Below, piece after piece: positions 1 through 64,000 of a stretch of DNA of 64,000 nucleotides; position 1 is the first letter of the stretch; each line of letters starts with the position of its first letter. Below the pieces are notes generated by a model, which was given only the letters and a program-made list of their open reading frames with translations, made no database searches and was not told the DNA's origin. The stretch spans positions 3,161,125-3,225,124 of the forward strand of contig NZ_CP022522.1 in the NCBI RefSeq assembly GCF_002850255.1, read 5' to 3'. Source of the stretch: Pseudoalteromonas sp. NC201 (GTDB lineage Bacteria; Pseudomonadota; Gammaproteobacteria; Enterobacterales; Alteromonadaceae). Made by a program: the position numbers and the translations under genes.

Positions 1-1114
1 AACATCCTTACCGGAGCCTGAGCTGATCGAGCGGATCAAAGATGCTCACTTTGTCGGGATCCGCTCACGTACCCACCTTACGGAAGCAGTATTAGAACAG
101 GCTGAAAAGCTGGTCGCTGTTGGCTGTTTCTGCATCGGCACCAACCAAGTGGATTTGGATGCCGCTAAAAAACGTGGTATCGCCGTATTCAACGCACCAT
201 TTTCTAACACCCGCTCTGTGGCTGAGCTCGTACTAGGTGAAATTCTCTTGTTATTGCGCCGTGTTCCTGAGCGTAACGCAAAGGCGCATCGCGGTGAGTG
301 GGATAAATCTGCCGACGGTTCATACGAAGCTCGTGGTAAAACGCTAGGTATTATTGGTTATGGTCACATTGGCACCCAGCTTGGCATTATGGCTGAGAAT
401 ATCGGGATGAACGTCGAGTTTTATGACATCGAAGATAAGCTCACGCTCGGCAACGCAACGCAGTTACACACGCTTACGCAATTGTTACAAAGAGCGGACG
501 TGGTCAGTTTGCATGTACCGGAGACATCACAGACCAAAAACCTTATCGGCATGGCTGAAATTGAAGTGATGAAGCAAGGCGCAATCCTAATTAACGCATC
601 ACGTGGAACGGTTGTTGATATCGACGCCTTAGCTGAAGCATTGGCGGCCAAGAAGCTTTCCGGCGCTGCTATTGATGTATTCCCCGTTGAGCCAAAATCT
701 AATCATGAAGAATTCGTCTCACCACTACGCGAGTTTGACAATGTACTGCTAACCCCACACGTTGGTGGTTCTACCCAAGAAGCACAAGAAAACATCGGTG
801 TAGAAGTCGCGGGTAAGTTGGCGAAATATTCAGATAACGGTTCAACAGTCACGGCAGTTAACTTCCCTGAGGTTTCTTTACCTGAATTATCAAACCGAAG
901 TCGTTTATTACACGTACACGTAAACCGCCCAGGCGTACTAACACAAATCAACCAAGCGTTCGCTCAGCACGGTATCAATATTGCGGCGCAATACCTACAA
1001 ACGGATGAATCTATTGGTTACGTGGTTATCGACGTCGATAGCGACCACTCTGAAGTGGCGTTGAAAGAGTTAAGTGCAGTTGAAGGAACTATCAGAGCAC
1101 GTATTCTTCACTAA
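1..1114 (+). CDS. serA: D-3-phosphoglycerate dehydrogenase, 5' end cut by window
   Basis: This is the first enzyme of serine synthesis; it oxidises 3-phosphoglycerate with NAD+ in the cytosol. The reading frame is open from base 2, so the true start lies outside the window and about 370 residues are visible, against about 410 for the E. coli protein. The visible part has the substrate-domain segment RSRTHLT, the NAD-binding loop GYGHIGTQLG, the INASRGTVVD segment, the catalytic-His region LTPHVGGSTQEAQENIG and a C-terminal ACT domain (NRPGVLTQINQAF), which in this family binds the feedback inhibitor serine. It closely resembles E. coli SerA along its length. It ends at a hairpin shared with the convergent mdh. 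Confidence 0.97.
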   Translation, partial: TSLPEPELIERIKDAHFVGIRSRTHLTEAVLEQAEKLVAVGCFCIGTNQVDLDAAKKRGIAVFNAPFSNTRSVAELVLGEILLLLRRVPERNAKAHRGEWDKSADGSYEARGKTLGIIGYGHIGTQLGIMAENIGMNVEFYDIEDKLTLGNATQLHTLTQLLQRADVVSLHVPETSQTKNLIGMAEIEVMKQGAILINASRGTVVDIDALAEALAAKKLSGAAIDVFPVEPKSNHEEFVSPLREFDNVLLTPHVGGSTQEAQENIGVEVAGKLAKYSDNGSTVTAVNFPEVSLPELSNRSRLLHVHVNRPGVLTQINQAFAQHGINIAAQYLQTDESIGYVVIDVDSDHSEVALKELSAVEGTIRARILH

Positions 1115-1128
1115 GAATAATCACACAT

Positions 1129-1164
1129 AAAAAAACCAGTCACTGTGAAGCGACTGGTTTTTTT
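1129..1164. terminator. Bidirectional terminator between serA and mdh
   Basis: A perfect stem with arms ending in ACCAGTC and GACTGGT is flanked by an A tract on the left and a T tract on the right. It can therefore stop transcription from both convergent genes. Confidence 0.85.
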
Positions 1165-1177
1165 GTATCAATCTGGC

Positions 1178-2110
1178 TTACGCCATGAAATCAACACCTT
1201 CTTTGATGTCTTTTTCAAGTGTCGCTAGCATGTCGTCTTTTGCTTTTTGCTCAAACGCGCTTAGCTCACCGTAAGGAAGTAACTGCTCTACACCGTTTTT
1301 ACCAAGGATAACTGGCTGTGCAAAGAATGTTGCATCGCCTGTGTTACCTTCAACGTATGCGTACTCAAGTACTTCTTCACCTTGTAGACCTTTCACTAGT
1401 GAGAAGCAGAAACGTGCTGCTGCTGCTCCCATTGAAAGTGTAGCTGAACCGCCACCCGCTTTAGCTTCAACCACTTCAGTACCCGCGTTTTGGATACGAG
1501 TTGTTAGTGCAGCAACTTCTTCGTCAGTGAACTCAACACCTTCAACTTGAGAAAGTAGAGGTAGAATTGTAGTACCTGAGTGACCACCAATTACTGGGAT
1601 CTTAACTTCAGCAACGTCTAGACCTTTAAGCTCTGCGATGAAGGTTTCAGCGCGGATAACGTCAAGGGTTGTTACACCGAATACGCGAGCTGGATCATAA
1701 GTACCTGCTTTTTTGAACACTTCAGCAACGATTGGTACCGTCCCATTTACTGGGTTTGTGATGATACCAACAAGTGCTTTAGGGCAGCTTCTAACGATAC
1801 CTTCAGCAAGTGTCTTGATGATACCTGCGTTAACGTTGAAAAGGTCAGCACGGTCCATACCAGGCTTACGAGGCATACCAGCAGGGATAAGCACTACGTC
1901 AGCACCTGCAAGAGCCGGGTCTAGGTCGTCTTTACCATAACCCGCTACTTTTACCGCAGTTGGGATGTGAGATAAGTCAACTGCAACACCAGGTACAACA
2001 GGTGCAACGTCATAAAGCGCTAACTCCGAGCCAGCTGGAAGACCATTTTTAAGCAATAAAGATAGAGCTTGACCGATACCGCCAGCGGCACCTAATACAG
2101 CAACTTTCAT
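1178..2110 (-). CDS. mdh: Malate dehydrogenase (NAD)
   Basis: This TCA-cycle enzyme interconverts malate and oxaloacetate. I start it at [14 protein letters not shown] (ATG at 2108-2110, preceded by GGAG), which gives 310 residues, close to the 312 of E. coli Mdh; the open frame continues upstream but that part is not family-like. Visible motifs are the N-terminal dinucleotide loop GAAGGIGQ, the substrate-binding arginines in PRKPGMDR, the ITNPVN segment and the active-site histidine in IGGHSGTT. It is divergent from argR, as in many gammaproteobacteria. Confidence 0.97.
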
Positions 2111-2292
2111 TTGAATTCTCCATAATTTGAAGGTGGAATTGAGTGTGCAGTAAAGATAATGAAAAGCGCTGTTAAACACAAATTAATCACGGTTATTTTC
2201 GAGATTTTTTGACTAATGTCTTAAATAAAAGTGTAAAGATCGCGACACTTTGTCCACTTATGCTTTACGACTGCCATTTTGGTCGCGCAAAT

Positions 2293-2321
2293 TTGGGAAT
2301 CTCGGTGGTTTTGTGTAGAAT
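2293..2321 (+). promoter_or_regulatory. Candidate sigma-70 promoter of argR
   Basis: TTGGGA at 2293-2298 and TAGAAT at 2316-2321 are separated by 17 bp, and the -10 ends 30 bp before the argR start codon. I did not find a convincing pair of ARG boxes, so autoregulation is not shown by the sequence. Confidence 0.45.
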
Positions 2322-2351
2322 TTAAAGATTAGCCGTAAAAGAAGACAGACT

Positions 2352-2819
2352 ATGCAGCCGCAAGAAAAACAAGAAGCACTGATCAAAGCATTTAAAGCCA
2401 TTTTAAAAGAAGAAAACTTTGGCTCTCAAGGTGAAATTGTTGATGCTCTAAAACAACAAGGTTTTGACAACGTCAGTCAGAGTAAAGTATCGCGCATGCT
2501 GAGCAAGTTTGGTGCTGTACGTACACGTAATGCTAAGCAAGAAATGGTTTACTGTTTACCCGCAGAAATGAGCGTTCCAACAGCAAAAAGCCCTTTGCGT
2601 CAGTTAGTCGTTGATATTATGCACAACGAAATGATGATTATTATTCGAACCAGTCCTGGTGCTGCACAATTAATTGCAAGACTACTTGACTCATTAGGCA
2701 CCGCAGATGGTGTATTAGGTACCATTGCTGGCGATGACACGATTTTTATTGCGCCTGCCAAAGTATCTGAAATCGACGTTACTCTAGATAAAGTAAAAAC
2801 GCTGTTCGATAACGTTTAG
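2352..2819 (+). CDS. argR: Arginine repressor
   Basis: This hexameric, arginine-responsive DNA-binding protein controls arginine synthesis genes. Its 155 residues match the family length (156 in E. coli). The N-terminal winged helix contains the recognition segment [25 protein letters not shown] (residues ~45-70, shown in part: [16 protein letters not shown]). The C-terminal oligomerisation and arginine-binding domain has [13 protein letters not shown] and [11 protein letters not shown], where the GDD acidic pair contacts arginine in the family. It is divergent from mdh, an arrangement conserved in enterobacteria. Confidence 0.97.
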
Positions 2820-3234
2820 TCTATTATTTTTATCGGTGCTAACTCACAAGTTAGCACTTACTCTGGTACTTTCCTCCCAACAAACACGCTTTCCCACTAT
2901 CACAATAAACAGAATAAACTGCTTATCTTTACAGCAAAAAAATGTTTGACATAATATGTCCTTGTGTGGCAACTTTAGAAACGCAAGGTGAGATTTTTCT
3001 CACTACGCATGGATAGTTTTTAAGCAGATTGACTAGCTTCTCGGACTTGTTTCCTGCGATGTCTATAACCCATCGGACACGCACGCTATTCTTTTCACTC
3101 ATTCATCTCACTATCCTATGATGCGGAACTCACCGCTTTGATAGGCCCAAAAAGCGCCTGATGACGTTGAGTGGGCCAGTTTACTTGCTTACTTAACCAC
3201 TTAAAAAGGAAAAGCAAGGAGTCAAGGAGCAACA
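2820..3234. other. Intergenic region between argR and the flotillin cassette
   Basis: The 415 bp hold a strong hairpin at 2836-2857 (arms GTGCTAACT and AGTTAGCAC) just after argR, probably its terminator although the T tract is poor. Further on, TTGACA at 2946-2951 is a good -35, but I see no convincing -10 at the right distance. The start of the next gene has a strong AAGGAG site. I see no small gene or RNA here. Confidence 0.5.
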
Positions 3235-3846
3235 ATGGAATTTTTAAATACTGTATTTACGTTTCCCACTGTTATTTTTTCAACACTATTACTCATAGTG
3301 CTATTGTTCTGGTTAATTGCTTTACTCGGTTTTGCTGATATCGATATCTTAGAAGGCGATGTTGATATTGAAGCCGAAGGCGCAAGTTCTGGTTCTTTTT
3401 GGGAGGTTGCTTTTGGTGGCGTCCCAGTGAGTATTTCACTGAGCCTAATCATCGCGCTGGGCTGGATTGTCAGTATTTATGTACAACAATTTTTTGCTTA
3501 CCTACTGGGTAATGGCATTTTTTACTACCTGGTGGGAACGGCATTTATGCTCGTCAGCCTCATTGTTGCACTACCACTAACCGCCGTGATTGTACGGCCA
3601 TTACGGCGCTTTTTCGAAAGCCAAGAAACCACATCGAAGCAAGCGCTGGTTGGGCTCGAATGCGTCATTGCAACATCAAGAGTCAGTAACACTTTTGGCC
3701 AAGCCCGAGTATATATTCAAGGAACGGATCAACTCATTGAAGTACGCTCGGATGAAGATAACACCTTCACACTAGGAGACAGTGCCTTACTTATCGAACA
3801 CGACCCCCTTACACATAGCTACACTATTGTGGCTAAACCTTGGTAA
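3235..3846 (+). CDS. yqiJ: YqiJ-like NfeD-family inner membrane protein
   Basis: This is a 203-residue membrane protein of the YqiJ/NfeD type, the usual genomic partner of flotillins. A hydrophobic N-terminal segment (residues ~5-32) is followed by an acidic stretch (DIDILEGDVDIEAEG), two further membrane segments (residues ~60-82 and ~95-122) and a soluble C-terminal domain (residues ~130-203) of the size of the NfeD OB-fold. AAGGAG precedes the ATG. It lies 83 bp upstream of the flotillin gene and begins the cassette. In the family such proteins are thought to anchor or tune the flotillin assembly in membrane microdomains; the exact role is unknown. Confidence 0.85.
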   Translation: MEFLNTVFTFPTVIFSTLLLIVLLFWLIALLGFADIDILEGDVDIEAEGASSGSFWEVAFGGVPVSISLSLIIALGWIVSIYVQQFFAYLLGNGIFYYLVGTAFMLVSLIVALPLTAVIVRPLRRFFESQETTSKQALVGLECVIATSRVSNTFGQARVYIQGTDQLIEVRSDEDNTFTLGDSALLIEHDPLTHSYTIVAKPW

Positions 3847-3929
3847 TAATACAGAAAATAACGGAATTTAGGAACGAGTTGATACAGCTAATACCAACTC
3901 AAACAACATAGCGCAACGCAGGAAAAAAC

Positions 3930-6107
3930 ATGGAATTTCTAAACAACCTCGGACCAGTGCTCACAATCGTGGGTATATCCATCGTCATTATTTTTGCCAT
4001 TCTACTTCTGATTGGAAAGTTCTACCGCAAGGTTGAACAAGGTCAGGCACTGATCATCAACAAGATGAAAAACGAACCTGATGTTACGACAACGGGCGGC
4101 ATCGTACTACCTGTGATCCATAAAATGGAAGTCATGGATATTTCAACTAATCGCATGGTATTAGAGCGTCGTGAAAACAGCGGCCTGATCTGTAAAGATA
4201 ATATCCGTGCTGACATCGCCATTACTTTTTACATTCGCGTAAACGAAAACAAAGAAGATATCCTACGTGTTGCGAAACAAGTTGGCTGTGCCCGCGCATC
4301 TGCACCAGAAACCTTACAAGCATTATTTGAGGCAAAATTCTCCGAAGCCTTGAAAACCGTTGGTAAGCGCATGAATTTTGAGGAGCTATTTACACATCGT
4401 AATGAGTTCCGAGATTCTATTAAAGAAGTGATTGGACAAGATTTATCTGGCTATACGTTAGAGGATGTGGCGATTGATTATCTTGAACAAACCTCTATCG
4501 AAAAGTTAGATCCAAATAACATTCTTGACGCTGAAGGTATTCGCCGTATTACCGAAAAAACCTCGCGCCAAAACGTGGAAACTAACCAACTTAAATGCGA
4601 TGAAAAAGCGCAAATCGACAACCAAAACCAAGCAGCCTTTGAAAAAGCCGCAGAAGTCGAGCGTCAACGAGAAGATGCCAGCGCGAGACAGCGCCGTGAA
4701 ATCGAATCAGTGCGCGCTCGTGAAGCCGCTGAAGCTGAACGTGTTAAGCATGAAGAGCGCTTAAAAGCCGAAGAAGCACGCCTCAAAGCAGACGAAGCAA
4801 TTGCAATTGCAGAACACAACAAACAACGCGAAATCGATGTTGCAGAGCAAAATCGCCTTCGCTTACTCGGCATAGAAGAAGAAAAAGTCACGCGTTCTCG
4901 CCAAATTGAAATTATCGAACGCGAACGCGAAACCGAAATTTTACGTATCCAAAAAGCCAAAGCACTGGAAGTCGAGCAAAAAGAAATCGCCGATGTTCAG
5001 CGTGAACGGGTTGCCGTAGAGAAAACCGTTGCCGAGGAACAAGAGCGCATCAAAGACGTGCAATGTATTGCTGAAGCCGAGCGTGAGAAGCAAGCGAAAA
5101 TTATTCTTGCTCAAGCTGAGGCCGAAGAAGCGTTGGTTAAAGATATTGAAGCGGCTAAAGCTAAAGAGCAAGCTGCCGAATTTAAAGCCCGTGAAATGGA
5201 AAAAATGGCCGCAGCAGAACTACGTATTGCGAACCAAACCGCAGAGTCGAAGAAGATTCTTGCCGAAGCTGCCCAAGTTGAAGCGGCTGCGCCTGGTCTT
5301 GCAGAAGCAGATATCATCAAGGCAAAAGCAACTGCTAGTGCGATACAAGGCGAAACAGACGCTAAAGTGCTACAGCAAAAACTAGAAGCCGAAGCACAAG
5401 GCAAACGTGATATTGGCCGCGCCGAAGCCGAAGTACAAGCTGCAATGGCAGAGGCAACCAAGAAGCAAAGTGAAGCCGAGGCACAAGGCAAACGTGAAAT
5501 TGGTTTAGCAGAAGCTGAGGTTCAATCAGCAATGGCTGAAGCAATTGAAAAACAAGGTGAAGCAGAAGCTATCAACCTTGAGCGTAAGATGTCAGCAGAA
5601 GCCAAAGGTCTTACAGAGAAGCTGGAAGCACTTAATAAGATGGATAAAGACGCCCGTGAATACGAAGGCTTTACACTACAGCTAAATCAACAGAAAGAGC
5701 TGACGCTTGCGAGTATCGAGGCAAACAAACAAGTTTCTGCAAGTCAGGCTGAAGTATTAGGTAAAGCACTAAGCGGTGCTGATATCAACTTTATGGGCGG
5801 CGACGGCCAGTTCTTTAACCAGTTTATGAATGCCATCACAGTGGGCAAGTCAATTGACGGCTTAGTCGGCGAAAGTAAGACGGTACAAACCGTATTTAAA
5901 GATCACCTAAACGGTGAGCGTAATTTGATGGACGACCTAAAAGGGGTGTTGGCTGGTGCTAATGCGTCGTCGGAAACGCTAAAAAACATCAACATGAGTA
6001 AGTTCTTCCAACAACTAAGCAATAGCTCAGATGCGGACAAACAGCAGCTACTCAAGTTACTTGGCGGCTCGTTAAATGGCAGTAAACAAAGCGAACCACT
6101 AGAGTAA
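3930..6107 (+). CDS. yqiK: YqiK-type flotillin, long form
   Basis: This SPFH/band-7 membrane scaffold protein has one N-terminal membrane segment (residues ~8-30), a band-7 domain (residues ~35-215, including VEQGQALIINKM and FEELFTHRNEFRD), and a very long charged coiled coil rich in E, A, K and R (residues ~220-600). A C-terminal, less charged region (residues ~610-725) includes GADINFMGGDGQFFNQF. At 725 residues it is much longer than E. coli YqiK (about 553). The coiled coil contains a near-duplicated segment of about 30 residues (EAEAQGKRDIG and EAEAQGKREIG, residues ~486-550). Flotillins of this class organise membrane microdomains; cargo is not predictable. The giant ATPase gene follows 70 bp downstream on the same strand. 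Confidence 0.9.
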   Translation: MEFLNNLGPVLTIVGISIVIIFAILLLIGKFYRKVEQGQALIINKMKNEPDVTTTGGIVLPVIHKMEVMDISTNRMVLERRENSGLICKDNIRADIAITFYIRVNENKEDILRVAKQVGCARASAPETLQALFEAKFSEALKTVGKRMNFEELFTHRNEFRDSIKEVIGQDLSGYTLEDVAIDYLEQTSIEKLDPNNILDAEGIRRITEKTSRQNVETNQLKCDEKAQIDNQNQAAFEKAAEVERQREDASARQRREIESVRAREAAEAERVKHEERLKAEEARLKADEAIAIAEHNKQREIDVAEQNRLRLLGIEEEKVTRSRQIEIIERERETEILRIQKAKALEVEQKEIADVQRERVAVEKTVAEEQERIKDVQCIAEAEREKQAKIILAQAEAEEALVKDIEAAKAKEQAAEFKAREMEKMAAAELRIANQTAESKKILAEAAQVEAAAPGLAEADIIKAKATASAIQGETDAKVLQQKLEAEAQGKRDIGRAEAEVQAAMAEATKKQSEAEAQGKREIGLAEAEVQSAMAEAIEKQGEAEAINLERKMSAEAKGLTEKLEALNKMDKDAREYEGFTLQLNQQKELTLASIEANKQVSASQAEVLGKALSGADINFMGGDGQFFNQFMNAITVGKSIDGLVGESKTVQTVFKDHLNGERNLMDDLKGVLAGANASSETLKNINMSKFFQQLSNSSDADKQQLLKLLGGSLNGSKQSEPLE

Positions 6108-6177
6108 TTAACCCTGAGGAGTCAATCTGCTTGGCTCCTCTCCCCCATTTGCGACAGCGCACATAGGAAAGCAAAGA

Positions 6178-9100
6178 ATGACGGAAGCAACGCAACAAGC
6201 GCCAGAGCGAACGCTCGAACAAGACTCTTATCAACTGATTAAACGCCGACTTAGTAACTTTGGCAGCGAACTGAAAAGTCAAATAGATAAACTCAACCAA
6301 CAGCGTGTTGATACTTTTGGCAGCACCGAGCTTAAAGTGAAAGGTCGAGCAAGAGTTCGTACTGAGCATAACTGCGTACCGCGCGACATCGTACTGATCG
6401 GCGACAAGCTTATCTTTGCTTATAATGTCTTTATGGGGCTTAAACAAAATACCCAAGTCAGCGATGTATTCACCGTACAAAAGCTACACTTGCAAGAAGA
6501 TCATTACGAAATAGAACCTTACCCGCAAGAAACCAAATTCCTCACTGATCAACGTTTCTTACGGGACTTCGACGAACTATACACGTATTACAAAGACACC
6601 CGTCTACAGCACCTATTTGTTAAATCAAACAAGCTTTTTGCACTATTTCAGATTGGCGAAAAGCTCTCTGATGTCCGCGTGTTTCGCTGGCAAATCGCCA
6701 AAGACGAAACCTTAGATTACATTGATAACCGAGGAGAGCGTGACCTAGGCGAAGTGGAAAACTTTGACTTTGAATGGCAAAAAACCGATCGCGCCGATCA
6801 CGTCGAAGGCCGTCACCCACATATTAATGTAAACGACAAAGTATTTATTGAAGTATCGAGTGGCAAACTCACCGTAAAAATAGAAAACAATACCCAAAGC
6901 GGTGAAGGTATTTATCAAGAACCCGTTGATGACGCCAGTCAATCACTCGCAGATTGCGATTTACGTTTTGCCGAAGTTGGCGAAATGGTGTTGTTAAAGT
7001 TACTTCCCTACCGAGAAAAACAATGGCGTTATTTTATTTATAATTGCCGCACCCAACAGGTATTGCGCCAAGATGCGCTGGGTGGTGCCTGTGTTCAATT
7101 ACCTGAGAACCAAGGAATTATTTTTCCTGGTGGCTATTATTTACAATCTGGGCAAACACGCTATTTTGACGACCAACTGGACGATTTAATTTTCCATCGC
7201 CAGATCAAATCACCCAATGGTGAAGATGTACTGTATATCTTCTACGAACCAAACGAGGGTCGTTACGCACTTTTCTCTTACAATATTATTGAGAAAAACC
7301 TGCAAAATCCTATCTATTGTCATGGCTATGGTATCTATGACGATGGCTTAGCGCTAACCTTTAAAGCAGAGCCTGAGCCTGAGCGCGTGCACCCTATTCA
7401 AATCTGGCAAAGCCCATTTTGTGGCAGCGAGTTTGCCGCACAAGCCCCTCGAGCAACCGGCTTATTTGGCCGGATAGGCAATCCGGATTTAGTACGTGCA
7501 ATTTCTGATTTATACAGTGTGTTCAAAGCCATTAACGAACAAAGCCCCACGGTCTTTCATTATGAAGATTTAATTGCTCTCACCCGCAGTATTTTAGACC
7601 GCTATCATTGGCTTGCTGAAGCGGACTTTGCAGATGTCACAGCAAAACTACATGAAATTTTTGAAACCTCGGAGCAGGTACTAGACGAATTTGAAAAGGT
7701 AAGCCAAATTGAGGCCGACGCTCGGCGCGCAGAAACCGAAATAGAGCAAGCCATGCAAGATGTGCTTCGCGAGGTGAGACCAGATAGCTTTAAAACAGCA
7801 GAGCAATTCGTTCAGAGCTTAGAATCTCTCAAACGCTTAAAAGGCAAAGTGATAAGCCTTGAAGAAGTGAAGTATATCAATCTTGACGCGCTATCTGCCA
7901 TGCAGCAGCAGGTTGATGAGCAAACCTTAAGCTTAAGCCATAAAACCGCGGAGTTTTTGCAGCAAGATAGTGCTTTGGCGCCCTACTACGAGCAGCTAGA
8001 CTCCTTAGAGCAAACCAGAGCGCAAACAGAGAGTGTCACCGAGCTTAACGGCTTTTTGGCGACCTTGGAAACCTTAAGCGCTGAACTTGATTTGCTCAAC
8101 CATACCATGCTGGATCTCGACATTGACGATAGCCGCATTCGCACTAAAATTTTGGAAGATGTCAGCGCCATTTATGGTCAAGTAAACCGCGCCAAAGCAG
8201 CGTTAGAAATCCAGAAAAAGAGCGTGGGCAGTGTTGAAGCAAAAGCCGAATTTGCGGCTCGTTTTAAGCTTTTCAGCCAAAGTATTACCAGCGGTCTAAG
8301 CGCTGCCAAAACCCCAGAGCAATGTGATGACCAACTATCTCGCTTACTCATTCAATTAGAAGAGCTCGAGTCTCAATTTAGTCAGTATGATGAATTTTTA
8401 ACAGAGATCTTGGCTAAACGTGATGACGTTTATGAAAGCTTTGAGGCGCACAAACAGCAGCTCATTGACGAAAGACAGCGCCGCGCGCTGAGCCTAGCAA
8501 ACGCAGCAGAGCGGATTTTACAGGGGGTGACGCGACGCTCGCAAAGTTTTAAAACCTTAGATGACATCAATAGCTATTTTGCCTCCGATCCTATGATTGG
8601 CAAGCTTCGCGATTTAACGCAAGAGCTAAAAAGCCTAAGCGATGAAGTGAAGGCGGATGATATTCAAGCCAAACTCAAGGCCTGCAAAGATCAAGCGATC
8701 CGCGCTTTGCGAGACAAGCAAGATATTTATATTGATGGTGGCAATACCGTTAAAGTCGGCAAACATGCGTTTAGTTTCAATAAACAAATCCTTGATTTGA
8801 CTTTGCTGCCTCGTGGTGAACAGCTGATGTTACACCTCACTGGCACTGAGTATTTTGATACCATTCCTGACGCCAAGGTCAATCAACAACTCAATGACGC
8901 AAGCACATACTGGCAGCAAAACCTGATCTCAGAAAATCGTCACTTATATCGAGGCGAGTACCTTGCAGCTCAAGTATTAGCGGCTGCAGAGCAAGATGGC
9001 AACGACTTTAGTCTAGCGGATTTAGAACTTGCCGTTGATGAGGGAAGTTTACTGTCTATCGTACAAAAATTTGCAGAACCTCGATATCAAGAAGGCTATG

Positions 9101-11676
9101 AAAAAGGCATTCATGATCAAGATGCCAGCCTGATCTTAGTTAATTTACTAAAACAAAAACGACAGCTTGAGTTACTCGTCTACCCTGCCAGCTGTCGAAT
9201 TGCGGCACAGCTCTTTTATACTCAACAAAGCAAGGCTGAGCTAGCTGAATTGGCGTTTCAGGCCACACAAGCAGAGCTGATGGCAACGAAGTTAGATGAC
9301 CATAGTTTTAGCCAACAGCTAAGCAAAGAATTGAGTGAAAAGATCACGGCATTTTGCCAACAAAATTTATCGAGCTATTTAACCGAGCTACACCGCTTTT
9401 CAGGCGAGTTAAGCGCAACTTACTTAATAAAAGCCCTTGCCAAGCAAGTCAAGCCGAGACAATTTGATTTGGCTTCACCTGCAAAACACACCAGCGAGCA
9501 GTTTATCTCGATGGCAAAGGCCAAAGGCGTTTGGCAACAGCTTGAAGACTCATTAACGCATTTGACTAAACTTGCGGACAAATGCCGCCTGTTAAGCAGC
9601 TGGCTGCGCGCCTATGGCAGTAAGCAAAATGAAAGTACTGAGACCTTGCTTGAGGCCGCTAACTGCATTTTGCTTTCCACCCAGTTAGATATCACATACC
9701 AAGTCAAAGAAGCCGAAATAAAAACCGAAATTTCAGGTTTGATGGGCCAACATCCACGTATCGAGAACCAAGTGCTACACCTAGATTATGCAGACTTTTT
9801 TGCCCGTAGTAACGAGTATCTCACGGTTCATGTTCCGGCCTACAAACAGTACCAACAGTTAAAAGCACAAGTGCTTGAGGCACAAAAGCAGCGCTTGCAA
9901 TTGGATGAGTTTAAACCCAGACCACTAAGCTCATTTGTACGTAACCAGCTGATTGACAAAGTCTACTTCCCTATTATTGGCGATAACTTAGCAAAACAAA
10001 TAGGGGCTGCAGGAAACAATAAACGCACCGACTTAATGGGCATGTTGCTGCTTATCTCCCCTCCGGGCTATGGTAAAACCACGCTAATAGAGTATGTAGC
10101 CAACCGCTTAGGACTCACCTTTGTTAAGGTCAACTGTCCATCCATTGGTCACGACCAAGTCTCTTTAGATCCAGCTCAAGCCATCAACGCGACTGCCGCA
10201 AAAGAAATTGAGAAGATCAACCAAAGCTTTGAGATGGGCAATAATGTGATGCTGTACCTTGACGATATTCAGCACACCAACCCCGAGTTTTTACAAAAGT
10301 TCATCTCTTTATGTGACGGTTCAAGACGCATAGACGGGGTGTGGAATGGCCGCAGTAAAACCTATGATCTGAGAGGCAAAAAGTTTGCCGTTGTGATGGC
10401 AGGAAACCCCTACACCGAATCCGGTGAATCCTTTAAGATCCCAGATATGCTTGCCAACCGTGCGGATATTTACAACCTCGGTGACACTCTCAGTGGCTGC
10501 GAACAAGAATTTGCCATGAGCTTTATTGAAAATACGCTTACTTCCAATGCGGTGCTCGCACCACTTGCCAATCGTGGTATGGAAGACTTGTACAAGCTAG
10601 TGCGCATTGCCGACGGAGAAGACATCTCCATCAATGAATTGGAATTTAATTACTCTCAAGCGCAAGTGAATGAAATTGTCAGCGTACTGAAAAAGCTGCT
10701 CACCATTCGCAACACCGTGCTCAAAGTAAATGCCCAATATATAGCCTCAGCAGCGCAAGATGATAACTATCGAACCGAGCCGCCGTTTAAGCTACAAGGC
10801 AGTTACCGTAACATGAATAAGATGGCTGAAAAGGTGGTTGCTGCCATGAATGACAGTGAACTTGAAAATCTAATTCAAGATCACTATCGCGGTGAAGCAC
10901 AAACACTTAGCAAAGGCAGCGAAGAAAACTTACTGAAACTGGCTGAATTACGCGGTACCTTAACGGCTGAAGAAGCTACGCGCTGGCATGAAATCAAGGC
11001 CGAATATGCCCGCCTGCACCGCAATAGCGACGAAGGAAGCCCTGCGCAATTGGCAGTTGAACAACTAAGCTTTGTCAATAAATCCCTTTCGCAAATCGCC
11101 GCTAAACTCGATAAAGAGCAGCTTAGCTTTGATTACAGTGCGCTGTTGCAACAATTGGCTCAAGTGCTTAACGAGCAAGAGTTTGCCACGCAGTTAACTG
11201 AGCTACGTGAGGCCTTAACGCAGCAACCTTACGCTACACCGCTAAAGCAATTGATAGCTTCACAGCAACAAGTCGCAGAAGAAATTGCGGGGCTGCAAAA
11301 CGCTATCAAACGCACTGCGAACAACGAGCAGCTACTCGCTAACCTTGGCAAACTCAATGACTTGCTCAGCACCCAAGCGCAGATACAACAAGCGTTGGGT
11401 CAACAAGGTCAGCAGCAAAATACGCTATTTGAAAACCTGTCTGAGCGCTTAGAAGCGGTGGCACAACCGCATATTCAAGTCGACAATCACGTTGATGATA
11501 GCAGTGCAAAAGCGCTTGAAGCCGTCACCACTTTGCTGACAAATACCTTAGCAAACTCAAGCGCTGAACAAGTCCAGCAGCAACAGCTAAAAGACATTTT
11601 ACAAAAGCTGGAGGATATTCAATCAAGACCTGTTGTTAGTAACGGATCACCTGCGAAAAACCCGTATATGTTGTAA
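6178..11676 (+). CDS. Giant AAA+ coiled-coil ATPase (DUF3686-type 'DNA repair ATPase')
   Basis: This protein has 1832 residues. The N-terminal ~480 residues are beta-rich with short repeated strands, matching what I recall of the DUF3686 family annotated as DNA-repair ATPase (assigned from memory, not by search). Long coiled-coil stretches follow (~500-860), then an alpha-helical region. An AAA+ domain starts near residue 1260, with Walker A SPPGYGKTTLIEY (~1297) and Walker B MLYLDDIQH (~1357). In the same domain are AGNPYTESGESFKIPDMLANRAD and a helical lid. The C-terminal ~300 residues are Gln-rich coiled coil. No signal peptide or membrane helix is visible, so it is probably cytosolic. Its position behind yqiJ-yqiK suggests it acts on or with the flotillin scaffold; substrate and any DNA role are unproven. 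Confidence 0.8.
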   Translation: MTEATQQAPERTLEQDSYQLIKRRLSNFGSELKSQIDKLNQQRVDTFGSTELKVKGRARVRTEHNCVPRDIVLIGDKLIFAYNVFMGLKQNTQVSDVFTVQKLHLQEDHYEIEPYPQETKFLTDQRFLRDFDELYTYYKDTRLQHLFVKSNKLFALFQIGEKLSDVRVFRWQIAKDETLDYIDNRGERDLGEVENFDFEWQKTDRADHVEGRHPHINVNDKVFIEVSSGKLTVKIENNTQSGEGIYQEPVDDASQSLADCDLRFAEVGEMVLLKLLPYREKQWRYFIYNCRTQQVLRQDALGGACVQLPENQGIIFPGGYYLQSGQTRYFDDQLDDLIFHRQIKSPNGEDVLYIFYEPNEGRYALFSYNIIEKNLQNPIYCHGYGIYDDGLALTFKAEPEPERVHPIQIWQSPFCGSEFAAQAPRATGLFGRIGNPDLVRAISDLYSVFKAINEQSPTVFHYEDLIALTRSILDRYHWLAEADFADVTAKLHEIFETSEQVLDEFEKVSQIEADARRAETEIEQAMQDVLREVRPDSFKTAEQFVQSLESLKRLKGKVISLEEVKYINLDALSAMQQQVDEQTLSLSHKTAEFLQQDSALAPYYEQLDSLEQTRAQTESVTELNGFLATLETLSAELDLLNHTMLDLDIDDSRIRTKILEDVSAIYGQVNRAKAALEIQKKSVGSVEAKAEFAARFKLFSQSITSGLSAAKTPEQCDDQLSRLLIQLEELESQFSQYDEFLTEILAKRDDVYESFEAHKQQLIDERQRRALSLANAAERILQGVTRRSQSFKTLDDINSYFASDPMIGKLRDLTQELKSLSDEVKADDIQAKLKACKDQAIRALRDKQDIYIDGGNTVKVGKHAFSFNKQILDLTLLPRGEQLMLHLTGTEYFDTIPDAKVNQQLNDASTYWQQNLISENRHLYRGEYLAAQVLAAAEQDGNDFSLADLELAVDEGSLLSIVQKFAEPRYQEGYEKGIHDQDASLILVNLLKQKRQLELLVYPASCRIAAQLFYTQQSKAELAELAFQATQAELMATKLDDHSFSQQLSKELSEKITAFCQQNLSSYLTELHRFSGELSATYLIKALAKQVKPRQFDLASPAKHTSEQFISMAKAKGVWQQLEDSLTHLTKLADKCRLLSSWLRAYGSKQNESTETLLEAANCILLSTQLDITYQVKEAEIKTEISGLMGQHPRIENQVLHLDYADFFARSNEYLTVHVPAYKQYQQLKAQVLEAQKQRLQLDEFKPRPLSSFVRNQLIDKVYFPIIGDNLAKQIGAAGNNKRTDLMGMLLLISPPGYGKTTLIEYVANRLGLTFVKVNCPSIGHDQVSLDPAQAINATAAKEIEKINQSFEMGNNVMLYLDDIQHTNPEFLQKFISLCDGSRRIDGVWNGRSKTYDLRGKKFAVVMAGNPYTESGESFKIPDMLANRADIYNLGDTLSGCEQEFAMSFIENTLTSNAVLAPLANRGMEDLYKLVRIADGEDISINELEFNYSQAQVNEIVSVLKKLLTIRNTVLKVNAQYIASAAQDDNYRTEPPFKLQGSYRNMNKMAEKVVAAMNDSELENLIQDHYRGEAQTLSKGSEENLLKLAELRGTLTAEEATRWHEIKAEYARLHRNSDEGSPAQLAVEQLSFVNKSLSQIAAKLDKEQLSFDYSALLQQLAQVLNEQEFATQLTELREALTQQPYATPLKQLIASQQQVAEEIAGLQNAIKRTANNEQLLANLGKLNDLLSTQAQIQQALGQQGQQQNTLFENLSERLEAVAQPHIQVDNHVDDSSAKALEAVTTLLTNTLANSSAEQVQQQQLKDILQKLEDIQSRPVVSNGSPAKNPYML

Positions 11677-11703
11677 CGGCGGAAAAACGCTTGCGAAACA
11701 AGT

Positions 11704-11725
11704 CAAAGCCCATGGATGGGCTTTG
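11704..11725. terminator. Hairpin between the giant ATPase gene and the DyP gene
   Basis: A perfect 9-bp stem (CAAAGCCCA / TGGGCTTTG) with a 4-nt loop sits between the convergent gene ends. There is no T tract, so terminator function is likely but not certain. Confidence 0.5.
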
Positions 11726-11768
11726 GAGATGTAAAGCTAAAAAACCTGAACTCGGGTTAAAAAGTAAC

Positions 11769-12683
11769 TTACTCCGGCATTTTTGCCATCACCGCCAAAA
11801 ACTCTAGTGAGGGTGCAAAAAACGCAGAACCCATATCGGCACTGGAATAATCCAATATGGGATCGTATTCATCCCCTTCACCCAATCGACTTCTTAACAC
11901 CTGCTCAAAAGCATCACCCTTGGCGCTGCAACTTAGCGACAAGCTTCCTTGTTCAAATACATCACCAAATGGCATGCTTTGGTTAAGCAGTAGCGCATTA
12001 CCATTTACGTCTTTCAATTCGGTTAATGCCGCATGATTACAGGGTTCGCAATCTTCAATTAGGTCATTGTCTAGACGTGTACGCCCCATTAATTGCTCTT
12101 GCTCAGCGAGCGGCAACGCCTGCCAGCGCAGTAAATCAAACTTCACCCGCTGTACGTGAATATAACTACCAAGATGGTCGGCTGCATTCGGGTTGTGCAC
12201 AAGTGCAACTTCCCGTTTATTGCGCCCTCTAGGTGTGTCTGCACCATAAATAAAGCCATTAAAATCACGACCGTCTAAGAAACGAAAGGCGCGCACATGT
12301 GCCACCATTTCAACTAGGCCGTTTAGCATATGCAGCACACTTTGAGCAAAGATATGATTAACATCTTCTCGATCGGAGCGGATCACATAAAGCAAGTCAA
12401 AAGGCTGAGTATGCACGGTGTGCTCAGCCTCAACAATATGTGGAAAGCTTTTTAACTCTTTAGGAATAAACTCAGGATAAATGTGCGGCCAGTATTGCGC
12501 ACCAACCGCGATAAAGCTCGACAGCATAGACTCAGAGAATCTGTCTTCTAACTCCTCTTGCAAGCGTCCACAATTGGCGAGCGCCGCTCTTAGCGCCTCG
12601 TCTTGCCCTTCAAGCACATTGAAGAACAAGTGTAAGCCGTGCAAATTGGCTTCAGCACACACACCTGATTGGGCAAGCGCCAT
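11769..12683 (-). CDS. DyP-type peroxidase homologue with substituted distal catalytic residues
   Basis: The 304-residue protein aligns with YfeX-type dye-decolorising peroxidases (about 299 residues): N-terminal QSGV, the GSYIHVQRV segment, EQEQLMGRTR and the terminal FFAPSLEFL are all recognisable. The proximal haem ligand is kept (His217 in CNHAALTE). The catalytic aspartate of the GxxDG motif is Tyr146 (GFIYGADTP), and the distal arginine before the QS-MPFG segment is Asn234 (LNQSMPFG). Classical DyP peroxidation needs both, so it may bind haem without that activity. No Tat or Sec signal is visible, so it is probably cytosolic. It follows fbpC by 30 bp on the same strand with a good AGGGAG site, which places it in the iron-import operon. 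Confidence 0.85.
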   Translation of the reverse strand: MALAQSGVCAEANLHGLHLFFNVLEGQDEALRAALANCGRLQEELEDRFSESMLSSFIAVGAQYWPHIYPEFIPKELKSFPHIVEAEHTVHTQPFDLLYVIRSDREDVNHIFAQSVLHMLNGLVEMVAHVRAFRFLDGRDFNGFIYGADTPRGRNKREVALVHNPNAADHLGSYIHVQRVKFDLLRWQALPLAEQEQLMGRTRLDNDLIEDCEPCNHAALTELKDVNGNALLLNQSMPFGDVFEQGSLSLSCSAKGDAFEQVLRSRLGEGDEYDPILDYSSADMGSAFFAPSLEFLAVMAKMPE

Positions 12684-12713
12684 GCTCTACTCCCTGCGTT
12701 TATTCATTTGCTA

Positions 12714-13745
12714 TTAAGAAAAGAAATTTACAGCATGTGCCTTAATTTTTAAAGAGATTGGTTGATTTAAGTCGAGTGGCTCATGCGCTGGATGCGGGAC
12801 TTCGAGCTCTTGTCCCTCTAATGCAACACGATAAATGTACTCTGTTCCCATAAAGCGCTGATTGAGTACTTTAACGCTGCCAAGCTCGGCGTTTTCTAAC
12901 GTAATGTGCTGTGGCCTCACATACATTTCGCCCTTCGCGTCGATATTACCGAGCTCAACGAGAGACTTTACAGCACCAAATTGGGTTTCTACCGAAGCGC
13001 CATTCATTCGCTGTGCAGGAATATAAATTCCCTGACCCAAAAACTCAGCAACCATTTTGCTCTTTGGTCGTTGGAACAACGTTCTCGGCTCGCCCACTTG
13101 TGCGATCTTCCCTTTATCCATAATTGCCAACCGATCGGCAAAAGCAAAAGCTTCTTCTTTCGAGTGACTAACAAAAATCGCGGAAACTTGCTGATCTTTG
13201 ATTATACGGCGAATATCGTTAATTAACTGAAACCGCACTTGAGCATCTATATTTGAAAATGGCTCATCAAGCAGCAACAGATTTGGCTTGTACGCCAGTG
13301 CTCGCGCAATTGCGACACGTTGTTGCTGGCCACCTGATAGCTCGTGTGGAAAGCGGTCGCTATAGTCTTGCAGCTGCACCAAATGGAGCATTTCAGCTAC
13401 TCGGTCTTGACGTTCACGCTTGCTTTTTGAGGTTAAACCAAACGCCACATTTTGCGCCACAGTGAGGTGTGGGAACAGCGCATAGTCTTGAAACATCATG
13501 CCAATATTGCGTTTTTGTGGAGGTACAAAAGTGCCATGACCATTCATGGCTTTGCCTAAAATACTCACCGAGCCTTGAAATGGTTCAATCAAGCCCGCTA
13601 TCGCCTTCAGCGTGGTCGTTTTACCGCAGCCACTGGCACCAAGCAAACAAACAATCTCGTTTTGTTCTACGGTCAGATTTAGGCTATCCACAACGGCTTC
13701 ACCGTCATAGCGATAAGAGAGATTTTCAAGCACTAAACTATGCAT
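12714..13745 (-). CDS. fbpC: Ferric iron ABC transporter, ATP-binding subunit
   Basis: This 343-residue ATPase energises ferric iron import through FbpB. It has Walker A GASGCGKTTTLK, the Q-loop FQDYALFPHLT, the signature LSGGQQQRVAIARAL, Walker B LLLLDEP and the switch histidine in FVSHSKEEA. A C-terminal domain of about 100 residues (TOBE-like) follows, as in the FbpC/AfuC/PotA group. Its start overlaps the fbpB stop by one base, showing translational coupling. Confidence 0.93.
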   Translation of the reverse strand: MHSLVLENLSYRYDGEAVVDSLNLTVEQNEIVCLLGASGCGKTTTLKAIAGLIEPFQGSVSILGKAMNGHGTFVPPQKRNIGMMFQDYALFPHLTVAQNVAFGLTSKSKRERQDRVAEMLHLVQLQDYSDRFPHELSGGQQQRVAIARALAYKPNLLLLDEPFSNIDAQVRFQLINDIRRIIKDQQVSAIFVSHSKEEAFAFADRLAIMDKGKIAQVGEPRTLFQRPKSKMVAEFLGQGIYIPAQRMNGASVETQFGAVKSLVELGNIDAKGEMYVRPQHITLENAELGSVKVLNQRFMGTEYIYRVALEGQELEVPHPAHEPLDLNQPISLKIKAHAVNFFS

Positions 13746-15376
13746 TAACTTCGCTGCTCCATAGAACGGTTTACAACATAAAGCGGAATTAAACCAACCA
13801 ACACAATAAATAACGCAGAGACAGAAGCCAACTCCAGCTGCTCATCACTCACATATTGGAAAACATGTGTTGCTAGTGTTTCATAATTAAAGGGTCGTAA
13901 TAACAATGCCGCTGGAAGTTCTTTCATACACTCAATAAAAACCAGCAGTGCTGCGGTTAAAATACCGCGACGCAGCAATGGCAAATGTATTGATAACATG
14001 GTTTTGAAACGATTGCGACCCAACGAAAAACTTGCCATATCTAGACTTGGACTGATCCGCTGATAACTTGATTCGACCGCGCCTTGTGAAATCGCATAAA
14101 ATCGTACAACGTAAGCGAAAACCAGCGCAAAAATCGTCCCGCTGAACAGCAAGCCAGGCTCAAATGAAGTACCTTCAAGCCAAGCATTTAGCTTGTCGTC
14201 TAATAAAGTGAGTGGAATAAGTACCGCAATTGCCAGCACCGTGCCCGGTAGCGCATATCCGGTACTTGCAAGCTTGCCCGGTAGCGTGACCCGTTTACCA
14301 CTACTAACTCGCTGGTTAAACACCACCAGCATGCTCATGATAATTAACACCACACTCACCCAAAACGCTATTTTTAAACTTTGCCACGCATACAAGAAAA
14401 AATCGTCATTCCAAGCTTGTTCAAAATAGTCGACGGCGTAATCTGCAAGCACCCATGTAGGCACGATAAAAGCCGCAATAAGAATAAGCCAACAAAAAGC
14501 GCTAGCGAGCCAAGCCTGCGCGCCTTTAAGATGATAAAGCGTGGTACTGTTAACACTCGATTGGCGCTCATGCACTACCTGAGTTGGGCGACTCACTCGC
14601 TCCAGTGTTAGGGCTAAAAATAAAAATAGTAGCATAATGCCTGAAATTTTAGCCGCTGCGGTAAGTGAATAATAGCCCAACCAAGTATCGTAAACGGCGG
14701 TGGTTAGTGTGCTCACAGCAAAGTAATGTACGGTTGCAAAATCTGCCATGCTTTCCATGGCGATCAGTGCCAGCCCCGCCACAATCGCCCCTCGCGACAG
14801 AGGTAAACTTACTTTAAAGAAGCTCTGTGAAGGCGACTTGCCCATCAATTGGCTGGCTTGCACCAGCTTAAACGACTGCTCTCTTAGCGCCGTTCTAAAA
14901 ATCAAAAACAAATAAGGATAAAGCACCAGTGCAATCATCACGATAGCACCTGACAAAGTGCGAATATCAAAAAACCAATAATCGTCTGGAGATTGCCAAC
15001 CAAACCACTCTCGCAGCGCGATTTGAACAGGCCCTGCATAATCTAGCAAATCGGTATACACGTAAGCAATCAAATAGGTTGGCATCGCAAGGGGTAGCAT
15101 CAACGACCATTCGAAAAAGCGCCGTCCAGGAAATTCACAATATGCAGTTAGCCAGCCAAGTGGTAGCGCGATTAAAGCGCAAAGGATGCATACACCCACA
15201 ATCAGCAAAATCGTATTGCGGACATAATCCCACAGAACGGTATCCCAAAGGTGAGCAAAGACTTCGGAGTCAGGTTGTAGCGACTCAAAGATTAAAAACA
15301 TCAGCGGGACTGATAGACTAAGCCCTATCAGCCACGCAAAACTCTGCCATTTAGACAGTGAAAATGATAATTGCAT
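13745..15376 (-). CDS. fbpB: Ferric iron ABC transporter, permease subunit
   Basis: The 543-residue integral membrane permease has about twelve hydrophobic segments in two homologous halves, as is usual for fused FbpB/AfuB permeases. Both halves carry an EAA-type cytoplasmic loop (ASQLMGKSPSQSFFKVSLPL near residue 180 and ASFSLGRNRFKTMLSIHLPL near 460) that docks on the ATPase. It overlaps both neighbours by one base, so fbpA, fbpB and fbpC are translated as one unit. Confidence 0.93.
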   Translation of the reverse strand: MQLSFSLSKWQSFAWLIGLSLSVPLMFLIFESLQPDSEVFAHLWDTVLWDYVRNTILLIVGVCILCALIALPLGWLTAYCEFPGRRFFEWSLMLPLAMPTYLIAYVYTDLLDYAGPVQIALREWFGWQSPDDYWFFDIRTLSGAIVMIALVLYPYLFLIFRTALREQSFKLVQASQLMGKSPSQSFFKVSLPLSRGAIVAGLALIAMESMADFATVHYFAVSTLTTAVYDTWLGYYSLTAAAKISGIMLLFLFLALTLERVSRPTQVVHERQSSVNSTTLYHLKGAQAWLASAFCWLILIAAFIVPTWVLADYAVDYFEQAWNDDFFLYAWQSLKIAFWVSVVLIIMSMLVVFNQRVSSGKRVTLPGKLASTGYALPGTVLAIAVLIPLTLLDDKLNAWLEGTSFEPGLLFSGTIFALVFAYVVRFYAISQGAVESSYQRISPSLDMASFSLGRNRFKTMLSIHLPLLRRGILTAALLVFIECMKELPAALLLRPFNYETLATHVFQYVSDEQLELASVSALFIVLVGLIPLYVVNRSMEQRS

Positions 15377-16380
15377 TAAAGGTCAAATTTTACCTCATCG
15401 ATTAGCTTAAGCGCTAACGGACGGTATTTACTGATCTCTGACAATGGTAGGCTGTCTTCCTTAAACTCACCCCAAGATGCCACAAGTTTCGATAACTCGA
15501 CGCCAGGTTTAACCGGGTATTCCATATTCATCGACGCATACATATTTTGCGCCTTATTGTCGGTCATAAACTCAATGAGTTTCAAGGCATTTTCTGTATT
15601 TTTAGCGTGCTTGGTCAAGACAACACCAGAAACGTTGATATGTGAACCACGATCTTGTTGATTTGGGAAGTTGATATATACCGCTTCGGCCCAGGCTTTT
15701 TGTTTCTCATCTTCCATCATCTTACCGAAGTAATAGCTGTTTCCGATGGCCAAATCACACAGTCCTTCTTTTACTGCTTTGACTTGTGCACGGTCGTTAC
15801 CTTGAGGCTTACGAGCTAAATTTTTCTTCACGCCTTCAAGCCATTCTTTGGTTTTTGCTTCGCCATGATGGGCAATCATAGACGCCACTAAACCAAGGTT
15901 ATAGGGGTGTTTACCTGAGCGCGTACATATTTTACCGCGGTATTGTTCATCCGCTAGCGCTTCATAAGTAAGCGCATCTAACTTGCCTACACGGTCTTTT
16001 GCAGAATATACATTGCGCACACGCTTAGTAAGCGCAACCCACTGACCTTCAGGATCTCTGAAGTTCGCTGGGATATTCTTAGTGACGGTTTCGCTGTTAA
16101 TTGCTTGTGTTAGGTTTTCGTCTTCAAGTTGAATTAGCGCACTGAAGTTTGAAGTGAGTACAAGATCGGCACGGCTATGCTTGCCTTCACGCTTAACACG
16201 CTCGATTAAGCCTTTTTTTGCAAAAACCACATTGGTCTTGATACCGGTTTGCTTGGTGAAGTCATCCAAAATAGGTTGGATCAGAAAAGGTTGTCTAAAC
16301 GAGTAGATATTAACTTCCTCTGCAGCCATTGCTGGTAGGCAAGTAAGCGTTGCCAGTATAGTAACAAGTGCTTTTTTCAT
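15376..16380 (-). CDS. fbpA: Periplasmic ferric iron-binding protein
   Basis: The 334-residue protein has a Sec signal peptide ending at AMAAEE (cleavage near residue 19-20) and then the class of solute-binding fold found in FbpA/IdiA: VNIYSFRQPFLIQPIL, ADLVLTSNFSALIQLE, RSGKHPYNLGLVASMIAHHG and AIGNSYYFGKMM, where a Tyr pair near residues 215-220 is the expected iron-ligand position. It delivers ferric iron to FbpBC. A Fur-like box lies about 20 bp upstream of its start, so iron repression is likely. Confidence 0.93.
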   Translation of the reverse strand: MKKALVTILATLTCLPAMAAEEVNIYSFRQPFLIQPILDDFTKQTGIKTNVVFAKKGLIERVKREGKHSRADLVLTSNFSALIQLEDENLTQAINSETVTKNIPANFRDPEGQWVALTKRVRNVYSAKDRVGKLDALTYEALADEQYRGKICTRSGKHPYNLGLVASMIAHHGEAKTKEWLEGVKKNLARKPQGNDRAQVKAVKEGLCDLAIGNSYYFGKMMEDEKQKAWAEAVYINFPNQQDRGSHINVSGVVLTKHAKNTENALKLIEFMTDNKAQNMYASMNMEYPVKPGVELSKLVASWGEFKEDSLPLSEISKYRPLALKLIDEVKFDL

Positions 16381-16396
16381 AAAGACTCCATTAGGT

Positions 16397-16415
16397 AAAC
16401 AATAATTATTATCAA
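16397..16415 (-). promoter_or_regulatory. Putative Fur box upstream of fbpA
   Basis: Read on the minus strand, TGATAATAATTATTG matches the 7-1-7 Fur core TGATAATnATTATCA at 12 of 14 positions. It is located 20 bp before the fbpA start codon in an AT-rich promoter region. Confidence 0.75.
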
Positions 16416-16508
16416 CTAATTCTACCTGTAATTGTGCCGTTTTACACCCTGAATATTTGAAACTACGCTCAAGATAAAATTAGCGTTGTAGAAAACGGGA
16501 GAATCACC

Positions 16509-16528
16509 TGTGAGATATATCTCACTTA
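16509..16528 (+). promoter_or_regulatory. GacA/UvrY-type activator site upstream of the CsrB-type RNA
   Basis: The perfect 16-bp palindrome GTGAGATATATCTCAC lies inside TGTGAG...CTCACTTA. It closely resembles the TGTGAGAGATCTCTTACA site used by UvrY/GacA upstream of csrB in gammaproteobacteria. The distance to the inferred RNA start (~175 bp) is also typical. Confidence 0.75.
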
Positions 16529-16671
16529 GCTACCAGAAATTGAGTAAAGACGCGTTGAAATAACACTCAGAATTAAGGTAACTAATTAAAAAATAAAAAG
16601 TTATTTATTATTACCAGAAAAAGACGCAAAAAAGATTGAATTTCACTGCTCCCGATTTTTTTTAGTCTGCT

Positions 16672-16677
16672 TATACT
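16672..16677 (+). promoter_or_regulatory. -10 box of the CsrB-type RNA
   Basis: TATACT precedes the GGA-rich transcript region by about 6 bp. No good -35 is visible 17 bp upstream, which fits an activator-dependent promoter. Confidence 0.6.
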
Positions 16678-16682
16678 TAAAA

Positions 16683-17320
16683 ACATCTCAGGAAGAGAGA
16701 TAAAGGATACACAGGATACGCTCAGGGCAGGATTTGCTAATGGATAAGCACCCACTTAAAGGAATATAGGGAAAAGCGAGCGAGATTGTATGTCACATGG
16801 TGTGATTACATTAAAGGACAGGGATTAAAGGTTCATGATGAACCTAAGGATTGCTTCAGGGGAGAGGCTAAACGTTGAGGGATAACGTTACTGCATTGGA
16901 TATGCAGGTGGTTAAGGATGAGGAAGGAAGGTACATTGGATGTACTGGTAAAATGTGGCTTAGGAGATGCCAATTGTTGCAATTAACAGCGCAACACCTA
17001 GCTTGAAGCAACACGTTCAGGCTACCAAGTGCCAAGGTAAAACAAGGTGATGATTGGCACTGCTATTTTGGAAAGTAGCAAACAAGGACAATTAGAACAA
17101 GGGCTTGTTCTTAGCAAGTGGATGGCAATGGATAAGACAGCGGACGTGTAAAAGGAAGATGGACACAGGGCAAGATGCCTTTATTCGCAAAACGAGAACA
17201 CCAAGCGATGCCATGGAAGAGGAAAGATTCAGGACGTTGAACTACTCAACTTTGCAGGATGCATTTAGAAGATTCCGTAAGCGCGACTCAGCAATGAGTC
17301 GCGCGCTTCTTGTTTTATTT
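16683..17320 (+). ncRNA. csrB: CsrB-type small RNA (CsrA/RsmA antagonist)
   Basis: The plus strand holds about 29 GGA triplets between 16691 and 17259 but almost no TCC, which is the signature of RNAs that sequester CsrA. Several GGA are displayed in hairpin loops, for example GTACATTGGATGTAC (16931-16945), CTGCATTGGATATGCAG (16891-16907) and AACGTTGAGGGATAACGTT (16871-16889). A GacA/UvrY palindrome and a -10 lie upstream, and a strong terminator ends it at ~17281-17304 plus T tract. At about 640 nt it is longer than E. coli CsrB (369 nt). GGA motifs fall in two clusters (18 in 16691-16965, 11 in 17070-17259) with a ~100-nt gap. A 78-residue frame inside it is not a gene. Exact ends are inferred. 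Confidence 0.88.
17281..17320 (+). terminator. Terminator of the CsrB-type RNA
   Basis: A 9-bp GC-rich stem (GCGCGACTC / GAGTCGCGC, loop AGCAAT) is followed by a T-rich run (TTGTTTTATTTTTATT). Confidence 0.88.
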
Positions 17321-17374
17321 TTATTCCTATCTGTCGCGTGATATTGCGCTTGTGTTGTCGAAATAAATTTCGAC

Positions 17375-18040
17375 CTACAGTTTGCTGCGCTTACCTTTTA
17401 AGTAGGCATCTCTAAAATCGATAAAATGCGCGGTTAATTTATCTGCCGCATCCTGCTCGCCGCATTCGGCAAACAATACACACGCAACTTCCGCCGTACC
17501 AAGCTGATGTTCATGCGGCGCGACTCGAAGCTTGTAATCCGAGAGCTTTTCAGGGGCGATGGATAACACGGGTAAATTATCGAGGTAAGGGCTCTTTCTG
17601 AACATTTTCTTAGCTTCACGCCATGTGCCATCCAAAAAGATGAATAGTGGTGTTTTACTTTCAGTGCGAGTCACCTTAGTAATTACTCGTTCAGGCTCCA
17701 CGCCCTGCTCTGGGAAAACGACTATTGGTGCATATTGCTCGTCCGAAAGAAGCGCTAAAAACGCAGCGTCAGGCTCAGTTCTGTCCCAACGAAAGGCATG
17801 ATTATCAGGGATCACATCGGCAATTAAGCGTCCAGTGTTAGAGGGCTTAAAGCTTTCATTATGATACATAAGCAAACACACTGCACAGTCAGCTTTGGCC
17901 ATTTCGACTTTGTCGCAAATACATAGAGTCGTGGCTAATAAGCAGCATTCACAACGCGCAAGCTTTGATCCCCTTGCCTTATATTCCCGTTGAGCCGCAG
18001 CGATTTGACGCTGTCTAAGCGCTAGTACTGAATTATTCAC
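17375..18040 (-). CDS. tapT: tRNA-uridine aminocarboxypropyltransferase (DTW domain, TapT/YfiP-like)
   Basis: TapT makes acp3U at position 47 of tRNAs from S-adenosylmethionine. The 221-residue protein closely resembles E. coli YfiP: the cysteine cluster CECCLLATTLCICDK, KPSNTGRLIADVIPD, the DTW-type motif LDGTWREAKKMFRKSPYLDNLP, and the C-terminal block beginning GTAEVACVL. The start is GTG at 18040 with GAGGGGG upstream. The gene lies alone, just beyond the CsrB-type RNA terminator and on the opposite strand. Confidence 0.9.
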   Translation of the reverse strand: MNNSVLALRQRQIAAAQREYKARGSKLARCECCLLATTLCICDKVEMAKADCAVCLLMYHNESFKPSNTGRLIADVIPDNHAFRWDRTEPDAAFLALLSDEQYAPIVVFPEQGVEPERVITKVTRTESKTPLFIFLDGTWREAKKMFRKSPYLDNLPVLSIAPEKLSDYKLRVAPHEHQLGTAEVACVLFAECGEQDAADKLTAHFIDFRDAYLKGKRSKL

Positions 18041-18177
18041 TCTGTTCCCCCTCTAAAAATGCCGACGTATTTTAGTAAAGCGCTCGGCTGGCGTCTACGC
18101 AAACTTATGCAACATCTTTACTCATGACGTAAGCTTTTGTACTCTAAAGTTTTATTGGGTTTCATTAGGAGTAAAAA

Positions 18178-18720
18178 ATGCAAGTAAAGGACTCTGCAAG
18201 ACTGAGTTACCGCCTACTCACCCCACAAGATGCACAGCTGCTCGCCGATCTTGATAGCGACCCTGAAGTAATGAAATACATCACAGGCGGTCAGACTAAC
18301 TCACTTGAAGAAGTAAAAGCCGTATATATTCCACGTTTAACCGAGTATACGGACGAGATCAAAGGTTGGGGGCTTTGGGGCTGTTTCGAGCTGCCAAACA
18401 AGGCATTTATCGGTTGGATTTTGGTTCGCCCTGCTAACTTCTTTTCAGAACAAAGAAACGATCAGGATTTAGAACTCGGTTGGCGTTTTAAACAAGCTTC
18501 TTGGGGCAAAGGGTTTGCAACAGAGGCCGCACAACATATTCTTCCAGACCTAATAGCAGCAAATCCTACTTTGACGCACTTGAGTGCTATCGCTGAAGAA
18601 GAGAACCATGGCTCCATCAATATTATGAAAAAACTTGGGATGAGTTATGTGAAAAAAGGGCTTCACAAAGATATTTTAGGAGATATGGAAGTCGTTTATT
18701 ATCATAAAGTTCTTAATTAA
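18178..18720 (+). CDS. GNAT-family acetyltransferase (RimJ/RimL type)
   Basis: The 180-residue cytosolic acetyl-CoA-dependent transferase has the pattern of the RimJ/RimL subgroup: SYRLLTPQDAQLLADLDSDPEVMKYI at the start (shown in part: RLLTPQDAQLLADLDSD), GWRFKQASWGKGFATEAAQ as the acetyl-CoA pyrophosphate loop, and EEENHGSINIMKKLGM near the end. The substrate cannot be told from sequence; these enzymes modify protein N termini or small molecules. A TAGGAG site precedes the ATG. It is monocistronic, convergent with the acyltransferase gene. Confidence 0.85.
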   Translation: MQVKDSARLSYRLLTPQDAQLLADLDSDPEVMKYITGGQTNSLEEVKAVYIPRLTEYTDEIKGWGLWGCFELPNKAFIGWILVRPANFFSEQRNDQDLELGWRFKQASWGKGFATEAAQHILPDLIAANPTLTHLSAIAEEENHGSINIMKKLGMSYVKKGLHKDILGDMEVVYYHKVLN

Positions 18721-18730
18721 CCGAACAAAA

Positions 18731-18758
18731 GCGCAACCACTTAACACCACGGTTGCGC
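18731..18758. terminator. Hairpin between convergent acetyltransferase and acyltransferase genes
   Basis: Eight-base arms GCGCAACC and GGTTGCGC flank a 12-nt loop between the two gene ends. Confidence 0.55.
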
Positions 18759-18771
18759 ATGCTCACTACTA

Positions 18772-19866
18772 TTAAATGCCTTTGCGACGCAGTGGTTCGG
18801 CATACATGCTCAACACCAATTGCTTCAGCTCTTCCGGTACAGACTCTAGTTTAGAGATAAAGTCCTCTTTATCTTCTGGACTAACTTGCGCATCATCGCC
18901 TGCTGCTAGGTGATTGGTTGAATGCAGATAGTATAAATCTAAAATCTGTTTATCAATGACATTCGCCAGCTCATCTGGGTTTTCAACATCCGCAGTGATA
19001 GGGTCGCCAAATGCGATATGCACATGGCCTTTATCTGAACTAAAGCCCTCAACAATGCTAGCAATGTCTTCGCCTTGTGCTTTCACATATTGGCCAAACT
19101 GCTTTTTATGGTATAGCTCTTTAGCCTTAGCAACCGCGCATGGCTCATATTGATAGGAGATGGCAACGGGCACTATCCTGAGCTGCTTTACATATTCTGA
19201 AAAATCTAGCTTCTGTTTGCGGCCATTGAGCTGTAGCATTTTTAACAGTGCCGGATCGGTTTGATCCACTCCATCCTTCGCACGCCCCTCTTTTTGCGCA
19301 ATCCAAATGGAGTTACCTTCACTTAATGAGTCAGAAATATAGGCTGAAAGCTGGGTTAATGCTTTTAGCATTTCTTTCGGCGCCTTTGCCGAGCGTTTTA
19401 CAATAAAACTCTTATTAAGGCGCATAAGCTCAGTGATATAAGGTACTTGCAGTAAGTTATCACCAATAGCGATACGCACCGTGCGCATATCTTGCTGATG
19501 CAAGCCCCAGTTAACAAGTGCAGGGTCTAATACGATGTCACGGTGATTTGAAATAAATAAATACGAGGTATTCGAGTCTAATGTTTCAAGGCCAGAATAA
19601 GTCACTTTAGACGTCGTTTTATTGATTAAAATTTGCAGATAGTACGCCACTTCATCTTGTACTTGTTCAATCGTACAAAAATCTCCCCACTTCTTTTTTA
19701 GTTTCATTCTTACGAGTGGGCGTGCAATAGCAGGCCAAGCATTTAACCAAGCTGGCAGGTTATATTTGGCGATCACATCAATGAATTGATCATCACCTAG
19801 TAGACGTGCCAGTGCTGGCACTACTTCATCATCATTATACGGTCTAATGTCAGCGTATTTATCCAC
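18772..19866 (-). CDS. PlsC-family glycerolipid acyltransferase
   Basis: This protein of about 364 residues carries the acyltransferase motif as SNHRDIVLDPALVNWG (residues ~110), a variant spacing (HRDIVLD) rather than the usual HX4D. It also has a later block FIVKRSAKAPKEM and the WIAQKEGRAKDG segment that corresponds to the substrate-binding EGTR-type motif. It probably acylates lysophosphatidate or a related lipid at the inner membrane; the acceptor is uncertain. There is no clear membrane helix. The frame opens at a TTG (19878), but the GTG at 19864-19866 is better spaced from a purine-rich GAGAAG, so I prefer it. Confidence 0.78.
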   Translation of the reverse strand: MDKYADIRPYNDDEVVPALARLLGDDQFIDVIAKYNLPAWLNAWPAIARPLVRMKLKKKWGDFCTIEQVQDEVAYYLQILINKTTSKVTYSGLETLDSNTSYLFISNHRDIVLDPALVNWGLHQQDMRTVRIAIGDNLLQVPYITELMRLNKSFIVKRSAKAPKEMLKALTQLSAYISDSLSEGNSIWIAQKEGRAKDGVDQTDPALLKMLQLNGRKQKLDFSEYVKQLRIVPVAISYQYEPCAVAKAKELYHKKQFGQYVKAQGEDIASIVEGFSSDKGHVHIAFGDPITADVENPDELANVIDKQILDLYYLHSTNHLAAGDDAQVSPEDKEDFISKLESVPEELKQLVLSMYAEPLRRKGI

Positions 19867-20033
19867 TCTACTTCTCAAATTGTCGGATTAACGAATACTG
19901 GAACGCATTCTATCGTGTCAAATAAACAGACGCTAAGCATTTCATGTCTGACCACCAAGGCGATATACCAAGTTGGAACATTAAATGCTTAAGCGTCATG
20001 CAATTGTAATACGGTAAAAAGTACCACAATAGT

Positions 20034-21308
20034 TTATCTTCTAACAACTTTACCTAATTTGAGTATAGCTAATCTTAGTAAGAGTGCTGCTAATAATGCG
20101 CCCATCGATACTGTTAACCAATGTGGTAGCACTTCGTGTTCTTCACCTATCATCGGCGTTACCACAAAACCGTAAGTATTGACCAAGTAATCAGTTAAAT
20201 AGCCAAAGATAAGCGCAACCCCGATAACACCGCCCAAGTAGGCAAACACGGCACGACGCCCTAATTCTTTACCAACCACCCCAATTGTGGCGATGTTAGT
20301 TGCAGGGCCTGCGAGCATAAATACCAATACAGCACCGGGTGAAACACCAGCCATTAATAAACCCGCAGCGATTGGAGTTGAAGCGGTGGCACAAATATAC
20401 ATTGGGATACTGATAAGGATAACCACTAGCATGGCGATAATACCGTCGCCCCACTGCGATAAGAAAGACTCAGGCACAAAGGTTTGCACTAGCGCTGCAA
20501 AGAATAAACCGATAAGTAGCCAAACTGCGGTGTCGGACAGTAATTGATTACAGCTGAACTTAACAGCTTCTACAATTTTACCAAAAACCCCTTGGTTTTC
20601 AGGTACAGGGGCAGGCTCACAACAACTTGTCGTGGCTGATGCAGAATCGCAACAACTGGTTACGGTAGGCTCCGTAGTATCACAACAAGACATATTCGCC
20701 CCTGCCATTGCTAATTGCGGGCCTACAGGCTCACAGCAGCTTGAGCTTACTTTTACGGTTTCCACTTTAGTACTGGCGCAACAGCTATCATGGCTGTGAT
20801 GTTTTTCAGCAGGCTTTGACTCTGAGTGATGATTAGCGTCACAACAACCGCGAGTCGCGCTTGCTTCCTCTGAGGTATTAAGGTGCTTTAGCGCCACAGG
20901 CTTATCATCTTTCTCACTGCCAACGAGCAACCCTGCCGCAATTGCGCTAACCACAGCTGCAATTGGCCTAATTACCGCCATAAAAGGACCAAGTAGCACA
21001 TAAGAAACCGAGATAGAATCCACTCCAGTTTCAGGCGTTGAGACTAAAAATGCGGTTGTCGCACTTTTTGAACCCCCAGCCCTTCTCAGTCCCACCGCAG
21101 CAGGAATAACGCCGCAAGAGCAAAGCGGCATAGGCGCCCCAATCAGTGCTGCCTTTATCGTCGTCCAAAACCCTTCTTTCCCTAAATGCTTTTGCAACAA
21201 ATCTTTTGGAATAAATACATTAAGTAACCCGGCCAATATTAGGCCAAGCAGTAACCACGGGGCAGATACTAAAAATAGCTGCCAAAAATTTACTATCAGT
21301 TCATTCAT
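20034..21308 (-). CDS. SO_0444-type Cu/Zn efflux permease with Cys/His-rich insert
   Basis: The 424-residue permease (COG0701/DUF318 type) has two membrane halves, each with small-residue motifs: GAPMPLCSCGVIPAAVGLRR in the first and STPIAAGLLMAGVSPGAVLVFM plus AGPATNIATIG in the second. Between them, residues ~148-238 form a soluble loop with six Cys-Cys pairs (GCCD, SCCA, SCCE, SCCD, SCCD, SCCE) and His clusters, which looks like a metal-binding linker. Proteins of this type are annotated as copper/zinc efflux transporters. Its start overlaps the upstream ZntR-like regulator by 8 bases, so the two are translationally coupled and probably metal-induced. Confidence 0.85.
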   Translation of the reverse strand: MNELIVNFWQLFLVSAPWLLLGLILAGLLNVFIPKDLLQKHLGKEGFWTTIKAALIGAPMPLCSCGVIPAAVGLRRAGGSKSATTAFLVSTPETGVDSISVSYVLLGPFMAVIRPIAAVVSAIAAGLLVGSEKDDKPVALKHLNTSEEASATRGCCDANHHSESKPAEKHHSHDSCCASTKVETVKVSSSCCEPVGPQLAMAGANMSCCDTTEPTVTSCCDSASATTSCCEPAPVPENQGVFGKIVEAVKFSCNQLLSDTAVWLLIGLFFAALVQTFVPESFLSQWGDGIIAMLVVILISIPMYICATASTPIAAGLLMAGVSPGAVLVFMLAGPATNIATIGVVGKELGRRAVFAYLGGVIGVALIFGYLTDYLVNTYGFVVTPMIGEEHEVLPHWLTVSMGALLAALLLRLAILKLGKVVRR

Positions 21309-21708
21309 CGATAGCCTCCAAGGCCGTTAAAATCGAGCAGCTCACTGCCGCTTCCTTACCGCCGCAGCACTGCTCTGCTAGCGTCGATAACGATTGTTCA
21401 AATTTTTGTAACTCAGCGATCCGCGCTCTCACTAAATCCCGTTTAGTGATAGTCAGTGTTTTCACTTCTTCACAACTGTGCTGATGTTTTTCAAACTTTA
21501 TCTTCAGCAAGTCTTGCACTTCTTTGAGGCTGAAACCCACTTCCTTCGCGCGAAGAATAAATCGCATTTGCTTTTCACTTTGCTCATCAAACAACCGATA
21601 CCCGCCCTCGCTCCTTGTGCAAGGGTGTAGGAGATCGTTTGCTTCATAATACCTTAACGTGTCAGTTGATACGTTAAGCCGCTTTGCCAGCTCACCAATC
21701 TTTACCAC
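21301..21708 (-). CDS. MerR-family metal regulator, ZntR-like
   Basis: The 135-residue regulator starts with GTG (VKIGELAKRLNVSTDTLRYYE, shown in part: IGELAKRLNVSTDTLRYYE) behind GGGAG; the upstream extension of the open frame is not conserved. It strongly resembles E. coli ZntR: winged helix, EGGYRLF, the dimer helix and the metal region with HSCEEV, EQCCGGKE and VSCSIL. The four ZntR cysteines (79, 114, 115, 124) are present, but the ZntR metal ligand His119 is not (Glu or Ala there). It is expected to activate its own promoter, which has a long spacer with a dyad, and the downstream permease. Zinc or another divalent or soft metal is the likely inducer. Confidence 0.88.
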   Translation of the reverse strand: MVKIGELAKRLNVSTDTLRYYEANDLLHPCTRSEGGYRLFDEQSEKQMRFILRAKEVGFSLKEVQDLLKIKFEKHQHSCEEVKTLTITKRDLVRARIAELQKFEQSLSTLAEQCCGGKEAAVSCSILTALEAIDE

Positions 21709-21751
21709 TTTACACTCCCAAGTCCTGAAGATTATCCTAGTCGACATCACA

Positions 21752-21783
21752 AGTATAAACCTTAGAGTTAACTCCAAAGTCAA
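21752..21783 (-). promoter_or_regulatory. MerR-type promoter/operator of the regulator-permease operon
   Basis: On the minus strand TTGACT (21778-21783) and TATACT (21752-21757) are 20 bp apart. The spacer region holds an 11-bp dyad (ACTTTGGAGTT / AACTCTAAGGT, 9 of 11 matching, 21759-21780). Overlong 19-20 bp spacers with such dyads are the hallmark of ZntR/CueR promoters. The ATG of the divergent dehydrogenase is only 20 bp from the dyad. Confidence 0.8.
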
Positions 21784-21799
21784 GAAAAGGATAAAAATA

Positions 21800-22747
21800 A
21801 TGCAAATCGTGGTATTAGACGCTAAAACCCTTGCAGGAACTGATCTTTCCCCCATTGCCAAACTAGGCACATTAACGTCTTACGACACCACATCCAGTGA
21901 GGACATCATCACACGCTGTAAAGATGCAGCAGTCATCATCACCAATAAAGTACAGTTAACTGAACAAACAATCGCGGCGTTACCACAATTACAATTGATT
22001 TGTGTTGCAGCCACAGGCGTCAACAACATCGACTTAACAGCCGCAAAAGCTCATCAAATTGCGGTAGCCAATGTGGCTGGTTATTCGACCCCTTCTGTCG
22101 TGCAGCACACCTTTACTATGCTTGGTAACTTAATGACAAATATTCATCGTTACCAGCAAGACTGCCGTGCAGGGCTTTGGCAGCAAAGTGACATGTTTTG
22201 TCGCTTGGACTACAGCATCAACGAAATTGCGGGCAAAAACTTTGTGATCGTAGGCCATGGAACGTTAGGAGAAGCCGTTGCAAAAGTCGCACAAGCATTT
22301 GGAGCTCAGGTAATTGTTGCCGAACGTAGGGGCGTAACTGAGGTTAGAGCAGGACGAATGGCTTTTGAAGAAGCACTGCAGATTGCGGATATTGTATCGA
22401 TTCACTGCCCGCTTACCGCTGAAACAGAAAACCTGATTTCGAGAGCTGAATTCGCTCTACTTCCAAATCATGCTTATCTTATCAACACCGCAAGAGGCGG
22501 AATAGTCAATGAGCAAGCGCTGGTGGATGCGCTAACTAACAAGCAAATAGCTGGTGCTGCTGTGGATGTCCTCACACAAGAGCCGGCACAAGCAAGCAAC
22601 CCACTCGTTCAATACCAAGGGGAAAACTTGCTTTTAACACCGCATACGGCATGGGCAAGTAAAGAAGCCATCGAACGTTTAGTCGGCGAAATTGCCATTA
22701 ATATTGAAAGTTTTGTGGCAGGCACAACGAGAAACCGAGTGGTCTAG
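21800..22747 (+). CDS. hprA: D-2-hydroxyacid dehydrogenase, glycerate dehydrogenase/hydroxypyruvate reductase type
   Basis: This 315-residue NAD(P)-dependent enzyme starts at MQIVVLDAKTL behind an AAAAGG site; the open frame reaches further upstream through the regulator promoter but that part is not protein-like. It has the nucleotide loop GHGTLGEAVA (residues ~150), the strand-end ERR, the NTARGGIVNEQAL block with the active-site arginine, and the catalytic histidine in LLTPHTAW. Length and sequence fit HprA, which interconverts hydroxypyruvate and glycerate, but substrate is not certain. It is divergent from the ZntR-like regulator and monocistronic. Confidence 0.85.
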   Translation: MQIVVLDAKTLAGTDLSPIAKLGTLTSYDTTSSEDIITRCKDAAVIITNKVQLTEQTIAALPQLQLICVAATGVNNIDLTAAKAHQIAVANVAGYSTPSVVQHTFTMLGNLMTNIHRYQQDCRAGLWQQSDMFCRLDYSINEIAGKNFVIVGHGTLGEAVAKVAQAFGAQVIVAERRGVTEVRAGRMAFEEALQIADIVSIHCPLTAETENLISRAEFALLPNHAYLINTARGGIVNEQALVDALTNKQIAGAAVDVLTQEPAQASNPLVQYQGENLLLTPHTAWASKEAIERLVGEIAINIESFVAGTTRNRVV

Positions 22748-22944
22748 ATTATTGTTTTAGTGAGTGATATCGCTAAAAGTTAGTGAAAACCATCAACCAC
22801 AAACTGATTAAAAAATAACAATAAACTGATATTTATAAACTTTATTAGTTGGCAAAGAGTTTGCACTCTTGTGATAATTAAAGCAAAAAATAAATGGCTG
22901 TTTGCATTACTTGCTCAGCAACAAAATTAAAAAGGAAAACAACA

Positions 22945-23325
22945 ATGAAAAAATTAATGTTAGTGGCTGCGCTTAGCTCTACTCTATTATCAGGCTGTAT
23001 CGTTGCTGTATCCGACGGTGAAGTAGAACACGGTTGGGCTTCTGAATACAACTCGTCTAACTGGGAACATAAACAGCGTAAAAATCGTGAAAAGATTGCT
23101 AACCTTGAAATGGGTGCATCTTACTCATCAGTAAAAGATATGTTTGCAACTCCTGACTTTAGCGAGTTGGTGTCAAAAGACGGCGACAACTATCAAGTGC
23201 TGTACTATGCAACCAACAGCAAACACTCAGACGGCAAAGTAACAAAAGATGAGTGCACGCCATTGGTATTCAAAAACAACCAACTGGTTGGCTTTGGCGA
23301 CAACGCACTAAAGCAAATTCAGTAA
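22945..23325 (+). CDS. DUF3192-type lipoprotein
   Basis: This 126-residue protein begins with a lipoprotein signal (MKKLMLVAALSSTLLSGC, lipidated Cys at 18) behind AAAGGA. The mature part has NREKIANLEMGASYSSVKDM and a C-terminal EC-PLVFKNNQLVGFG block that I associate with the DUF3192 family, whose fold resembles small beta-lactamase-inhibitor/BamE-like domains. Function is unknown. It stands alone on the plus strand. The frame opens 51 bp earlier, but the lipobox fixes the start used here. Confidence 0.8.
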   Translation: MKKLMLVAALSSTLLSGCIVAVSDGEVEHGWASEYNSSNWEHKQRKNREKIANLEMGASYSSVKDMFATPDFSELVSKDGDNYQVLYYATNSKHSDGKVTKDECTPLVFKNNQLVGFGDNALKQIQ

Positions 23326-23393
23326 GACTTTATCGCACCAAGGATGGTGAATAATGCGGATATGCTTTAGCCCCCGCATATGGCTTTAGATAT

Positions 23394-24296
23394 TTATAAC
23401 ACTTTAATAAAAACCGTACTTTGCTGTTTTTGTGCAACGGCAAGTGCGCTATCGGCCATTTTGATCAGCTCACCGAGCTCATTACTACAGTGATTTTCAA
23501 TATGAACTGCACCAATACTAACACTCACATGCGCACATATGGGTGAGGCAATATGGGGGATTTTTAACGCGTTAACCGAGTCGTGCAACGCTTCTGCTAT
23601 TTCATTAATTATGTCGATATTATGCTGAGTTAGCACCAACGCAAAACGGGTACCGTCAAAACGGCCAATAAATAAAGAACGTCGGGTTGCGGCTTCTTCT
23701 AGCGCTTTGGCGACCTTAAATAAGCAGTCATCACCATGCATATAGCCATAATGCTCATTAAACGTTTTAAAATAGTCCACCTCAACCAGCATTACGGTAA
23801 ACGCACTGCCATCAGCTTTTGCGCTCTCTAAAGCTGATTTCATCGCTTCATCTAGATACCTGCGATTGGGCAACTCTGTTAAACCATCGATAGAGGCTAG
23901 CTTTTCTAGCAGATCATTTTTCTTTTTTATTGCTAAATGGTTTTTGATTCTGGCTTTTACAATCAAAGGGTTAAAGGGTTTAGTAATATAATCCACTGCC
24001 CCTAACTCCAAACCTCGTGCTTCATCTTTAAAGCTCACACTACCGGAGATCACGACAACGGGAATACCGTAAGTGCTCGCATCCTTTTTCAGGCACTCTA
24101 AAACAGCAAAGCCAGCGCCGTCAGCCATTAACACATCTAAAATAATAAGATCTGGTTTGCTTACTTTTAGTTCATCAATACATAACTTAGCGTCAGTGCT
24201 ATGGGATAACCGATGACCGTCACCTAATGTATTACTTAGGACCATCTTATTTATTGGGTCATCATCAATAATAAAAATGTGCTCAGCTTGCTGCAT
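23394..24296 (-). CDS. Response regulator with degenerate GGDEF domain
   Basis: The 300-residue protein has an N-terminal receiver domain (residues ~8-120; acidic DDD at 12-14, phospho-acceptor Asp in LIILDVLMADG, Lys in YITKPFNP) and a C-terminal GGDEF-family domain (residues ~135-298, with LTELPNRRYLDEAM). The catalytic GGDEF sequence is replaced by FDGTRF (residues ~211-216), so cyclic-di-GMP synthesis is not expected. It could bind GTP or act through protein contacts. It lies 9 bp downstream of the large hybrid kinase and is probably its output partner. Confidence 0.88.
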   Translation of the reverse strand: MQQAEHIFIIDDDPINKMVLSNTLGDGHRLSHSTDAKLCIDELKVSKPDLIILDVLMADGAGFAVLECLKKDASTYGIPVVVISGSVSFKDEARGLELGAVDYITKPFNPLIVKARIKNHLAIKKKNDLLEKLASIDGLTELPNRRYLDEAMKSALESAKADGSAFTVMLVEVDYFKTFNEHYGYMHGDDCLFKVAKALEEAATRRSLFIGRFDGTRFALVLTQHNIDIINEIAEALHDSVNALKIPHIASPICAHVSVSIGAVHIENHCSNELGELIKMADSALAVAQKQQSTVFIKVL

Positions 24297-24305
24297 CTTA
24301 TGACG

Positions 24306-27300
24306 CTACCTTTTTAGCTCGATAAAGCACACCACCTGTGAAAGTGCATTTGTTAACACATCCAAGTCAGTGCGATTTGTTATTGTTGTGATCGTTTTGC
24401 TTTGCGTTTCAAGGTCTTTTGCAACTTTCGCCAGTCGCTTAAAACCCAGACCAGCAGCTGCGCCCTTAATTCCGTGTGCTAACTCGAATAATGCTGAACC
24501 TTGCTCTATTTCAGCAACCTGTTCTAGGTAATCATGGCAAAGTTTAGCAAATTTATCTAACATTGTTTGCAAAAACGTTTCATTTTGCATCATTTGTGAT
24601 AAAGCAAACTCATAATCGAAAAAGATTTCTTCTGTTTTATCTGACTGGAAAATATTACTTGCCAATGCCTTGCACGCCTGTGTGCTATTGATCGGCTTTA
24701 CCAAATAATCATTCATGCCAACGGCTGTGGCTTTCGCCCGCTCTTCTTTACTTGCATTGGCGGTCAAGGCGATAACGGGCAGCTCAGTTTCAGACCATAC
24801 GGCTCTGATCTGCTTGGTCGCTTGATAGCCATCAATGTTTGGCATATGGATATCCATCAGGATGATATCTGGTTGCAGTGAGCGGCAAACTTCCTCAATA
24901 TGTTCCGCGCTTTGTAGCCCTACGGTAGAAATACCATTCTGCTTCAACATATTCTCAGTAATATCCAAATTTAAGTTGTTATCGTCGACCACCAAGCAAA
25001 GCGCACCAGCAACTTGCATACACACGTTGTCGACGGTTTGCGTCATATGGGCAAACTCAGCAAGCCAAGTATAAGCTGATTGGTAAAACACACTTTGATT
25101 AAGCGCAATATGGTTACTTTGCTCAGGGAATACCCCTTCACAATGTAGTAGTAATGCGGTATTTTCTGGTAGCGCATAAGCGGGGTCAAGCGAGGTTTCC
25201 GGCGGAATAACAACAATAGACTTGTCGAGCTGAGCATGCATCGCGTGCAATCGCTCAACAGATAAAGATTCCGCAAGACCAGCAAAATAGCTTGGTAAGC
25301 TATGTGCTTCGGTGGTGAGACAGTAAACTTCTTTGTGACTATCCACAACTGGACAAGCGCCTTTATCTAGCACCAATTCAAAGAAAAAGCAGCTTCCTTC
25401 GTTCGGGGTTGAGTTAACCGCAATATCGCCACCTAAGAGTGCAACTTCTTGCTTCACAATCGCAAGCCCCAAACCAATGCCTTCGTGACGACGTGTGAAG
25501 CTTTCATCACCTTGGGTAAATGCATCAAAAAGGTGTTCAATCTCTTGCGATTTGATCCCAACTCCAGTATCCCAAACAGCAAACTTTATGGTTTGTTTTG
25601 CAGCTCTATCATTAACTAACGCCACCTTCAAACCAACCTTCCCTTGATTGGTATACTTTACCGCATTGCCAAGCAGGTTTACCAAGATTTGCTTTACCTT
25701 ATCTTCATCACTGTACAGGTAAGGCCAAACTTGAGGGGCGACTTGTAACTCAAATTCCAAACCTTTTTGTATACATAAAGGCTTAATTAGTGATTCTATC
25801 GTGGTAAATACATGACAGGTTTGAAATGTCTCATATTGAATTGTACCTTGGTGGCTTTCAACTTTGGCAAACTCTAAAATACTGTTGAGCATGGTAAGCA
25901 GCTCATTTGCAGCCCCAGAAAGCTGCTGCAGTTTTTTATTTTGAACTCGAGTCAGCGTCTCACTTTTGATCATATCCGCCAGACCTAATATGGCATTTAT
26001 CGGCGTTCTAATTTCATGGCTGATATTCGCGATAAAGCGACTTTTGGCAAGCGTTGCGCGCTCAGCATCTTGCTTCGCTAACAACAAACCGGTTATATTT
26101 TGAATATGGATAACGTAATACTTAGGGCGCTTATTTTTATCCCAAACTAACGAAATACTCAATTGTAACCAGCGGTGCTTACCCGACTGTGAAATCATGT
26201 GTTCAACGACTTTCTTTTGCTCTTTTAATAGCCCAGCTAAGACAGGCTTCAGTTCTTGCCAGTTTTGTTCATCAAACAAGCGCTCTAGCTGCTTTTTTCC
26301 CGTATTCTTATCAAGTGATAAGTAACGCTTGGCAGCCTTGTTCATCTCCAAAATTTTACCGCTGATCGCAGCCAAAATGACGCCATTAGGTGCAAACTCA
26401 GTCGCTGCCCTAAAGTTTTCTTCAGAGTCTCTTAGGGCATTATATGCCTCTTGTGCGGCGGTAATATCTCTCGCAACCCCCAAACAACCAATGAGCTTTC
26501 CAGTTTCTGATTTTAATGGCGTGATAGTCAAAAAGTAGGTATTTGCTCCAAGGACAAAGTTCGTTGCCACTTGTTCTTGCGAGCGCTCCATCGCCACTTC
26601 TTGTTCAAGTAATATGGTTAATCCAGATGTCACTTCAGGTTGTGTTTTCGCAACCAAATCCGACTTATCAACCCCCATAAACTCTTCAAACGCGCGATTA
26701 CAGCCTATGAATGAACCGTCGATATTTTTGAAATAGATAATATCGGGCACTGAGTCAAGCACTGCATTAAGTAAAGCCGCTTGACGCTCTTTTGCCTCAA
26801 AGCTTTGCTTTAATGCCTGTTGTTTGCGTTTAATTTCGTCATCTAGTTCTTGATTATGTTGCTTAAGAGTATGCATTAAGCGCGATTTTTGCTCCACCAC
26901 CTGCTTGATTTGTATAAACCAAGGTTGCCATTCTGAGGGGATGGGATAATTTAAAGTGGCTTGTGGTGTATGCTCTTGCAAAGATAAATAATTCACAAAA
27001 TGCTTTAAAGGTCGGACAAATATTTGTCCGCTTAACCACACAATGGTCACAAAGGTAAAAAGAATAAAAAACAGTAATAATGCAAGTTCGAGCAAGATCT
27101 CCTGCTGTAGCGGAGCGGCAAATTGCTCATAGCTTTCATGATAGTTTAAGCTAATAGGCTCTTTGGCGGGCTTTGCAATAAAGTGCAGTCCGTACTGCCA
27201 AGGTGCTGATGAATTCACAACACCATCGTGGTCGTGGTCATAACGCTTCCCCGCGATAATCTCATCGCTTTGGTTTTTAAATTCCATCGTACCGTCTAAG

Positions 27301-28001
27301 GAGCCGATGTTTAACAACCACCTATCAATAATATCGCTATCGTAGATCATCAATACATGGGCGTTATCCACCGTTGATAATTTCTTACCGAGCGCAAACA
27401 TTTGTCTATCGAAAAACTTCACGGGTGGACCAACGACTATATTGCCCAAGCTAAAGTCGGGTTCGAACTTACCTTGAACTAACCGGGTGATGAAATGGCT
27501 GCTTGACGCATCTCGACGCTTAACATACGCAAAACCATCATCTTCTATGTATGCGACCGCATACAATCCACCTTGCAACGCGAGTGCGGCATCAAAAGCG
27601 GTATTAAGCGATAATACGGTTTGCCATCGTTTAGTGGCAAAAAGCGCTTCACTGACTTGCCCACGACCAACAATCTCTCCACCATTGTTTGGTAACGCAT
27701 GATAATAATGTTCAGGGTGTTGCTCTATATCTTCTAACCACTCTGGCGGCTTTTGAAAAGAAATTGGCTGCGCTAGGTTAACGGCGATACTATCAAGAAC
27801 GACATGTGCAGCATAAAACTCTTGTTTCAGCTGCTGAGAAACATATTCATACTGGCCAAAACGTACTTTGTACTGGCGTTCGAGTTTAATTTGATAGAGA
27901 TGGTAAGCTAAGACGAGGACAAGTAGGATGGGTATTATTACCGCCACTAAAATTCCCTTTCGGTAACTTTTTAGTGGTAAAAATTCTTTTGTCGCATCCA
28001 T
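24306..28001 (-). CDS. Hybrid sensor histidine kinase (dCache-like, PAS-PAS-HisKA-HATPase-REC-HPt)
   Basis: The 1231-residue membrane kinase has a membrane helix at ~16-33, a periplasmic sensor region (~35-300), a second helix (~302-325), then a linker and coiled coil, PAS domains starting at ~412 (LDSVPDIIYFKNIDG) and ~525 (EFAPNGVILA). HisKA has the phospho-acceptor His near 663 (NISHEIRTPINAILG), followed by HATPase (DTGVGI, GIGLGLAIVKQ). A receiver has its Asp near 1050 (LMDIHMPNIDG), and a C-terminal HPt domain has His near 1174 (LAHGIKGAAAGLG). This is a complete phosphorelay in one chain. The degenerate GGDEF regulator follows 9 bp downstream. The signal is unknown. Confidence 0.92.
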   Translation of the reverse strand: MDATKEFLPLKSYRKGILVAVIIPILLVLVLAYHLYQIKLERQYKVRFGQYEYVSQQLKQEFYAAHVVLDSIAVNLAQPISFQKPPEWLEDIEQHPEHYYHALPNNGGEIVGRGQVSEALFATKRWQTVLSLNTAFDAALALQGGLYAVAYIEDDGFAYVKRRDASSSHFITRLVQGKFEPDFSLGNIVVGPPVKFFDRQMFALGKKLSTVDNAHVLMIYDSDIIDRWLLNIGSLDGTMEFKNQSDEIIAGKRYDHDHDGVVNSSAPWQYGLHFIAKPAKEPISLNYHESYEQFAAPLQQEILLELALLLFFILFTFVTIVWLSGQIFVRPLKHFVNYLSLQEHTPQATLNYPIPSEWQPWFIQIKQVVEQKSRLMHTLKQHNQELDDEIKRKQQALKQSFEAKERQAALLNAVLDSVPDIIYFKNIDGSFIGCNRAFEEFMGVDKSDLVAKTQPEVTSGLTILLEQEVAMERSQEQVATNFVLGANTYFLTITPLKSETGKLIGCLGVARDITAAQEAYNALRDSEENFRAATEFAPNGVILAAISGKILEMNKAAKRYLSLDKNTGKKQLERLFDEQNWQELKPVLAGLLKEQKKVVEHMISQSGKHRWLQLSISLVWDKNKRPKYYVIHIQNITGLLLAKQDAERATLAKSRFIANISHEIRTPINAILGLADMIKSETLTRVQNKKLQQLSGAANELLTMLNSILEFAKVESHQGTIQYETFQTCHVFTTIESLIKPLCIQKGLEFELQVAPQVWPYLYSDEDKVKQILVNLLGNAVKYTNQGKVGLKVALVNDRAAKQTIKFAVWDTGVGIKSQEIEHLFDAFTQGDESFTRRHEGIGLGLAIVKQEVALLGGDIAVNSTPNEGSCFFFELVLDKGACPVVDSHKEVYCLTTEAHSLPSYFAGLAESLSVERLHAMHAQLDKSIVVIPPETSLDPAYALPENTALLLHCEGVFPEQSNHIALNQSVFYQSAYTWLAEFAHMTQTVDNVCMQVAGALCLVVDDNNLNLDITENMLKQNGISTVGLQSAEHIEEVCRSLQPDIILMDIHMPNIDGYQATKQIRAVWSETELPVIALTANASKEERAKATAVGMNDYLVKPINSTQACKALASNIFQSDKTEEIFFDYEFALSQMMQNETFLQTMLDKFAKLCHDYLEQVAEIEQGSALFELAHGIKGAAAGLGFKRLAKVAKDLETQSKTITTITNRTDLDVLTNALSQVVCFIELKR

Positions 28002-28003
28002 TT

Positions 28004-28055
28004 ACTGGCTCGTTCCCGTTTGCACACAGTGTTAGCAAAAGAGTAACGAGCCAGT
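28004..28055. other. Long-armed inverted repeat between phoH and the hybrid kinase gene
   Basis: Eleven-base arms ACTGGCTCGTT (28004-28014) and AACGAGCCAGT (28045-28055) are separated by 30 nt. It lies in the leader of the hybrid kinase gene and after the phoH stop on the same strand, so it may end phoH transcription; no T tract is present. Confidence 0.4.
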
Positions 28056-28069
28056 CGGCTCAAGGCAAG

Positions 28070-29470
28070 TTATAAATTTTCTTCAGCAAAACTTGCCAAG
28101 CGGCTTCGTACTACACCGTTTAAGTTAATGGTAGCGCTACCTTCAAAGTCTTTAAAGCGCTCGACAATATAAGTTAATCCTGATGTCACTGGGGTGAGAT
28201 AATTACTATCAATCTGGGCGAGGTTTCCCGTACAAATTAATTTGGTTCCCTCACCGCAGCGAGTGATGATGGTTTTTAACTGTGATGCCGTTAAGTTTTG
28301 GCTCTCATCTAAAATAACGACTGCATTTTGAATACTTCGGCCACGCATAAAGTTCACCGATTTGAACTGAATGTTCGCCTTTTCCATAATATAGTTTCGG
28401 CTAGTCACTGGGCTTTCATCGTGTTTGTGAAGCACTTCTAAGGTATCTGTGATTGCCGCAAGCCAAGGGGCCATTTTCTCTTCTTCCGTGCCTGGTAAAA
28501 AGCCAATACTTTCAGCTATTTCAGGCGTATTTCGCGTCACAATTACCTTGTCGTAAATTCCTTTTTCGATGATCATTTCAAGCGCACTGGCAAGCGCCAA
28601 TAAGGTTTTTCCGCACCCCGCAGGTCCTGTTAATATCACCAGCTCAATGTCAGTATCAAGTAATGCATCCAGCGCCATACCTTGGTTGATATTCTTCGGT
28701 TTCACTCCCCATGCTTGACGGTGCATCAAACGTTCAACGCCTAAGTCTTTTAATCGAATGTGCTCAGAATCGTATCCCACAACCCGAGCTGCGAAGTGAT
28801 TAGTATCATCTATCAGATACTCATTACAGAACACATCTGGTACGAGTGATTTTGGCACATCATGAACCGTGTATCGCCCTTCCTGCTGCGTTTGACACTC
28901 ACCAACATTTTGCCAAAAATCGCCTTCAACCTTTTTAAAGCCACTGGTTAAAAGCGCAATGTCGTCAATCAGCTGATCGGTACGATAATCTTCAACATAC
29001 TTGAGTCCAGCGCCTTTCGCTTTCAGTCTCATATTGATGTCTTTGGTAACCAGCACCACTTTTTTGTCGCTGTACTGAGTTTGCAAATGTACCGCACAAT
29101 TAATAATGCGGTGATCATTTTCGTTGCCGGGTAACCCGGAGATGGAATCAGGAAACAAGTGATCGTTTACAATAATCAATTTACCTGAACAAGGCGTTCG
29201 GTGACTTTCTATCCTCAATGTTGGTAGCGCTACCCCCTCTAGCATTTGCTCTGGTGTTGCATCGCGAAGCACATCATCTAACCCACGAATGGCAACTCTT
29301 GCGTCTCGGCTCACGTCACTCTTTCGATCTTTAATGTGATCGAGTTCTTCAAGGACAGTCATGGGAATCACAACATCGTGTTCTTGGAAGGAAAGGTAAG
29401 CGAGTGGTTCATGGAGAAGTACGTTGGTGTCGAGCACGTACACTTTATGGTCTTTGTCTTGTTTTACCAT
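28070..29470 (-). CDS. PhoH-family PIN-ATPase protein
   Basis: The 466-residue protein fuses an N-terminal PIN nuclease-like domain (residues ~8-150; acidic residues in VLDTNVLLHEP and the later VTKDINMRLKAKG) to a PhoH ATPase domain (residues ~250-450; Walker A LTGPAGCGKTLLALA, Walker B VVILDESQNLT). PIN-PhoH proteins are RNA-linked helicase/nuclease proteins, also called PhoH2, of incompletely known role. I start at MVKQDKDHKVYVLDTN because an AGGA site precedes it; a longer frame exists. It is separated from rapA, which runs the other way. Confidence 0.9.
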   Translation of the reverse strand: MVKQDKDHKVYVLDTNVLLHEPLAYLSFQEHDVVIPMTVLEELDHIKDRKSDVSRDARVAIRGLDDVLRDATPEQMLEGVALPTLRIESHRTPCSGKLIIVNDHLFPDSISGLPGNENDHRIINCAVHLQTQYSDKKVVLVTKDINMRLKAKGAGLKYVEDYRTDQLIDDIALLTSGFKKVEGDFWQNVGECQTQQEGRYTVHDVPKSLVPDVFCNEYLIDDTNHFAARVVGYDSEHIRLKDLGVERLMHRQAWGVKPKNINQGMALDALLDTDIELVILTGPAGCGKTLLALASALEMIIEKGIYDKVIVTRNTPEIAESIGFLPGTEEEKMAPWLAAITDTLEVLHKHDESPVTSRNYIMEKANIQFKSVNFMRGRSIQNAVVILDESQNLTASQLKTIITRCGEGTKLICTGNLAQIDSNYLTPVTSGLTYIVERFKDFEGSATINLNGVVRSRLASFAEENL

Positions 29471-29764
29471 AGCGCATTCCTGTTGTTTACAGATTATTAT
29501 GCTATACCCAATACACAACACTGCGGTTAATTATGTTTTGGGTATAGTTCAAGTTTAGTCTATTTGTCGCAAAAGTCGCTTTTATGACAGTAGAAAATCC
29601 AACTTGCATATTCATAAAAAACAACTAGTTAGCGATTGCCATGCCAACTAAATAGAAAAGGCGTCAGTGCCTGATAAATAAAGGCTTGAGTCACTGTTGT
29701 GTATTGAACAAACCGACATGAATAGGTAACATAGCCGCCTTTTTTCTGCATAGACGAGATAACC

Positions 29765-32662
29765 ATGAATTTTTCCTTAGGTCAGCGCTGGATCAGTGAT
29801 ACGGAATCAGATTTGGGATTAGGTACAATAGTGGCACTTGAGGGGCGTCAAGTGACTATTTTATTTCCCGCTAGCGGAGAAAGCCGTGTTTACTCAGTAC
29901 AGGAAGCGCCTGTAACTCGAGTTGTATTCAACCCAGGCGATGTGATCCGCCATGTTGAAGAGTGGGAACTACGTGTTGACAGCGTGGAAGAGCAAGATGG
30001 ACTATTTTGCTATCATGGTACTCGAGTTGATAATGAAGAAGAGACTTCATTCAAAGAGACCTTTCTTGATCACTTCCTCAAGTTCAATAAACCTCAAGAT
30101 CGTCTATTTGCAGGCCAAATCGACCGTTTTGATCGCTACACACTGCGCTATCAAACTTGGCAACACCAGTTTGATAAAGAACAATCTCACCTTAAAGGAT
30201 TGATAGGTCAGCGCGCTAGCCTTATTCCACACCAGCTCTATATTGCCGATGAAGTCGGTAAGCGCTTCGCACCTCGCGTACTTCTGTCTGATGAAGTAGG
30301 CCTAGGTAAAACCATTGAAGCAGGCATGATTTTACACCAGCAAATTCTCTCTGGTCGTGCCAACCGCGTGTTGATTGTGGTTCCAGAAAACTTACAACAC
30401 CAATGGTTAGTTGAGATGCTACGCCGCTTTAACCTACACTTCTCTATTTTTGACGAAGAGCGTTGTAGCGAAGCTTATGCAGATGCACCGAATGTATTCG
30501 AAACAGAACAACTAGTACTGGTTAGCCTAGAGTTTATTACCAAAAAGCGCCGCTGGTTTGAACAAGCCACACTCGCTGATTGGGATCTACTGATTGTTGA
30601 TGAAGCACACCATCTGACGGTCACAAAGGAAAAGCCAAGCACTGAATATCAACGTATTGCTGAGCTTTCTCAGGACATTCCTGGACTTATCTTGTTGACT
30701 GCAACACCTGACCAACTGGGTCACCGCAGTCACTTTGCGCGTTTACAGCTACTCGATCCAGACCGCTTCTACGACTACGACGTGTTCGTTGAAGAAGAAA
30801 GTCATTATAAAGAAGTCGCAGAAGCCGCAAACAACTTACTGCAAGACAAAAAGTTAGATGCAAAAGAAGAACAAACACTTTGTACACTGCTAAAAGAAAC
30901 CGATATTTCTGAGCTACTAGCAAAGGCACAAAGTGGCGATAGCGACGCCAAAGCTGAAATCTTGTCTATGCTACTAGACCGTCATGGTACTGGCCGTATT
31001 CTATTTAGAAATAGCCGCAGTGGCATTGATGGCTACCCAAGTCGTTTGTTACATCAATACCCAGTACCTTTACCGAAGCAATACAAAACAGCAATGTCGG
31101 TAATGGGTAACATTGGTGGTATTCAAAGTCCTGAATTTAACGCGATGCGTGCTTTGTTCCCTGAAAAAATCTTCCAAGAGTTTGAAGGTGAAGGAAGCAG
31201 CTGGGCGCAGTTTGACCCGCGCGTCGAGTGGTTGATTGCTAAATTAAAAGAGTTAAAGCACGAAAAAGTACTGCTTATTTGTGCCAAAGCGGAAACCGCA
31301 ATTAGCCTTGAACAAGTATTACGTGAGCGCGAAGCGATTAAAGCGGCGGTGTTCCACGAAGGCATGTCTATCATCGAGCGCGACCGCGCAGCAGCGTTTT
31401 TTGCTGATGAATATGATAGCGCGCAAGTATTGCTCTGCTCTGAAATTGGCTCTGAAGGTCGTAACTTCCAGTTCTCACATCATTTGGTGCTATTTGACCT
31501 ACCGCTTAACCCTGATTTACTTGAGCAACGTATTGGTCGTCTTGACCGCATTGGTCAAAAGCACGACATTAATATTCACGTGCCTTACTTTGAAAGTACC
31601 GCACAAGAAGTATTACTACGTTGGTATCACGAGGGCTTAGATGCGTTTGAAACCACCAGCACCACGGGGCAAATGCTGTATAAGTCTTTCTCTGATGATT
31701 TGTTAGCGCTGATCGCTGAGCACAACTGTGACGAAGACGAATTAGATCCTCTATTGGAGCAAGCCGCAAAAGAAAATGCTCAGCTGCGCACAAAGATGGA
31801 GCAAGGTCGAGACCGCCTACTTGAGCTTCACTCAAGTGGTCAAGGTAAAACAGATAATATCGTTGCTGAACTTGAGGCACTTGATAACGACGTCATTTTG
31901 CCTGCGTTTATGATTAATGTGTTTGATACTTTTGGTGTTAACCAAGAAGACAAAGGCGAGAATACGATTATTCTCAAACCTACCGAGCACATGCTTAACC
32001 CTTCTTTCCCTTGTTTGAAAGACGATGGCATCACAGTGACTTTTGACCGTAACACCTCACTGTCACAAGAAGACGCGCATTTCATCAGCTGGGATCACCC
32101 CATGGTCAGCGGCGTAATGGATATGATCTGTAACGATGACTTTGGTTGTGCGTCAGTGGCACTGCTTAAAAACAACAAGCTACCTGTCGGTACTTTCTTT
32201 GTTGAAATGATCTTCGTTGCAGAAGCTTCTGCGCCTAAGTCTCTTCAAGTAGGTCGCTTTTTACCGCCAACACCAATTCGTGTTCTAATGGATAAAGGTG
32301 GCAATGACTTAGCCCAAAACGTGGCGTTTGATGCATTCAATCAACAGCTTTCTGCCGTTGGCAGACAAACCGGCAGCAAGCTAGTTAATGCGCTACAAAG
32401 CGCTATTCACCCGCTTATTACTCAAGCTGGCGATATTGCACAAACTCAACTTGAAAGTATTCAAGCCAACGCGATGGATAAAATGCAAAAGCAATTAGGT
32501 GATGAGCAAGGTCGTTTACAAGCACTTAAGGCTATCAATCCGAACATCCGTGATGAAGAAGTTCAAGTATTTGATAAACAAAGGGCTGAGCTGAGCACAC
32601 ACATTGAAAAAGCGCAGCTTAAGTTGGATGCGATTCGTTTAATTGTGGTTGCAAACCAGTAA
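29765..32662 (+). CDS. rapA: RNA polymerase-associated SWI2/SNF2 ATPase
   Basis: RapA binds RNA polymerase and helps to recycle it after termination. The 965 residues match the E. coli length (968). Visible are the N-terminal Tudor-like domains (FSLGQRWISDTESDLGLGTI, exactly at the start), helicase motif I DEVGLGKTIEAGMILHQ, motif II DEAHH, motif III LLTATP, and in the second RecA lobe CSEIGSEGRNFQF and ERIGRLDRIGQ. The C-terminal ~350 residues follow the RapA-specific layout. rluA follows in the same direction, as is usual. Confidence 0.97.
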   Translation: MNFSLGQRWISDTESDLGLGTIVALEGRQVTILFPASGESRVYSVQEAPVTRVVFNPGDVIRHVEEWELRVDSVEEQDGLFCYHGTRVDNEEETSFKETFLDHFLKFNKPQDRLFAGQIDRFDRYTLRYQTWQHQFDKEQSHLKGLIGQRASLIPHQLYIADEVGKRFAPRVLLSDEVGLGKTIEAGMILHQQILSGRANRVLIVVPENLQHQWLVEMLRRFNLHFSIFDEERCSEAYADAPNVFETEQLVLVSLEFITKKRRWFEQATLADWDLLIVDEAHHLTVTKEKPSTEYQRIAELSQDIPGLILLTATPDQLGHRSHFARLQLLDPDRFYDYDVFVEEESHYKEVAEAANNLLQDKKLDAKEEQTLCTLLKETDISELLAKAQSGDSDAKAEILSMLLDRHGTGRILFRNSRSGIDGYPSRLLHQYPVPLPKQYKTAMSVMGNIGGIQSPEFNAMRALFPEKIFQEFEGEGSSWAQFDPRVEWLIAKLKELKHEKVLLICAKAETAISLEQVLREREAIKAAVFHEGMSIIERDRAAAFFADEYDSAQVLLCSEIGSEGRNFQFSHHLVLFDLPLNPDLLEQRIGRLDRIGQKHDINIHVPYFESTAQEVLLRWYHEGLDAFETTSTTGQMLYKSFSDDLLALIAEHNCDEDELDPLLEQAAKENAQLRTKMEQGRDRLLELHSSGQGKTDNIVAELEALDNDVILPAFMINVFDTFGVNQEDKGENTIILKPTEHMLNPSFPCLKDDGITVTFDRNTSLSQEDAHFISWDHPMVSGVMDMICNDDFGCASVALLKNNKLPVGTFFVEMIFVAEASAPKSLQVGRFLPPTPIRVLMDKGGNDLAQNVAFDAFNQQLSAVGRQTGSKLVNALQSAIHPLITQAGDIAQTQLESIQANAMDKMQKQLGDEQGRLQALKAINPNIRDEEVQVFDKQRAELSTHIEKAQLKLDAIRLIVVANQ

Positions 32663-32750
32663 ACCTCCCACACCGAAAGAGAGCTGCGGCTCTCTTTCTC
32701 GCTACCGCTCACTTAGCAACTCATATATAATACCCGGCTTCGTTCTGTTC

Positions 32751-33419
32751 ATGCTGAGGCAGCTGGTGTTACTAAATTACGCTCCCCCCCTTTCTCCCTA
32801 TCTTGATATTTTGTACCAAGATGAAGATATGCTGGTGATCAACAAACCAAGCGGGTTACTCACCGTACCTGGTAAAGATCCAAAGCATTGGGACTGCGCT
32901 ATCGCCAGAGTGAATTTTGTCTACCCTACGGCAAGAATTGTGCATCGCCTTGATATGGCAACATCCGGCGTGCTGTGCCTTGCTATGAATAAAGCAGCGC
33001 ATCGCCATCTGAGCATTCAATTTCAAGACCGCTTAACCCGCAAACACTACATCGCCCGAGTTCATGGTAAATTACAACAGCAAACGGGTTCTGTTGATTT
33101 ACCGCTGGTGTGTGATTGGCCTAACCGCCCAAAGCAAATGGTTTGTCATGAGACCGGTAAACCTTCGTTAACGCATTTTGAAGTCATGGAATATGAAGCA
33201 CAGGCAACACGCGTTAAGCTAATCCCCATCACAGGACGTTCTCATCAACTCAGAGTACATATGCTTTCGCTTGGGCACGTTATCCTAGGTGATAGGCTAT
33301 ACGCTACGGGAGAGGCGTTAGCGGCGGCTTCACGTCTACAGTTGCATGCAGAGATGCTGCAAATTTCGCATCCAACAACTGCTGAGATGATGGCCTTTAC
33401 CGCACCGGTTCCTTTCTAA
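32751..33419 (+). CDS. rluA: Dual-specificity pseudouridine synthase (23S rRNA/tRNA)
   Basis: RluA makes pseudouridine at 23S rRNA position 746 and tRNA position 32. The 222-residue frame from ATG 32751 aligns with E. coli RluA (219 residues): LYQDEDMLVINKPSGLL, catalytic aspartate in HRLDMATSGV, DLPLVCDWPNRPKQMVC and ITGRSHQLRVHML. The open frame runs further upstream into rapA but the preceding residues are not RluA-like. No clear Shine-Dalgarno precedes the ATG. It lies 88 bp after rapA and is probably cotranscribed. Confidence 0.95.
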   Translation: MLRQLVLLNYAPPLSPYLDILYQDEDMLVINKPSGLLTVPGKDPKHWDCAIARVNFVYPTARIVHRLDMATSGVLCLAMNKAAHRHLSIQFQDRLTRKHYIARVHGKLQQQTGSVDLPLVCDWPNRPKQMVCHETGKPSLTHFEVMEYEAQATRVKLIPITGRSHQLRVHMLSLGHVILGDRLYATGEALAAASRLQLHAEMLQISHPTTAEMMAFTAPVPF

Positions 33420-33496
33420 GTAACCTGTTTACTCTGTTAGTTAGAAACGGTCCAGAAGCTGTGGCCTTCGAAAAATTAAGCAAATTTAGCGTTGCC

Positions 33497-33522
33497 AGCA
33501 AACGCTCAGATTAACGTTTGCT
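33497..33522. terminator. Hairpin after rluA
   Basis: Arms AGCAAACG and CGTTTGCT with a 10-nt loop lie about 80 bp after the rluA stop. There is no long T tract, so terminator function is tentative. Confidence 0.4.
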
Positions 33523-33605
33523 TAGTCACTAAACAAAGCGAGTAAAAAGCACGCGGTTAACACATAAATTGCATTACTATGGTTTCGTGATCGGCAGATG
33601 TTTTA

Positions 33606-33611
33606 TATACT
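33606..33611 (+). promoter_or_regulatory. -10 box of the 6S RNA gene
   Basis: TATACT ends 7 bp before the predicted first base of 6S RNA. Confidence 0.6.
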
Positions 33612-33617
33612 GTAATT

Positions 33618-33799
33618 GTTCCCTAGCTCGTAGGACAGCTGATTAAGTCCCTGAGCCGATAAATTTCGTTTAGGATAGCAGTTTGTTTACTATTGAGCAT
33701 GCTCGGCATGTACCGAGAAGCCTACGGTAGGCTGTTGCTCTCCGCCTTGAACCTCAGGGTTCAAGGGCTGACATCGGCATCCGCGAAGCCGGGGAACAA
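33618..33799 (+). ncRNA. ssrS: 6S RNA
   Basis: 6S RNA binds the sigma-70 RNA polymerase holoenzyme by imitating an open promoter. Conserved blocks are present in order: GTCCCTGAGCCGATA, GAGCATGCTCGG, CCGAGAAGCCT and CCTTGAACC...GGGTTCAAGGG. The ends close a terminal stem (GTTCCC at 33618 with GGGGAAC at 33791-33797). The length of about 182 nt matches E. coli (184). Neither usual neighbour (ygfA/fau) is present; a hairpin repeat array follows instead. A 199-residue open frame overlapping it is not a gene. Confidence 0.95.
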
Positions 33800-33935
33800 C
33801 CTTTCCCACTCTACGCTTGTCATTGCCTCAGAGCTAACTCGCTTTTACACCTACTCAATAAACCGTATAACCCAACTCCATACTATAAAAGCGGCCACAC
33901 GGTTAACGTCGCAAAGCAAAAGAAATCGCGAAATA

Positions 33936-34175
33936 AACTCTAGAAAAGAGTCACGAGATAACTCTAGAAAAGAGTCGCGAGATAACTCTAGAAAAGAGTC
34001 GCGAGATAACTCTAGAAAAGAGTCGCGAGATAACTCTAGAAAAGAGTCGCGAGATAACTCTAGAAAAGAGTCGCGAGATAACTCTAGAAAAGAGTCGCGA
34101 GATAACTCTAGAAAAGAGTCGCGAGATAACTCTAGAAAAGAGTCGCGAGATAACTCTAGAAAAGAGTCGCGAGAT
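33936..34175 (+). repeat. Ten tandem 24-bp hairpin repeats after 6S RNA
   Basis: A 24-bp unit (AACTCTAGAAAAGAGTCGCG followed by AGAT) is repeated ten times head to tail. Nine copies are identical and the first differs at one base (TCACGA for TCGCGA). Each unit holds an inverted repeat, ACTCT and AGAGT, around AGAAA, so the array can form a row of ten small hairpins on either strand. It is not a CRISPR: there are no spacers. Because 24 is a multiple of three, it translates as an open frame (NSRKESRD repeated), which overlaps 6S RNA and lacks other support. Confidence 0.95.
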
Positions 34176-34410
34176 AAACTCGCTGCTACGAAAGATTATT
34201 GTAAGCTAAGTGCATATCTCAGTGTTTTTAATTACTATGAGTTAGTACCAACTCACTACAAAACATCTTTATATGAAAGGAAAAACCATTAAAAACTTTC
34301 ATTTTTATTGATAACCTTTTGTTCTATTCCATAGTCAAAGAATATTTTAGCCAAATCAACAAAACCTCTATAGTAGCGCGTTATTTTCATATATTTCGAA
34401 AGGTATTCTG

Positions 34411-35769
34411 ATGTCTTTTGCTGTTATCGCCGCGTTTGCGGTTTTTATTGCCATACTTTTCGGTCTTTATCGCTTTCAACAGCGCTCCGAAACCCTGTCA
34501 CGAACGGTATTACTAGGCTTAGTTGCGGGTAGCCTATTTGGACTCGCCTTACAATTTGTTTTCTCAGGTGATTTAACCACCAAACAGACCGTACTAGATT
34601 GGGTTGCGATTGTTGGTAGCGGCTATGTCAATCTTCTCAAAATGGTGATTATGCCATTGGTCTTAGTTTCTATGATTGCCGCGGTCGTAAAATTAGATAA
34701 TCAAGGCTCTCTTGGAAAGATCTCGTTTGTCACCATCGCAATTTTAGTTTTTACCACGGCCATTGCAGCGCTCATTGGTATTTTTATCACTCAAGCATTT
34801 GGTTTAAGCGCACAAGGCTTAGTTGAAGGTGCACGCGAAACGGCCAGAATAGCGGTACTTGAAGAACGTGCAACAACCGTTGCCGATTTAACCATTCCAC
34901 AAATGCTGCTTAGCTTTGTACCAACCAATCCGTTTGCTGACTTGACTGGCGAGCGCTCGACCTCGATTATCGCAGTGGTGATTTTTGGTGTGTTAACTGG
35001 TATTGCTGCTCGTAGAGCCATCATGGAAGAGTCAGATTTAAGTAGTCCAATAAAAAATGCAGTTGAAGGCGCACAGGCAGTTGTGTTGAGATTAGTACGT
35101 ATGATCATCGCCCTTACACCTTATGGTGTAGCTGGTTTGATGGCCAAAGTGATCGCCACATCAAGCATGGCTGACATTATTAGCTTACTCGGTTTTATTA
35201 TTGCCTCTTACGTTGCCATTTTACTGATGTTTGTGGTGCATGGCTTACTAGTTACTTTGGTTGGTGAAAACCCAAAGCATTTCTTCCAAAAAATTTGGCC
35301 TGTTTTAACTTTTGCTTTCACCTCTAGAAGCTCCGCGGCAACTATCCCATTGAATGTTGAAGCGCAGATCCACAAGCTTAATGTTCCCCCTGCGATTGCA
35401 AACCTTTCTGCATCGTTTGGTGCGACAATCGGACAAAATGGCTGCGCTGGCATTTATCCTGCAATGCTTGCTGTAATGGTTGCGCCGACTGTAGGAATTG
35501 ACCCGTTCGCACTCGACTTTATTGTCTCATTAGTGGCTATGGTTGCAATTAGTTCGTTTGGTATTGCGGGTGTTGGAGGTGGTGCCACTTTCGCGGCGTT
35601 GGTGGTACTGCCTGCGATGGGACTACCAGTGACAATTGCAGCGCTGCTTATTTCTATTGAGCCACTAATTGATATGGCAAGAACGGCACTCAATGTATCG
35701 GGCTCAATGACCGCAGGTACAGTGACAAGTCGCTTGTTAAAGCAAAAGCATACCAACGAAGCTATTTAG
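34411..35769 (+). CDS. tcyP: L-cystine symporter (DAACS family, TcyP/YdjN-like)
   Basis: The 452-residue inner-membrane symporter of the dicarboxylate/amino acid:cation family matches E. coli TcyP closely: GKISFVTIAILVFTTAIAALIG in the early helices, FTSRSSAATIPLNVEAQ for hairpin loop 1, ASFGATIGQNGCAG for the helix 7 motif, and the GIAGVGGGATFAAL and RTALNVSGSMTAGT blocks. It therefore probably imports cystine; other sulfur amino acids are possible. An AAAGGTATTCTG leader precedes the ATG. It is single and ends at a bidirectional terminator. Confidence 0.92.
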   Translation: MSFAVIAAFAVFIAILFGLYRFQQRSETLSRTVLLGLVAGSLFGLALQFVFSGDLTTKQTVLDWVAIVGSGYVNLLKMVIMPLVLVSMIAAVVKLDNQGSLGKISFVTIAILVFTTAIAALIGIFITQAFGLSAQGLVEGARETARIAVLEERATTVADLTIPQMLLSFVPTNPFADLTGERSTSIIAVVIFGVLTGIAARRAIMEESDLSSPIKNAVEGAQAVVLRLVRMIIALTPYGVAGLMAKVIATSSMADIISLLGFIIASYVAILLMFVVHGLLVTLVGENPKHFFQKIWPVLTFAFTSRSSAATIPLNVEAQIHKLNVPPAIANLSASFGATIGQNGCAGIYPAMLAVMVAPTVGIDPFALDFIVSLVAMVAISSFGIAGVGGGATFAALVVLPAMGLPVTIAALLISIEPLIDMARTALNVSGSMTAGTVTSRLLKQKHTNEAI

Positions 35770-35783
35770 TGCTATAACAGCTT

Positions 35784-35810
35784 AAGGGCCAGCTAGTTAT
35801 TCTGGCCCTT
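35784..35810. terminator. Bidirectional terminator between tcyP and the response regulator
   Basis: Perfect 9-bp arms AAGGGCCAG and CTGGCCCTT flank a 9-nt loop between two convergent genes. Confidence 0.7.
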
Positions 35811-35815
35811 CACTT

Positions 35816-36265
35816 CTAATCGATCACGAGCTTTGCAGTGCCAAGCCAAAAGGACAGCAAGGACTTCATTGAATCAACCAGCTCATGATATTGAGACGGT
35901 TTGGTCATATAAGAATTTGCCCCAAGCAAGTAACACTGTTTTATATCTAGCTCAGAATCCGATGTACTGAACATAATAACCGGAATATGCTTAAGGTTTG
36001 CAGCCCCGCGCATCTCAGCCAATACATCTTTACCGCTTTTTCGTGGCATATTTAAATCAAGAATAATAAGGCTAGGTAATAGCTCAGTGCTATTGAGTTT
36101 CTCAATCAACTCAACGCCATCACTTACGAATTGTAACTTAGCCTCCATCACGCCGTTGTCTTCAAATGCATCACGGATTAATTCTTGGTCGTCGAAATCA
36201 TCATCCGCAACCAAGATATAGTTTACAGAGTGAAGCTGTTTAATTAAATCATGATGATGAACCAT
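35816..36265 (-). CDS. Single-domain response regulator (Rcp1-like)
   Basis: This 149-residue protein is a receiver domain with no output: acidic pocket DDDFDD near residue 20, phospho-acceptor Asp in LIILDLNMPRKSG, the Thr/Ser in MFSTSDSE and Lys in YMTKPSQYHEL. This form is the usual partner of phytochrome-type kinases. I start at ATG (MVHHHDL), 7 nt after AGGAG; a GTG two codons upstream is too close to the site. It lies 78 bp downstream of the bacteriophytochrome, on the same strand. Confidence 0.9.
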   Translation of the reverse strand: MVHHHDLIKQLHSVNYILVADDDFDDQELIRDAFEDNGVMEAKLQFVSDGVELIEKLNSTELLPSLIILDLNMPRKSGKDVLAEMRGAANLKHIPVIMFSTSDSELDIKQCYLLGANSYMTKPSQYHELVDSMKSLLSFWLGTAKLVID

Positions 36266-36343
36266 ACACACTCTCCTTAAACTCGCATTAACCTCGAGTT
36301 TGTATGCTGATATCAGAACCGCATCAATGGTTCTACAGCTAAG

Positions 36344-38674
36344 TTAACTCTCTTGCGCTGAAATCGGCAAGCTAAAATAGAAAGTAGAGCCTTGCCCTAC
36401 TTCCGTTTCGACCCATATGCGACCATGGTGTCTTTCGACGATTTTTTTACAAATAGCAAGTCCAAGTCCTGTACCGGCATATGCGCTACGACCATGTAAT
36501 CTTTCAAAAAGATTGAAGATCTGCTCACTAAATTCAGGATCAAAACCAATCCCGTTATCCTTAACGGCAACGATCAGTTCATTTGCTTTACGTTCGCTGC
36601 TAATCGAGACCCGCGGCGTTCTTTCTGGCGCACTAAATTTAATCCCATTATTGATTAAGTTTAGCAGCACGCGTTGCAACTGCCTACGGTCTCCAAAAAC
36701 ATCACCAAGCCCTGTGGTATCCACTTGAGCGTTTGACTCTTTAATCACTAACTCAAGATCCAGTAAGGTTTCAGCCAACGCATTATCGCCATCAAATGAT
36801 TTAAATGACTCACCTTTACGGTCAATCCGTGAAAAACTTAGTAGCCCTTTGATCAACTTTTGCATTCGCTCCGCAGAATCCATCATACGCTTAAGGTAGG
36901 ACGCATGTCTTTCATTTAGTCCCTCTGCAGAGCATTGGATCCGATCACCGAACATTTGGATTTTTCTAAGCGGCTCTTGTAGATCATGGGATGCTAAAAA
37001 GGCAAAACGCTCCAGCTCTTGATTCGACTCATGTGCTTTTTCAAGTGCTATCGTCAGTAATTGCTCAGCAGTACGACGCGAAGTGATCTCATTTTCCAAC
37101 GCTTCGGTACGCTTAGTAACTTTTTGCTCTAGAATTGCATTGAGCTTTTTATATCGCTCTGATTTAGCCAACACATAATTAACCAACGTATTACGAAATT
37201 TCAATGCACAACTTACTTCAGCTTCCGTCCAAGGGTGAGATTTGCACTTAACATTCTCGACCCACAACTTAAACGAACTACGCGGCATTAAACGGTGGCT
37301 ACCATCATCCAAAAACTCAATGGATTTTTCAGGCTTCCCTCCCCAGTTTTTGGTTTGAATAACTTCCTTTCTAAACCACATAATAAAGTGATTAGCATCC
37401 GCAGAAAGTGGCATCAATAGCACGCCACTCGCGGTTTTAGCAAAGACTTTAAATGTTTCGTTAAGTTCACCTAAGCTATGACAATAAAAAATGGAGTCAT
37501 CACCAAGTTGATGCTCCGCAAGCCAGCGGTAGATACTCTCAATATCCGCCTTCGCAGGAGTTTGCCCGTAGCACTCCAAATCACTTTCAACACGCCACGC
37601 AACACCGCTGGATTTCATCATTTCTTGCAATGCCGCGGATTCATAGCGCAAGCCATCTACAAAAAAGATCTCTTTTGCCATACGCTCAGTAACAGACGAG
37701 CTCAATGTCAGGGCTTTGGCTTCTGCCATTGCTTCTAAAGACGAGATTTTAAGAGAAATTAAGTAAGATAGCATCAGCCCCATATACTGAGCGACTTCAC
37801 GGATGTTAAATGGCACTACGTGCTTTTCGTAGTGGTGGCAAGCAATCAGCCCCCAAAGCTTACCAGCAACGATAATGCTGATAGACATGGTTGCCTGAAC
37901 GCCCATATTACGTAAATATTGGCAGTGAATTGGCGAAACACTACGTAAAATACAGGCACTTAAGTCAATTGGCTTATCTTGCGGATAAAGCAGTGAATTT
38001 TCACTGTCAACATCAGCAAGCAAACGAATAGGGTTTCTTAAATATAGCGCTCTTGCTTGCTTTGGAATGTCAGACTCAGGAAAATGTTGGTTTAAAAAGG
38101 AATTAAGATCATTACGCTTCGATTCTGCGACCACCTCACCATTATACTCGTGATCAAATTTATACAGCATCACCCTGTCAAATTGCGTTAACTCTCTAAT
38201 TTCTTCCACAGCCATCTCGAACGAGGCTTGTAAAGATTGAGAGTCAACCATACTAGACAGTGAGTGCTTCATAAGGTGTTGCATTGAATGATTGATTTCA
38301 ACGCCTTGCGCCGTGTTTTGCTCAAGCTCTAAAATGAGACCAGCTTCGTTTTGACTTGCAACTACAGAAAGTTCAACCCACTTTGCATCCTTGGTTTTTA
38401 TGGTGGCCGTCATCGGATTCAAACGATGGATTTCAGAGGAGTTAGCATTACTGGCTAACAACTCAAAAAAAGGAGACTCAAAAATCGTTTCAGCATGAGT
38501 ATTGACTAAAGCGCTAGGCTCAAGCCCTACAAGTTCGGCAAAATTTTCGCTAAAGTAGCGTAGTGTTAATGTGTTGGTGTCGAATAGCAATAAATAGCCA
38601 TGCGGCTGAATTGAACCTGGAATATGAATTGGCTCTTTATGACAATTGTCTAGTGTTGCTTCGAACTTCTCCAC
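36344..38674 (-). CDS. bphP: Bacteriophytochrome histidine kinase
   Basis: This 776-residue red/far-red photoreceptor kinase has all the canonical parts. A PAS domain carries the biliverdin-linking Cys in [18 protein letters not shown] (residue 11). The GAF domain has [10 protein letters not shown] (residues ~197-206) and the chromophore-contact His in [12 protein letters not shown]. The PHY domain has the tongue motif PRSSF (near residue 460). A HisKA domain has the phospho-acceptor His near residue 562 ([10 protein letters not shown]), followed by HATPase ([23 protein letters not shown]). The start is GTG, since an in-frame stop lies two codons upstream. A single-domain response regulator follows. 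No haem oxygenase gene (the biliverdin source) lies in this window. Confidence 0.95.
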
Positions 38675-38827
38675 CTTTTATACATCCTCTCCTTTTACCT
38701 AGCTTTACCATCCTATCACGGATCCCCACCTAGCATGCAAGCTGTTCAGAGTAGATATGCGTTCAGTTCACAAAGCGATAAAATGCGATTAGACTTACAC
38801 AATCACGAAGTAAAAAGTAAGTGTATT

Positions 38828-39070
38828 ATGACAACCACAGTAAAGTGTCCAACCTGCCAACAGGCTGTTGAATGGTCGGATAAAAGTCCATTTCGTCCGT
38901 TCTGCTCAAAACGCTGTCAATTAATTGATTTAGGTGATTGGTCTGACGAATCAAATACGATTTCTACACCGATGAAAAGTGGTGAACTTACGCCTCAAGA
39001 TGCGGAAAGTTTGATTGAAGATATAGAAGCGATGCTGGCAAAAAACAACGAAAACTTTTTTAAAGAATAA
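38828..39070 (+). CDS. yacG: DNA gyrase inhibitor / zinc-finger protein
   Basis: The 80-residue protein has the four zinc-binding cysteines of YacG (CPTC and CSKRC, residues ~6-31), followed by the family block [10 protein letters not shown]. YacG binds GyrB and blocks gyrase. The frame opens earlier, but [10 protein letters not shown] matches the family start. The tail of about 40 residues is acidic and less conserved. It lies alone here rather than next to coaE and zapD. A hairpin follows. Confidence 0.93.
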
Positions 39071-39076
39071 ATCTAT

Positions 39077-39097
39077 AGGCCGAGTATCTCGGCCTTT
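39077..39097 (+). terminator. Terminator of yacG
   Basis: Arms AGGCCGAG and CTCGGCCT around TAT, followed by TTTACT. Confidence 0.65.
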
Positions 39098-39150
39098 ACT
39101 CACTCATAACTACTTGCTTAGAAAAGCAAAAACCAAGCACAGTAAAATCA

Positions 39151-39459
39151 CTAGTCACCTTGTTCTACTTGCTCTTCTTCCGTCTTTGACTCTGAACTTC
39201 TCACTTCATTTTGGTAAGTTTTAGCAATATGCCCTGCTCCTTCCAAAATATCACTTAATTGGATCCGACAAATTTCCGACAATTTAATTAAGGTACCTAA
39301 GCGAAATGAGCTTGTTCCGTTAAGATAGTCGTCTAGTGTGGTGAGACCTATTCCGAGCTTCTGGCTAATGGTTTTTTTAGTATAGCCTTTACGCTTTTTG
39401 AGTTCTTTTAGCAGTTCTCGGATCCTAAGTGTCACCTCGTATTCTTCAGGTGTCTGCAT
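39151..39459 (-). CDS. Small XRE-type helix-turn-helix protein
   Basis: The 102-residue protein carries a lambda-repressor-like HTH (residues ~12-75: RELLKELKKRKGYTKKTISQ, LGIGLTTLDDYLNGTSSFRL, LIKLSEICRIQLSDIL) and a charged tail. I start at MQTPEEYEV because GAGGGAG lies 3-9 nt upstream; nine residues of further open frame precede it. It is probably a small DNA-binding regulator; target unknown. It stands alone, not in a toxin-antitoxin pair that I can see. Confidence 0.75.
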   Translation of the reverse strand: MQTPEEYEVTLRIRELLKELKKRKGYTKKTISQKLGIGLTTLDDYLNGTSSFRLGTLIKLSEICRIQLSDILEGAGHIAKTYQNEVRSSESKTEEEQVEQGD

Positions 39460-39825
39460 GTCTCCCTCAGTGATACCTAGTAACAAACAGCCAACAACAA
39501 AGAATACCCTTAGTTACTCAGAAGAAAGCAAAAGTTATTGGAAAGTTTGTGCGCGTAAATTAAGAATTTTTCAATTCGACACTATTTCAAAGAGTTGTCC
39601 GCAGACTTGCTAGATGTACTCTTAATCGAAAAATATCACAACGCAAACATGTTATCAACATGTAACTTAAACCAGTACAAACCGTTGTAATATTTTATAC
39701 ACTGATTCCAAGGGGTCAGTTCTCTACATCAATCTGGAATACAAGCTCTCATTTTATAGGAAGGTGACAAAGGCTTGAAAATGATAAGGTCCTTACTGGG
39801 AAGGTAAGGACTAAGTTAGAAAGAC
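39460..39825. other. Intergenic region between the HTH gene and the cpxP-like gene
   Basis: These 366 bp hold a hairpin at 39790-39810 (TCCTTAC / GTAAGGA) just after the cpxP-like stop, probably its terminator, and an AT-rich region that would contain the promoter of the HTH gene. I see no small gene or RNA. Confidence 0.4.
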
Positions 39826-40287
39826 TTAATTTGCTTTTTTATGGCCTTTGTGGCTACGACGTGACTTAAGTGCTTGGAGCTTATCGCGCTGCTCTTCATT
39901 CAATACATGGAATACTTTGTGACGAGTTTCCATTGAAAGTAGCGCCCACGCTTGCTTTTTATCTTGGCCTTTTTCCAGTAAAAGTTGCGCTTGAACCTTA
40001 TCAAAGGCTGGGGCTGCCATAAGTGCTTTCATTTCTTCACGATAAGTTGAATGTGCTTCTTTCCCGCTTTCTTTTAACGCTTTTTTTGCAGTTTTGTAAT
40101 CCGCATAAATCGTCTTTAGTTGGTCTTGCTGCGCTTCTGTTAGCTCTAATAACTTCTGGCCTTTATCAGATAGTAGCAACCTTGCTGAGTGCTCAAGCTG
40201 CCCGCCCATAGGTCCCGCGTTTGCAGTGAAGCTAAAAGTCGATACACCAAGTGCTGTAACTAATGCTAAAGTAGATAGTAATTTCAT
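39826..40287 (-). CDS. cpxP: CpxP/Spy-like periplasmic protein
   Basis: The 153-residue protein has a Sec signal peptide (cleavage after TANA, residue ~24) and a helical mature part with two LTxxQ-type motifs (LTEAQQDQL and LNEEQRDKL), the mark of the Spy/CpxP family. A Lys-rich tail (SRRSHKGHKKAN) ends it. Members are periplasmic chaperones that restrain the CpxA sensor. It lies divergent from cpxRA with a possible CpxR box between, as in E. coli. It could equally be called a Spy homologue. Confidence 0.85.
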   Translation of the reverse strand: MKLLSTLALVTALGVSTFSFTANAGPMGGQLEHSARLLLSDKGQKLLELTEAQQDQLKTIYADYKTAKKALKESGKEAHSTYREEMKALMAAPAFDKVQAQLLLEKGQDKKQAWALLSMETRHKVFHVLNEEQRDKLQALKSRRSHKGHKKAN

Positions 40288-40364
40288 GGTATTGGCTCCT
40301 TGTTCGCCATTGCTTTGTCACTTCCAAATTTAGCAAGCACAAAGAAAAGGAACGTCAGACAGAG

Positions 40365-40379
40365 GTAAAGTTTTGTCAG
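40365..40379 (+). promoter_or_regulatory. Candidate CpxR box in the cpxP-cpxR spacer
   Basis: GTAAA, five bases, then GTCAG fits the tandem CpxR site GTAAA-N5-GTAAA at 8 of 10 positions. It is the best candidate in the divergent spacer. Confidence 0.4.
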
Positions 40380-40488
40380 TGCTTTGCAAAAAAAAGCAAA
40401 GGCAATTTACATAAGGCGTTGAAGTAAGGTGTAATATGCTAGAGCCGAACTATTCAGGCCAACGCCAATCAACAATGCTGGACTAAGT

Positions 40489-41181
40489 ATGACAATGAAA
40501 CATTCCATTTTACTTATTGATGACGACCAAGAACTTTGCAGCCTGTTAAAAGAATACTTTACTGCAGAAGGCTTTGAAGTGGCGATGGCCCACACAGGAA
40601 CAGAAGGTCTACAGCTGGCATTAAAGCAAAATTTCGACCTGATATTGTTAGACGTAATGCTTCCCGAAATGGATGGTTTTGAAGTACTAAAGGCGTTACG
40701 TGTCCAGAAGATGACACCTGTTATTATGCTAACGGCAAAAGGCGATGACTTTGACCGCATCTTTGGTTTGGAGCTAGGTGCTGACGATTATATTCCAAAA
40801 CCGTTTAACCACCGCGAACTACTCGCACGCGTTAAAGCTATTACCCGTCGCGTCGATCATTATAAACAACACAGCCCGGATGATACCTTTACTATCCACC
40901 AGCTGCGTTTAGATGTTGCTTCGAGAAGCGCTACTGTTAATGGCGAGGTGCTGTCGCTGACGGGCACCGAATACGAGGTACTACACTTGCTGGTCAGAAC
41001 TGCAGGAGAAGTGGTCGACAAGCAGACAATTTCACGACAAGTATTAGGCCGGCCACTCGTGCCTTATGATCGCTCTATCGATATGCATGTCTCTAACGTT
41101 CGCAAGAAAATTGCCGCATTAAGTGAACACACTTATATCAAAACGATCCGCGGCGCTGGCTATATTTTTCTAAAGGCGTAA
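40489..41181 (+). CDS. cpxR: Envelope-stress response regulator CpxR
   Basis: This 230-residue OmpR-family regulator has a receiver domain (residues ~5-118; acidic DDD at 10-12, Asp in LILLDVMLPEMDG, Lys in YIPKPFN) and a C-terminal winged helix (residues ~135-228; GTEYEVLHLLV and HVSNVRKKI). The upstream CpxP-like gene and the downstream CpxA-type kinase make the Cpx assignment strong. It is separated from cpxA by three bases. Confidence 0.92.
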   Translation: MTMKHSILLIDDDQELCSLLKEYFTAEGFEVAMAHTGTEGLQLALKQNFDLILLDVMLPEMDGFEVLKALRVQKMTPVIMLTAKGDDFDRIFGLELGADDYIPKPFNHRELLARVKAITRRVDHYKQHSPDDTFTIHQLRLDVASRSATVNGEVLSLTGTEYEVLHLLVRTAGEVVDKQTISRQVLGRPLVPYDRSIDMHVSNVRKKIAALSEHTYIKTIRGAGYIFLKA

Positions 41182-41184
41182 TGA

Positions 41185-42546
41185 ATGAAGCGGTACTTAC
41201 TTGTTAAGGTTTTTGCCTGGTTTTGGCTCACTATCATTGCCACTATGTTGTTGTTGCTTGGGATCAGCATGTTACAACCTGATGTTGTAGAAACTCACCG
41301 CATCTCAAAACCCATGCTGCAAAATCTAAAACAATTAGAACAAGCGTTAATACGCGCAAGCGAGCGCCCCAACTTTGAGTTGAATAAGGTCGCCAAACTG
41401 CGTAAAAGAAAGGCTCGAAATATCTACTTGAGCCACCGCGATGCCGAAAAAAGCGTTGCCGCCGATCCCAATATAAAAACGCTGAATTTAGATTTACTCA
41501 GCTTTACCGAAGATGCCAAACCGGTCGCTATTTTTACCCCAGAGTACAAGGCTTTTGGCCCCCTAGAACTTACACTTCAAGGTGAAAGTTATCGTCTTTA
41601 TTTAATTTTTGAAAACCATACCCCAAGTGCACTCATCAAATTAAGAACCCTACCGCTTTGGGTAAAAATCGCGGTCGTGCTAGGCGCAAGCTTATTACTG
41701 TGTTTTTGGTTTACTCGAGATCTATTGTCGCCAATTAAAGAGCTACAAAAAGCCGCTGCAAAACTTTCCCGTGGAGAATTGTCGAGCAGAGCCGATATAA
41801 ATACCAAGCGCCAAGACGAGCTCGGTCAACTGGGTCATGATTTTAACTTAATGGCTGATAAATTAGAGTCTTTAGTTAACAATCAAAAACGCTTGCTTGC
41901 TGATATATCCCATGAACTACGCTCACCGCTCACCCGCTTACAAATGGCCACAGGCCTCGCTGCAGGCCATGCCACAGCGCAAAGCCAAAGTTATATCGAG
42001 CGCATTGAACGTGAAGCTCAGTTAGTTGAAAATATGCTCAGCGATATTTTGCATTTATCTAAGCTCGAAGCGGATCAAGTGCCAATCGATAAGCAGATAA
42101 TTAAGTTCAATGAGCTGCTCGACCCGATATTGGAAGATGCACTGTTTGAGGCACAACAATTAGGGAAGGACCTTGTCGTCACAGCACTACCCGAGGCAAC
42201 ACTTTATGGCGACCCAATGCTACTTAACCGCGCATTCGAAAACATTATTCGTAACGCAATTAAGTATGCGACTAGCCTTATTAATGTCGATATTGAGAGT
42301 GACGGTAATCAGTTGCTATGCACTATCAGTGATGATGGTAAAGGCGTAAGTGAAGACATGCTCGACAAGCTTTGCATTCCATTTTTCAGAGTGTCGAGCG
42401 CACGTACGCCAAGCAAAAATCAAATGGGCGGGTTTGGGCTGGGTCTTGCCATTGCGCAGCACGCGTTAAAAGTACATGATGCCCATATCGAATTTAGTAA
42501 TAATGTTGGTTTGCAAGTCAGCATTCGAATTCCATTACACAGGTAG
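41185..42546 (+). CDS. cpxA: Envelope-stress sensor kinase CpxA
   Basis: This 453-residue inner-membrane kinase has membrane helices at ~7-28 and ~155-175 around a periplasmic domain, a HAMP domain (residues ~175-235), HisKA with the acceptor His in ISHELRSPLTRL (residues ~245-255) and a HATPase (DDGKGVS, GFGLGLAIAQHA). It autophosphorylates on envelope stress and phosphorylates CpxR. It is in an operon with cpxR and a lysophospholipase-like gene whose start lies two bases after its stop. Confidence 0.92.
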   Translation: MKRYLLVKVFAWFWLTIIATMLLLLGISMLQPDVVETHRISKPMLQNLKQLEQALIRASERPNFELNKVAKLRKRKARNIYLSHRDAEKSVAADPNIKTLNLDLLSFTEDAKPVAIFTPEYKAFGPLELTLQGESYRLYLIFENHTPSALIKLRTLPLWVKIAVVLGASLLLCFWFTRDLLSPIKELQKAAAKLSRGELSSRADINTKRQDELGQLGHDFNLMADKLESLVNNQKRLLADISHELRSPLTRLQMATGLAAGHATAQSQSYIERIEREAQLVENMLSDILHLSKLEADQVPIDKQIIKFNELLDPILEDALFEAQQLGKDLVVTALPEATLYGDPMLLNRAFENIIRNAIKYATSLINVDIESDGNQLLCTISDDGKGVSEDMLDKLCIPFFRVSSARTPSKNQMGGFGLGLAIAQHALKVHDAHIEFSNNVGLQVSIRIPLHR

Positions 42547-42548
42547 CC

Positions 42549-43511
42549 ATGTTTTATAGCCAAAGTCAGCAACTTGAATCACACCTTCCGGAAATTGATG
42601 AGCACTGGCAAGGCTGCCAAAAAGGCTTTTTTGATACCCCTCATGGTAGGCTATTTTACGCCTACCACATTCCAGAAAGGGCAACGTTCAGCCTGGTGTT
42701 GGTTAATGGCCGTATTGAGTCTGCTCATAAATACAGAGAATTGCTGTGGGAGTTTGCGCAAAACAACATAGCGGTATTTACCTATGACCATCCAGGACAA
42801 GGCTACTCGCCGCGATTACTTAAAGATAAGCAAATCGGCTATGTTAGACGCTTTGAAGATTATGCTGCAACGCTGCACTGCTTTATGGATCAAATCGTTG
42901 CCAAGCAGAACACCTTGCCACTTTTTATATTGGCACATTCAATGGGCGGTGCCATTACCTGCGATTATTTAACATTATTTGCGCCTCATAACATAGAGGG
43001 AGTCTATTTATCAGCCCCGATGCTTGGGATCAATACGACTCCCTACCCGACTTGGTTTGCCGAGGGACTTGCGGGCGCAGCTTGTTTATTTGGGCTAGGT
43101 AAGCATTATGCGTTGGGACAGGTGCACTACCACAACAAACCTTTTCAAGATAATGACCTTACTGATTGTCCAATTAGATATGCGCTATTTAGAGGTTTGT
43201 ACGATCAATTTCCCGAGCTACAACTCGGTGGTGTTAGCTTTGCTTGGTTATACACGGCTCTACATAAATGCCGCTCGTTTCAAGATATTAAGCTAGCTCT
43301 GCCAATCCGTATCGCGACAGCCAGTGAAGACAGCATTGTTGATAATCAGGCGCAAAGTCAATTTGCCGCGCACAGGGATAATGTGACAGTTACAGAGTTT
43401 ATCGGGAAACATGAACTACTTTGCGAGCAAGATAATACCCGCAAAGCCGTGTTAGATGATTTTTATGCGTTTACAGACGAGCTACTTAGTGCTAAAGAAA
43501 CTGGGTCTTGA
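42549..43511 (+). CDS. pldB: Alpha/beta hydrolase, lysophospholipase PldB-like
   Basis: The 320-residue hydrolase has the nucleophile elbow AHSMGGAITCDY (Ser near residue 137), the oxyanion strand VLVNGRIESAHKY, YDHPGQGYSPR and a C-terminal acid/His pair (ASEDSIVDNQA and GKHELLCE). It resembles PldB/YtpA-type lysophospholipases (monoglyceride lipases are related). There is no signal peptide. It is the third gene of the cpxRA operon, so it may be induced by envelope stress. Its last 49 bp overlap fieF on the other strand. Confidence 0.82.
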   Translation: MFYSQSQQLESHLPEIDEHWQGCQKGFFDTPHGRLFYAYHIPERATFSLVLVNGRIESAHKYRELLWEFAQNNIAVFTYDHPGQGYSPRLLKDKQIGYVRRFEDYAATLHCFMDQIVAKQNTLPLFILAHSMGGAITCDYLTLFAPHNIEGVYLSAPMLGINTTPYPTWFAEGLAGAACLFGLGKHYALGQVHYHNKPFQDNDLTDCPIRYALFRGLYDQFPELQLGGVSFAWLYTALHKCRSFQDIKLALPIRIATASEDSIVDNQAQSQFAAHRDNVTVTEFIGKHELLCEQDNTRKAVLDDFYAFTDELLSAKETGS

Positions 43512-44362
43512 TGGATAAGCACGTCCATCTCACAATCAAACTCTTCTTTAATGCTAGCAACTACCTCATCCGCAACCTGATGCGCTCGCATCAGCGGCAT
43601 ATCGTCATCAAGCTCTAGATGCAGTTGAATAAACTTGATTTTGCCACCTTGCCTGGTACGCAAATCATGTACTCCATAAACGTCCTCATGACTCGACGCG
43701 ATAAGTATGATCTGTGCTTTTTCTTCGTCTGGCAGCTCTTTATCCATTAAGTGTGCAGCACTTTCCTTGGCAATATCCCAACTGTTGTAAAGTAAATACA
43801 CCGCCACCAAAATACCAAAAATCGGATCGGCGTAACCTACGCCGTAAAAGTTAAGCAATACCGCTAGGAGCACCGCAAGGTTTAATAAAATATCGCCCTT
43901 ATAATGCAACGAGTCGGCCTTAATGGCGATGGACTGCGTGCGTTTAACGACTTGATACTGCACCGCAACCACCAACAAAGTACAAACTATCGCAAATAAA
44001 CTCACCCACACACCAAACAACGAATGTGGAATTTGGGTTGGATTGATAATGCGCTCTACGCCATGAAAAGCCAATAAACTCGCAGAGCCCGCGATAAAGG
44101 CCGCTTGTCCAAGCCCGGCTAATGCTTCTGCCTTTCCATGACCAAATCGATGATCATCGTCCGCAGGACGCAGTGCGTAGCTCAGTACAAAGAAATTCAT
44201 TAAAGAGGCGCTAATATCAAGCAGTGAATCAGTTAAAGAACCGAGCATAGCGGCACTACCTGAAGACAGCCAAGCCCAACACTTAGCTGCGATCATCAAT
44301 CCCACCATTATGATGGTAAAGACACTTGAAAACCTAACCCAAAACTCATAGCTGCGATCCAC
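43463..44362 (-). CDS. fieF: Cation-efflux pump FieF (CDF family)
   Basis: The 299-residue inner-membrane CDF transporter closely resembles E. coli FieF (300): GSLTDSLLDISASLMN (transport-site Asp pair), PADDDHRFGHGKAEALA, ADSLHYKGDILLN (His and Asp of the transport site) and the cytoplasmic domain HDLRTRQGGKIKFIQLHLELD ending with LIHQDP (given in parts). It exports iron or zinc in exchange for protons. Two in-frame GTG codons precede MDRSYE; the second (44362) has GAGG five bases upstream and is preferred. It is convergent with and overlaps pldB. Confidence 0.92.
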   Translation of the reverse strand: MDRSYEFWVRFSSVFTIIMVGLMIAAKCWAWLSSGSAAMLGSLTDSLLDISASLMNFFVLSYALRPADDDHRFGHGKAEALAGLGQAAFIAGSASLLAFHGVERIINPTQIPHSLFGVWVSLFAIVCTLLVVAVQYQVVKRTQSIAIKADSLHYKGDILLNLAVLLAVLLNFYGVGYADPIFGILVAVYLLYNSWDIAKESAAHLMDKELPDEEKAQIILIASSHEDVYGVHDLRTRQGGKIKFIQLHLELDDDMPLMRAHQVADEVVASIKEEFDCEMDVLIHQDPVSLALSSSSVNA

Positions 44363-44631
44363 TGGCACCTCATTTCTTCATATTATTTAATCTGACGTTT
44401 GGCTAACTGAAATGATTAGTCGTCAAACCACTCGCAAAATGCCACGGCATCGCGATGCTACTATATTACAGGGTAATGCTTTGAAATGAAAAACAGATTA
44501 CGGTTGTATAGTTTTTATCAACAGTCGTACTTTAAAAACTGGGTAATGGATTTCGCTCTATCAAGCGCAGCACATATAAATGTCGACAAGTATCAGCTAT
44601 ACTGCCGGGCAAAATTTAATTGAGGCCTATC

Positions 44632-45096
44632 ATGTTAGATATCGTTTTATACCAACCCGAGATCCCGCCTAATACAGGCAATATTATTCGTTTGTGTGCT
44701 AATACAGGATATTCACTACACCTGATAGAGCCGCTAGGATTTGAATGGGATGATAAACGGGTAAGACGTGCAGGCCTTGATTATCATGAATTTAGCGAAG
44801 TAGAGCGCCACCCTAACTTTGAAGCATACTTAGCCAAACGAAATCCAAAGCGAGTATTTGCTTGCACGACAAAAGGTAGCAAATACCATCATGAAGTAGC
44901 CTATGAAGCAGGTGACTGCCTATTGTTTGGCCCTGAAACTCGAGGTTTGCCAGAAGACATTATTTTTTCACTGCCTGAGCCTCAGCGAGTCCGCATTCCA
45001 ATGCGCCCCGATAGTCGCAGTATGAACCTATCTAATGCTGTTTCCGTTTTTGTCTATGAGTCTTGGCGACAACTCGGGTTTGCTGGCGCAAAGTAA
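44632..45096 (+). CDS. trmL: tRNA (cytidine/uridine-34-2'-O)-methyltransferase
   Basis: The 154-residue SPOUT methyltransferase matches the TrmL (YibK) family length. It shows [26 protein letters not shown] at the start (in part: [18 protein letters not shown]), [29 protein letters not shown] (part of the trefoil-knot SAM site) and [16 protein letters not shown]. It methylates the wobble base of tRNA-Leu isoacceptors. The start is set by GAGG seven bases before the ATG; a TTG four codons earlier is less likely. Confidence 0.95.
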
Positions 45097-45144
45097 AAAT
45101 AGCGCCTAGCCTCTGCTGCATAGGAGCAAACTTGAGGCACAAAA

Positions 45145-45164
45145 AAGGCGCCTTACGACGCCTT
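45145..45164. terminator. Hairpin between trmL and the CBS-domain gene
   Basis: Arms AAGGCG and CGCCTT with A residues before the left arm lie between convergent genes. Confidence 0.45.
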
Positions 45165-45199
45165 GCTAACTTTAATTTACATTAACTATAGGGATTCTT

Positions 45200-45793
45200 T
45201 TAAATTTCTGCGTGGTGCAAAATCGTACCAACAATATCACTGAATTTATTTGCTGGTTTCATTGAGTTTACTGCACGTCCACAGGCTTTCATCATATCGA
45301 TTAGGTCAAAATAACCGACTGGATGCTGAGTCACTTCATCAATAACAAGTAAAAACTCGAAGCCACCTTCTTCCATTGTTTTAAGCACATTGCCAACCAC
45401 AGTTTGGCTAGTTTGTTTTAAGGTGATTTGACGAAGATCTGATAGTGGGATCATGACATCATTGACGTTTAAATCACGTCTTGTACAACCGCGTCTTTCT
45501 GCAATACTCAACACGTAGCGACTGCCAATTCTTGCATTAGAGATCATACCAACAAGCTTTTCTTTGCTATCAACGACAAAGCTTGCTCTGCGGTGCGTTT
45601 TGTCCAGCACTAACGTAGCTTCATCTATGCTACTGTTTTCATCAATATGCTGCATAGGTGCCAAATGTAGATTGTGCATTAGGCAATGTGCTGGCGCTTG
45701 CTCTAGGTTGTCAGTGTTACAAGCTGGGAAGTTATTTTCAGCAAGTTCATAATTTGCAACAGGTTGAGTTTTCAATACTGTGTAAGTGTTCAT
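45200..45793 (-). CDS. CBS-domain pair protein
   Basis: The 197-residue soluble protein consists of an N-terminal ~45-residue part and two CBS modules (residues ~50-105, with ATLVLDKTHRRASFVVDSKEKLVGMISNARI given in part as KEKLVGMISNARI, and ~115-175, with VLKTMEEGGFEFLLVIDE). CBS pairs bind adenine nucleotides or related ligands and act as regulators. No catalytic domain is attached. A GAGG site precedes the ATG. Function is not identified. Confidence 0.8.
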   Translation of the reverse strand: MNTYTVLKTQPVANYELAENNFPACNTDNLEQAPAHCLMHNLHLAPMQHIDENSSIDEATLVLDKTHRRASFVVDSKEKLVGMISNARIGSRYVLSIAERRGCTRRDLNVNDVMIPLSDLRQITLKQTSQTVVGNVLKTMEEGGFEFLLVIDEVTQHPVGYFDLIDMMKACGRAVNSMKPANKFSDIVGTILHHAEI

Positions 45794-45840
45794 AGATCAC
45801 CTCTATCTTTAAAATTAATTAAGCACGGAAAAGGACTAAA

Positions 45841-46116
45841 TTAATTTGCGACAGGTGGTGCTCTAATAGACTCACATACTGAGTTTGAATAAGAATAGGT
45901 GGGTTGCGATTGCGCTATGATAAAGCTACTAGCAACCACGAAACGATGGGTTGTTGATACAACGCAATCATCTAAATCAGGGCTGGAGTTCGAATTGTCT
46001 AGGTCAACAACGATAGGCGCGATTGAAAGCGTGGTATCACATTTAGCAGCATCGGCCGTTGACACTGTCAACAGACTCAACATACAAAATGTAATCATCC
46101 AACGAATTAACCGCAT
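45841..46116 (-). CDS. Small secreted protein of unknown function
   Basis: The 91-residue protein has a Sec-type signal (MRLIRWMITFCMLSLLTVSTADAAK given in part: MLSLLTVSTADA, cleavage near residue 24) and a short mature part with three Cys (KCDTT, LDDCVV, SVCESI). I do not recognise a family. It lies 48 bp beyond the CBS gene start, on the same strand, so the two might be cotranscribed. It could be a chance frame, but the clear signal peptide supports a real gene. Confidence 0.5.
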   Translation of the reverse strand: MRLIRWMITFCMLSLLTVSTADAAKCDTTLSIAPIVVDLDNSNSSPDLDDCVVSTTHRFVVASSFIIAQSQPTYSYSNSVCESIRAPPVAN

Positions 46117-46534
46117 AGTATTCTCACTTCTACTGCCTTACTTTGAGTGTATGGGCAGTTTCTTGCGTTTACAAGTATTATTTCTAATCTATTTACTAAG
46201 CTTCTAAATATACTGAGGTTAATTTTCATACGCACACTCAGGCACTATGTGGGCTGAGATGAATTGTTACTAATCTCCTATTTGTAGCCCGCTGTTTAGC
46301 GTTATACTAACGCCAACATTTTTGGTATGTGCCTTAAATCAAAAGAATTAAATCATACCAATTTGCTTAATTAAGTGAGCTATTTTGGGGCGAGAAAACC
46401 TTGTCGATAACCAGGCGAAAACTTTACTATTTAGTTGTTCTAAATGAGAAATTTTTAACGCAGTTAGCGTCAGATTTGCTCCTTCAAATTGAGCCAGTAT
46501 TAAGACTAATTGGTATTACAACACGAGGTGTACA
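46117..46534. other. Intergenic region upstream of cysZ
   Basis: The 418 bp are AT-rich with no RNA gene or convincing ORF; a 60-residue frame inside it has no support. It must contain the promoters of cysZ and of the secreted protein, but no strong sigma-70 match stood out. Confidence 0.4.
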
Positions 46535-47260
46535 GTGCAACTATCACGCGGTATCGAGTACTTTATTGCCGGTTTTTCTTTAATCACCCAAAAAGGATTA
46601 AAACGTTTTGTATTTATTCCTTTAACAATCAATGTACTGCTATTTGGTGCATCACTCTTTTTTCTTTATGACTGGCTGACTCAAGGATTTACTTATCTCA
46701 ACGGATTGTTACCAGATTGGCTCAGTTGGCTGGAATGGCTAATGTGGCCAATTGCTATCTTAGTGATACTTTTCAGTTATAGTATGATTTTCACGGTGAT
46801 AACCAACTTTATTGCTGCGCCTTTCAATGGCTTACTCTCCGAAAAAGTAGAACTTTACCTGACCAACCAACATATCAATGATGATAAGTTAATTGATACC
46901 ATAAAAGATGTGCCGCGAATGTTGGGTCGAGAATGGACCAAACTCTGCTACTACCTTCCACGTGCACTCGGCTTTTTCATCTTACTTTGGATGCTGCCTA
47001 TCGTTGGGCAAATTTTATGGATTATGTTTACGTGTTGGATGTACAGCGTGCAATATAATGATTATCCGTTTGATAACCATAAAATTCATTTCAAGCAAAT
47101 GAAAGATGATTTGAAAAGTAAACAAGGGCTGTCTTATGGCTTTGGCTTTGCGGTGTTTGTATTGACCTCAATCCCATTTGTTAACCTCATCGTGATGCCT
47201 GTTGCCGTTTGTGGCGCCACTAAGTTGTGGGTAGAGAACTATCGTCAGCAATATCGTTAA
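46535..47260 (+). CDS. cysZ: Sulfate transporter CysZ
   Basis: The 241-residue inner-membrane protein resembles E. coli CysZ (253): SRGIEYFIAGFSLITQKGLKRFVFIPL (start shown in part: GFSLITQKGLKRFVFIPL), ITNFIAAPFNGLLSEKVE, a second pair of membrane segments around residues 140-165 and 205-225, and EYNDYP-like QYNDYPFDNHKI. It imports sulfate for cysteine synthesis. The start is GTG with GAGG about 7 bases upstream. No sulfate-assimilation neighbours are visible here. Confidence 0.9.
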   Translation: MQLSRGIEYFIAGFSLITQKGLKRFVFIPLTINVLLFGASLFFLYDWLTQGFTYLNGLLPDWLSWLEWLMWPIAILVILFSYSMIFTVITNFIAAPFNGLLSEKVELYLTNQHINDDKLIDTIKDVPRMLGREWTKLCYYLPRALGFFILLWMLPIVGQILWIMFTCWMYSVQYNDYPFDNHKIHFKQMKDDLKSKQGLSYGFGFAVFVLTSIPFVNLIVMPVAVCGATKLWVENYRQQYR

Positions 47261-47340
47261 ACAAATTGAGGTATGACATCGGACTGTAAAAATTCCATGA
47301 TTTACTTACGCCTTTTACGCTTTGTTAGAATGAGGCAGGT

Positions 47341-48558
47341 ATGCGCCAAATAATATGGATGATATGGTTGGTGGTTACGCTAACGGGATGCCAGGCAACA
47401 AAGCAGTTTGATGTCGGTACACGGCCTCAATTTTTAGTCTCGCAACTTCCAGATGGTGAGCTTAAGGAAAAGCTTGCAAGCTGTTTAGATAAACCAATCA
47501 AGCGCACACGTTTTTCCATTGGACATCGCGGTGCACCACTTTTCTACCCTGAGCACACCAAAGAATCATACATTGCCGCCGCAAAAATGGGAGCTGGCAC
47601 GCTCGAATGTGATGTTACTTTTACGAAAGACAAGACTCTCGTTTGCCGCCATGCACAATGTGACCTTCATGCGACAACCGATATCTTGCTACAACCTAAG
47701 CTTGCTAGCAAGTGTAGACAACCCTTCACACCAGCGGATCCAGACTCTGGTAAACTTGCGTCTGCTCAATGCTGCACCTCAGACATTACCTTAGCAGAAT
47801 TCAAGCAACTAAAAGGAAAAATGGATGGTGTGAATACTCAAGCAACCACAGTAGCAGAGTTTGTCAAAGGCACTCCCAATTGGCGTACAGATCTTTATGC
47901 CAGTTCTGGAACCTTAATGACCCACAGTGAAAGCATTGCTTTATTTAAGCAACTTGGTGTAAATATGACTCCTGAGTTAAAAACACCAGAAGTGCCAATG
48001 CCATTTAATGGGTTAAGCCAAAACCAGCTCGCACAAAAAATGTTAGACGAATATACTGATCACAATGTCCCCCCATCTCAAGTTTTTCCACAATCCTTTT
48101 CTTACCAAGATATTCAGTACTGGATAAAGCATGCACCAGAGTTTGCAAACCATGCCGTATTTCTTGATGGTAGAGAAGCTGGCGAACATTTTGATATTAA
48201 CAAACCAAGTACTTGGCAACCGTCAATGGAAGACTTAGCCAAAAATAAGGTAAAAATTATCGCCCCACCAATTTGGATGTTAATTAGCGAAGATAAAAAC
48301 GGCGATATCATTCCGTCGCAGTACGCCCTAGCCGCTAAACGTGCAGGATTAAAGATAGTTGCTTGGTCTTTAGAGCGCTCAGGCCCTTTAACGAACGGCG
48401 GCGGTTGGTATTATCAATCTGTAAAAAACGCAGTTAAGCATGATGGCGATATACTTAGGGTGTTGGACATATTGGCAAAACAAGTTGGCGTAGTTGCTGT
48501 ATTTAGTGACTGGCCTGCCACCACCAGCTTTTACGCCAGCTGCATGGAAATTGAGTAA
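47341..48558 (+). CDS. Glycerophosphodiester phosphodiesterase, lipoprotein
   Basis: The 405-residue protein begins with a lipoprotein signal (lipobox VTLTGC, Cys near residue 17) and then the GDPD TIM-barrel fold: GHRGAPLFYPEHTKESYIAA (catalytic His and Arg), LECDVTFTKD (metal-binding Glu and Asp), CRHAQCDL (second His) and TPELKTPE (metal Glu). It hydrolyses glycerophosphodiesters outside the inner membrane. It is longer than GlpQ (358) because of a Cys-rich insert near residues 100-150. It starts with ATG after AGG. Strand and spacing do not tie it to cysZ. Confidence 0.88.
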   Translation: MRQIIWMIWLVVTLTGCQATKQFDVGTRPQFLVSQLPDGELKEKLASCLDKPIKRTRFSIGHRGAPLFYPEHTKESYIAAAKMGAGTLECDVTFTKDKTLVCRHAQCDLHATTDILLQPKLASKCRQPFTPADPDSGKLASAQCCTSDITLAEFKQLKGKMDGVNTQATTVAEFVKGTPNWRTDLYASSGTLMTHSESIALFKQLGVNMTPELKTPEVPMPFNGLSQNQLAQKMLDEYTDHNVPPSQVFPQSFSYQDIQYWIKHAPEFANHAVFLDGREAGEHFDINKPSTWQPSMEDLAKNKVKIIAPPIWMLISEDKNGDIIPSQYALAAKRAGLKIVAWSLERSGPLTNGGGWYYQSVKNAVKHDGDILRVLDILAKQVGVVAVFSDWPATTSFYASCMEIE

Positions 48559-48594
48559 ATCAGTTGCATTAGACTAAGGCCCATTAGAAAGTCA

Positions 48595-48897
48595 TTAGCA
48601 CCTATTTAAAAAACTGAAAAATTTAGGTTTGTAAGTCCACAACAAAACCACCAAAATTGATGTAAGTGTTGCTGTGGCGAACCAATAAACTAGCCCTAAA
48701 GAGACACCCCACATCGCTGTAACAAAAGCCACCGTAATGAATAAAAGTAAGTATCCGAGTATCCTAAATCGTCGTTGTTGACCCACATCGAATGCTCCGG
48801 CTCTGTTAGAGAGCTTCACCCTATGTCGTGACAAGGATAAATTCAACAACGCAAAGGCTAAGAAAAGTAACACAAACAAAACAACAATTAACTTCAT
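48595..48897 (-). CDS. DUF3325-type small membrane protein
   Basis: The 100-residue protein has three hydrophobic segments (residues ~3-20, ~45-65, ~66-90). The SRHRVKLSN and WGVSLGLVYW blocks fit the DUF3325 family, known from iron-uptake operons with PepSY and DUF3649 proteins (assigned from memory). It overlaps the PepSY gene by 4 bases. Function unknown; probably an accessory to the PepSY protein. Confidence 0.7.
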   Translation of the reverse strand: MKLIVVLFVLLFLAFALLNLSLSRHRVKLSNRAGAFDVGQQRRFRILGYLLLFITVAFVTAMWGVSLGLVYWFATATLTSILVVLLWTYKPKFFSFLNRC

Positions 48898-50450
48898 TGG
48901 GCCGCCTTAACACTGATGCCTTCTTGTCGGCAACGTACAACCCAAAAAGCTGCTACAAAGCATATAGAGATAAATAACACCGTTAAATCAAATCCAACCA
49001 TCAGCCAATCACTATTTATCCAACTAAGCCATATATTATGCTCCGTTGTTAGTGCGTTAAGTATAGGTAGTAGCCCATATACCAAAGCAGCACAGCATAA
49101 CATTCGCTGCCAAAGCCATTTTTTTGAGGCTAATCCACAATAGAGTATGCATAGGCCTAACGTTATAAAAAGTATATGCATTTCCCAAGCTGCTCGGCTT
49201 GGAAAGCCTATTGGCAATAACCGATTACCAGCAAAGTAAGACGCTATCGCTATAGGAACCCCAATGATCATCGCAATATTTATGCGCTCTATAATACTCG
49301 TCAGGATCTTATTAGTACTAGTCACTGCCTTGCGCTTTTTCAACCATATCATAAGACCAGTAGCAACCATCGCTGCGCCAAATAAACCTGATAAAAAGTA
49401 AATCCATCTAAGGTAAATATCAGCAAATAGCCCCTCATGTAAATGCTCTAAGAAATCATAAACACTTGCAGCTCCCCCAGCTTTTCCGAGGGAGGTTTCG
49501 AGCATAACTTTATCTTCAATAGCACGATACTCAAGCAACGAGGCGAATTCGATTCCACTTTTCGATTCAAACCAGATCTCAATGTGTTCTTTTTCTGTAT
49601 TTCTCTCAATGACGCCAACATAACTAACTTTATGTGATTTGAAGCGACGTTTAGCATCAGCCAAAGCAGATTGAACGCTTAACTCTGTGGGGAGCATCTC
49701 GATTATTTGCTGTGACTTTTGCTCTGTCTGTGATTGCACATAAAATTGGCGATGATTTTGCTGACCTTCTCCATAGCGCAGGTCAATAACTGGAGACATA
49801 GTGATCCCCATCAGCAGCAATAACCCGCTATAGGTGATCATCAAGTGGAACGGTAGTGGTAGCACACTAAAAATATTGTGAATATCTAGCCAAGAACGCA
49901 ACCCTTTTTGAGCTCGAAACGTAAAGAACTCAGCAAAAATTTTCTTGTGAATAATTAAACCAGTAACTAACCCTATAAGCATTATCATTGCAGCAATACT
50001 GGTTAATATGTAGCCTACAAGTTGTGGTACATAATGTAGATTGTAATGCAAACGGTAAAGCGCCTCACCTCCGCTAGTTTGTCTATTACGGATAAGCGTT
50101 CCCATCACTGGATCGAGGCTGCTTTCGTGCCATTGTTTGGGTGTTTTGCTTTCGGTGTTATCAGGTTCTAACCAAGAGATTTCAATAAATGGATCTCTTG
50201 ATGTGGGAAAACTTATGTACCACTGAGATGCATTATCACCATGTATGCTGAGTTGTCTGGTCGCGATATTCGTTATTGCGCTATCCTCAAGTCCTTTCGA
50301 AACCATGATTTCAGGTTTCATCCAACGATCAATTTCGTTTTCAAAATATCCGACACTGCCAGTCACAAAAATGAAGTACAACATCCACGCAAAAACAACG
50401 CCGGTCCACGTATGTAGCCAGCTCATAGACTGTCGAAATCTCGCTTTCAT
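48894..50450 (-). CDS. PepSY-TM membrane protein (PiuB-like)
   Basis: This protein of 518 residues has several membrane helices, an N-terminal SMSWLHTWTGVVFAWMLYFIF segment of the PepSY-TM type (in part: SWLHTWTGVVFAWMLYFIF), two histidine-rich membrane positions (LHYNLHYVPQ, FEHLHEG-like EHLHEGLF) and extended loops. PiuB-type proteins are thought to reduce ferric siderophores at the inner membrane. I start at ATG 50450 because the TTG at 50456 overlaps the preceding stop. It forms an overlapping operon with DUF3649 and DUF3325 genes. Confidence 0.85.
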   Translation of the reverse strand: MKARFRQSMSWLHTWTGVVFAWMLYFIFVTGSVGYFENEIDRWMKPEIMVSKGLEDSAITNIATRQLSIHGDNASQWYISFPTSRDPFIEISWLEPDNTESKTPKQWHESSLDPVMGTLIRNRQTSGGEALYRLHYNLHYVPQLVGYILTSIAAMIMLIGLVTGLIIHKKIFAEFFTFRAQKGLRSWLDIHNIFSVLPLPFHLMITYSGLLLLMGITMSPVIDLRYGEGQQNHRQFYVQSQTEQKSQQIIEMLPTELSVQSALADAKRRFKSHKVSYVGVIERNTEKEHIEIWFESKSGIEFASLLEYRAIEDKVMLETSLGKAGGAASVYDFLEHLHEGLFADIYLRWIYFLSGLFGAAMVATGLMIWLKKRKAVTSTNKILTSIIERINIAMIIGVPIAIASYFAGNRLLPIGFPSRAAWEMHILFITLGLCILYCGLASKKWLWQRMLCCAALVYGLLPILNALTTEHNIWLSWINSDWLMVGFDLTVLFISICFVAAFWVVRCRQEGISVKAAQ

Positions 50451-50452
50451 TC

Positions 50453-50749
50453 TCAAATAGCCTTTTCTAGATACATGACTAAAACGCTTAGCAAAACAAC
50501 TAAAAGCGCAATAAAAAATATTGCTCTAGTAGTGCTTTTAACAGCAAACACAACGATCACAATCAAAGTGTAAATAATAAAACTGGACATCATTCCTGCG
50601 ACAATACCATCGACTTTATTATCTGATGGTAAGTACGAAATAAGCATGGCACTCAAGTTAGCGATAACATAACCACCAATCACGCTAAGTAAAACTCGGC
50701 AAGTAATATGCGCAGCTGGCGTTGGCTTAAATAAAGGTTTCATTAGCAT
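50453..50749 (-). CDS. DUF3649-type small membrane protein
   Basis: This protein of about 98 residues has three hydrophobic segments; VLLSVIGGYVIANLSAML and the later FIIYTLIVIVVFAVKS resemble the DUF3649 family seen in siderophore-uptake operons (from memory). Three possible starts exist (TTG 50758, ATG 50749, ATG 50743) and no Shine-Dalgarno decides; I took the first ATG. It lies 54 bp after the receptor stop. Confidence 0.7.
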   Translation of the reverse strand: MLMKPLFKPTPAAHITCRVLLSVIGGYVIANLSAMLISYLPSDNKVDGIVAGMMSSFIIYTLIVIVVFAVKSTTRAIFFIALLVVLLSVLVMYLEKAI

Positions 50750-50802
50750 AATAACCAAATGAAAAGAGCTAACCCTTTAAGTTAGCTCTTTTGACAATAA
50801 CA

Positions 50803-52953
50803 CTAGAACTGATAGGCAACTGTCAGCCTAATATCGCGACCTGCTTCTTTGATCCCGACAACACCTTCATAACCAGGAATATGACCGTAATCGGCAACAC
50901 TACCATGGCTGCGGTAAGACTCATCTAATAGATTTTGTATTGAAAGGTCGACTCTCAAAGAGTCGAATGGCTCGTAGCTAACATAAGCATCGACTAACTG
51001 GTAGCTTGGTTTGTCAATTGTCTCAAGCTTTTCAACCCAACCTAGCTCAATTGAACGGTGAAATACTTCAATATCATTTAAGCTCGCCACATACTTGTAA
51101 TTCCAGCCAAGTTTAATCTGATCGTTTAAGTGATAGTTAAAGTTTACGTTCAATGAGTCTCCAACCGCATTACCTAGACCACCGTATTCGTAGGCAGCCA
51201 AGTCAATGTTGTCAACTTCGATGCGGTTTGTGGATGTCGCGTCTGTGGGATCTGGCCAATTAAATATCACATTATCCAATTCAACGTTATTATGGTTAAA
51301 GCTGACAATTACATCAAAATTGTCCGCTTGATAACCACCAACTAGTTCAAAACCTTCACTCCCCAAATCACCGATATTTTCGTAGAAAACCCCTTCACGC
51401 CCTTTAAACTTGTCGAAGACAACACCATTAATTGTGCTAGAGTATACAGATGCTTCAAACATCCAAGCGCCATCATTATATTGAATACCGAGTTCAACAT
51501 TTTCTACTTCTTCAGGAACCAAGTTTGCATTCGGCGTTAGCTCACCGACTGTGAACGCATCTGCGATTTGTCTGCCTCGCAGCGCTTCCGCATAGCCAAG
51601 TGACAACGTCAAGTTATCAGCAAGGTTGTATAGCAATCCAACATTTTTACTAAAACCATCCTGTTTTTTGGCTGAGAACTCACTGGTTGATGTAACTGGT
51701 GCACCAGCTGCATCAGTCTCAACAACCCAAACACCATCAACCTTTACCCAGTTTGCTTCTATACCTTGATGATCCAACTCATAGGAATCAAAACGTAGAC
51801 CGAAACTTAAACGCAGATCAGGAAAAACTTGCCAATGATCTTGGACATAAGCTCCTAACACAGTACCATCTTCGTCAAAAATCCCACCAAAGTCTTCATA
51901 GGACTGCGAATGTACCTTATCGTTTTTGTGCTCAATTCCATAAGTAATAGAGTGAGTACCGATATCACTGGTATTGCGAATATCAAAACCTATCGTTTCA
52001 ATTGACGCATCCCAGGTATATAACTCACGCTTGAATGATGATTTTGTTTGATACACTGTTGTCTCTAAATTCACCAGAGAATTTAAAAACCAGTTGTGGT
52101 TAAGCACTAAAGTCTCGCGCTCACCCCAAGATGCAAACAGTGGGTCGCTTTCCAGAGGTGCCCAGTTTGTTTGCTTGCCAAACTCACCGTCCTCTTTTCT
52201 TTGCTCGTAGCTAACTGTAATATCTTGAGATTCTGTCAGCTTGGCATTCAGCTTAATAAATCCTAATGTTTGATCTGCTGCGGTTCCTGGAAGCGTATTA
52301 CCGTCACCATCTTCCATATTTTTGCGGCTAACTGTTACATACGAAGCTAAAATGCCGATTGAATCAGTTGCCTTACCATACAAAGATAGACTCTCTTTAT
52401 GCCCGTCATTGGTAAAATAACTTACTTTGGCAGTTCCACCGAACCTGTCATTTTCATCCAATAGATCCGCCGCACTTTTCGTTTTAAAACGTATTGCGCC
52501 ACCAACTGCACCGCTTCCTGCTGTTGCTTCACCAGCACCTGCTTGTACCTCTACACTTTTCAATAACTCAGGTTCAATGGCAACACGACCTATGTGATGA
52601 AATAGTGTACTAGTTTGTGGAGCACCATCTACCGTGACATTCACCATTGAGTCTTCCACTCCACGAACAAAGATTTTTTGTGCAATCCCCAGCGATCCAC
52701 CTACAGTAACAGAGGGGGTATGGCGGAAAATATCTTCTAGGTCATTTGCTTGGTAGTTAGCTAATACTGCAGGTGTAATTTCGGAGTTTGTTGTTGCCCC
52801 AACAACGGTAATTCTTTCGACTTTTTTTAGTTCATTTTCTGTATCGGATTGCTCTGCGAGTACGCCAAAGCTAAGGCTAAAGCAAGCAAGAGAAACGGCT
52901 GACGCTATAGTAGTTTTTCTAAAGAAATGACTTTTTTGGGATAAAAATGGCAT
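50803..52953 (-). CDS. TonB-dependent outer-membrane receptor
   Basis: The 716-residue receptor has a signal peptide (cleavage near residue 33, VLAEQ), a TonB-box-like ERITVVGA, a plug domain (~50-175; VGGSLGIAQKIFVRGVEDS as one recognisable block) and a 22-strand barrel ending in a terminal Phe (RLTVAYQF). The linked PepSY/DUF3649/DUF3325 genes mark it as a ferric-siderophore or haem receptor. The ligand cannot be told. The two-component pair lies just upstream in the same direction. Confidence 0.9.
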   Translation of the reverse strand: MPFLSQKSHFFRKTTIASAVSLACFSLSFGVLAEQSDTENELKKVERITVVGATTNSEITPAVLANYQANDLEDIFRHTPSVTVGGSLGIAQKIFVRGVEDSMVNVTVDGAPQTSTLFHHIGRVAIEPELLKSVEVQAGAGEATAGSGAVGGAIRFKTKSAADLLDENDRFGGTAKVSYFTNDGHKESLSLYGKATDSIGILASYVTVSRKNMEDGDGNTLPGTAADQTLGFIKLNAKLTESQDITVSYEQRKEDGEFGKQTNWAPLESDPLFASWGERETLVLNHNWFLNSLVNLETTVYQTKSSFKRELYTWDASIETIGFDIRNTSDIGTHSITYGIEHKNDKVHSQSYEDFGGIFDEDGTVLGAYVQDHWQVFPDLRLSFGLRFDSYELDHQGIEANWVKVDGVWVVETDAAGAPVTSTSEFSAKKQDGFSKNVGLLYNLADNLTLSLGYAEALRGRQIADAFTVGELTPNANLVPEEVENVELGIQYNDGAWMFEASVYSSTINGVVFDKFKGREGVFYENIGDLGSEGFELVGGYQADNFDVIVSFNHNNVELDNVIFNWPDPTDATSTNRIEVDNIDLAAYEYGGLGNAVGDSLNVNFNYHLNDQIKLGWNYKYVASLNDIEVFHRSIELGWVEKLETIDKPSYQLVDAYVSYEPFDSLRVDLSIQNLLDESYRSHGSVADYGHIPGYEGVVGIKEAGRDIRLTVAYQF

Positions 52954-53042
52954 GATTCATGTCTCAAACAACAGTTAAAAGGCTGAATCAGAATTATTAC
53001 CATTTAGCTTTCTCAAGCAATCACTTTTACAATTGTTACATT

Positions 53043-54380
53043 TTACGAAACCGGAATTATTACTTGTACAACCAACCCTCCACTGGCTAAATTACGTGCT
53101 GACACGCGCGCTCTAACACTTCTCAAGTGTCGCTTAGCAAGTGCTAAACCAAGACCAAAACTATCACTTTGTGCGAGACGAGCATTGTCCACACGGAAAA
53201 ATGGCTCAAATACTTTCTCAATAAACTCTTCGGGGATCCCAGGCCCCTGATCTAGCACTTCAACTAAATAATCGTTGCTTATTCGTTGTAGTTTTATCTC
53301 GACTTTTTTACCTTCAGGCGTAAAACGTAAGGCATTACGAATGATATTCTCGATTGCTGGACACAGTGCTCTATGGCAACTATTTACAACAACGGCACTT
53401 TTTGGCGACTCAAATAACAGCGTTCGATCTGGAAACTCAAACTTGGCGTCATCGATCAACACATCCAAAAGGTCTACTAAATCTACGCTTTCCTTCTGTA
53501 ACATTGGGTTTTCATTATCTAACCAAGCCAAAGTGAGTGAATCTTCGACCAACTTTCTAATCTGTTGAGATTCACGTGCAATACGTTCTAAGTGTCGTCG
53601 GCTATCATTCTCTTCAAAGTTACTAACCGCAATATCTAGTCGAGTTAGCGGAGTTCTAAGTTCATGTGACAGATCAGCGATTAGCTGACGTTGACTTGCA
53701 ATTAGCTCCCCGATCCTTGATGCCATCTGATCGAACGTTGAGGCTAAATGTGAAAACTCGTCATTGCGCTTGCCAAGATACTTTCCAAGTCTTACTTTAA
53801 AATTGCCTTTACTAAAAGCATTTGTTGCACTATCCAGCTGTCGCAATGGAATAATGATATGTCGATAAAGAAAGATGGATAATACGGCCAACACTGCCAT
53901 AGGAATGAGTACCTGAAGCATAAATTTAGTCGTATTCCAGTAGATCCCAGGCCGCATTCGCTCTGGTAACTTTATTAGTAAGCTTGCATTAGAAGACTCG
54001 AATGGAAGCTCCATTATTGGATTTGATTCAAAATATAAATGTATTTTCCATTCGATGCTTCGACCAAAGTGATAGCTGCCAACGATATTCTGATCTATTG
54101 GCTCTCCGGCTAAATGAATAGCGTCAAAACTCGCTATTGATACCCATGTAGATTCCTCTTTCATTAGGTTTTTTATCCAAGTCTCTAGCGCTTCTTGGTT
54201 GTTAGCCAAGTAGAGTCTTTCAGCTTCAGACTTCCAATTCTTCATTTGGATTCTATCGCTTACTGCTATCATACTCATACTTTCTTCTGTTTTAAGTGTT
54301 AAGGCATGCAGTAAATAGAAAAAAGCAACCAGACCAGCAGCTAAGATTAAGCTCAGTTTCCAAAAAATATTTCGTTTCAT
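53043..54380 (-). CDS. Sensor histidine kinase (OmpR-partner type)
   Basis: The 445-residue kinase has membrane helices at ~8-25 and ~155-175, a periplasmic domain of about 125 residues, HAMP (~175-230), HisKA with His in LSHELRTPLTRL (near residue 240) and HATPase (NIIRNALRF, DQGPGIP, GLGLALAKRH). It overlaps the response-regulator stop by four bases (ATGA type). The order regulator, sensor, receptor resembles pfeR-pfeS-pfeA, so sensing of a ferric chelate is possible. The signal is inferred, not shown. Confidence 0.9.
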   Translation of the reverse strand: MKRNIFWKLSLILAAGLVAFFYLLHALTLKTEESMSMIAVSDRIQMKNWKSEAERLYLANNQEALETWIKNLMKEESTWVSIASFDAIHLAGEPIDQNIVGSYHFGRSIEWKIHLYFESNPIMELPFESSNASLLIKLPERMRPGIYWNTTKFMLQVLIPMAVLAVLSIFLYRHIIIPLRQLDSATNAFSKGNFKVRLGKYLGKRNDEFSHLASTFDQMASRIGELIASQRQLIADLSHELRTPLTRLDIAVSNFEENDSRRHLERIARESQQIRKLVEDSLTLAWLDNENPMLQKESVDLVDLLDVLIDDAKFEFPDRTLLFESPKSAVVVNSCHRALCPAIENIIRNALRFTPEGKKVEIKLQRISNDYLVEVLDQGPGIPEEFIEKVFEPFFRVDNARLAQSDSFGLGLALAKRHLRSVRARVSARNLASGGLVVQVIIPVS

Positions 54381-55063
54381 TTAAAACAGTAGCCTTTTCC
54401 ATGCACAGTTTGTAAACGCTCACCATGCCAGTTTGCTTCATTAAGCTTTCTGCGTACTCGACTTAAGTGCATATCTAAACTCCTATCATATGCTCCTAGT
54501 TTTTTATTAAGCACAGACAGATATAAGTCAGGTTTAGTTATGATTGTATGTGGCCGTGAAGCAAGCTCCCAAAGCAACTTGAACTGGATTGGTGTGAACT
54601 CTAATATTTCACCATGGACATAAACGGATTGAGTCTGTGAGTTTAGTGTTAAGCCATCAATGGAAATCTCTGACGGTATAGAGAGTTGAATTATATTTTG
54701 GCTTCGCCTAAGGATACTTTCCATTCTCAAGAGCAACTCAGTGGAGTTAAAAGGTTTAGCAATATAGTCATCAGCCCCATGCGCTAAACCTATAATGCGT
54801 TCTTCCTCAGCCCCTTTTGCAGACACCATTACAACAGGGATCTGACTCGTAGATCGCAGCTTTCTCAACAAGGATACGCCATCTAATTTTGGCAACATAT
54901 TATCCAGAAGGATCAAATCATGCTGCTGCAACTGAGCGACTTGTAGTCCCGACTCACCATCAAAGCACTGCTCAACTTGATATCCTGACTTTTGCAGCAA
55001 ATCTACTAAGTAGGTACCTAAAGTACAGTCGTCTTCAATTAGCAAGACCTTGCTCTCTCTCAC
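54377..55063 (-). CDS. OmpR-family response regulator
   Basis: The 228-residue regulator has a receiver (residues ~3-115; IEDDC, LILLDNMLPKLDG, YIAKPFN) and a winged helix (~135-225; FTPIQFKLLWEL, HLSRVRRKL). The frame opens at a TTG (55084), but GTG 55063 (MRESKVLLIEDD) has AAAGG six bases upstream and fits the family start. It begins an operon with the sensor kinase and probably controls the downstream receptor genes. Confidence 0.88.
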   Translation of the reverse strand: MRESKVLLIEDDCTLGTYLVDLLQKSGYQVEQCFDGESGLQVAQLQQHDLILLDNMLPKLDGVSLLRKLRSTSQIPVVMVSAKGAEEERIIGLAHGADDYIAKPFNSTELLLRMESILRRSQNIIQLSIPSEISIDGLTLNSQTQSVYVHGEILEFTPIQFKLLWELASRPHTIITKPDLYLSVLNKKLGAYDRSLDMHLSRVRRKLNEANWHGERLQTVHGKGYCFK

Positions 55064-55195
55064 GTCAAACCTTTTAAAATGCAAATGATAACTAGTTTCA
55101 TTTTTGCATATTAAGCACTGTATTTTGAAAAGTAAATCTCAGTTGTAACCAGATGAATCTATTTTTTGCAAAAAAAATATAAAGTATCAGAAAGC

Positions 55196-55223
55196 AAAAA
55201 ACCTCGCGATTGCGAGGTTTTTT
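55196..55223 (-). terminator. Terminator of the tRNA operon
   Basis: Arms ACCTCGC and GCGAGGT around GATT, with A and T tracts on both sides, follow tRNA-Phe in the direction of tRNA transcription. The symmetric tracts allow bidirectional action. Confidence 0.85.
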
Positions 55224-55229
55224 AAAGGA

Positions 55230-55305
55230 TGGTGCCCAGAGGCGGAATCGAACCACCGACACGAGGATTTTCAATCCTCTGCTCTACCGACTGAGCTATC
55301 TGGGC
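55230..55305 (-). tRNA. tRNA-Phe(GAA), last of the operon
   Basis: On the minus strand the 76 nt fold as tRNA-Phe: GCCCAGATAGCTCAG acceptor and D arm, anticodon loop TTGAAAA, T-arm GGTTCGATTCC, encoded CCA. Confidence 0.97.
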
Positions 55306-55384
55306 AAATTTTTTCTAGTATCTAAATCCTTAAAAGGATTTTCAATACAACTCCAAACGGCTCTACCGACTGAGCTATCTGGGC
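55306..55384 (-). repeat. 79-bp repeat unit with 5' fragment of tRNA-Phe (copy 3 in transcript order)
   Basis: On the minus strand the unit starts with the first 25 nt of tRNA-Phe (acceptor 5' strand and D arm) and continues with unrelated sequence that includes TTGAAAATCC, matching the anticodon loop, and a hairpin AAATCCTTTTAAGGATTT. It is identical to the next unit. It cannot form a tRNA because the T arm and 3' acceptor strand are missing. Confidence 0.9.
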
Positions 55385-55463
55385 AAATTTTTTCTAGTAT
55401 CTAAATCCTTAAAAGGATTTTCAATACAACTCCAAACGGCTCTACCGACTGAGCTATCTGGGC
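55385..55463 (-). repeat. 79-bp repeat unit with 5' fragment of tRNA-Phe (copy 2)
   Basis: This copy is identical to the unit at 55306-55384, showing recent duplication or active homogenisation. Confidence 0.9.
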
Positions 55464-55542
55464 AAATTTTTTCTAGTATCTAAATCCTTAAAAGGATTTT
55501 CAATACAACTCCAAACGTCTCTACCGACTGAGCTATCTGGGC
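55464..55542 (-). repeat. 79-bp repeat unit with 5' fragment of tRNA-Phe (copy 1)
   Basis: This copy differs from the other two at one base (G to T on the plus strand, next to the tRNA-derived part). It follows tRNA-Thr in the transcript. Confidence 0.9.
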
Positions 55543-55606
55543 AAATCTTTTTTATTCTCTAAATAACTAAGCTATCTAGAAAATATAGGCTTTCGCCTAA
55601 ATAAAA

Positions 55607-55682
<76 letters not shown>

Positions 55683-55694
55683 ACACTAAATTAT

Positions 55695-55770
55695 TGGTGC
55701 CCAGAGGCGGAATCGAACCACCGACACGAGGATTTTCAATCCTCTGCTCTACCGACTGAGCTATCTGGGC
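55695..55770 (-). tRNA. tRNA-Phe(GAA)
   Basis: Identical to the tRNA-Phe at 55230-55305. It is separated from tRNA-Thr by 12 bp. Confidence 0.97.
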
Positions 55771-55834
55771 AAATCTTTTTTAGTATCTAAATAACTAAGC
55801 TATCTAGAAAACACAGGCTGACGCCTAAATTAAA

Positions 55835-55910
<76 letters not shown>

Positions 55911-55973
55911 ACACTAATTCGTGTACCATGCAGTTTCTGCATGCACCACATTGCTAATGCAATGATTTTAATT

Positions 55974-56049
55974 TGGTGCCCAGAGGCGGAATCGAACCAC
56001 CGACACGAGGATTTTCAATCCTCTGCTCTACCGACTGAGCTATCTGGGC
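55974..56049 (-). tRNA. tRNA-Phe(GAA), first of the operon
   Basis: Third identical tRNA-Phe copy, nearest to the promoter; encoded CCA is present. Confidence 0.97.
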
Positions 56050-56058
56050 GTGCGGCGT

Positions 56059-56087
56059 ATTAAACGGGTTTTGCGGTTCTAAGTCAA
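56059..56087 (-). promoter_or_regulatory. Promoter of the Phe-Thr tRNA operon
   Basis: On the minus strand TTGACT (56082-56087) and TTTAAT (56059-56064) are 17 bp apart, followed by a GC-rich discriminator (ACGCCGCACG), as in stringently controlled tRNA promoters. The first tRNA starts 9 bp after the -10. Confidence 0.8.
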
Positions 56088-56923
56088 CCCTTTTTTTAAA
56101 TACATTTATCGTTTGCACAGTTTTCAGACAAAGCGGTTAAAATACCGCTTTTTCGATGGAAAAACACTCGACTAGCTATGTTTTACGGTATTTAACGACT
56201 TTTATCTTTGAGTAAGGCAAACGACTCTAGACCTATAATAAAGAGAAAGCCAGCTCTTGAGGCTTATATACCTATAAAGGAGTGAAACAAACAAGAAGGT
56301 ATGTGCTTTTGCTGTTCTGATACCACAGTTAGACGACACTTATTCACTCTTTTTGATTCTCGTCTTTATAGCACGTCTCCTGTTTCACGCCGCGCTTCGT
56401 TTTAATGTCGCGAAAGTTTCATTACGAACACCTTATTCATACCAAATTTGAAGCAACTAACGAGACTGTCTTTCAAGAAAATCGAAGCTACAGAGACTTA
56501 TCTTATCAATCCCCAAGGACTCCCCCCTGATTGTAAAACGAATTTACACGGCAATATAGCAAGGTAACATGTAAGCCATTCGTTTACCGCAGCTCTAGTT
56601 CACCTAAATTACCTATACCTCACTTGGCGAGCAATATTGTCTCTGAACTAAAGTTGATATTAGCCTGCGTAATTACCGTCATGGACACTTATCATTTAAC
56701 AAAAGCATTAAGTAGAATTTAATTTTTATTAAAGCTTACTGCTTTGCACATCGCAGGCGTAGTGAAAATTATCGAGATAACAACCTGATTATTTTAAGAT
56801 TTAAAACAATCAGATAATCTTAGGCTATTGCCACTATTGATTGAAAAACGAGAGGTAAAAACTTGCCGAAGGTGATAGGATTGCTACAACTAATAAGTAT
56901 AAATAATTCTTTCGGGATTAAGC
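56088..56923. other. Long intergenic region between tRNA operon and hybrid kinase gene
   Basis: These 836 bp hold a plus-strand terminator-like hairpin at 56130-56155 (AAAGCGGT / ACCGCTTT then TTCG) with no visible gene before it, and AT-rich DNA leading to the kinase. A 12-codon frame (GTG at ~56284, MKQTRRYVLLLF) behind AAGGA is too short to call. No other RNA or gene is apparent. Confidence 0.4.
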
Positions 56924-59806
56924 ATGCCAAATAGCGCGAACACCAATGCAAATGGACGGATACTTTTTTTATTTATCGCAATATTGATTGTTGGACTATG
57001 CAGCGCCGTAGGTGCTTACCTACTGCCAAAGCAGGCTGACGTCCCTACCGCACCAACCGTGAATCTGCAGCAGCAAGCAACAACAGTTGCAACTCCCCTT
57101 GCTAAGGTGGTCACACAACACGGTTTTGACAGTGCCAAGCAAATTGTATCCGCATTATTAGCTTCTAACGAGCATTTGGGCGCCTATTTGTATGTCAATA
57201 CAGGGATGGGGCAACCAAACCTGGTATTTCAACAAAGTGCAGGTGAGCAAATCACTGCATTGAATCGTGAAGAGTCTTATAACAAAGACACAATGCAGGT
57301 TTACCACATGCCACTGCTACTAGATGAGCAAAACGTCGGTGAACTCATTTTGACCTATACGCCACCCGTAGCAGCTGCGTCATCGAGCGACCCATTCATT
57401 GCTTATGTATTACTCGCTGCTGCTATTATTAGTGCCTTGATGATCGTTGTCATTGCAGCACGTCGGCTTTCTGGCGCATCAAGCAACGATACTGAAGAAC
57501 TCATCGCAGAAATCAATCACCTAACGATGGATAAAAACTACAAGTCGACGGTTGGTACTTATTATAGTGGCGGTCTGGCTGAGGTTGCTGAAGCGATAAA
57601 TGCACTGTTAAAGCAAGTACAGTCATCCATAGAGTCCGATCAAGCAACGCAAAACGAGTTAAAACAGCTTCAAGAAAGTCTCGAAACTGAAGTTCAAGCC
57701 CGCACGCTGGCGCTGGAAAAAGCGATTTTAAATGCGGAGCGTGCAAGTGATGCCAAAACCACTTTCTTAGCCACTATGAGCCATGAGATCCGCACACCAA
57801 TGAACGGCGTCATTGGTACCATTGATTTACTGCGCCAAACCGATCTTGACGGTGCTCAACACCGCCTCACCACGATTATTCGCGACTCGGCATTTTCTTT
57901 ACTTGGTATTCTTGATGATATTCTCGACTTTTCTAAAATTGAGGCAGGTAAATTACGTATAGACAATAGTGCTTTCTCGGTGGCTGAAACCACAGAGGAA
58001 GTCGCACGTGTGCTTTCATCAGTAGCGAAAAAGCGTAAATTAGACTTACAGCTGTTTGTTGCTCCTGACATTCCAACAAATTTAGTTGGTGACACAGTTC
58101 GCGTTAGGCAAGTACTTTATAACCTTTGCAGTAATGCCATTAAATTCACGACTACAGACGACTCAACCCAAGGTTATGTAAAAATCTCCGTTGAAGTTGC
58201 ACAAAACACCTCGGAGCATTACACCCTACGCTTTACCGTCACTGACAATGGTAAAGGCATGACAAAAGCTCAGTTGAGAGAAATTTTTAATCCGTTTATT
58301 CAAGCTGAAGGCTCTATCACCCGAGAATTTGGCGGTACAGGACTTGGCCTTTCTATTTGTAAAAGTTTAATCGAACTCATGCTAGGTAGTATCCATGTTA
58401 ACTCAGATATTGGCATGGGAAGCGAGTTTGTTGTGGAATTACCATTTAGTGTGGATGGCAAAGTTAATTACGTAAACAAACAAATGTTAAACGGTCGCAC
58501 TGTTGCTCTGCTCACCCCAAATAATGAGAGACGCACCATTTTAAATCGCTACCTTTCATTTATGGGTGCGAACGTGATTACTATTGATGAAAGCGAGATA
58601 GCCGAACACCAACACGAGGACAAATTGATTTGGGTGTTAGACGGTTTAGACGGCATGGATAAAGTCAATGAAGAGCTAAGAACCGTAGTCTACTCGCTTG
58701 AGAAAAACGAACAGCAAGTTGTTGTCTTAAGTAAAATGGACGAAGCAGCGCTTAATCACAAAAATATTTTCTATCTCAATGCATCACCGTTGTGTAAGTC
58801 TAGCTTTATGACGGCTATCTTGGTCGCTGCCGGTTTGCATAAACCAAAGGAAATTAAACCTTCTCGCACCATCAACGACTTTTTAAGCGTTGATGAAGCC
58901 AGAGCAACCAACAAGCTGGTGTTGTTAGTTGAAGATAACGTATTAAATCAGCAAGTGCTGACCGACCAATTACACCTGTTAGGCTATGGTGTCGAGGTTG
59001 CAGAAAATGGTGAGGAAGGCTTAGAACTTTGGAAAAAAGAGCACTTCCCAATCGTACTAACTGATTTACATATGCCTAAGATGTCAGGCTACGACATGGT
59101 AAAACATATTAGAGACTATGTAGAAACTGCAACCGATACCATTGAGCAACCATACATCATTGCCGTGACAGCTAATGCACTAAAAGGTGAAAGAGAACGT
59201 TGTGAGGCGGGTGGTATGAATGACTATATCACCAAACCAGTAGAGTTAAATGTACTAGAAGCAACGCTTAATAAGTGTATAGAAAGCTTACCAAAAACAC
59301 AGCAACCACGACAAAGTACTGAGCCATCAGCTGTCGCACCAGTAGCCGTTAGCCAAGTACAGGCAGGATCAGAACAAACGTCCGAGTTAGAGCCAGTTGT
59401 TGATGAGGCTATCGTTGTAGAGTCTGAAATTATTGAAGCTGAGGCCAGCGAACCAGCTCCCGCTATCAATATGGACATGCTCAACAAGTATGTGAACCAT
59501 GATGAAGCGAAACGAAATCGCTTTTTCCGAATGTACTTAGAACAAAGTAGCCAGTTAACACGAGATGTAAATGGTGCGGTGATCACGATGAGCCAAGAGG
59601 AAATCATTGAAGCTTGTCATCAACTTAAGTCCATCTCCAAAACTATCGGTGCCGAAAAAGTAGCAGAAACTGCCATAGAGTTTGAGACTTTGTGTAAGGA
59701 AGGCACGCTGACCACCGATCAGCTGATCCAAATGCGTGATAAATTGGAGCAGGACTTTTTAGCTGCAACCGAGTTTATTCAACAATATTTGAGTCAAGAA
59801 GCGTAA
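56924..59806 (+). CDS. Hybrid histidine kinase with pseudo-receiver, receiver and HPt
   Basis: The 960-residue kinase has membrane helices at ~12-35 and ~155-180 around a periplasmic domain, a HAMP-like linker and coiled coil, HisKA with the acceptor His near 287 (TMSHEIRTPMNGVIG), HATPase (NLCSNAIKF, DNGKGM, GTGLGLSICKSLIE), a degenerate receiver-like domain (~525-645) that lacks a recognisable phospho-acceptor pattern, a true receiver with Asp near 713 (VLTDLHMPKMSG), and a C-terminal HPt with His near 898 (ACHQLKSISKTIG). This is the BarA/TorS style of phosphorelay. Its partner regulator is not in the window. Confidence 0.92.
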   Translation: MPNSANTNANGRILFLFIAILIVGLCSAVGAYLLPKQADVPTAPTVNLQQQATTVATPLAKVVTQHGFDSAKQIVSALLASNEHLGAYLYVNTGMGQPNLVFQQSAGEQITALNREESYNKDTMQVYHMPLLLDEQNVGELILTYTPPVAAASSSDPFIAYVLLAAAIISALMIVVIAARRLSGASSNDTEELIAEINHLTMDKNYKSTVGTYYSGGLAEVAEAINALLKQVQSSIESDQATQNELKQLQESLETEVQARTLALEKAILNAERASDAKTTFLATMSHEIRTPMNGVIGTIDLLRQTDLDGAQHRLTTIIRDSAFSLLGILDDILDFSKIEAGKLRIDNSAFSVAETTEEVARVLSSVAKKRKLDLQLFVAPDIPTNLVGDTVRVRQVLYNLCSNAIKFTTTDDSTQGYVKISVEVAQNTSEHYTLRFTVTDNGKGMTKAQLREIFNPFIQAEGSITREFGGTGLGLSICKSLIELMLGSIHVNSDIGMGSEFVVELPFSVDGKVNYVNKQMLNGRTVALLTPNNERRTILNRYLSFMGANVITIDESEIAEHQHEDKLIWVLDGLDGMDKVNEELRTVVYSLEKNEQQVVVLSKMDEAALNHKNIFYLNASPLCKSSFMTAILVAAGLHKPKEIKPSRTINDFLSVDEARATNKLVLLVEDNVLNQQVLTDQLHLLGYGVEVAENGEEGLELWKKEHFPIVLTDLHMPKMSGYDMVKHIRDYVETATDTIEQPYIIAVTANALKGERERCEAGGMNDYITKPVELNVLEATLNKCIESLPKTQQPRQSTEPSAVAPVAVSQVQAGSEQTSELEPVVDEAIVVESEIIEAEASEPAPAINMDMLNKYVNHDEAKRNRFFRMYLEQSSQLTRDVNGAVITMSQEEIIEACHQLKSISKTIGAEKVAETAIEFETLCKEGTLTTDQLIQMRDKLEQDFLAATEFIQQYLSQEA

Positions 59807-60407
59807 TGATATGGGGCTGGGGTAGCACTGCCCCCACAAATCTTATCGCTAATTGGTTGGAAGCGTTTTTCTCGACTAGGTAAAGATAAATGGATCGCAG
59901 GGACAACCTGCTCCCACACCTGCAACAAATGGTAAATATCAGCGATAAAAAGATACATAACCTTAATGGTTACGCCATTCATTGAGATATAACCGCCACC
60001 TAAAAGAATGATCCTCCCCTGAATCACTGACCGCATTTTATGCGCTTTCTGACTCCAAACACTTCCCCTATTAATTCTCACTGAGTATACTGACGCACTT
60101 TTTTAAATTAGTTAGTCGTTACATACAACAAACGCTAGTTGAAATAGGTACTGGTCACCCGTTCAAAAAAAGTACAGGCATGCCTGAGCTCATACAAGCA
60201 AATATCTGATTGAGATTTTTACTCGGTGACTCGATGAGCAATGCCAATCTGCATTGAAAAGTGTTCTATTTACCGCGCATCGCTTCAAACGTTGCATGTT
60301 AAGTACATGGCTCATTATTCAGTGTTGATTGAAAAACATTAGATGCAATAACGCATCCTTTATAAAAATGGCCAGATACAACACATTGATTAGATTAGGA
60401 AGTACAT
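59807..60407. other. Intergenic region upstream of the POT transporter
   Basis: The 601 bp contain one minus-strand frame of 95 residues (59794-60081) that overlaps the kinase end and shows no family or Shine-Dalgarno support, so I do not call it. CAGGCATGCCTG (60173-60184) is a short palindrome of unknown meaning. The transporter promoter should lie near its 3' end. Confidence 0.4.
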
Positions 60408-61844
60408 ATGAATTCAGTTCCGAAGGCCGGAGAATTTCTGGGTCACCCTAAAGGCCTCTTCTTATTATTTGGTACCGAAATGTGGGAGCGCTTTGGCTAC
60501 TACGGTATGCGTGCCATCTTAGTTCTTTATCTTGTAGCACAAGTTCAAAATGGTGGCTTCGGTTGGAGCAATGCCGACGCACTAAGCCTTTACGGCACAT
60601 TTACGATGGCCGTTTATCTCACCCCACTGTTTGGTGGTTGGCTTGCAGATAACGTATTAGGTCAGCGCAAAGCCATCATTATTGGTGGTATTTTAATGGC
60701 TACAGGCCATTTTATTATGGGTATTCCTCACAGCGTTGTGGCAGGACAAGAAGTAAATGTCTTCTACCTTGGTTTAGCACTGCTTTGTTTAGGTAATGGC
60801 TTATTCAAGCCAAACATCTCAACAATGGTTGGTGATCTATATCAAGAAGGTGATAAGCGCCGTGACGGTGCATTTACTATCTTCTATATGGGTATCAACT
60901 TAGGTGGTGCATTAGGTCCACTTGTTGCGGGTTATGTAGCAGCAGTCGTTAACTGGCAGGCAGGCTTTATCGCAGCCGGTGTTGGTATGATCATTTCTGT
61001 GGTTATGCAGCTTATCTTAAGCCAGAAATACCTTGGCGATATCGGTAAAGTACCTTCGGCTAAACTTTCTCAGCAGATGTCTGACTCACAGACTAAAGAA
61101 CCGCTTACGAAGAAAGAAAAAGATCGTATCCGTGTTATTTTCACCATGAGTGTTTTCTCAATTATCTTCTGGATGGGTTTCGAGCAGGCTGGTGGTCTGA
61201 TGAACCTATTCGCAAACGACTATACCAACCGTATGTTTATGGGCTTTGAGATCCCGGCTTCTTGGTTCCAGTCGCTTAACTCTATCTTCATCATTGTATT
61301 TGCGCCATTAGTAGCGATGATCTGGTTAAAGCTAGATAACAAAGAACCGAACTCTCCAGTGAAATTCGCAATTGGTCTGGTGTTCTTAGCACTTGGTTTC
61401 TTAACCATGATGCTTGCGCTTGCAACAGAAGGTGGTGAAGCGGGTGGCACACTTCAGATCAGCATGATTTGGTTAGTGTTGTTCTACATGTTCCACACAC
61501 TTGGTGAACTATGTTTATCACCAATCGGTCTTTCTATGGTAAGTAAACTGGCACCGCTACGTTTAGCATCACTGCTAATGGGTATTTGGTTCCTATGTAC
61601 GGCTGTTGCAAACAAGCTTGCAGGTCTTGTTGGCTCTTTCATCGGTGAAGGCCAAGAAGCAATGGAAAATGCGATGAGCATCTTCATTGGTTTAGGCGGC
61701 GTAGCCTTGCTGTCTGCTGTGTTAATGTATCTATTAAGCAACAAGCTTGTAGATTGGATGCACGGCGCTGAGGGCAAGCACGAGCCTCATACACAAGAGC
61801 ATTACCTAGCGGAAGAACTAGAAGTATCCGCTGAGAAGCAATAA
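60408..61844 (+). CDS. POT-family proton-dependent oligopeptide transporter
   Basis: The 478-residue transporter of the peptide/proton symporter family (DtpA/DtpB-like) has the ExxERFxYY motif (EMWERFGYYGMRAILVLYL), the GGWLADNVLGQRKAI loop, the FYMGINLGGALGPL block and helix-rich C-terminal half with FHTLGELCLSPIGLSM. It imports di- and tripeptides at the inner membrane. The start follows AGGAAGTACAT. A strong hairpin follows the stop. It is monocistronic. Confidence 0.93.
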   Translation: MNSVPKAGEFLGHPKGLFLLFGTEMWERFGYYGMRAILVLYLVAQVQNGGFGWSNADALSLYGTFTMAVYLTPLFGGWLADNVLGQRKAIIIGGILMATGHFIMGIPHSVVAGQEVNVFYLGLALLCLGNGLFKPNISTMVGDLYQEGDKRRDGAFTIFYMGINLGGALGPLVAGYVAAVVNWQAGFIAAGVGMIISVVMQLILSQKYLGDIGKVPSAKLSQQMSDSQTKEPLTKKEKDRIRVIFTMSVFSIIFWMGFEQAGGLMNLFANDYTNRMFMGFEIPASWFQSLNSIFIIVFAPLVAMIWLKLDNKEPNSPVKFAIGLVFLALGFLTMMLALATEGGEAGGTLQISMIWLVLFYMFHTLGELCLSPIGLSMVSKLAPLRLASLLMGIWFLCTAVANKLAGLVGSFIGEGQEAMENAMSIFIGLGGVALLSAVLMYLLSNKLVDWMHGAEGKHEPHTQEHYLAEELEVSAEKQ

Positions 61845-61852
61845 TATTTGCC

Positions 61853-61881
61853 GTAAACCACGCTGATTTAGCGTGGTTTAC
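61853..61881 (+). terminator. Hairpin after the POT transporter gene
   Basis: A perfect 12-bp stem (GTAAACCACGCT / AGCGTGGTTTAC, loop GATTT) lies 8 bp after the stop. No T tract follows, so it may also act by protecting the mRNA end. Confidence 0.6.
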
Positions 61882-62134
61882 CTCTCCCACAACAGCCAAG
61901 TGTAAAGCCTTGAATACACTTAGCATCATTTCCCCTCTCAATTTAGTCGTGTGATAAAAATCCTCCCTCTCATATAACTCACCAATCAAAAACATAAAAA
62001 GCAAATAAAATCAAAATAATACAAAAACAAAGTTACAAAATACCCCACAAAACTCCTTGCTGTTTTTAGTCAAAATTCAAGCAAAAATAATTATCGTCAC
62101 GCCTGTGTCAATTTTGTGTCTTTTACATGGCAAT

Positions 62135-62152
62135 TGTGCAACTAAATTTACA
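62135..62152 (+). promoter_or_regulatory. Putative TyrR box upstream of hpd
   Basis: TGTGCA-N6-TTTACA matches the TyrR box TGTAAA-N6-TTTACA at 10 of 12 positions and lies about 110 bp before the hpd start, where an aromatic-amino-acid regulator would be expected. Confidence 0.55.
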
Positions 62153-62263
62153 AAGTCTCATACTGCTATTTACTGCCTCTAGCTTCCCCTTTGCAGTAAT
62201 TTGATTAATCATCCAGTCATAAATACTAACAAGTCACCCAGTGCTTAATACGGGAGTAAAACA

Positions 62264-63310
62264 ATGAGTGAAGTAAATAATCCACTAGGCCTAGTCGGCA
62301 TCGAGTTTACAGAATATGCAACACCAGACGCTGATTACATGGATAAGGTATTCACTGACTTTGGATTCTCAAAACTAAAGAAATTTAAAGATAAAGATAT
62401 CGTTTACTACAACCAGCACGATATTCACTTTTTGTTGAATAACGAGCGTGAAGGCTTCTCAGCACAGTTTGCTAAAAGTCACGGCCCGGCTATTTGTTCT
62501 ATGGGCTGGCGTGTAGAAAATGCGCAAAAGGCGTTTGAAACCGCAGTTGAGCGTGGTGCAAAACCTGCGACTGATTCAACACACAAAGACTTACCATACC
62601 CAGCGATTTACGGTATCGGCGATAGCCTTATCTATTTCATCGAAAACTTTGGCGATAAAGGGTCAATCTACGAGCAAGACTTCGTTGACCTAGAAGAGCA
62701 AAAGGTTGTTGAAGACAAAGGCTTTAAGCGCATCGATCACCTAACAAACAATGTTTACAAAGGGACGATGGAAACTTGGGCTAACTTCTATAAAGACGTA
62801 TTTGGCTTTACAGAAGTTCGTTACTTTGACATCAAAGGTCAAAAAACGGCGCTGCTTTCTTATGCACTTAAGTCACCATGTGGCACCTTCTCTATTCCAA
62901 TCAACGAAGGTAAAGACGACAACAACAACCAAATCGATGAGTACTTAGATGAGTACAATGGTCCAGGTGTTCAGCATTTAGCATTTTTGACTGACGACTT
63001 GGTTAGTTCACTAGATAAACTAGACAAGAGCACTATTGCTACCTTAGATATCGTAGATCACTACTACGACACTATCTTTGACCGTGTGCCTTGGGTTAAA
63101 GAAGATAAAGAAAAGATCAAGCAGCACCAAATCCTAGTAGATAGCCAAAGCGAAGACTGCTACCTACTACAGATCTTCACTAAAAACCTGTTTGGCCCAA
63201 TCTTCATCGAAATGATCCAACGTGTTGACGATGGCGGCTTTGGTGAAGGTAACTTCCAAGCGTTATTCGAGTCAATTGAACGCGACCAAGAGCGCCGTGG
63301 TGTAATCTAA
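62264..63310 (+). CDS. hpd: 4-hydroxyphenylpyruvate dioxygenase
   Basis: HPPD converts 4-hydroxyphenylpyruvate to homogentisate, the second step of tyrosine breakdown. The 348 residues match bacterial members. The three iron ligands are present: His159 (RIDHLTNNV), His238 (GVQHLAFLTDD) and Glu316 (GPIFIEMIQR). N-terminal LGLVGIEFTEYATPD and GFGEGNFQALFESIERDQ near the C terminus complete the family pattern. Start is ATG with a GGGAG site upstream. A terminator separates it from fahA. Confidence 0.95.
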   Translation: MSEVNNPLGLVGIEFTEYATPDADYMDKVFTDFGFSKLKKFKDKDIVYYNQHDIHFLLNNEREGFSAQFAKSHGPAICSMGWRVENAQKAFETAVERGAKPATDSTHKDLPYPAIYGIGDSLIYFIENFGDKGSIYEQDFVDLEEQKVVEDKGFKRIDHLTNNVYKGTMETWANFYKDVFGFTEVRYFDIKGQKTALLSYALKSPCGTFSIPINEGKDDNNNQIDEYLDEYNGPGVQHLAFLTDDLVSSLDKLDKSTIATLDIVDHYYDTIFDRVPWVKEDKEKIKQHQILVDSQSEDCYLLQIFTKNLFGPIFIEMIQRVDDGGFGEGNFQALFESIERDQERRGVI

Positions 63311-63330
63311 ACACACACATCAAATTAATA

Positions 63331-63358
63331 AAAAAGCAGCTAGCGATAGCTGCTTTTT
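63331..63358 (+). terminator. Terminator after hpd
   Basis: AAAAAGCAGCT and AGCTGCTTTTT pair around AGCGAT, with a T tract, 20 bp after the hpd stop. Confidence 0.8.
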
Positions 63359-63442
63359 GTGGTTTATCAAATTGCTATTACGACTTGAGTTTTTCACTTT
63401 TGACCATAACTCAAGTTGAAAGCCAAAATTAAAGGAAAGGCA

Positions 63443-64000
63443 ATGTCTCAAATTAATGAAACACACGACATCCAATTAACAAGTTGGGTAGCTAGTGCGA
63501 ATGCGACTGGAACTGATTTCCCTATTCAAAACTTACCTTTTGCAGTATTCCGTCGTAAGAACAGTAACGAAGAATTTCGTGGCGGTGTTGCGATTGGCGA
63601 TCAAGTACTAGACCTTGGCGCAGTTGTTGACGCTAACCTATTTTCAGGTGACGCTGCAGAGGCCGCCGAAGCTGCAAATGCCCCAGCATTAAATGAATTT
63701 ATGGGAATGGGCCAGCAGTACTGGTCAGCACTTCGACTTGCCCTGTCTCGTGCATTACGTGAAGGTTCTGAGCTGCAATCAAGCCTTGAAGGTGCATTGG
63801 TTGCACAGGATGACGTAGAATACGCTCTACCTTGCCACATTGGCGATTACACTGACTTTTATACCTCAATCTACCATGCAACAGCGGTAGGTAGCCTGTT
63901 CCGTCCTGATAACCCGCTGCTACCAAACTACAAGTGGGTACCAATCGGTTACCATGGCCGTGCATCGTCTATTGATGTATCAGGTCAAACTTTCCCTCGC
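63443..64000 (+). CDS. fahA: Fumarylacetoacetase, 3' end cut by window
   Basis: FahA splits fumarylacetoacetate to fumarate and acetoacetate, the last step of tyrosine catabolism. The 186 visible codons (from ATG at 63443, behind AAAGGAAAGG) cover the N-terminal SH3-like domain (FPIQNLPFAVFRR, GVAIGDQVLDLGAVV) and the start of the catalytic domain (IGDYTDFYTSIYHATAVGSLFR, shown in part: YTDFYTSIYHATAVG, with the metal-binding Asp and catalytic His) followed by the GYHGRASSI block. This matches the full-length (about 430 residue) FahA type. The gene runs off the window. It lies directly after hpd but beyond a terminator, so it may have its own promoter. Confidence 0.93.
   Translation, partial: MSQINETHDIQLTSWVASANATGTDFPIQNLPFAVFRRKNSNEEFRGGVAIGDQVLDLGAVVDANLFSGDAAEAAEAANAPALNEFMGMGQQYWSALRLALSRALREGSELQSSLEGALVAQDDVEYALPCHIGDYTDFYTSIYHATAVGSLFRPDNPLLPNYKWVPIGYHGRASSIDVSGQTFPR

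What the first reader, a model, noticed from the sequence alone, without database searches (positions are those of the whole stretch)
11769..12683. DyP-family protein lacking both distal catalytic residues, encoded in an iron-import operon
Seen: the fold-level motifs of YfeX-type DyP are intact and the proximal haem His217 is kept, but the GxxDG catalytic Asp is Tyr146 (TAT codon at 12246-12248) and the distal Arg is Asn234 (AAC codon). Position matches E. coli YfeX D143, H215 and R232 as I recall that sequence. Known: Asp and Arg are needed for compound I formation in DyP peroxidases. Inference: it may be a haem-binding or haem-processing protein (storage, transfer or dechelation) that serves the fbpABC iron system; EfeB is a precedent for DyP in iron uptake.
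Basis: partly seen in the sequence, partly recalled or inferred. Interest (0 to 1): 0.7.

Follow-up and report, generated by a model that had tools for sequence, protein, structure and literature searches.

The report
Retired peroxidase in iron-import operon
In these marine bacteria a haem peroxidase made together with an iron importer has lost both residues that do the peroxidase chemistry but kept the haem anchor throughout the genus, and the same Asp-to-Tyr swap arose separately in a related genus, so the protein was probably turned into a haem-handling protein rather than left to decay.

Summary
The gene (minus strand, 12683-11769; Pseudoalteromonas) encodes a DyP-fold protein with Tyr146 for the GxxDG Asp, Asn234 for the distal Arg, and His217 kept. 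This is a clade trait: of 72 named Pseudoalteromonas loci none keeps Asp or Arg (62 Tyr, 10 Leu), and dN/dS is low. It is not a decayed or mis-sequenced gene. The 27 fetched outgroup loci with the same fbpABC-dyp order all keep Asp and Arg. On a tree built without the motif columns, Asp kept-or-lost changes 8 times. Asp-to-Tyr arose separately in Pseudoalteromonas and Alteromonas, each with Thr142-to-Asn; one origin is rejected (AU p 0.0001). FbpA is a ferric-binding protein behind a likely Fur box. Best reading: a catalytically retired haem-binding DyP, Tyr146 filling or ligating the distal haem side, used in cytoplasmic haem/iron handling. Against it: a Leu146 subclade, three Phe217 sequences, and no Fur box at unlinked copies (1 of 36). 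Haem binding, Tyr ligation and lack of activity are untested. New variant of a known kind.

The parts
11769..12683 (-). DyP-family gene lacking distal Asp and Arg (304 aa, P0001)
12246..12248 (-). codon TAT, Tyr146, at the catalytic Asp of GxxDG
12258..12260 (-). codon AAT, Asn142, Thr in most Asp/Arg relatives; changes together with position 146
12033..12035 (-). codon CAT, His217, proximal haem ligand position
11982..11984 (-). codon AAC, Asn234, at the distal Arg position
12714..13745 (-). fbpC, ABC ATPase; 30 bp upstream of the dyp start codon
13745..15376 (-). fbpB, ABC permease; end base shared with fbpC
15376..16380 (-). fbpA, ferric-ion binding protein; end base shared with fbpB
   Evidence: 402 bits to 1q35, iron binding protein FbpA
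16400..16414 (.). likely Fur box before fbpA, 12 of 14 positions of a palindromic 7-1-7 consensus (consensus typed from recall)

Best explanation
The protein is a DyP that has been retired as a peroxidase and kept as a haem (or porphyrin) binding protein. Shown: fold, loss of both distal catalytic residues as a clade trait, kept proximal His, low dN/dS, gene order with a ferric importer, and a parallel T142N plus D146Y change in Alteromonas. Inferred: haem is still held by His217; Tyr146, on the loop that in KpDyP brings Asp to 5.0 A from the iron, fills the distal pocket and may ligate or cap the iron (a Tyr/His pair as in the haemophore HasA of S. marcescens), with the polar residue at 234 (Asn, Asp, His, Glu, Gln or Ser in Pseudoalteromonas) as a possible hydrogen-bond partner. 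This would hinder peroxide and leave a protein that buffers, passes on or helps strip cytoplasmic haem when FbpABC is induced by iron shortage.
For: Clade trait: 0 of 72 named Pseudoalteromonas loci keep Asp146 or Arg234; a relative with E below 1e-92 in 36 of 36 genomes of the genus, own genome included. His217 in 365 of 369 distinct sequences. dN/dS median 0.049 over 15 pairs, near fbpA 0.051. Two origins of Tyr: AU p 0.000111 against one clade. In the Pseudoalteromonas-Alteromonas pair two columns at least 90% conserved in the background changed in parallel, 142 and 146, both in one motif; of the other 27 clade pairs compared four also have one or two such columns, elsewhere or at 145/147. 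Asn142 never occurs with Asp146 (0 of 194). Asn-Tyr motif in 30 of 295 genomes of the family, 3 of 52 genera, and 2 of 369 of the class. FbpC next to dyp in 68 of 72 named Pseudoalteromonas loci. KpDyP variants lose about three orders of rate. HasA of S. marcescens binds haem iron by Tyr75 and His32 (PMC9627568, passages).
Against: Leu replaces Tyr146 in 10 of 72 named Pseudoalteromonas loci, so Tyr ligation cannot be essential everywhere. Three Pseudoalteromonas-type sequences have Phe217 (L100, P0060, P0062) and one Alteromonas-type sequence has Pro217. Position 234 is Lys (50) or Leu (7) in 57 of the 58 Tyr146 proteins among the 120, not good partners for a phenolate. Tyr146 occurs without Asn142 in 5 of 180 distinct sequences. 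Unlinked copies show no Fur box: 1 of 36 at p 0.05 or below. The gene order predates the loss.
Confidence: 0.5

Rival explanations
1. It is still an enzyme, with other chemistry. Tyr146 takes a redox or proton-transfer role near the haem (as the catalytic Tyr of coproheme decarboxylases does at another place of a related fold), or a slow peroxidase or porphyrinogen oxidase activity suffices in the cell.
For: Two separate origins of the same Tyr with Asn142 look like gain of something specific; KpDyP D143A/R232A still makes compound I at 4.5e3 per M per s; the relative weight of Asp and Arg differs among DyPs, and Arg-replaced YfeX keeps guaiacol and catechol activity (PMC8197335, passages).
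Against: Leu146 subclade; residue 234 varies widely, unusual for an active site; the catalytic Tyr of coproheme decarboxylases sits at the pocket edge, where DyPs have Arg or Gln (PMC7611857, section).
Confidence: 0.25
2. Structural compensation. Arg was lost first under relaxed need for peroxidase; without Arg the distal Asp loop is unstable, so Asp was replaced by residues that fill the hole (Tyr, Leu, Ile and others).
For: Rows placed next to each Tyr clade have lost Arg but keep Asp (Alkalimonas D/T, L144 D/F, L159 D/Q; L146 and L162 D/K) on the tree; in KpDyP R232A collapses loop 142-148 while D143A/R232A is wild-type-like, with glycerol in the Arg site; many letters at 146 (12 changes).
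Against: Tyr plus Asn142 twice is more specific than filling a hole; the placement of the Alkalimonas-type rows beside Pseudoalteromonas is not strongly supported (89/61); some Psychrosphaera-type sequences lost Asp (Lys) while keeping Arg.
Confidence: 0.2
3. A decayed gene or a sequencing error.
For: None found.
Against: Present in 36 of 36 genomes of the genus, same states in 72 named loci, dN/dS median 0.049.
Confidence: 0.01

Closest known systems
Shewanella oneidensis TyrA (SO_0740; 2hag, 2iiz), a cytoplasmic bacterial DyP
   Different: TyrA keeps the distal Asp and Arg. TyrA itself is not in the tree
KpDyP D143A/R232A double variant (6fiy)
   Same: lacks the same two residues; man-made counterpart; compound I formation about 1000-fold slower
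   Different: Ala in place of both; here Tyr and Asn, natural and conserved; about 28% identity
EfeB and YfeX, proposed deferrochelatases
   Same: DyP fold; EfeB lies in an iron-import operon; YfeX is cytoplasmic and was reported to capture iron from haem
   Different: EfeB is a Tat-exported class I protein; dechelation by DyPs is disputed
HasA haemophores
   Same: Proposed Tyr/His pair on the haem iron, as in HasA of S. marcescens
   Different: Other fold and secreted (recalled); ligation here not shown; HasA of Y. pestis uses Tyr alone

Membership tests
DyP superfamily (fold/homology) | Dyp_perox_N and _C profiles, DyP fold | tested here: met
DyP-type peroxidase (as an enzyme) | distal Asp of GxxDG | tested here: not met
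   Tyr146
DyP-type peroxidase (as an enzyme) | distal Arg | tested here: not met
   Asn234
DyP-type peroxidase (as an enzyme) | proximal His | tested here: met
   His217
DyP-type peroxidase (as an enzyme) | proximal Asp/Glu next to the His (KpDyP Asp268) | tested here: inconclusive
   That loop is two residues shorter in 104 of 132 Pseudoalteromonas-type sequences; in 61 Alteromonas-type loops of standard length the position is Asp in 3; in 110 Asp/Arg relatives of that length it is Asp in 81, so it varies there too
DyP-type peroxidase (as an enzyme) | H2O2-dependent activity | not testable with these tools
   needs bench work
TyrA subfamily of DyP | closer to TyrA than to YfeX-type proteins | tested here: met
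   best PDB match 2hag at 242.8 bits, next 133.8, YfeX 113.6; 80 rows of this kind split from six outgroup rows with 100/99, TyrA itself not among them
EfeB (iron uptake deferrochelatase subunit) | TIGR01412 equivalog score | tested here: not met
   18.8 bits, cut-off 428
Haem carrier with Tyr/His ligation (HasA-like mechanism) | both axial ligands from protein | not testable with these tools
   needs spectra or a holo structure

The most novel reading that the evidence does not exclude
Twice in marine gammaproteobacteria a haem peroxidase was converted into a six-coordinate Tyr/His haem carrier by the same two-residue switch (Thr142 to Asn, Asp146 to Tyr) after loss of the distal Arg; in Pseudoalteromonas this carrier is a standing fourth member of the FbpABC ferric-import operon, joining ferric import to cytoplasmic haem handling.
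Probability: 0.27. Interest if true: 0.78.

Novelty: new variant of a known kind. Interest (0 to 1): 0.6.

Why it matters
What B-type DyPs do in cells is disputed: peroxidase, porphyrinogen oxidase or deferrochelatase. A natural version without the peroxidase residues, kept under selection across a genus in a ferric-import operon, lets one ask which function does not need peroxidase chemistry. The separate origin in Alteromonas gives a second natural experiment.

Tried and rejected
Single decayed gene or error: rejected.

Asp274 as the partner of the proximal His: I noted this and withdraw it; counting on the alignment puts KpDyP Asp268 about six residues earlier, in a loop that varies.

One origin of Tyr146: rejected by the AU test.

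Fur control of unlinked copies: not found (1 of 36 at p 0.05 or below).

Leu146 tied to loss of fbpABC: 3 of 10 Leu-type named loci lack fbpABC against 1 of 62 Tyr-type, but they are close relatives, so not used.

Iron-Tyr distance on the model: no model coordinates in the Python box.

Literature: nine searches gave listings, some cut (for example 15 of 162 papers, 12 of 59, 10 of 34). By title and start of abstract I saw in them no natural DyP lacking both distal residues and no study of a Pseudoalteromonas DyP; subscription papers are mostly not held, so this is no proof of absence. Seen: PMC6153280 abstract and two sections; PMC7611857 abstract and part 1 of section 2.5; PMC8463360 abstract and one section; PMC4263509 abstract; PMC8197335, PMC3577903, PMC9627568, PMC7732582 passages. 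PMC3215433 is not held.

Full report

It is a clade trait. Homologue names place the genome in Pseudoalteromonas. The 36 genomes of the genus examined, own included, each carry a relative with E below 1e-92. In 72 named Pseudoalteromonas loci position 146 is Tyr in 62 and Leu in 10, and Arg234 is in none; the 234 letters there are Asn, Asp, His, Glu and Ser, and Gln in one listed protein. Three Pseudoalteromonas-type sequences have Phe at 217 (L100, P0060, P0062; L100 and P0062 group together); over 369 distinct sequences position 217 is His in 365. dN/dS is low (DyP median 0.049 in 15 pairs, maximum 0.328; FbpA 0.051, FbpB 0.030, FbpC 0.121; simple NG86 counts, few pairs). Five of the 36 genomes have a second DyP match; these five keep Asp and Arg, and the three put in the tree fall with the outgroup.

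Operon. fbpA, fbpB and fbpC share end bases and dyp starts 30 bp after fbpC. FbpA matches solved ferric-binding proteins (1q35, 402 bits). A 12 of 14 match to a Fur consensus lies just before fbpA (16400-16414); the window has three such matches where 0.38 are expected, the other two at 27700 and 28197. Across 95 loci with fbpA, 68 have an upstream best match with p at or below 0.05 in Markov shuffles. In S. oneidensis FbpABC rises in a fur mutant (PMC7732582, passage). An FbpC match lies directly upstream of dyp in 68 of 72 named Pseudoalteromonas loci, and in Algicola. In the outgroup families f6, f16 and f25 (unnamed handles) the same order on one strand is seen in 8 of 11, 7 of 7 and 12 of 12 fetched loci, in some with a wider gap before dyp; all 30, linked or not, keep Asp and Arg. 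So the pairing came first and the loss later. In the 22 loci fetched from other genera of the own family fbpA and fbpB are not within the stretch.

Repeated loss and parallel change. On a tree of 86 sequences built without the motif columns, Asp kept-or-lost changes 8 times, the letter at 146 12 times, Arg kept-or-lost 3 times, the letter at 217 once (minimum counts that cannot tell gain from loss; the six outgroup rows, all Asp/Arg, make Asp/Arg the likely ancestor). Tyr146 occurs in Pseudoalteromonas and in genus g27, which is Alteromonas by a shared contig length (G156:C14, and P0156) and the names. Holding both in one clade costs 79.5 log units, AU p 0.000111. Both clades also have Asn142 in place of Thr; Asn142 is never seen with Asp146 (0 of 194), while Tyr146 is seen without Asn142 in 5 of 180. 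Of 28 clade pairs, 23 share no parallel change at a column at least 90% conserved in the background; this pair shares two, 142 and 146; f6 with f16 and f6 with f25 share one each, Alkalimonas shares two with each Tyr clade (145 and 266; 21 and 147). So parallel change as such is not unique; the point is that here both columns lie in the active-site motif. By DNA pattern the Asn-Tyr motif is in 30 of 295 genomes of the family (13 of 16 of g1, 15 of 15 of g27, 2 of g379; 3 of 52 genera) and in 2 of 369 genomes of the class, the own genome and one g27. The pattern is exact, so these are lower bounds.

Order of events. Next to Pseudoalteromonas the tree puts Alkalimonas-type rows (Asp kept, Arg lost), and next to Alteromonas Brumicola-type rows (L146, L162: Asp kept, Lys for Arg). 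The first placement is weakly supported (89/61). If right, Arg went first both times. KpDyP offers a reason: R232A collapses the distal loop and D143A/R232A does not.

Mechanism, inferred. In KpDyP the Asp carboxylate is 5.0 A from the iron. A Tyr on the same backbone is about 3 A longer (recalled side-chain geometry), so it could reach ligation distance; this was not measured. Tyr/His ligation is known in HasA of S. marcescens. For chlorite dismutase variants and a coproheme decarboxylase, not DyPs, haem is reported to be extractable where the proximal carboxylate partner is missing; in Alteromonas-type proteins that position is rarely Asp (3 of 61), in Pseudoalteromonas-type the loop is mostly shortened and cannot be assigned, and among Asp/Arg relatives it is Asp in 81 of 110. 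I therefore favour a labile or buffering haem-binding role in the cytoplasm (no signal-peptide predictor was run), with about even odds.

Results against. The Leu146 subclade, the Phe217 sequences, variable residue 234 (Lys or Leu in most Alteromonas-type proteins) and the lack of Fur boxes at unlinked copies (1 of 36) limit the iron and Tyr-ligand parts of the reading.

Verdict. New variant of a known kind.

Noticed in passing
window 16641-17330, + strand: Candidate CsrB/RsmB-type sRNA in the 1-kb gap between fbpA and the DTW-like gene: weak Rfam CsrB match 16773-16981 (19.2 bits, below gathering 71); 29 GGA on the + strand against 3 on the other (shuffle mean 17.4, maximum 29 of 500), richest 500-bp stretch for GGA in the window in 50-bp steps. 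Ten other Pseudoalteromonas gaps show the same strand bias (16-52 against 1-10), though four of the ten do not exceed their shuffle maximum. A block near 17184-17315 is matched in several other Pseudoalteromonas loci.
   Followed up: partly
window 3930-11676, + strand: Band_7 (SPFH) protein followed by an 1832-aa DUF3686/AAA ATPase, tail to tail with dyp; in 80 related loci a match to the ATPase is within the fetched stretch only in L032, L033, L034, L057 and L101.
   Followed up: partly
L066, L084, L086 upstream of dyp: No fbpA or fbpB match and only short fbpC-like stretches, while dyp (Leu146) is an open frame; L075 (Tyr146) has no fbp match.
   Followed up: partly
L100, P0060, P0062: Pseudoalteromonas-type sequences with Phe at the proximal His position but Tyr146 kept; a possible change of haem ligand side or loss of haem.
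   Followed up: no
L111, P0075, P0082 and other Psychrosphaera-type sequences: Lys at the catalytic Asp position with Arg kept, a different natural distal pocket.
   Followed up: no
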